Virus record (IMG/VR): IMGVR_UViG_3300007770_000094
Location: 1 to 23,876 of that record
Length of the DNA: 23,876 bases
Reading direction: 5' to 3' (one strand)
Source: a virus
Shown here: positions 1 through 23,876 of the stretch, piece after piece
Layout of the letters: each line of letters opens with the position of its first letter
Position numbering within the stretch: position 1 is the stretch's first letter
The notes under the pieces: generated by a model
Seen by the model: the letters and a program-made list of their open reading frames with translations, nothing else
The model's database searches: none
What the model was told of the DNA's origin: nothing
Position numbers and translations under genes: made by a program

Positions 1-900
1 TAATGGGCTACCATCCCTATCGCTATATCGTAACTCAGTCGGCACAAACGGTTTATTTGGAGCACCGAATGCGTTAATTGTTCTTAAGAATTCAATCGAT
101 ATTTTTGATGCACCAGTTTGGACATTCGTTGCGTTAATAACATCAACCTGGCTCCAGTCTGCGGGGTCTGCGTCTTCGTCACGGGCATGGCCAGTTTGAC
201 GAAGTAACAATGATTGCGCAACTTTACGTAATGTAGCAAAGTCTATCCCCTCAGCGTCTGGGTCGTAGACACCAAACCCCATCTGTTGCGTCGACCCAGG
301 AGAAGAAAACGCGCCTTCATCAATATAGGGTGTCGCACCAGAAGGATTAAAACGATTATAACCTTGCAGAATTTGAGATATTTTTCGCTGTTGAGTAGGG
401 GCGCCGGCTGGAATTGGTTTCCACGATGATCCGTCAGTCGCACCAACACCTGGCTCAAATGGTTCGCTCGTGGCCTTAATGTCTGATAGTAGGTGGTGAC
501 CGTCAATTTGAGAATTTTTATCTACGATATCGCTTAGTGGAATGTCTGTTGGAGCAGCTTGGTCAAATTTACCAGAATTACTCATTGTATCAAAAAGTGT
601 TCTCGTGGCACTAGCGGCAGAAGAAGTACCTAACGAGTCGGTATATGTCTCAACATCTGGATCTTGCCCTCCGGTTTGGATGGGCGCAGGGGTACCGTCA
701 GCTGCAACATAGGACGTCTCAGCATACTCAGAATGGCCTATTGAATATTCATTATGGGTTTGTGGGTTTGTCGTCAAAGAGCTCATATAGGAAGCAAGGG
801 TTTGCTTTGACGACTCCTTTAAGTCGTCTCCCCACATTACCTCACCGTTAGTCCCGGTTCCGGCAGGTGTAAAGTCTCCGTTTGAAGGATCTTCAGCCAT
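1..900 (-). CDS. Partial structural protein of unknown function (C-terminus beyond the window)
   Basis: An uninterrupted reading frame of 300 codons runs from an ATG at 900 to the left edge without a stop. The start has a GAGGAG sequence about 13 nt upstream, and it overlaps the stop of the preceding 60-aa gene by 8 bp (ATGGCTGA), which suggests translational coupling. The protein starts MAEDPSNGDF, is rich in Gly, Ser, Thr, Asp and Pro for its first 200 residues, and has no signal peptide or membrane segment. A more ordered, helical part near residues 224-240 contains LRKVAQSLLLRQTG. I do not recognise the family. Its place just after the tape measure, in the same operon, suggests a baseplate or tail-tip component; that is inference from context only. 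The true length cannot be told here. Confidence 0.85.
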   Translation of the reverse strand, partial: MAEDPSNGDFTPAGTGTNGEVMWGDDLKESSKQTLASYMSSLTTNPQTHNEYSIGHSEYAETSYVAADGTPAPIQTGGQDPDVETYTDSLGTSSAASATRTLFDTMSNSGKFDQAAPTDIPLSDIVDKNSQIDGHHLLSDIKATSEPFEPGVGATDGSSWKPIPAGAPTQQRKISQILQGYNRFNPSGATPYIDEGAFSSPGSTQQMGFGVYDPDAEGIDFATLRKVAQSLLLRQTGHARDEDADPADWSQVDVINATNVQTGASKISIEFLRTINAFGAPNKPFVPTELRYSDRDGSPL

Positions 901-1075
901 TTCTCTTTAACAACTCCTCTATTGCGGCGCCAACACTTTCTGGATTTTCAGCGAGCGTTTTTTCAAAAAACTCCAAAAGTCCCTTGACAACTTCCCACTT
1001 TTCCTCCGATACCTTTGCACACTCCTCTAAGTATTTAGCTTCTTCCTCTGTCAAACCAATCTTTTCATTGCTCAT
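893..1075 (-). CDS. Small acidic helical protein, 60 aa, unknown function
   Basis: ATG at 1075, with AGAGGG about 6 nt upstream as ribosome binding site. The start overlaps the tape measure stop by one base (TAATG), and the stop overlaps the next gene by 8 bp, so the three genes look translationally coupled. The product is almost entirely helical and Glu/Lys-rich (EEEAKYLEECAKVSEEKW), with no membrane segment and two features of amphipathic helices around residues 8-40. I do not recognise it. A small soluble protein directly after a tape measure could be a tail assembly factor or baseplate subunit, but nothing in the sequence proves this. Confidence 0.8.
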   Translation of the reverse strand: MSNEKIGLTEEEAKYLEECAKVSEEKWEVVKGLLEFFEKTLAENPESVGAAIEELLKRNG

Positions 1076-4000
1076 TATTGACCCTCTGCTGTGGCTAGCG
1101 GTGTTGTCATAACTGATTTATCAACCAGAACACTACCTACCTTATTCGCGTCCATTGTAACGCTAAGGTTAATTGTTATATTAACGGGCTTGTTCTCTAC
1201 GTTGATGGATTCGGAAACGCTGAATGCATCGGCAACTTTCTGGAGGTTTGCGTTGAGATTAATCTCTGGTAATCCGTCTAGCGCGGTGTTGATAGAGTTC
1301 ATCTCCTCGACCATCGAGAGAATTGCTTGTGCAGCGGGGGTTGGTCCATCAGATCCACCAACCAGATTCTTAAGAAACGCGCCGGCGCGCTCTGTCATCG
1401 ATGGAGAATTTGCTTCCCCGAGCTCCGTAAATTTACCAAGCACGTCAGAAAGAGCGACTGTCACATTAAACAACTGATCTAACTTATCAACTTGTGATTG
1501 AACCTCTTCAGCTCCAGGGATGGCACTCAAACTTGAGATAACCTGCGGCATCGTCGTGGCCAGGGCAGATAAACCGCCGGCCATTCCGTCGAATAACGTT
1601 TGTACTGATGGTCCGTCTATTCCCTTTACAGATTCTTCAGCAATTACCTGAATTTTCCCTAGCGCGTCCATCATGGGACCAAGCGCCTGGAACATAATCT
1701 GCATTGATTCTGCTTTTTCCTTGAATCCCGATGGAATTCCTGCGCCAGCTGTAATGAGCGCATTGATTATTGTTGGTAGCTTTTCAGCTAGCATGTCCAT
1801 CATGTCGCCAAGCCCACCAATTACAGTGCTCATATTTGACGCGGCGCTGGGGTTGAAGAACCCTGTCATTGAGGATACGAGTGCTAACGGCTCGGCGATC
1901 GCGGCTGCGAACTGAGCGACGGCGGCGACGACGTCTCCGACGACTGCTGCTTTCTCAAGATCACTCTTGCTATATCCAACAGCAAGTCCCACCAACGTGG
2001 TTACAGTGCCAACTAGAGTGTCCTTAATCTTATCAAGGAAGCTCCCCATTAAATTAAAGACCTTGTCCATACCGCCTTTACCAAGCGATTCGGCTGCAAC
2101 ACCCAATTTCCCAGCATCAAGAGCAAGACCACCAAGGGCCTGAAGCGCTGTGGCCACACCACCGATAACTTCCATCCTTGCGGCCATATCTTCAGGGTCA
2201 GCGATTGGTATTGTTGCAGCTGCAGCGACCATTGCACCGACTGCTACCGCGGCACCAACCATAAACACTGACAATCCACCAAGACCCCAAAGTAAGAAGG
2301 GCAGGATAGGAATCATCATTCCAAAAAGAGCAGCAAGTGGAACGAGAATAGCCATCGCCAATGAAACCTTAAGCATCATCTCGATCATTGGCATGATTGC
2401 AGCTCCTTTCATGACATCCCCAGCGACTGTCGATGCGATCGCTAAAGCGGCTGCGAAAGCCAATACACCAACAGTTAGGAATCCAGCTGCTGCTAACATT
2501 CCCGTGATTATCATGGGGGCAAATGCTGTTATTAGTGCGAAGGCAGCACCGACAGCAACCAAAACAGCTAATGCAAGAATTGCTTTACCAATTGTAATAA
2601 ACATTGTGTCTACTGCCGCCGGGTCGATGTTGGGGAGAGCGCCCAATAATAGCGCCAGAGCCCCTGCAAAGACGGCAACTCCAACAGTCAACATTAGCGC
2701 AGCGAGTAATAACCCACCCATCATAGGAATAAAGAGCGGAGCAGCCATCGCAAACGCGGCACCAACCAGCGCTAGCGCGGCAGTAGCAAGGATCGCCATA
2801 CCTAGCATTCCGAACATCTGCACAATTTCCATAAACGGGATTGGCTTAAGAATCATATGCACCAATTTTAAGGCCAATGCAAATGCCACCATTCCGATAA
2901 TCATCAGACCTGCAGCTAAAGCCATAAAGAGTAAGCCAGGCGCTGTGATGGGTGGAGCCAAAGAAAGACCAATCTTAGAGATAATAAACACAGCAAGAAT
3001 TGCAAGACCCATCACTGCAAAAATCTTCACAATCTCCAAAAACGGGATGTTTCCAATTAAAGCATATACGATCATTAGAGCCGCTGCGAATGGGATCATC
3101 CCAAGGCCAAGTGCTACAGCAGCTAAAGCCATGTTAACCGCTGATGATAATAACGTCCCAGGGTCTAAGAACTTCGCGGCGAGCATTACTAGCATTAGAA
3201 GCGGAATGACGACCAGCATAACCACGAATAATTTCGCGATTCCTTCCCAGGGCGCTACAGACATAATCATGGCGGCCATGACTATACCAGCAGCAAAGAT
3301 CGCAATTGCAGGAAGCAGCGAAGCCGCCATCAGGGCCAACTTGACGCCAGCCATTACGATATTTTTTGCATCAATTTTCGCAACGGAATCGATCAACGCG
3401 CCGAGGCCTTCGCCAACACCCTGAGCCATTTCTTTCATCTGCCCAGCGTCTGGCATCGATGCTTCAGCTGCATCAGCAGAATCCCCAACTGCTCCGAGCA
3501 TAAAGTCTGTTAACTTTTTGACAACAACTGCCCCTACAGCTGCTTGAACCGCGCTGATGGCTCCAAAGATAATCATCTTTCCAAGGACAAATGCAAGCAA
3601 CGCGCCACCAACGGCGATGATCTTTCCACCGTGTTTTTCAAAAACAGCTGATATAATATCAAGGAAGGCACCAAGCAACTCTGGAACGGCGTCCATAAGG
3701 GCACCACCTATACTAGAGATGGCTCCCATGATTGCACCACCTATCCCTTCAGACGCTGCGCCTTCGAGGTCTGGTGGGTTTCTGATGGCTTCAGCAATTC
3801 CCTTAAAAAAGTCTACAACCTTTGTTACAACCCAGGGTATCATTTGAGCAATCATCTCACCAACCCCGGTGATCATTCTTGAAATACCTTCCTTCAACTT
3901 AGTTGCTGCCTCAGAGTTTGCTCCGAAGAAATTTGAAAAAGATTCTGAAACCGAATCAAAGACGTCTGACAGCTTCACTCCCTCATCACCCTTCAGGAAA

Positions 4001-5766
4001 CTCATAAGCATACTAAATGCGCCAATAAGTCCTGTTCCTGTTTTCTTGCCAGTTTCATCGACACCTATTCCACCGAATAATGTCTTCAGGGCGTCGCTGT
4101 TGAACATGTCTTTAAGGGGACCGAGAATATCAAATCCACCAGAGCCTAGAAGCTCACCAAAAAGCTTACCCATTTCTTTACCAGCTTCAAACACCGTCTG
4201 TAGTGCTTCGCGGATTGCAGTTAAAAGTTCCTTAAATTCTGGGAATTGTGTTAAACCTTTCGTAAATCCTTGGGTTAATGCATCGAAGAAGCCGTTAAAA
4301 TCTCGGCCTGAGTTAAATACTCGATCCATCGTGTCAGCAAGCTTGTTCATCACCTCTGTTTGTGATAACTGCTTCTCTTCAGCTTCATCTGCGCCCGCAG
4401 CAATATCTTCGTAAGAAGTTCCCATATTCTCTTGTGAGAATGCAGTGGCAAGAGCCTCTTCGCTAAGGCCGGTTTGCTCTGCCAACAGTGCACGTTCTTG
4501 ACGTGTCATATCTTCGATAGATTTGCCTGCCTCATGGAAGGCATTCTTCATCATGTCGATTCGTTCGGCGGGATTCTCTGCGTTCATCATCTCCATGGTG
4601 TCAAGCTGGATACCAAACGCTTGGTTTAATTGGGATACGGAGTCAGCTGCTCCCTCGAAATCGTCAAACTTACCGATAACACCTTGGAGACCCTTAACAT
4701 CGATACCGAGCTTTCTAGCGTATACAGACGCCGCGGCCATTTCCTTGGTCGACATGGTTCCGAAGTTCTTGAAGTCAGCTGCCATCTCACCCATATCTTT
4801 CGATATGAGCTTGGAAGAGACCCCAAACTTATCGCCCATTTGAATAGAATAGTTGCCTACATCTTGAAGGGTATCTGTCAAACTCGAGCCGGAAGAGATA
4901 GCCATCGTTGCGAAACCGCTCATGGCTTCTTCTGATAGCCCCATCCCCTTCTTGAATGCAAGAATCTCGCCAGCTGAATTTGCGAACTCATCAGAAAGCA
5001 TTCCAAATTTAGGGCCGAGAGCCTCCGCTGTAGCGGCGAGATCTGCTAGGGCTGCAGCTACACCATCAGGGCCAACGCCGTAGACGGCCGCCAGACTCAC
5101 ACCTGTCCCACCTAAGCTACTAGACTGTGATTGAAGATTGCTTAAGCCGCTCATTAGAGCAGCGCCCTCGTTACTAGCTAGATCGCCAAAGCTTCCTCGA
5201 ACGTCTTCGATTCCTTGTCTTAAAGCAGATACACTTCCAGCCAGGTCATTAGCCATGCCGACTAGTCCGCTAAACATCTGGAATGGAATTGCAACAATAG
5301 ACAGCCCGATGTTTTTAATACCACCGATAACCGTACCGATCGTTGCACCCATCTGCTTTATATCAGCGATGGCGCTCTTAAACCCTTTAGCAGCACCCGC
5401 GGCAAAGCCAGCTAAAGCAACGTGTGATTCTTTAATATGGGATATCAGCTCGGCGAACGACTTGATTACTTTTTTATTCGCTTGTTCTGTGTCTTGAAGA
5501 CTGGTGGTCATTTCACCAATTTTGCCGCTGGCTTTATCGGCCTCGGAGGCAGCACCAGCTAAGCCATCTCGGACTTCCTTCATTTTTTGTTGGACATCAT
5601 CCAGGCCCTTACACTCTAGAGCCTTGCACAGCTGTACCGCGGTATCTACCTGGCTAGATAAATACTTTTGCTGCTTTTCCAGCACCTTCTGTCGATCTTG
5701 TAAAACCTTGTTGATCGACTGCTGGATAGCTAATTGCGATTGTAGTTCTTTCGAGTCTGCTGCCAC
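1075..5766 (-). CDS. Tail tape measure protein, 1,563 aa
   Basis: Tape measure proteins set tail length and are held inside the tail tube until ejection. Evidence: by far the longest gene, placed after tube and chaperone-like genes; an N-terminal coiled coil (residues about 5-110, rich in Gln, Lys, Leu); an Ala/Gly/Met-rich central part; strongly hydrophobic helices at about 640-760 and 805-1190; and a C-terminal beta-prone tail (NITINLSVTMDANKVGSVLV) of the kind common in tape measures. Residues 838-1190 form about six units of roughly 70 residues. The start is GTG (5766) with AAGGGTGG about 8 nt upstream; a GTG start is unusual among its neighbours. T4 gp29 has about 590 residues, so this one predicts a much longer tail, near 230-250 nm at about 1.5-1.6 angstrom per residue. 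No peptidase or lysozyme motif was seen. Confidence 0.93.
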   Translation of the reverse strand: MAADSKELQSQLAIQQSINKVLQDRQKVLEKQQKYLSSQVDTAVQLCKALECKGLDDVQQKMKEVRDGLAGAASEADKASGKIGEMTTSLQDTEQANKKVIKSFAELISHIKESHVALAGFAAGAAKGFKSAIADIKQMGATIGTVIGGIKNIGLSIVAIPFQMFSGLVGMANDLAGSVSALRQGIEDVRGSFGDLASNEGAALMSGLSNLQSQSSSLGGTGVSLAAVYGVGPDGVAAALADLAATAEALGPKFGMLSDEFANSAGEILAFKKGMGLSEEAMSGFATMAISSGSSLTDTLQDVGNYSIQMGDKFGVSSKLISKDMGEMAADFKNFGTMSTKEMAAASVYARKLGIDVKGLQGVIGKFDDFEGAADSVSQLNQAFGIQLDTMEMMNAENPAERIDMMKNAFHEAGKSIEDMTRQERALLAEQTGLSEEALATAFSQENMGTSYEDIAAGADEAEEKQLSQTEVMNKLADTMDRVFNSGRDFNGFFDALTQGFTKGLTQFPEFKELLTAIREALQTVFEAGKEMGKLFGELLGSGGFDILGPLKDMFNSDALKTLFGGIGVDETGKKTGTGLIGAFSMLMSFLKGDEGVKLSDVFDSVSESFSNFFGANSEAATKLKEGISRMITGVGEMIAQMIPWVVTKVVDFFKGIAEAIRNPPDLEGAASEGIGGAIMGAISSIGGALMDAVPELLGAFLDIISAVFEKHGGKIIAVGGALLAFVLGKMIIFGAISAVQAAVGAVVVKKLTDFMLGAVGDSADAAEASMPDAGQMKEMAQGVGEGLGALIDSVAKIDAKNIVMAGVKLALMAASLLPAIAIFAAGIVMAAMIMSVAPWEGIAKLFVVMLVVIPLLMLVMLAAKFLDPGTLLSSAVNMALAAVALGLGMIPFAAALMIVYALIGNIPFLEIVKIFAVMGLAILAVFIISKIGLSLAPPITAPGLLFMALAAGLMIIGMVAFALALKLVHMILKPIPFMEIVQMFGMLGMAILATAALALVGAAFAMAAPLFIPMMGGLLLAALMLTVGVAVFAGALALLLGALPNIDPAAVDTMFITIGKAILALAVLVAVGAAFALITAFAPMIITGMLAAAGFLTVGVLAFAAALAIASTVAGDVMKGAAIMPMIEMMLKVSLAMAILVPLAALFGMMIPILPFLLWGLGGLSVFMVGAAVAVGAMVAAAATIPIADPEDMAARMEVIGGVATALQALGGLALDAGKLGVAAESLGKGGMDKVFNLMGSFLDKIKDTLVGTVTTLVGLAVGYSKSDLEKAAVVGDVVAAVAQFAAAIAEPLALVSSMTGFFNPSAASNMSTVIGGLGDMMDMLAEKLPTIINALITAGAGIPSGFKEKAESMQIMFQALGPMMDALGKIQVIAEESVKGIDGPSVQTLFDGMAGGLSALATTMPQVISSLSAIPGAEEVQSQVDKLDQLFNVTVALSDVLGKFTELGEANSPSMTERAGAFLKNLVGGSDGPTPAAQAILSMVEEMNSINTALDGLPEINLNANLQKVADAFSVSESINVENKPVNITINLSVTMDANKVGSVLVDKSVMTTPLATAEGQ
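2182..3255 (-). repeat. About 70-residue hydrophobic repeats within the tape measure
   Basis: Six degenerate units are visible in the protein. The recurring core reads P-(W/F/M)-x-E-I/G-x-K-x-F/M-x-V-M-G-x-A-I-L-A and starts near residues 838 (APWEGIAKLF), 907 (IPFLEIVKIF), 976 (IPFMEIVQMF), 1047 (IDPAAVDTMF), 1125 (MPMIEMMLKV) and 1188 (IADPEDMAAR). Spacings are about 69, 69, 71, 78 and 63 residues. Each unit is followed by a second hydrophobic helix rich in Ala, Gly, Leu. The repeats are seen at protein level; I did not see near-identical DNA copies, so the duplication is old. Confidence 0.75.
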
Positions 5767-5787
5767 GCTTTTACCACCCTTACTTCA

Positions 5788-5796
5788 TTAAATATG
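5788..5796 (-). promoter_or_regulatory. Candidate late promoter element CATATTTAA before the tape measure
   Basis: The minus strand reads CATATTTAA here, with ATATTTAA ending 21 nt before the GTG start of the tape measure. The same 8-mer lies 21 nt before the tube gene and 23 nt before the scaffold gene. Position and composition resemble T4 late promoters (a lone TATAAATA -10 element), but the sequence differs and the role is inferred. Confidence 0.45.
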
Positions 5797-5824
5797 GCAG
5801 TTAAAAATCTGCGCATCGTTTAAG

Positions 5825-6076
5825 CTAGAAGGGCCACGTAAACCCAGCACCCATCCTCAATTTCTTTGACGCCTTGTGCTTTCTTTTCAAAGCGCCCATC
5901 ACATTAGAGATCGAGGGATTTTCCTCATTTAACTTTTCGTATAAATTACGAGATTCTTTTAGAGCATTCGCGAATAGAACACAGTCACCCTTATCACCCC
6001 GTAAGGAAATTTCACTCACTTCGCCACGAATATACCTCGCACAATCCCGTAAAAATTCTTTCTTATTATCTTTCAT
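5825..6076 (-). CDS. Small helical protein before the tape measure, 83 aa, possible tail assembly chaperone
   Basis: I place the start at the ATG at 6076, because GTGAGG lies 6 nt upstream as a good ribosome binding site; a GTG at 6088 would add four residues but has no such site. The protein (MKDNKKEFLRDCARYIRGEV...) is Lys/Arg/Glu-rich and helical and ends in GAGFTWPF. That ending echoes GAAFFWPDE at the end of the gp26-like protein two frames upstream, which may mean a shared binding or assembly role. It sits between the frameshift extension and the tape measure, the usual spot for tail chaperones. The function is inference from position; I have no firm family name. Confidence 0.8.
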   Translation of the reverse strand: MKDNKKEFLRDCARYIRGEVSEISLRGDKGDCVLFANALKESRNLYEKLNEENPSISNVMGALKRKHKASKKLRMGAGFTWPF

Positions 6077-6095
6077 GGGGTACCTCACGTTTTAA

Positions 6096-6347
6096 TTATG
6101 TGAATCTACGTAATTTTGACGGTACTTGTGCCCTGTGTTTACCTGCTAATGCTCGGGCATCAGCGGAATTTGCATGGGCAGCCCTGGAATCACCTTGAGA
6201 TTTCTTCAGCTCTTTGTTCAAGCGTTGAATAAACCATATACGTTGCCATATTGGAATGTTATAGACTTCTATGTACGAGAAGCCCATATAATACATCAGA
6301 GCGAAAATATGCTCTAAGAACGTTTCCTTATGACTACTCGTCAGGCC
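6096..6347 (-). CDS. +1-frame extension of the gp26-like protein (gpT-like tail assembly chaperone domain)
   Basis: This frame is open from a stop at 6390-6392 to a TAA at 6096-6098 and so overlaps the last 56 nt of the gp26-like gene. Entered by a +1 slip at the T7 run, it adds 83 residues: GLTSSHKETFLEHIFALMYY, then MGFSYIEVYNIPIWQRIWFI, then a Lys/Arg/Ala-rich tail. The first in-frame ATG (6296) lies in the middle of what looks like one continuous helix (FLEHIFALMYYMGFSY) and lacks a ribosome binding site at proper distance; AAGGAA is about 28 nt away. This favours expression by frameshift. The fusion would have about 361 residues. Tail chaperone pairs made by frameshift just before the tape measure are established for lambda (gpG/gpGT) and many other tailed phages; applying it here is inference. 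An independent 66-aa protein from 6296 is the alternative. Confidence 0.65.
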   Translation of the reverse strand, partial: GLTSSHKETFLEHIFALMYYMGFSYIEVYNIPIWQRIWFIQRLNKELKKSQGDSRAAHANSADARALAGKHRAQVPSKLRRFT

Positions 6348-7182
6348 AAAAAAACGCCGCCCCCAGGGGCAGTCTAACCTCCGAGTGCTCTAAACATGAA
6401 TTACAATCCATCCAGGCCTTCATCTGAATACCTGGTTCGTTCTTGTCTAGATGATTCCTAAATGCCAAAGAATCACGTGCAGGAAGATTACGAATAAACA
6501 AGTCAAGCTTAGATTTGTCCGTCACTCCGTTGACTGACACAATTGAGTAGCGTAGACGTGATGTAATTAGATTCTCTGATTGCGAACCTTGCTTCTTTCG
6601 CCGCTCTGTCGTAACCATAATCTCTTGCTCATCTTTACCGGTTAGGAACTTAAACCTAACCTTTGCCTTTGTGACAGGCATTTCGAACTCAAAAAGATTT
6701 ACGCCGTGAGAAACAGGCTCAATTCCAAGTCGATTAATCTCTAGCTCTCCTAAGTTAAAGTTTTGTTTCGAGCGCTGGCTGCAGGCTGGACAATCTACTT
6801 CTACCTTATAGTCTGCACCGTAACCTGTAACTCGTAATGCAACCATGATAGCATTTCTATCACCGGCCAACATCGACTCGGGATCAATCGATTTATCAAT
6901 TATACACGACTTTAAGAGGTGTGAGATAACTGTGCCTTTCTTAATAAGCGCCTTTGAAGTAAGAATGTCTTCCTCACGAGCGGTCATGGCTCTAATTTCT
7001 AAAGTCTCTTTATTGTGACATGCAGAATCTTCGGGATAAACTTTTCCCATGGACGGAAGTGGAACATTTTCAACAGGAATCTCAAACCCAAAATCGTCCT
7101 TCATGACGTTACGGGTAGGCATATTCTCTTTCATACCGCCGAATAATTCGCTTCTATCCGAACTCTCTTTTTTCTTTGACAT
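6334..7182 (-). CDS. 26: gp26/T4_baseplate-family protein, 282 aa, with zinc-ribbon cysteines
   Basis: ATG at 7182 with GAGG 8 nt upstream. Residues about 60-130 (EIRAMTAREEDILTSKALIK, then LLKSCI, GDRNAI, VTGYGADY) match my memory of the T4_baseplate family, which includes T4 gp26, a baseplate hub or hub-assembly protein. Two Cys pairs, CPAC at 131-134 and CNSC at 260-263, look like a zinc site. The C-terminus, GAAFFWPDE, is hydrophobic and short. T4 gp26 is about 208 residues, so this is longer. The gene sits after a terminator, directly before the tape measure block, where tail chaperones usually lie, and it carries a slippery T7 run four codons before its stop. Its role could be hub assembly, tape measure chaperoning, or both; the family call is moderately sure. 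Confidence 0.82.
   Translation of the reverse strand: MSKKKESSDRSELFGGMKENMPTRNVMKDDFGFEIPVENVPLPSMGKVYPEDSACHNKETLEIRAMTAREEDILTSKALIKKGTVISHLLKSCIIDKSIDPESMLAGDRNAIMVALRVTGYGADYKVEVDCPACSQRSKQNFNLGELEINRLGIEPVSHGVNLFEFEMPVTKAKVRFKFLTGKDEQEIMVTTERRKKQGSQSENLITSRLRYSIVSVNGVTDKSKLDLFIRNLPARDSLAFRNHLDKNEPGIQMKAWMDCNSCLEHSEVRLPLGAAFFWPDE
6348..6354 (-). promoter_or_regulatory. Candidate +1 translational slippery site, T7 run
   Basis: The zero frame reads GCG TTT TTT TGG CCT GAC GAG TAG. A Phe tRNA in the P site on TTT can shift one base forward onto another TTT, after which GGC CTG ACG continues in the +1 frame. The run lies within the 56-nt window where both frames are open. A -2 slip would reach the same frame but pairs poorly in the P site. 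A small hairpin (TGAC-GAGTA-GTCA, 6331-6343) follows, weak at 4 bp. A homopolymer sequencing error or transcriptional slippage are other explanations. Confidence 0.55.
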
Positions 7183-7198
7183 TAATAAACCTCATCTG

Positions 7199-7211
7199 TA
7201 GTACAGTACTA
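7199..7211. other. Short palindrome TAGTAC-A-GTACTA between terminator and gp26-like gene
   Basis: Arms of six bases flank one central base. It lies in the 158-bp gap after the tube gene, about 17-29 nt before the ATG of the gp26-like gene and upstream of its ribosome binding site. It could be an operator, a part of a promoter or chance; a protein-binding role is not shown by anything else. The rest of this gap holds only the terminator and AT-rich sequence. Confidence 0.25.
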
Positions 7212-7250
7212 ATACTCAGTAAATCATATAGCTATCAAAAAATGTGTAAA

Positions 7251-7280
7251 TAAAAAACGCCCCAACTTAGTGGGGCGTTT
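7251..7280 (-). terminator. Rho-independent terminator after the tail tube gene
   Basis: On the minus-strand transcript a perfect 10-bp stem (AAACGCCCCA / UGGGGCGUUU) with a 6-nt loop is followed by UUUAUUUA. On the plus strand the stem is not followed by a U-tract, so it acts on the minus strand. It divides the neck-sheath-tube unit from the gp26-like and tape measure unit. Confidence 0.9.
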
Positions 7281-7340
7281 CCATCTTAAATTATCCAACA
7301 ATCTGTCACCGACAAATCTAGACTGTGGAAAGGGTTTAAA

Positions 7341-7829
7341 TTAGTATTGAAGGACTGCGTTATCGAAACGTAGGGTCAACGAAATTTCTTCCGGATCTTC
7401 CGCACCATAATCCAAGTCACCAAATCCGGCTGAGGTGAGGAAACATCCTTTGATGTCCCAAAGCTCGACTACTGTCCCTACTGGGTCCAGCATCTTGAGC
7501 TGACAATCACGCTTATAAAAATCCGCGTAACCGCCCCGGCCTGAAACCGACTCGTAGTGTGTGCGTACCCATTCCATAACCTGCTGCGCACCTGAGGGAG
7601 CAATTGGATCGTGAAGGGTAACTGAGATCGCATCGAACTTCGTCTTACCAGCAATCCACCGAGAAGAGTTCATGAAATTAATCTCAATCTCACCGGTGTT
7701 CATTGTCGGACGAGCCGCCGTCTTAATAAGGAATGCATCAATACCTTCAATCGCGAACACCCACCTAAATTTTCTTTTGGGCTCAAATTTGTTCGGCAAC
7801 ATGTCGGTAACTGAAAGAGTCTCTGCCAT
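7341..7829 (-). CDS. 19: Tail tube protein (T4 gp19-like), 162 aa
   Basis: Tube subunits form stacked hexameric rings around the tape measure. The length (T4 gp19 is 163 aa), the N-terminal part (KFRWVFAIEGIDAFLIKTAA), the central VTLHDPIAPSGAQQVMEWV and the C-terminal GAEDPEEISLTLRFDNAVLQ are typical of gp19-like tubes. Its place directly after the sheath genes agrees. ATG at 7829 has TAGGAG about 10 nt upstream, and a candidate promoter element 21 nt before the start. A strong terminator follows, so the gene can be made at high level from its own short transcript as well as from the sheath transcript. Only one tube gene is present although there are two sheath genes. Confidence 0.93.
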   Translation of the reverse strand: MAETLSVTDMLPNKFEPKRKFRWVFAIEGIDAFLIKTAARPTMNTGEIEINFMNSSRWIAGKTKFDAISVTLHDPIAPSGAQQVMEWVRTHYESVSGRGGYADFYKRDCQLKMLDPVGTVVELWDIKGCFLTSAGFGDLDYGAEDPEEISLTLRFDNAVLQY

Positions 7830-7850
7830 TTTGTTTTCTCCTATACGTGC

Positions 7851-7859
7851 TTAAATATA
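7851..7859 (-). promoter_or_regulatory. Candidate late promoter element TATATTTAA before the tube gene
   Basis: The minus strand reads TATATTTAA in the 41-bp gap between sheath 1 and the tube gene, with 21 nt from its end to the ATG, the same spacing as before the tape measure. The ribosome binding site TAGGAGA lies between. Function is inferred from recurrence. Confidence 0.45.
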
Positions 7860-7870
7860 CATCAGCAAGA

Positions 7871-10800
7871 TTAAATTTCGGTTCCAGCGTTGGTTACGAC
7901 AAAATCAAGAGATATAAACTCTACGGACCTTGTCGGCTGGAGGAAAATCTTACCTCTGACAATGTTATTTTCCACATCGGCTTGCGTCGTTGTGGTAGTG
8001 TCGATCTGTACCTTGAATCGGTCTAGACCTTGCTGTGCTTGAATTCTGGCCAGAACTGGATTAACAGCAGCCGAGAACCTCGCCAACGTTGACTCCCTAT
8101 TGGGCTCGAAGAGGAATGTATCACCAATCGCTCGAACCTGGCGCCTAACATCGATTAGAAGCCGTCTTACATTGACTCTATCGAGCGCAGACTGTGCTGC
8201 GAGGAGAGTCTTTTGGCCAAATACCACAACCTCACCCTTCGTTTGTGGGAATGCTGTTATTGGGTTAATGTCTACATCATAAAGAGCATCAAGGTTTGAG
8301 CGGCTCAACTTCACTTGTGTTTCAAGAACATTCTTCAATGCACCTCGAGTGAATCCTGCTGGTGCAAACCAGGGATAAGCGACTGAATCGTTTAGTGCAA
8401 ACGCGCCGAGGACCGCAACGCTGGGTGGAACCTGTACGTTAGTAGAAGTACCCACATCAGTCATAATCACATCAGGGAAGTACGCAGCAGCGAAAGAGTT
8501 ATCCAAATTTCGCCCTGCAAAAGAATTCGCAGTGTTTGTAACACTCGCCAGCTGAGATGAACCAGATATTACCTCGTTGTAGGTGTCTTTCCCCTCGAGG
8601 TCCATAATATACATGGCATCAAACCGTTCTTCAACAGCTTGCATACAATAATCAGTGACGGCGGAATTTCTCTGACCTGGAATAGCCAACAACTGAATAT
8701 CCACATCTGAGCGTTCCTTTAAGACATCCATTGCTTTTCGATAAGCAGCGGTAACCTGACCAGTTACTCCGCCTTGTGCGGTGACATCAGCCATTTCTTT
8801 CGTTACAGCAATGTTTGAGAATGCTAGCTTTTCCTTGTTAAAGATATTAGACCCGTCAAACCCATTCTGCACGATAGTGGTGAACTTCAGGAACCTTCTT
8901 GTCGACGTCAAACCAAAGTCTGTTGCTACACTAAGTAGTCTAGACCCACCCGAATCACCAGATGTTCTAGCGGTTCCATCAATATCAGGAATACTCGCCG
9001 ATGCGATACCGGACCGCATATACTGTGCTGCTGCCCATTGCGATGAATCTGCTCGAGGGGTGGTGTCGGTGGTTACAACAACTTGGATATTCTCAAGAGA
9101 GAACTTGTTGTTATTGAACTTATCACAATCTAAAATCGTTCCGCTTGCATCAGCAACACCCTGGTTATTACCAACGACTGCTGCTTGACCGTTCTGCGAA
9201 TATGTGTTAAAGTACGTGCTATAGGATGCAATCGAGTTGTTCGTTTGAATGTTCCGGTTTGGCTCATCCACGCTATCTTGAATCGAGAACTGGACACCCC
9301 AATATAGCTCAGGGGCGAGCGACTTTTTCGGAGTCTTATTCTTAGAAACCATTAAGCGATATGGAATGGGTAGCTGTACGAGCTGAGATGCAACTTCACC
9401 GGCCATCACGTCCGTTACTGCGCTATCAGCAACAGAGAAAATCGAGGACCCTGATGTAATGAGGTGCGCTGGACCACGGAAACCAACGGGTAAAACATCC
9501 GCAGGAAGCTGTGCGTTATCCAGAAGCTTATTTGTCTCTACTCTAATGTAGTTAGACTTGTTGGGATATGCACCATCAAGTACAAGCTTTTGAGAACCTA
9601 CGCGCTTATCAAAATCATAATAGAGGTGGTAATTTCCAACTTGTCTTGCGATATATCTTTCTGAACCCGGGTCTAATGAAAGCTTAGAGAACTTTTCTAT
9701 CACAATCGGCTCAGAATCTGTATCATTAAAGTCTCTAACCAGTAAATCAAACGCTGAATACGGATTGTTTGTATTCGTCGACTTTGTAATATTTTCGACC
9801 GAGATCTTAACCCTGGTATTTCCAATCGCGCCATCGTCAAGAGCGTGAATCCTAAATAAGTTGTAATTCACTCCCCCGTATGCCTGGGAGATAATGTATG
9901 GAGAGTAAGCTGTACGAAATCTGTCAACGAACCCTTCAAAGTTTGGTACACTGGCGTCACCATTATTGTTTCTGCTAATGGATGATGTGAGTAAGAATGC
10001 AACATCCTCAGTCTTAACGGTTCCACCCTCAGTTATTGCGGCGTAGTCATCATCCACCAGCGATGAACCAGTAACATATGCTATGGCGGGATCGATCCCC
10101 CAATGCGCATAGAGATAGTGTCCAGCGTTTTGGATCTTAGTAGAATCAGTATTTAAAACGTTATAAAGATAATTGGGCGCCTTGGGATCAAACGAAGCAG
10201 TGATAATGGTTGGATACTCATCGGTGTGGCTATGACCATTTAGTAATAATACAAATTCCTGACGGCCACCAGCGAGATTGACTGATCCTACCGTGGAACC
10301 GGCATCTTGTGTAGCGCCCGCGCCGAACGTTCCTGCAGCTGCGTAATCATTTGCACCAGGGGCACCTAATGGAGTGTTGTTGGAAATAGCACTTCTTGAA
10401 GCGCTCAATGCCGGTACAACGCCGGAAGGAGCCATAACGACACCGCGAAGGATGGGTTGAACAGACTGCAGTCCTGCTGACGAGAATGCAGTTGAACTTC
10501 CCGACTCTTCCATGATGCAGCCGAGGAACCAAGTTCGTCCAAGAACGCCACCGTTTGTAGTTGTGGAACCAGCGTACGCATTGTCTCCAACTATGCCAGT
10601 GGCGCGCCACTGCTCAGCGCCTACTACGAAACCAGCATTAGTGACAGTTCCGTTCGAATTTCTCTTCTTCCCGTCTCCTACTCCTAGAATTCTAAGGTAA
10701 GTACCGGCTCTGGCGTAATTCAACCATTGACGCATCGCCATAGGTCCAAACTTTTCACCATCAGTATTACCGAATTCAGCCACAAAGTCTGCAAACGTAG

Positions 10801-10945
10801 CCATTGTTATTGGCACAAATGCTCGGCCCTGATTGGCTGTTCCAATCACACCTGCAGGTATTCCGGTCGGAGCAGCCTTAGTTGGGCCCGATAGATCGAT
10901 TTCTCTTGTAGAAACCCCGGGGCTCTTAAATGTCAGTTCAGCCAT
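7871..10945 (-). CDS. 18: Tail sheath protein 1 (T4 gp18-like), 1,024 aa
   Basis: Contractile sheath subunit. The N-terminus (TFKSPGVSTREIDLSGPT, then GIPAGVIGTANQGRAFVPIT) and the C-terminal core (AYPWFAPAGFTRG, VVFGQKTLLAAQSALDRVNVRR, then FEPN, and the final GKIFLQPTRSVEFISLDFVV) are hallmarks of gp18-like sheaths. The ends hold the conserved polymerisation domain; the middle, about residues 90-780, is variable and probably surface exposed. T4 gp18 has 659 residues, so this is about 1.5 times longer. It is the second of two adjacent paralogues; ATG at 10945 has AGGAGA about 9 nt upstream. The pair could form mixed sheaths or be used at different places or times; I cannot tell from sequence. 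Confidence 0.93.
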   Translation of the reverse strand: MAELTFKSPGVSTREIDLSGPTKAAPTGIPAGVIGTANQGRAFVPITMATFADFVAEFGNTDGEKFGPMAMRQWLNYARAGTYLRILGVGDGKKRNSNGTVTNAGFVVGAEQWRATGIVGDNAYAGSTTTNGGVLGRTWFLGCIMEESGSSTAFSSAGLQSVQPILRGVVMAPSGVVPALSASRSAISNNTPLGAPGANDYAAAGTFGAGATQDAGSTVGSVNLAGGRQEFVLLLNGHSHTDEYPTIITASFDPKAPNYLYNVLNTDSTKIQNAGHYLYAHWGIDPAIAYVTGSSLVDDDYAAITEGGTVKTEDVAFLLTSSISRNNNGDASVPNFEGFVDRFRTAYSPYIISQAYGGVNYNLFRIHALDDGAIGNTRVKISVENITKSTNTNNPYSAFDLLVRDFNDTDSEPIVIEKFSKLSLDPGSERYIARQVGNYHLYYDFDKRVGSQKLVLDGAYPNKSNYIRVETNKLLDNAQLPADVLPVGFRGPAHLITSGSSIFSVADSAVTDVMAGEVASQLVQLPIPYRLMVSKNKTPKKSLAPELYWGVQFSIQDSVDEPNRNIQTNNSIASYSTYFNTYSQNGQAAVVGNNQGVADASGTILDCDKFNNNKFSLENIQVVVTTDTTPRADSSQWAAAQYMRSGIASASIPDIDGTARTSGDSGGSRLLSVATDFGLTSTRRFLKFTTIVQNGFDGSNIFNKEKLAFSNIAVTKEMADVTAQGGVTGQVTAAYRKAMDVLKERSDVDIQLLAIPGQRNSAVTDYCMQAVEERFDAMYIMDLEGKDTYNEVISGSSQLASVTNTANSFAGRNLDNSFAAAYFPDVIMTDVGTSTNVQVPPSVAVLGAFALNDSVAYPWFAPAGFTRGALKNVLETQVKLSRSNLDALYDVDINPITAFPQTKGEVVVFGQKTLLAAQSALDRVNVRRLLIDVRRQVRAIGDTFLFEPNRESTLARFSAAVNPVLARIQAQQGLDRFKVQIDTTTTTQADVENNIVRGKIFLQPTRSVEFISLDFVVTNAGTEI

Positions 10946-10969
10946 TTCAAAAAATCTCCTGTTTCTCTC

Positions 10970-10978
10970 TTAACTATA
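10970..10978 (-). promoter_or_regulatory. Possible degenerate late promoter element TATAGTTAA before sheath 1
   Basis: It differs by one base from TATATTTAA and lies 24 nt before the ATG of sheath 1, close to the stop of sheath 2. Spacing fits the three better copies. As a single-mismatch AT-rich word it could be chance. Confidence 0.25.
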
Positions 10979-13900
10979 TCACGCAAAGTCTACGCCACTG
11001 TTTGTAATGATAAAATCTATCGCAATAAACTCAATCGCCCTTGTGGGTACGACAACGATCCTACCATTCAACTTGTTGCTTTCAACATCTTGCGCGCTAT
11101 TGTTTGTGTCATCCATGACAACTTTGAATGACTCAATACCCTGCTGCGCTTGAATCGCGGCTAGTAATGGAGTCACTAGATTTATAAAGCGTCCTCTCGT
11201 CGCAGCATTATTTGGCTCAAACAAAATCTTGTTTGCGACCGCAACCACCTGGCGCTTCAATTCAAGCATCATACGACGTACATTAACACGATCCAATGCA
11301 GACTGAGACAGCTGCATTGTCTTTTGTCCAAATATTACAAACCCACCATTCGGGAAGTTTGCTATTGGATTGATTCGTACATCGTATAAATCATCTCGAT
11401 CGCTAGCAGTCAATCTTGCGTCAGTATTGGTTACCATCCCAAGACTTCCTCGATTAAACCCTGCGGGAGCGAACCAAGGATAAGCGACTGCGTCATTATA
11501 CCCAAGCGCTGCCAAGGCGGCAACTGACGATGGGACCAATACAGCTTGCTGATTGTTTGAGTCAGTAATATACACATCAGGGAAGTATGTCGCACAATAG
11601 TTGTTATCGATTGCTCGAGACTCAAATTGCTCCGCCGTTTCACGAACATCTGGGAATGAATCCGAAGAGCTCTTGATAAGAGTTCTGTTCTCATCACCAA
11701 ATAGGCGACCAGCATTCTCAGACCACGATGGGATGTCCATAAGGTAAATAGCCATGGAGTATGCCTTCGTCCTATCAGCAGCCCAATCCGTGACATAAGA
11801 ATCTCTTATTCCAGGGATGGAAAGAATATTATTTCGAACCGTCATAGGATCGGTCATAATTCTGGCAGCTTCCCGATAAGCGAAAATATTGTTATTGAGT
11901 CTACCGTCTCCAGCTGGATTACTTGCAAGCCCAATTGTTGTTGCAGAGAATTCCGATGATGCCTTTCCTGTCTCTCCAGAGGCGTCTGTTGACGTTGCTC
12001 TATCGTTCATTAAAGACATGTCCTTGTCCAAGATGTTTAAGCCATCCCAGCCACCGTACATTGGTGTTGTGAACTTCAGATATGCTGTAAATCTATTAAA
12101 CTTAATGGACGAAGACTGTGCTAGTGTTGCGAAGGTGATACGCTTACCATATCCGTCTGGATCTTCTACAACATATGTCTGAGAATCTGGAACACCATTC
12201 CTGATGTATGCTGCTTCTAGCATGTGCTCTTTTGCGGAAGCCGTAACCTCTGAGAGCAGAGTCGCGGGGGGTGTATCACTTCCTGTGCCCGCCAACGCGA
12301 CCTTTGCAAGGGTGAACTTGTTAGCGTTGAAAGCATCTACTGCGCTTCCCGATACTAGAGCATCAAGTTTAGAAATTCCCTGGAACTTAGTATATGCAGC
12401 TACGGTTGAATTCGGCGCGGAGGAAATATTCTGGTTCAAGATTGCGTTAGTAACGTCATCTTCCTTTGGACATCTTTCAAATTTTACGCCCCAGTAAAAG
12501 CGACCATCCACTCTTTCATCATCTCCGGGCCAGCCTGACATGAATGCGGTGGTGGATACAGCACCTCTGGTCACCTTAAAGCGCATTGGAAGGGGAGGAA
12601 TAATCGATCCAGTCATTACGAGGCCATCAGCACTACAGTCACCCCACAACCGTGTGTTTCCAGTGTTTCCATAGGGAACGCCACCAAACTCAAGGCGTGA
12701 TAGAGAATTATCAGTTAAAGAATCAGACGTCTTGAGGGCTGGAATACCAGAAAAGCCGAAAGGTAAAGAGTCAGTAGGAACCTCACTTCTATATACCGCT
12801 TCATTTATAACCGTGCGAATGTATACCGACTGATTGGGATATTTTCCACTGACGATGATTCGACGTTCGTCATCATTTTCAGCATCAAAGTTATACCACG
12901 TCTTATAGTCGCCAACTTTTCTACCAATAAAGCTTTCAGAATTTGGGTCTAGATTGCACTCTGGATAGCTCTCAAGAATCTGGGGGGCTAAGTCGGTATC
13001 GTCGAATCGTCGAACCTGGACCTCGAATGTTCCGTACCTATAATTCTTGTTTGTACTAGCGCGAAGGTTTGCTATAGAAATCTTTACTTTATCATTTCCG
13101 TAAGCACCATCAGATAGACTTTCGAACCGGAAAAGAGGATACTCTGTCCCTCCGAATGGTTGCGAAATAATCTGGGGACTTGTGGGTGTTGTGTAGCGAG
13201 TGTCATAACGCCCAAAGAGCATTGTGAATTCATTCCCTGCACCAGACTGTAAAGTTTTTCCAAAGTTCGCAGACCCAGACAGAAGGGCCACGCCGGCTGC
13301 AGAGGTCGCAACTGGTGCGATTTCATCTTCAACGGCAAAATCAAGATATAGGAGATGCTGTTCTTGAACGAATTTCGTGGGGTCGGTGTTCAATACATTC
13401 GAGATGTACGCTGGAGAAGCTGGATCTAAAGATGCAGAAACAATCTTGACACCCGGTACCACAGTACCATTATTATCTTCTTGGTTCGCAAAAGTTGTCC
13501 CAAGCGAAGATGAAATAACGACAGCAAATAGACCACCACTATCAATTTGGCACTCATCGTCGACGGTGCTCGTCCACGTTTCATCCAGGTCTATAACTTG
13601 TGTACGTGCTGTTGTGGCATTAAAAATAACACCCCGAACTATTTTCATAGCATCGGCGTTATTAAAGCTCGGATTGTCAGTGAACTCTGGCATCGCAACT
13701 GCTTCGGAGGCTGCAGCATCATGTCGAGCACATAGGAACTGTACAACGCCATTGTTTGCATTAGAAGTCGAAGCAGAAACGTTACCGGACAAAACAAGAC
13801 CAGCATTAACAACTGTTCCATAATTTTGTGTATTCGTTATCTGTGATGTTGTTTCATTCGCTCCGGCACCTAAAACGCGCATGTATGTTGCAGCAGTTCT

Positions 13901-14128
13901 ATTTTTTAAGAATGCTTGAACCGCGTATGGTCCAAATCGATCAGGATCTATTGTTCCAAATCGATTAACAAAGTCTTGAAAACTACCCACAGTTACGGGT
14001 ACAAATGCTGGTCCCTTCTCAGCAGTGCCTATAATTCCTGCTGGAACTCCGGTTATTTCGGTCTTTCTTGTTGACGCATCTATTTCGCGCTCAAAGAAGC
14101 CGGGGGATCTAAATGTCTGTTCTGCCAT
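10979..14128 (-). CDS. 18: Tail sheath protein 2 (T4 gp18-like), 1,049 aa
   Basis: Clear paralogue of the next gene. It begins TFRSPGFFEREIDASTRKTE then GVPAGIIGTAEKGPAFVPVT, and ends with AYPWFAPAGFNRG, FVIFGQKTMQLSQSALDRVN, and IVVVPTRAIEFIAIDFIITN. Similarity extends into the middle, for example LDPNSESFIGRKVGDYKTWY against LDPGSERYIARQVGNYHLYY in sheath 1, so the whole gene was duplicated and the copies then diverged; short segments in the centre do not align by eye. Both are far longer than T4 gp18 (659 aa). ATG at 14128 follows CCAGGAGA with about 10 nt spacing. The 65-bp gap to the gp15-like gene holds no clear hairpin. Sheath 2 lies first in the transcript. Confidence 0.93.
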   Translation of the reverse strand: MAEQTFRSPGFFEREIDASTRKTEITGVPAGIIGTAEKGPAFVPVTVGSFQDFVNRFGTIDPDRFGPYAVQAFLKNRTAATYMRVLGAGANETTSQITNTQNYGTVVNAGLVLSGNVSASTSNANNGVVQFLCARHDAAASEAVAMPEFTDNPSFNNADAMKIVRGVIFNATTARTQVIDLDETWTSTVDDECQIDSGGLFAVVISSSLGTTFANQEDNNGTVVPGVKIVSASLDPASPAYISNVLNTDPTKFVQEQHLLYLDFAVEDEIAPVATSAAGVALLSGSANFGKTLQSGAGNEFTMLFGRYDTRYTTPTSPQIISQPFGGTEYPLFRFESLSDGAYGNDKVKISIANLRASTNKNYRYGTFEVQVRRFDDTDLAPQILESYPECNLDPNSESFIGRKVGDYKTWYNFDAENDDERRIIVSGKYPNQSVYIRTVINEAVYRSEVPTDSLPFGFSGIPALKTSDSLTDNSLSRLEFGGVPYGNTGNTRLWGDCSADGLVMTGSIIPPLPMRFKVTRGAVSTTAFMSGWPGDDERVDGRFYWGVKFERCPKEDDVTNAILNQNISSAPNSTVAAYTKFQGISKLDALVSGSAVDAFNANKFTLAKVALAGTGSDTPPATLLSEVTASAKEHMLEAAYIRNGVPDSQTYVVEDPDGYGKRITFATLAQSSSIKFNRFTAYLKFTTPMYGGWDGLNILDKDMSLMNDRATSTDASGETGKASSEFSATTIGLASNPAGDGRLNNNIFAYREAARIMTDPMTVRNNILSIPGIRDSYVTDWAADRTKAYSMAIYLMDIPSWSENAGRLFGDENRTLIKSSSDSFPDVRETAEQFESRAIDNNYCATYFPDVYITDSNNQQAVLVPSSVAALAALGYNDAVAYPWFAPAGFNRGSLGMVTNTDARLTASDRDDLYDVRINPIANFPNGGFVIFGQKTMQLSQSALDRVNVRRMMLELKRQVVAVANKILFEPNNAATRGRFINLVTPLLAAIQAQQGIESFKVVMDDTNNSAQDVESNKLNGRIVVVPTRAIEFIAIDFIITNSGVDFA

Positions 14129-14193
14129 GAGTCGGGTCTCCTGGATCTACTTTCATCACAAATAACTATTTCGTGCAAAGGGTAAATGTCATA

Positions 14194-15537
14194 TCAATCC
14201 TTGAAGAGATCACCTAAATCTATAGAAAATCCACTCGGAGGTTGAGTTGATTGTCTAAAAACGGTTTCTCCCTTTCTATTGTTTGCATATAACACGTTTA
14301 ATTGAATGTATTCATCCTTCCCAGTGAAGGGGTTTCTTTTAGTAATTATTACCTTCGGACGGTTCGGATATGAAGCTGCTGTTGTTACCGAATCTGAATT
14401 TGTAGATCCTATATTAATAGCGTTCGAAACAACAGCGGCTACACCAGGAAACCCACTCGTAAGTGTGCTATTAATTCCTGCTGGCATTGCTTGTCCAGGT
14501 ATTCCCATATCTTCAGTATCAAGATTTTCTAATATAAATTGGCCAGGTTCCCCTGACGCAACCCCAGACGGCGGTCCAGTGTCCAATTGGGCACTTAATT
14601 CAGATGTACCAAAATTAATGTCTGGGGCTGAAATTGTTCTCCTAAATGGCACCGGTAATCCTATTTCTTGTGGAGCAACAACATACGCTGGAATGCTTAC
14701 ATTGAAGCTATACTTAACTAGTCTTTCATCTTCCGAAAAGTCATCAAAATTATTACCGGGTGTTAAACTTGCGTCAATATACGCGGTGAATTTATACCCG
14801 GCCGTCGTTGAAATCAAAAATGTTCTTTGATATTGACTCGTATAACCGCCCATCAAAACAGTCAACAATGAATTCATTTCTTGAGTGTATTGTGTCCAAA
14901 AAGTAATTTCATAATTTGCAGTGTATTGTTTAATGGGTGGAATCTCTATAAATTCGACAATATTCTTTGAGGTATGAGGTGTCAACATAGATCCACCACG
15001 TTGAGCAATCGGAAGCGCTGGCGCCTCTCTTCTAGTTGCAATCCTCCCGCCAGAAGTGCCGCCACCCGTTCCAGCAGCAGTCTTTGAATCTGCGGCTACC
15101 GCCACAGAATCAGAATTCTCAAATTCAAATCTATTCTGCAAGCGTTGATATCGAGGGTCATCTTCAGAAAGTCGAACCTTAATCGTAATTGGACCACCCT
15201 GTGCATGAATTGCACCCTTGGCACTATTTTGGTCTATCCCGCTTCTTAAGATGGATATTAGCGGTAGAATAATCGCGCCGGCTTTATCTCTCAAAGGCTT
15301 GTTTCTTGCAAGGATGGCAAAGCGCTCGCCAGTTGCGAAAATTATTGGGACCCTCTTCATTTCTTTCCGACGCTTATAAAAAAGAGGTAATTCTTCATTG
15401 AAAAAATTGAACAATGCTCTATCAACATCTTCTATCGTACAAGAGGGAATAGCAAAATCAGGAGGAATATCCTCACCTGAGTATCCTAAGTCTAGTGGCC
15501 CACCCTTGAATGCTGTTGTATTATATCGTGTTGACAT
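14194..15537 (-). CDS. 15: Tail completion / sheath terminator protein (T4 gp15-like), 447 aa
   Basis: T4 gp15 caps the finished tail and binds the last sheath and tube rings so the head can attach. Here residues 39-75 (DRALFNFFNEELPLFYKRRK, then RVPIIFATGERFAIL) parallel gp15 near its RVPITYASKEHFMM segment, residues 205-240 (YTANYEITFWTQYTQEMNSL) parallel gp15 YELSIFTRYEDDM, and KYSFNVSIPAYVVAP parallels WSLTFEVNGWMYPP. T4 gp15 has 272 residues; extra length comes from a Gly/Thr-rich loop near 140-180 and a C-terminal extension after about residue 300 that ends in a Pro/Gly/Asp-rich tail. Start ATG 15537 is 2 nt after the previous stop with only a weak GATGAG/AGAG site, so coupling is likely. 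The gp13-gp14-gp15 order supports the call. Confidence 0.82.
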   Translation of the reverse strand: MSTRYNTTAFKGGPLDLGYSGEDIPPDFAIPSCTIEDVDRALFNFFNEELPLFYKRRKEMKRVPIIFATGERFAILARNKPLRDKAGAIILPLISILRSGIDQNSAKGAIHAQGGPITIKVRLSEDDPRYQRLQNRFEFENSDSVAVAADSKTAAGTGGGTSGGRIATRREAPALPIAQRGGSMLTPHTSKNIVEFIEIPPIKQYTANYEITFWTQYTQEMNSLLTVLMGGYTSQYQRTFLISTTAGYKFTAYIDASLTPGNNFDDFSEDERLVKYSFNVSIPAYVVAPQEIGLPVPFRRTISAPDINFGTSELSAQLDTGPPSGVASGEPGQFILENLDTEDMGIPGQAMPAGINSTLTSGFPGVAAVVSNAINIGSTNSDSVTTAASYPNRPKVIITKRNPFTGKDEYIQLNVLYANNRKGETVFRQSTQPPSGFSIDLGDLFKD

Positions 15538-15539
15538 CT

Positions 15540-16223
15540 CTATGTCTCATCATAAAATCTTGAAGTGATTGGTGTCGGCTCATTCGGTGGAACCCTCTTA
15601 GAGACCTCAGCTGGTGCTGGTGTCGGAGGTAATTGCATCTTTCCTTGCTCTATTAGAGCACGGACATCACCCGTTGGGCCGAGCCTATTTTCAGCGAAGC
15701 CGCGTTGTTGAACAAAAACCTCTTGCACTGCTTTTGGGTCTCCAGGATAATAGGCCTCGTCTGTTGGGCCGATTGGTTCCTTATTAATTAGACCCTTACG
15801 AGCTTGTTTGCCCTGGAGTTTCACGCCAGTTGTGTGTTCGACTTCGCCATATATTGTCGACTGCCACTGAAGTTGAGTTATTTCAAAGAATACCTCACCA
15901 TAGCTGAAGTAATCGCCCTCTCTGACGTCGATACCCTTATCAATTAAGTCTCTATAGTGTAAATAAGCACCAATTTCTTGATTCTTTCCCACACCAAAAC
16001 GACCTGTTGTTACAACGGGGGAGTTCCACTCGATTGTCGCATCAATATCGATTGGAGGATCAAAGATCTTATTTACGGCCTCTTCATACACATCATGAAT
16101 TTCCGTAAGGTCTTCCCGAATACGATAATAATAAATCTTTTGACCAATAACATCTTTCATGACTTCTTTAGTCAAGTCAGATATAAGATCAACTTCCCGG
16201 GGGGTGATAAAAAGACGAGCCAT
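15540..16223 (-). CDS. 14: Neck protein (T4 gp14-like), 227 aa
   Basis: Neck proteins close the filled head and form the tail-binding platform. Residues 22-60 (KDVIGQKIYYYRIREDLTEI, then HDVYEEAVNKIFDPPIDIDA) and 100-135 (VREGDYFSYGEVFFEITQLQ) follow the pattern of T4 gp14, which has YYVPREYV, a strand-rich middle and KEGDLIYFPMDNSLFEINW. The second half is Pro/Gln/Glu-rich and probably flexible. I take ATG at 16223 rather than a TTG one codon earlier, since AAGGTG lies about 5-7 nt upstream of the ATG; this site overlaps the stop of the gp13-like gene, a sign of coupling. T4 gp14 has 256 residues. The placement between gp13- and gp15-like genes is the same order as in T4. Confidence 0.8.
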   Translation of the reverse strand: MARLFITPREVDLISDLTKEVMKDVIGQKIYYYRIREDLTEIHDVYEEAVNKIFDPPIDIDATIEWNSPVVTTGRFGVGKNQEIGAYLHYRDLIDKGIDVREGDYFSYGEVFFEITQLQWQSTIYGEVEHTTGVKLQGKQARKGLINKEPIGPTDEAYYPGDPKAVQEVFVQQRGFAENRLGPTGDVRALIEQGKMQLPPTPAPAEVSKRVPPNEPTPITSRFYDET

Positions 16224-16232
16224 CAAATCACC

Positions 16233-17420
16233 TTAAGCTATTATTATTGTTTTGCCGAGTGGCATTGGGATTTTCTTTAATGTATTCTGAATATTGTCTG
16301 CGTCGGCGGCTTGACTCTCTAATATCTTGCTAAATGTCAACCCTTCCAGGAGTTCTATTAATTGGTCGCGTAAACGTGTTTGATCCTCCCTGCCTCTAGT
16401 TATTAAGTCACCACCGTTTAATTGAAGGTCACCCGAAGGAATCGGTACAGAGCCGAATTTTGAACGAACTTGCCCAAGAAGCTCTTCGCATAGGGCGGCC
16501 GCAAATTGACGTATCCACTGTCTACCAACCGAATTAATCGTATTGTAAGCTATCCTACCATACGGAACGTTCGAAAGCCCAGATACCCCGTATATTGTAT
16601 CATCTTTTATATCGGGGTCTAGAGGGTTTGGAGCAAAAGACACATTAAGCCATAAATACTTTGGGTCATCTTGCGTGGGCATTGGGAATATCCGAATATT
16701 CTCGCCAGTAATCTTATAGGAATAATTTGATTTTCGGACGCGGTTCGAAATTCCCATTTGACCCGCTCGTAATACATCTTCGAATACCGGGAGCACATAA
16801 AAAACGGTTTCCGGAGTAAACGACTCAAAACTAAATTCATTATTCATGTAATTTATAGCTGAGGTCGTATCAAAAAAACGATATGCAGCAGAGGGGGTAA
16901 AATGATATACCTCGTTAATTTTAAGCTTTGTACGTGGGCTATTCTTGCTACTACTAACCACTAATGTCGATCCGCCCGGTGATGTCACTAACGTTTCATA
17001 AATGTTATAGTCTTGCTGATTCTTATTAAGTTGGATCGATCCTGACACTGCATTGTATGAACCTCCGATACCGGCTTCTGAGGCATACGGTTCGGCCATC
17101 CTAAGTAAGTATTCCAAGCTTTGTCTGGGGAACACTCCACCACCGTTAATGGTCATTGTATCCCCAGAGCCGGTGGGCATACCTAAAACATTGGAGATCT
17201 GAGACTTTGCGTCGGCCTCGTTTATAACCCGACCGTACTCAAGGGTTGCTTCTTCCAAGCAACCCCAAATCTGCTTTTTTGTAAGCTCTACGCTTAAAAT
17301 ATCGTCGCCAAGCTTTCGCTTAACAAACGTAACTACACCATCGGCCTCTGATTGAAATGCAGAGTCAGTATCGAAAAAACCGAATGGTGTTGGATTTCTA
17401 GTAAATGCGAATGTTGACAT
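16233..17420 (-). CDS. 13: Neck protein (T4 gp13-like), 395 aa
   Basis: T4 gp13 with gp14 completes the head and forms the neck. The most telling part is residues 290-350: AYNTINSVGRQWIRQFAAAL, then CEELLGQVRSKFGSVPIPSG, then DLQLNGGDLITRGREDQTRL, the helical region followed by a P-(I/G)-x-G-D-x-x-L-(N/D)-G loop that I know from gp13 of T4-like phages. The N-terminus (about 28-65) is helical (VVTFVKRKLGDDILSVELTK). The central part is strand rich. T4 gp13 has 309 residues; this one carries extra Gly/Ser-rich segments near 80-165. ATG at 17420 has GGGTGAG about 3-5 nt upstream. Confidence 0.82.
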   Translation of the reverse strand: MSTFAFTRNPTPFGFFDTDSAFQSEADGVVTFVKRKLGDDILSVELTKKQIWGCLEEATLEYGRVINEADAKSQISNVLGMPTGSGDTMTINGGGVFPRQSLEYLLRMAEPYASEAGIGGSYNAVSGSIQLNKNQQDYNIYETLVTSPGGSTLVVSSSKNSPRTKLKINEVYHFTPSAAYRFFDTTSAINYMNNEFSFESFTPETVFYVLPVFEDVLRAGQMGISNRVRKSNYSYKITGENIRIFPMPTQDDPKYLWLNVSFAPNPLDPDIKDDTIYGVSGLSNVPYGRIAYNTINSVGRQWIRQFAAALCEELLGQVRSKFGSVPIPSGDLQLNGGDLITRGREDQTRLRDQLIELLEGLTFSKILESQAADADNIQNTLKKIPMPLGKTIIIA

Positions 17421-17430
17421 AGCTCACCCT

Positions 17431-17446
17431 GTTCTAACTATAGAAC
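17431..17446. other. Inverted repeat GTTCTA-ACTA-TAGAAC before the gp13-like gene
   Basis: Six-base arms with a 4-nt spacer lie 11 nt before the ATG of the gp13-like gene and next to its ribosome binding site. Folded in RNA it could mask or set off the binding site; as DNA it could be an operator. It also contains TATAGTTA on the minus strand, similar to the candidate late promoter element, but at a different spacing. No U-tract, so not a terminator. Confidence 0.3.
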
Positions 17447-17479
17447 CCAGGCGCAAAAAATCACATTCGTGGAAGTGAA

Positions 17480-17854
17480 TTAACGAGCGCAGCTCTTCAA
17501 AAATTCGCCGTGACGTGAGTTAAATTGCGTACGAACCATTTCATTGTCTTGAAGGCGAAACCAATCATAAATCATTCTAAGAAGTGCTTCATTTGATTCT
17601 ACTGGATTACTAGTACCTTGAATTATTGGGGTGGTTGATAATAATGAAATCTGTTCTTTTAAATTAGCAACTTCATTTTCCAGACTATCAATTCGAGCTG
17701 AATCTGCTGTAGCGCTTGTAGCATTTTTTGATGATACAGTTGATGGTGCTGTAGTAGACGTAGACTTTGTCACTTCTGGTGAAGTTGAGCTTGTCGCTTT
17801 TGACGTCTTTGTTGATTTTTTACTTGAATTTAAACTGGCTCTTGTTGATGGCAT
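17480..17854 (-). CDS. Ser/Thr/Lys-rich protein with short coiled coil, 124 aa, unknown function
   Basis: Starts at ATG 17854 with AAGGGAG about 8 nt upstream. Residues 1-50 are low complexity, almost only Ser, Thr, Lys, Ala and Pro, so probably disordered. Residues 54-73 (ARIDSLENEVANLKEQISLL) have the heptad pattern of a short coiled coil and may form a dimer or trimer. The C-terminus is helical with aromatic residues (LLRMIYDWFRLQDNEMVRTQ). It is the first gene after the capsid terminator and before the neck genes. A head-decorating, fibrous or neck-associated part would fit, but I know no family for it and this is conjecture. Confidence 0.85.
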   Translation of the reverse strand: MPSTRASLNSSKKSTKTSKATSSTSPEVTKSTSTTAPSTVSSKNATSATADSARIDSLENEVANLKEQISLLSTTPIIQGTSNPVESNEALLRMIYDWFRLQDNEMVRTQFNSRHGEFLKSCAR

Positions 17855-17903
17855 AAAAATAACTCCCTTATTTCTAGAATCATAAACATATTCATGTACG
17901 CGT

Positions 17904-17933
17904 AAAAAAACGGGGCCCCCGAAGGGACCCCGT
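17904..17933 (-). terminator. Strong rho-independent terminator after the major capsid gene
   Basis: Minus-strand RNA: ACGGGGUCCC-UUCG-GGGGCCCCGU, followed by six more U. The stem has 10 bp with one U-G pair and is closed by the very stable C(UUCG)G loop. The U-G pair would be C-A on the plus strand, so the structure is made for minus-strand RNA. It ends the scaffold-capsid unit. Confidence 0.93.
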
Positions 17934-17962
17934 AGTTTATAGAGTGGTATGAACCGGAGTTA

Positions 17963-19909
17963 TTAGATAATATCCATGTTCATGACCGTGACTGTACCGT
18001 AGAAGTCGGAACGTACCATCTTCTTGCCATACCGAGTCATCACACCCTTACGAGGAGTGAAGTCCTCAGGAGCGAAGATTGTCGGAGTAACAATCAGGGG
18101 TACATAAGGAGCATATACGTAACCAGTCTCAAGGTAGCTACCGCCCTTATACCCAACAAGAATCTTGTTGCGTGGGAAGTAGGGGTCCTTATAGACCGTG
18201 AAACGGTTGCTCAGGGTACCGACCTTCTCTGCGCCGAGAGTCATTCCACCAGTCACCTGACCGTCACCATCAATGGTGTAGGCTGGGCGGTAGAGGATCG
18301 AAGCCTCGAGGATGGTAGCAACATCAGGGCCAACGACCATGAAGTTTGCAGAGCCTCGGAGAGTCTTACGATGAATCTCATTAGCAACATCGATAATGGT
18401 CTCGACCAGGGTCTCGTACCATTCGCGAACCGTACCAGTAAAGGAAGGCCCGGCGGATGCGGATCTAGAAACAGCTGCACCGTTACGCTTATTGACAAAG
18501 TCACCAGGCGAACGGTTCCAGTAGAAGTTGGTATCAGCTTCCATCAAGAGATCGTTAAGGATCTCACGATCGATCTCAAGAGCAATCTGCTCAGAGAGGA
18601 TTTGAGTAAGCTCAACCTCAGCGTCAAGGCTGTGGTAAGCATTCAAGTCCTGAGCAAGCTCTGGGGACCAACGAGCACGCAGCTTCCGAGTGGACGCCAC
18701 GACCGAGATGCTCTCGATCTTGATGTCGATTTCGGGAATAACCGGTTGCGCATCGCTCTGGCTGAAGTTAGACTCGAAGACGGGAACCACAAGGGTATCG
18801 CCATCGTTACCAACATTCAGAGAGTTGCTCTTCGGAAAGACAACTGACCAGCAACCGAGGTCGCCTGTACCGATGTTCGTACCAGAAAGTACCATCAAAA
18901 GTGCAGAACCAGCCTTACTTGCAGCAGCCAGTGGATCACTAGAAATGGCGCCACCATCTGAGCTGGACTTAACGAGCTGGTTAAGACGACGGATGTTATA
19001 CACATTCCGGCCGCCCTGCCATGTCTCGCCAGGAACCGCAAGGTCAGTATAGGGAGCTGCCAGACCATCACCAGCCTGGTTTTGAAGCGCGGAGTCAGTA
19101 CCAGATATAACAAGGGCTGCTTCCTTAATCATACGAGGATCGAACTCGGACCCGAGGGTGCCAAGATCAACGGTAACGAAACGGAATGTTCCGCTCTCTG
19201 AATCGATTGCCCTAGTTACCTGGGGATCGAACTGGAGAAACCGACCATCTGCACCAGAAGATGCAGCGGAGCCAGCTGACGTTGTACGACTTTGAGTTGC
19301 ACTGTTTCCAAGCACGAACTGGTTGGTTGCATCAAGAGTAACATCGACCCTTGCATGAACCTTTGAATAACCAGAACCAGCCAAGTCATACTGTCCACCC
19401 GTTCCCAGCGAACCAGAGCGAACGCCCTTACCCGCGGGGTTATTATATATGGACTGACCCTTGCCGTATGTACTCTTAGTGCTAGTACCAAGACCGGTAT
19501 CTGCACCGGAACTAGTTTCCGCAACACCACCCTGGTTAGAACCATAAGTGTAGTCAAGGTAGAAGAGTAGGCCGGACGGCAAACTCATAGGCTGGATTGA
19601 AACCAGCTCATTCGCAACCAGACCGCCGAATACTCGACGAACGATTGGGAATGCAATATTAGTGAAACCTCGGATGTCACCAGATGAAGCTGCAGGCGCT
19701 AGCCCACCACCACCGAGAGTATTCTGCTCTCGTAAAATCTGACCTGCCTGGTTCTCGAGCAACTGTGCCATGTTTTCACGATGGACGCTCTCGAGACCCC
19801 GCAAGAGACCAGTCCGAGTCCACTTTTCTGTAAGGCGCCGACCGTGATCGCCCATGTGGCGCGCTCGGATACCTTCGGTCAATTGACCAAGTGTGAACTT
19901 CTTAGACAT
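17963..19909 (-). CDS. 23: Major capsid protein (T4 gp23-like), 648 aa
   Basis: Forms the hexameric lattice of the head. Diagnostic parts: residues 83-115 (TNIAFPIVRRVFGGLVANEL then VSIQPMSLPSG), matching the gp23 start of the HK97-like fold; residues 406-450 (STRKLRARWSPELAQDLNAY then HSLDAEVELTQILSEQIALE); and the C-terminus (FAPEDFTPRKGVMTRYGKKM then VRSDFYGTVTVMNMDII). T4 gp23 is 521 aa and loses its first 65 residues to the gp21 protease; here L-R-E at 59-61 is a candidate cleavage site of the (L/I)xE type. Extra length comes mainly from a Gly/Ser/Thr-rich segment at about 125-230, likely exposed. ATG at 19909 has a perfect AAAGGAGA site about 9 nt upstream, suiting very high expression, and a strong terminator follows. 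Confidence 0.96.
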   Translation of the reverse strand: MSKKFTLGQLTEGIRARHMGDHGRRLTEKWTRTGLLRGLESVHRENMAQLLENQAGQILREQNTLGGGGLAPAASSGDIRGFTNIAFPIVRRVFGGLVANELVSIQPMSLPSGLLFYLDYTYGSNQGGVAETSSGADTGLGTSTKSTYGKGQSIYNNPAGKGVRSGSLGTGGQYDLAGSGYSKVHARVDVTLDATNQFVLGNSATQSRTTSAGSAASSGADGRFLQFDPQVTRAIDSESGTFRFVTVDLGTLGSEFDPRMIKEAALVISGTDSALQNQAGDGLAAPYTDLAVPGETWQGGRNVYNIRRLNQLVKSSSDGGAISSDPLAAASKAGSALLMVLSGTNIGTGDLGCWSVVFPKSNSLNVGNDGDTLVVPVFESNFSQSDAQPVIPEIDIKIESISVVASTRKLRARWSPELAQDLNAYHSLDAEVELTQILSEQIALEIDREILNDLLMEADTNFYWNRSPGDFVNKRNGAAVSRSASAGPSFTGTVREWYETLVETIIDVANEIHRKTLRGSANFMVVGPDVATILEASILYRPAYTIDGDGQVTGGMTLGAEKVGTLSNRFTVYKDPYFPRNKILVGYKGGSYLETGYVYAPYVPLIVTPTIFAPEDFTPRKGVMTRYGKKMVRSDFYGTVTVMNMDII

Positions 19910-19937
19910 TTTTGTTTTCTCCTTTAGAAATTAGCGT

Positions 19938-21608
19938 CTACTTGTTGTTAATTCCGGCGAGAACTGCCCAACGATCAGTCTGTCCCGACTCAGAAGCAGA
20001 TGAACTGCCTCGGCGAGTAGGTCTAGATGAAGATCCAAGGACTCTTCTTCCGGTTGATCCCTCAGAAAGGGACCGCTTCTTGAGTGAGCGAGTCAAGCTG
20101 TCATAAACAAGCTTGGCCTCTCTAACAGTCTTGGCACTATCTAAAGCCTCGACAATGGCACGCTGCTGCTTAGAACTTACATTACGATTTTGCATCAGTT
20201 TATTCACGTAAAGCAGTTTTGCGTTAAAAAGATTCATTTCAGACAGCTTGCGCTTGAGAACTCGGTTCTCAGCAACTGTCTTGGGGTTTCGACGAGTTCG
20301 TCTGCCGGCAGATGCTTGACGACGGCGCTGTTCAGCAACACGGCGTCTACGGAGTCTACGCTTGTAGGACTCAGGCATTGCATCACCTGCAGAAGGTCGG
20401 GGGCCAACATCAGGTGTAGGAACACCAGGGTCACCAAGCTCATCAGCTAAAGCATTAATAAGGTCATCTTCGTTGACATCAAGAATGACATCACCCTCGT
20501 CATCGCCACCGTGAGCAAGTGCCGGATCGGCCGCAGCGGCTCTTCCAACTTCCTGTTCGGCAAGACGACGTCTCTGACGAAGCTTACGAAGCTCCATCTT
20601 CAACATACGGGGATCGATCTCATAGACCTCTCCAAGGTCAAGCTCTTCAGCTTCACCTTCATCTTCAAGGGCCTCGCCCTCATCCTCAAGCTCCAACCCT
20701 TCATCTTCAAGGGCTTCGCCTTCGGCTTCTTCCTCTGCGCCAGCCCATGATACTTCCACATCGGCGGCGAGTGCATCCAGGTCTAAGGCTTCCTCATCCT
20801 CGAGCACTTCTTCTTCCACTCCGAGACCCAAAAGATCGTCGTCGGAAAGAACGATTTCCATTTCATCTAATTCGTCGACACCAGCTTCAAAAAGGCGGTT
20901 GAAGATGGCGCGGCTTCGTCGATCAGTCATTGTTTTCATCTCCTTTAATGTTTCGAAAATTGCAAGACGAACCTTTTTCTCGTTGCGATTAGAACTAACT
21001 ATTGATTCTTTACGCAATTTGATCATTTCGTTTAAAAGTTTTGCATATGACTTTTTAATTACAGCACGTTGCTGCGAAGACAATTGACGATATTCAATGC
21101 CCTCCAACAATGCGTCCATTCTCCTAACCTTCCTCCGAAGCCGCACATTTCTTTCTGTGAGCTTACTTCCTTTGGAAGACTTAGAGTTGCGTCGCAACCT
21201 GTTCATGGCATTGACGCTCTCTCGTGAGAGAGAAGAATTTTCAGATACGTTTACAGAAACGTCACCCTGGGCATTTACTACCACTTGAGCTTCATTATCT
21301 ACTTCGACGGCATCTTCATCGTCGACCAGTTCATCGGGAGCCGCTAATTCCTCAGCAGGTAGTAGTGAATCCATTGACATGTCAACGATCTCGACGTCAT
21401 CAACTGGGGCATCCATTGCTTCCCAGTCTTCTCCGTCTACTTCTTCGACTTCAACATCTTCGACCTGCTCAGAAAGAAGCTGTGCTTCAACCATCGCCTG
21501 GATTTTGGGTGTGAGTGCTTCAATAATCTTGTTTTTTGCGCTCTGTTCGGCCATAGCTTTGAGCTCTTGAGCCTCCTGAATCGCTTCCATGTAAAGATTT
21601 GTTGACAT
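19938..21608 (-). CDS. 22: Prohead core scaffold protein (T4 gp22-like), 556 aa, internally duplicated
   Basis: Scaffold proteins fill the prohead core and are degraded by the prohead protease. It lies right before the capsid gene, as T4 gene 22 does. Residues 447-505 (ENRVLKRKLSEMNLFNAKLL, then YVNKLMQN, then SSKQQRAIVEALDSAKTVRE) look like the conserved helical core of gp22. A weaker second copy at 150-205 (LTERNVRLRRKVRRMDALLE, then LSSQQRAVIKKSYAKLLNEM) suggests an internal duplication. Between them are very acidic stretches (45-105, 255-325) and Arg-rich patches (338-348, 416-441). T4 gp22 has 269 residues, so this is twice as long. Sites of the form LxE (for example LSE near 47 and 516) could be protease targets. 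ATG at 21608 has AAGGAA 8 nt upstream. A fusion of two core proteins is the alternative reading. Confidence 0.85.
   Translation of the reverse strand: MSTNLYMEAIQEAQELKAMAEQSAKNKIIEALTPKIQAMVEAQLLSEQVEDVEVEEVDGEDWEAMDAPVDDVEIVDMSMDSLLPAEELAAPDELVDDEDAVEVDNEAQVVVNAQGDVSVNVSENSSLSRESVNAMNRLRRNSKSSKGSKLTERNVRLRRKVRRMDALLEGIEYRQLSSQQRAVIKKSYAKLLNEMIKLRKESIVSSNRNEKKVRLAIFETLKEMKTMTDRRSRAIFNRLFEAGVDELDEMEIVLSDDDLLGLGVEEEVLEDEEALDLDALAADVEVSWAGAEEEAEGEALEDEGLELEDEGEALEDEGEAEELDLGEVYEIDPRMLKMELRKLRQRRRLAEQEVGRAAAADPALAHGGDDEGDVILDVNEDDLINALADELGDPGVPTPDVGPRPSAGDAMPESYKRRLRRRRVAEQRRRQASAGRRTRRNPKTVAENRVLKRKLSEMNLFNAKLLYVNKLMQNRNVSSKQQRAIVEALDSAKTVREAKLVYDSLTRSLKKRSLSEGSTGRRVLGSSSRPTRRGSSSASESGQTDRWAVLAGINNK
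20656..20723 (-). repeat. Direct repeat coding for the acidic linker of the scaffold
   Basis: Two 26-bp copies (20656-20681 and 20698-20723) match at 24 of 26 positions, 42 bp apart, so the period is 14 codons. They encode the acidic E-G-E-A-L-E-D-E-G unit around residues 296-318. The near identity points to a recent tandem duplication or slippage inside the gene. Confidence 0.7.
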
Positions 21609-21631
21609 TATATCATTCCTTAGCGCACATT

Positions 21632-21640
21632 TTAAATATG
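21632..21640 (-). promoter_or_regulatory. Candidate late promoter element CATATTTAA before the scaffold gene
   Basis: The minus strand reads CATATTTAA, 23 nt before the scaffold ATG, in the 61-bp gap after the 192-aa gene. It would drive scaffold and capsid transcription. Third copy of the ATATTTAA word in an intergenic gap of this window. Confidence 0.45.
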
Positions 21641-21645
21641 CAATG

Positions 21646-21668
21646 AAAAAAGAAGATTACTCCCCTTC
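21646..21668 (-). terminator. Weak possible terminator after the 192-aa gene
   Basis: Minus strand: GAAGG-GGAGTAA-TCTTC followed by six T. The stem has only 5 bp with one G-U pair, so it may be leaky or not real. It lies right before the candidate scaffold promoter, which would make a terminator-promoter boundary. Confidence 0.3.
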
Positions 21669-21669
21669 G

Positions 21670-22248
21670 CTATTCATTTTCCTTTTCTTGCTTCAAGATA
21701 CTACTAATTACCTTTCTTAATTTAAGAATTGACGGGTCTTCACCAGTCTCAAGCTCTGAAAACGTTATCTCATCATTGGCATTCGCCGGTGGAATTGGTG
21801 CGTGAGCCCATCCTCGCTCTGTTCCGGTTTGTAGTGCGCTACCCGGAGTGAACGCCATTGGACTATTAACCCCGCCACCAACTTGTATCCTATTTCTTTT
21901 ATACATGCGCGGGAAAGGTACCATTCCGGTTCCGGCAGTGGCTTCATTCGCTATGCCAACCCGCATATTCCCGCCTTGAAAGGTGAAGTGATCTGCTGCG
22001 CGACTGGAAAGGTGATCTCTATGGTCTGCTCCACCACGCATTTTGTTAACGACTTTCTTTGCAATCTCTTCATCTTCATCCGTTAATGGCTCGTCGGTTT
22101 CAACTGGCGCAGAATATGGAAAATTTCCGCCCTTCATTCGGGGCTTATGAAAACGGTCAGACGTTCTTCCGTAGCCGAACCCTTTGTTCGTATCGTAGCT
22201 CCGTCCAGAGCGGCGACCAATACTTACAGGAAGATCTGATCCATTCAT
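21670..22248 (-). CDS. Head-region protein of unknown function, 192 aa
   Basis: ATG at 22248, seven bases after the previous stop. There is no ribosome binding site: upstream is only GCATAAATTATA, so reinitiation after the 160-aa gene is likely. The protein is Gly/Arg/Asn-rich in the first half (SIGRRSGRSYDTNKGFGYGR), with probably little order, and has a C-terminal helix (LKLRKVISSILKQEKENE). No membrane segment. It sits directly before the scaffold gene, in the region where T4 has prohead genes 67, 68 and 21; it has no visible protease motif. I do not recognise it. Structural or core protein is a guess from position. Confidence 0.75.
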   Translation of the reverse strand: MNGSDLPVSIGRRSGRSYDTNKGFGYGRTSDRFHKPRMKGGNFPYSAPVETDEPLTDEDEEIAKKVVNKMRGGADHRDHLSSRAADHFTFQGGNMRVGIANEATAGTGMVPFPRMYKRNRIQVGGGVNSPMAFTPGSALQTGTERGWAHAPIPPANANDEITFSELETGEDPSILKLRKVISSILKQEKENE

Positions 22249-22254
22249 TATAAT

Positions 22255-22737
22255 TTATGCCGCGTCGCCAGATGCTTTCCCTAGGGAATAATCACCTAAC
22301 TTTGTAGCCGATTGTGCTGCTGACGCCTCGGAAGGCTCAAGTTGAGAACCAACACCACCACCCCACTGGGCATTTGGAGTTTGACCCCAGCCATCAGGCG
22401 GATCCGCTTGATCGGTTGGATTCATACTTCCAGGTCCAGGTGATACAGGGTTTGGTGTCCATGGCGAGCCTGGTAGACCACCGCCGCCAACCTCAACGTC
22501 TCCGTAGTTGGGCGCATTGACATAATCACGATCAAATTCACCAAATGTATGTCCGCCGTCATTTACAACGCCGTCGAGTAAAAGCTCTTGAGCTTGCTCT
22601 TTGACGGTGGTATCCGTCATTTCACCAAGATATATGGGCGAAGCGGGAAAGCTAGCCTTGATCGTCTCAGTTCCAGAAGTCCCCGACCCATTGGTGGTTA
22701 CAACTGATTCTACCATTCCTTGTTTGTGTGTGGGCAT
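22255..22737 (-). CDS. Gly/Pro-rich protein of unknown function, 160 aa
   Basis: ATG at 22737 with AAAGGAAC about 8 nt upstream; that site overlaps the stop of the 91-aa gene, so the two are probably coupled. The first 70 residues are mixed (KASFPASPIYLGEMTDTTVK), the rest is very rich in Gly, Pro, Asn, Asp and Ala (GGGGLPGSPWTPNPVSPGPG) and looks disordered. No known motif, signal or membrane segment. It belongs to a row of small genes before the scaffold gene. Function unknown. Confidence 0.8.
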   Translation of the reverse strand: MPTHKQGMVESVVTTNGSGTSGTETIKASFPASPIYLGEMTDTTVKEQAQELLLDGVVNDGGHTFGEFDRDYVNAPNYGDVEVGGGGLPGSPWTPNPVSPGPGSMNPTDQADPPDGWGQTPNAQWGGGVGSQLEPSEASAAQSATKLGDYSLGKASGDAA

Positions 22738-22749
22738 GTTCTTGTTCCT

Positions 22750-23025
22750 TTAAAGTTTTTTAGTGATTCTTCTACGTAGCTTCGCGCGGTTTTCCTGGAT
22801 CTTCTTTAATTTGATCTTTAATCGTCGTTCGTGAATTTTAAGAGCCTTCATCCAATCAATATCTTTCTCGAGAGAGTTAGCATATTCATCAGCTTCAACT
22901 TCATCAGCCTTCACTTTATCAACATCTCCTAAAGTGCCAGACTCTAGAGTTTCTCTAATTCTTCTTTTTTCTTGAAGCACTAACTTTCTAAGAAGTGCGG
23001 GTGTAAGTTTCTTGGACTTTGCCAT
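22750..23025 (-). CDS. Small very basic helical protein, 91 aa, possible prohead core protein
   Basis: ATG at 23025 with GGAGGA about 5 nt upstream, one of the best sites in the window. The sequence is Lys/Arg/Glu-rich and helical from end to end: KKLTPALLRKLVLQEKRRIR, an acidic turn, then IHERRLKIKLKKIQENRAKL and a basic tail RRRITKKL. It could coil with a partner or bind nucleic acid or the acidic scaffold. T4 has small prohead core proteins (gp67 acidic, gp68) near this place in the head gene cluster; equivalence is possible but I see no clear sequence match. Confidence 0.82.
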   Translation of the reverse strand: MAKSKKLTPALLRKLVLQEKRRIRETLESGTLGDVDKVKADEVEADEYANSLEKDIDWMKALKIHERRLKIKLKKIQENRAKLRRRITKKL

Positions 23026-23073
23026 TTCAATCCTCCGGAATAATATTACTTATTTCGCTCGAGTAGTTTGTTA

Positions 23074-23520
23074 TCATTTTTTGGGTGAATCACTAAAAGC
23101 TAGTGCTGCCCAATTCTGCGATGATTCACCGAATAGGTCGGTGGGGTCATTGTTTGAAGCCATCAATGCAGCTGCATCGCCGCCAGCAATTGGCCTTCCA
23201 CGCTCTGCTGCGGCCTGCTCTTGCAGCGTTGTTGCCGCTGTGTCTTCGAAGATTGCAGACATTATAGGATCACTGGTTATTGCTTGGGTATTTACGCGGG
23301 GCGCTGGCTTTTCAGGCTGCTTTTTTCCATAACTCGTATTGTCTAATGATGGATGAAGAGATCTTGCCTTCGGTTTCCTGGAAAGCTTTCGGGACCTACC
23401 CACAAGCTTCGAAGTATTACTTTCTTGTATCACCTCGTTTGTGTCACTAGCATCTAGCAAAATTTCAAATAAGCATTCTTTTACAAGAGCCTTCAAGTGG
23501 TCTCTAGTTACCTTCGCCAT
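23074..23520 (-). CDS. Protein of unknown function, 148 aa
   Basis: ATG at 23520 overlaps the stop of the preceding gene by one base (TAATG) and has GGAG about 9 nt upstream. The N-terminal helix KVTRDHLKALVKECLFEILL is amphipathic; then comes a Ser/Lys/Arg-rich middle (residues 30-75, low order), and a C-terminal part ending near DPTDLFGESSQNWAALAFSD. No known domain. Part of the cluster of small head-region genes. Function unknown; the 48-bp gap after it holds no clear signal other than the next ribosome binding site. Confidence 0.8.
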   Translation of the reverse strand: MAKVTRDHLKALVKECLFEILLDASDTNEVIQESNTSKLVGRSRKLSRKPKARSLHPSLDNTSYGKKQPEKPAPRVNTQAITSDPIMSAIFEDTAATTLQEQAAAERGRPIAGGDAAALMASNNDPTDLFGESSQNWAALAFSDSPKK

Positions 23521-23876
23521 TATCCAACTCCGTGGAAGCCAGTAGAGCCTGTAAGATTAAGTGTTGTTCTCGCAATAGATGTCAGCCCAGCAATAATTGT
23601 AAACCCAGTGTCTCCGGCGCCGTCTGCCCTTAAAAATAAATCAGTGCATGCCATTTCAAATCGAGAAGTAGCACCGACGCCAGTCGACGCACCAACGACG
23701 AAAAAATTCTTATGTGTATTTTCCAATTGCGCAGCTGTCGGACGTGGGGACGTGGTATCCCAAACTTCGGTACCAAACTCATTAATCACACCAGTGTATA
23801 CCGAACTTGTAACGGCACCGACACCCTTAACACCATTTTCTGAAAAACCCAAGCGTAAATGAGAATTAGCATCCGT
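23520..23876 (-). CDS. Partial protein of unknown function (N-terminus beyond the window)
   Basis: The frame is open from the TAA at 23520-23522 to the right edge (119 codons), so the gene starts outside. A TTG at 23852 could act as a start, but eight further in-frame codons (TDANSHLR) run to the edge with no stop, so a longer protein is more likely. The sequence is Gly/Thr/Val/Ala-rich with beta-strand pattern (VGAVTSSVYTGVINEFGTEV, GFTIIAGLTSIARTTLNLTG) and one pair of internal Cys/Phe-rich residues. It may be a structural beta-rich protein such as a decoration or head component; this is inference only. Confidence 0.75.
   Translation of the reverse strand, partial: TDANSHLRLGFSENGVKGVGAVTSSVYTGVINEFGTEVWDTTSPRPTAAQLENTHKNFFVVGASTGVGATSRFEMACTDLFLRADGAGDTGFTIIAGLTSIARTTLNLTGSTGFHGVG

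Follow-up and report, generated by a model that had tools for sequence, protein, structure and literature searches.

The gp26-like gene of the virus analysed here very probably specifies a tail assembly chaperone of the gpG/gpGT type, which would be made in two forms by +1 frameshifting close to the end of the coding sequence. Sequence comparison suggests that, in this phage and in many of its relatives, ribosomes move ahead by a single base at one set position. The analysis covered a stretch of 23,876 nucleotides (IMG/VR record IMGVR_UViG_3300007770_000094), referred to below as the window; positions are those of the window, and the genes of the locus lie on its minus strand.

Organization of the gp26-like locus

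The gp26-like gene (6334..7182, minus strand) was delimited by ORF reading and encodes a putative short product (the G or TAC-N form) of 282 aa. It matches the T4_baseplate family of Pfam (PF12322; E 2.3e-15, 57.3 bits against a cut-off of 24.5) as well as PHROG_150, "baseplate hub" (E 1.9e-18). The 3′ end of the gene reads CTG GGG GCG GCG TTT TTT TGG CCT GAC GAG TAG and includes a run of seven Ts at 6354-6348. The candidate +1 slip site is TTT TTT TGG (6346..6354, minus strand), with UUU in the P site and UGG in the A site. The +1 frame is open on the minus strand from 6389 to 6096, and both frames are open together for 56 nt (6334..6389). Past the slip site, the +1 frame extension comprises 83 codons (6099..6347, minus strand; stop codon at 6098-6096) and encodes a domain, hereafter the T domain, resembling the C-terminus of gp51 and DUF6760. 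The joined reading amounts to 361 aa. The T run, the +1 frame, its 83 codons and the 56-nt overlap are as described in the original prediction.

The second ORF overlaps the first in another frame and continues as conserved coding sequence, as in chaperone loci, and the location is likewise that of such loci, between the tail tube and tape measure genes with one small ORF intervening. The tail tube protein gene lies upstream (7341..7829, minus strand; PHROG_4542, E 8.5e-30; Pfam Phage_T4_gp19, E 2.6e-5, under the Pfam cut-off) and the tape measure protein gene downstream (1075..5766, minus strand; PHROG_167, E 1.3e-5; Pfam TMP_3, E 4.3e-5, under the Pfam cut-off). The original placement of the locus directly before the tape measure gene has to be amended, since an 83-aa ORF (6076-5825) sits between the extension and that gene. 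This small ORF, also on the minus strand, has no PHROG match at E ≤ 0.01; similar stretches were found behind the extension in 14 of the 93 loci searched, two of these being copies of the window's own.

Elsewhere in the window, two neighbouring large sheath-like genes (7871-10945, 1024 aa, and 10979-14128, 1049 aa) are 33% identical to each other and both match the PHROG_23 tail sheath family. A gp23-like capsid gene (17963-19909, 648 aa) has its best stretch of Gp23 family match at about residues 380-640.

Conservation of the +1 extension

Searches of viral contigs yielded 14 and then 80 loci which, together with eight phage records, made 102 loci among the matches listed; two were cut inside the gene, leaving 100 readable. 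In 97 of these 100 the T domain was assigned to the +1 frame, with an overlap onto the gene end, as counted among the matches listed with an extension profile built from nine of those loci or the window, some loci being copies of one another. Two of the remaining three loci have the domain in another frame, and in the third the contig ends 12 nt past the stop. Addition of four more +1 loci (L105, L111, L115 and L116) brought the set to 101 loci and 96 distinct sequences. Further scans returned at least 115 loci, of which 8 were cut and 14 already known; among the 93 new distinct loci listed, profiles made from the earlier loci placed the T domain in the +1 frame in 89 and in another frame in 4. 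None of the 93 distinct loci listed lacked an overlap between extension and gene. A cruder rule, taking the longest open frame behind the stop, gave +1 in 85/93 and another frame in 8/93, the profiles having shifted four loci to +1. Scans of this type favour the loci nearest to the query, so that relatives are sampled unevenly. Alignment of relatives had been proposed as a check on the +1 overlap, and the overlap proved to be kept in both series.

The same arrangement is found in the isolate genomes of Microcystis phage Mel-JY01, Flavobacterium phage immuto, Bacillus phage SP-15 and Rhodothermus phage RM378. Six of the named +1 records annotate a short ORF within the extension, two annotate nothing there, and none joins the gp26-like gene and the extension into one gene. 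"Baseplate hub" genes of named phages that are followed by a short ORF or a gap are candidates for re-annotation. L200, one of the four new loci outside the +1 frame, carries TTC TTT TGG at the end of the gp26-like gene with its T domain in the −1 frame and A AAT TTC upstream; it may be a genuine −1 locus or reflect faulty assembly. Four loci (L221, L224, L226 and L230) have the +1 overlap and none of the UUU/CUU sites sought; the pattern that they match is CCC_A.

The window extension contains two in-frame ATGs, which fall at residues 296 and 299 when the two frames are read as one protein. Both fall inside a predicted helix (282-299), and no Shine-Dalgarno sequence was seen before either of them in the window, in line with the original description of ATGs buried in a single helix without a ribosome binding site. 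In the set of 89 sequences used for the slip-site tests (those of the 96 distinct sequences with a Phe or Leu codon before TGG; 7 were dropped), 9 extensions contain no ATG and 3 contain no ATG, GTG or TTG anywhere. An ATG is present at codon 6 after the slip in 17/89, and an early start codon with a crude 4-base Shine-Dalgarno match in 9/89; a separate start is thus possible in these sequences.

Substitution patterns were used to ask where coding selection begins. Across 78 usable sequences (722 pairs, more than 55% identical), the pN/pS ratio of codons 6-15 was 0.24. Over codons 6-44 it was 0.27 in the true frame, as opposed to 1.19 and 1.96 in the other two frames. Because the short stop lies 18 nt behind TGG in 17 sequences, where codon 6 consequently touches the stop, and because some sequences have early starts, the test was repeated on a stricter set. 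ATG, GTG and TTG are absent from codons 0-15 in 54/89 extensions; in 44 of these 54 (232 pairs), codons 7-15, which lie beyond the short stop and ahead of the helix methionine, gave 0.33, compared to 1.15 and 1.18 when read in the two alternative frames. Since these codons are selected as protein with no usual start ahead of them, translation reading on from the upstream gene is favoured. The comparison thus shows, as far as sequences can tell, that the +1 extension is under selection as conserved coding sequence, that it continues where the upstream gene leaves off and that the slip codon is fixed.

The proposed slip site and its upstream cassette

Wherever the residue before Trp is Phe, its codon is TTT (79/79; in the remainder of these genes TTT makes up 69.5% of Phe codons), and wherever it is Leu, the codon is CTT (10/10; 28% of Leu codons in the remainder); these slip-codon counts, like the site and cassette counts below, ignore shared descent. 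Where Pro follows Trp, its codon is CCT in 85/86 sequences, against 33%, which would follow if the +1 frame must read Gly-Leu. The Gly-Leu reading of the +1 frame persists in L078 and L099, where Phe or Ser takes the place of Pro; L057 and RM378 have Gly-Pro and Gly-Ile in that frame, respectively. When the 185 distinct +1 loci listed were assigned to classes by an ordered list of patterns, 123 fell under YTT_TGG, 33 under TTT_TAY, 20 under TTT_CGN and 9 under other sites. Sister clades carry TTT_TAC or TTT_CGN at the slip position. The conserved extension, the selection ahead of the usual starts and the fixed third base of the slip codon all speak for the programmed +1 shift that was originally predicted.

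Seven Ts are present in 73/89 sequences, and in the other 16 relatives with TTT/CTT-TGG the longest T run is only 3 or 4. Six TTC TTT CGN sites have just three consecutive Ts with the frame relation unchanged. The original prediction had set the slip on the T run: a shift at that point fits the frame conserved among the relatives, but the element that is kept is YUU_U rather than a long run. The identical run of seven Ts occurs in L001, L002, L003 and L004, which are near-identical copies on separate contigs; a homopolymer error at this place was ruled out by these copies and by the relatives with short T runs. A −2 slip was rejected purely by reasoning, since re-pairing would be poor for the CTT and TTC variants.

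Two elements preceding the site are possible stimulators of the slip. One is an internal Shine-Dalgarno-like sequence, CGGAGGT (6377..6383, minus strand; −10.2 kcal/mol, read on the identical locus L001), about 25 nt upstream of the P-site codon. The other is a potential hairpin, CTGCCC-CTGG-GGGCGG (6357..6372, minus strand; −9.3 kcal/mol), between the Shine-Dalgarno-like element and the slip site. Over the 89 loci, complementarity to the anti-Shine-Dalgarno sequence is strongest at positions −36 to −28 counted from TGG, with a mean energy of −9.47 against −4.63 under synonymous codon resampling (20 replicate means, −5.3 to −4.1). The mean folding energy between the element and the site is −4.33, compared to −2.78 (sd 0.15) in 60 rounds of within-column synonymous permutation; no folding excess was present in an upstream control stretch. 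In the prfB gene of bacteria, the Shine-Dalgarno-like element is positioned a few nucleotides upstream of the slip codon, whereas here the spacing is about 25 nt and, in many loci, a hairpin intervenes.

With thresholds chosen on these same 89 loci (Shine-Dalgarno-like element ≤ −8 and hairpin ≤ −4 kcal/mol), the element passed in 74/89 against 2.3% of 1780 control positions, the hairpin in 51/89 against 3.8%, and both together in 49/89 against 0.1%. Out of sample, the new loci pointed the same way; those of the TGG class had the element in 16/34 (control 10/680), and the hairpin, which was weak there, in 8/34 (control 12/680). New loci of the TAY class had the element in 29/33 (control 12/660) and the hairpin in 21/33 (control 7/660), while six new TTT_C loci had them in 2/6 (control 3/120) and 5/6 (control 0/120), respectively. 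Among 6414 in-frame positions in 11 genes of the window, both thresholds were passed only at the gp26 site (and two adjacent positions), at one place in the tape measure gene and at one in a sheath gene. A single consensus covarying hairpin was sought across loci and not found.

From these comparisons we infer a model that comprises the shift itself, its rate, a stimulatory role of the Shine-Dalgarno-like element and the hairpin, and the chaperone role. Most ribosomes would terminate at the stop codon of the gp26-like gene and release the 282-aa short form. A minority would pause while tRNA-Phe occupies the P-site UUU and the A-site codon UGG is still to be read. The paused tRNA would move one base forward onto the overlapping UUU and translation would continue for 83 further codons, generating a 361-aa form that ends in a C-terminal helical domain related to the gp51 C-terminus of T4. 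The hairpin might shorten the effective distance from the Shine-Dalgarno-like element to the site or draw the mRNA forward. The short form, in many copies, and the long form, in few, would coat the tape measure protein, recruit tube subunits and depart.

We considered whether the extension might be a separate small gene, having its own start or being coupled to the upstream stop. This is quite improbable, given the coding selection ahead of any usual start, the extensions (3/89) devoid of ATG, GTG and TTG, the fixed slip codon and the +1 overlap with the gene end in 97/100 and 89/93 of the loci listed. Some observations do point that way, namely the short ORFs and lack of joined genes in the annotation of the six named +1 records, the codon-6 ATGs and Shine-Dalgarno-matched early starts (17/89 and 9/89), and one locus, L118, in which a small ORF starts at TAATG without a slip heptamer. 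Transcriptional slippage on the seven Ts, deleting one base in part of the mRNA, would account for the 73/89 loci with the full run, and yet the frame relation is the same in the 16/89 with at most 3 or 4 Ts and at the six TTC TTT CGN sites with three; short runs at so many sites make this mechanism very improbable. As to a sequencing error or a decayed gene, in which an indel would have broken one true frame, a homopolymer in metagenome-derived sequence is a natural suspect; the recurrence of the arrangement in named isolates and in 185 distinct +1 loci refutes this explanation, which is almost certainly wrong.

The frameshift could also be real and its product a structural part of the baseplate hub with an optional C-terminal domain instead of a chaperone. 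We regard this as unlikely. Database names do say baseplate hub, and a 2010 review, in the part available, reports genetic support for gp26 in the hub (PMC3004832); table 2 of the same review, however, gives gp26 and gp51 as hub assembly chaperones. The record of phage Stupor names gp26, gp28 and gp51 tape measure protein assembly chaperones, and a published study, as represented in papers citing it, names T4-like tail assembly chaperones.

Relationship to T4 gp26/gp51 and to known frameshift systems

The chaperone reading, with its short and long forms, gains support from T4. Both gp26 and gp51 of T4 match PF12322, the family matched by the G part here, and when the two are compared PHROG_634 is matched by gp51 (residues 147-246) and not by gp26. 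In hhalign comparisons, the extension profile matched gp51-type C-termini (gp51 of T4 and Stupor and four small gp51-like ORFs) with E 1e-5 and a probability of 82%, the group with the domain in the −1 frame (see below) with E 1.1e-7 and divergent +1 members with E 1.6e-10; the single T4 gp51 gave a weak match (E 0.29) to the first, small extension profile. Just 4 of 26 relatives' extensions matched PHROG_634 (best E 0.0071), and the window's own extension had no PHROG match. Pfam DUF6760 (PF20546) scored 16.2 bits with the window extension, below its curated cut-off of 27, and matched 20 of 26 relatives' extensions at E up to 0.5 (best 1.1e-7). T4 gp26 and gp51 resemble the short and the long product, respectively, and this homology, probable for the C-terminus of gp51, supports the gpG/gpGT analogy drawn originally. 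Three plasmid searches with gp26-type proteins gave no match. A genome scan for a bacterial DUF6760 link gave one locus, and 392 genomes of its phylum yielded 4 PF12322 matches.

A structure model of the fused protein was poor overall (pLDDT 66.5, pTM 0.41); the extension helices (282-330) scored 78-91 by block and the junction (248-278) below 50. Among solved structures, a sequence comparison with the G profile and a fold comparison with the fused model both gave no match. Among predicted viral structures, the fused model matched the gp26 family (17 hits at E ≤ 0.001).

In eight jumbo and other phages (Paride, OLIVR5, XacN1, Munch, Atu_ph07, LR756511, Sf-FS3 and RL38J1) the domain lies in the −1 frame; their sites, T TTT TTC, T TTT TTT or T TTT TTG, coincide with the same Phe codons or lie close to them. 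Atu_ph07, LR756511, Sf-FS3 and RL38J1 have an ATG at the stop or a few bases off, so that translational coupling is possible in these four as well. Cygsa01 has TAATG and no heptamer. Only Sf-FS3 (−9.8) of the eight passes the Shine-Dalgarno threshold in the stretch before the run. A tree of 39 rows nests five −1 rows among the +1 rows (support 83/58), several forks being open and two rows long; the other three −1 rows were placed with T4, and the T4-type gp26 and gp51 cluster (94/90). The forward direction originally proposed is favoured at the present locus; other lineages look −1 at the same place.

Comparison with known systems draws on those parts of the cited papers that were accessible. 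Lambda makes a short gpG and a −1 frameshifted long gpGT ahead of the tape measure gene (PMC5009743). The locus described here shares the short and frameshifted long forms and the position, and differs in the direction (+1), in the slip site and in having a gp26-family G part. In the Vandenendeviridae/Andersonviridae chaperone, where the −1 site is GTTTTT (PMC12846349), poly-T likewise lies at the 3′ end of the short gene with the extension before the tape measure gene; it differs in direction (−1), and its site resembles the T TTT TTC of the −1 relatives. A +1 shift at TTT-CGC was proposed for the chaperone locus of HF1-like haloviruses (PMC7230728); the +1 relation before the tape measure gene and the TTT_CGN found in 20/185 loci recall that case in position and motif.

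According to an earlier account, conservation of tail-chaperone frameshifting is widespread among long-tailed phages, "except T4" (PMC5009743). Two papers citing Vladimirov et al. 2022 report, respectively, that the chaperone of some T4-like phages is encoded by a short gene beside a longer fusion gene (PMC10885494) and that T4-like genes contain poly-T −1 signals (PMC12846349); by our own reading of these citing passages, the genes meant are those of gp26 and gp51. With T4 the present locus has in common the PF12322 G family and the related gp51 C-terminal domain; T4, however, has two separate paralogous genes on opposite strands where here one gene has an overlapping +1 extension. The relatives set the frameshifted form beside the two genes of T4 and suggest how gp26 and gp51 are related to each other. 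The literature, as far as accessible, yielded no description of +1 frameshifting in genes of this family; Vladimirov et al. 2022 may contain one.

The closest parallel for the site is bacterial prfB, with its +1 site CUU_UGA_C (PMC5009743). In prfB, and putatively here, a P-site YUU followed by U slips onto UUU, and at both sites C follows the A-site codon, the difference being that the A-site codon here is a sense codon in place of UGA (UGG in the window and in 123/185 loci; UAY in 33). It is conceivable, at somewhat less than an even chance, that the locus represents a new class of bacterial +1 cassette, in which YUU plus a sense codon (UGG/UAC) is preceded by an internal Shine-Dalgarno sequence about 25 nt upstream and a compact hairpin in between, that one codon pair served the lineage for shifts in either direction, +1 or −1, and that in T4 a gene duplication giving gp26 and gp51 took the place of the frameshift. 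The many natural variants of this putative bacterial +1 site, whose A-site codon is a sense codon, make its direction and its stimulators open to testing. Altogether, the kind of chaperone is known and its two-gene version in T4 has been published; by comparison, the +1 site and its cassette look new.
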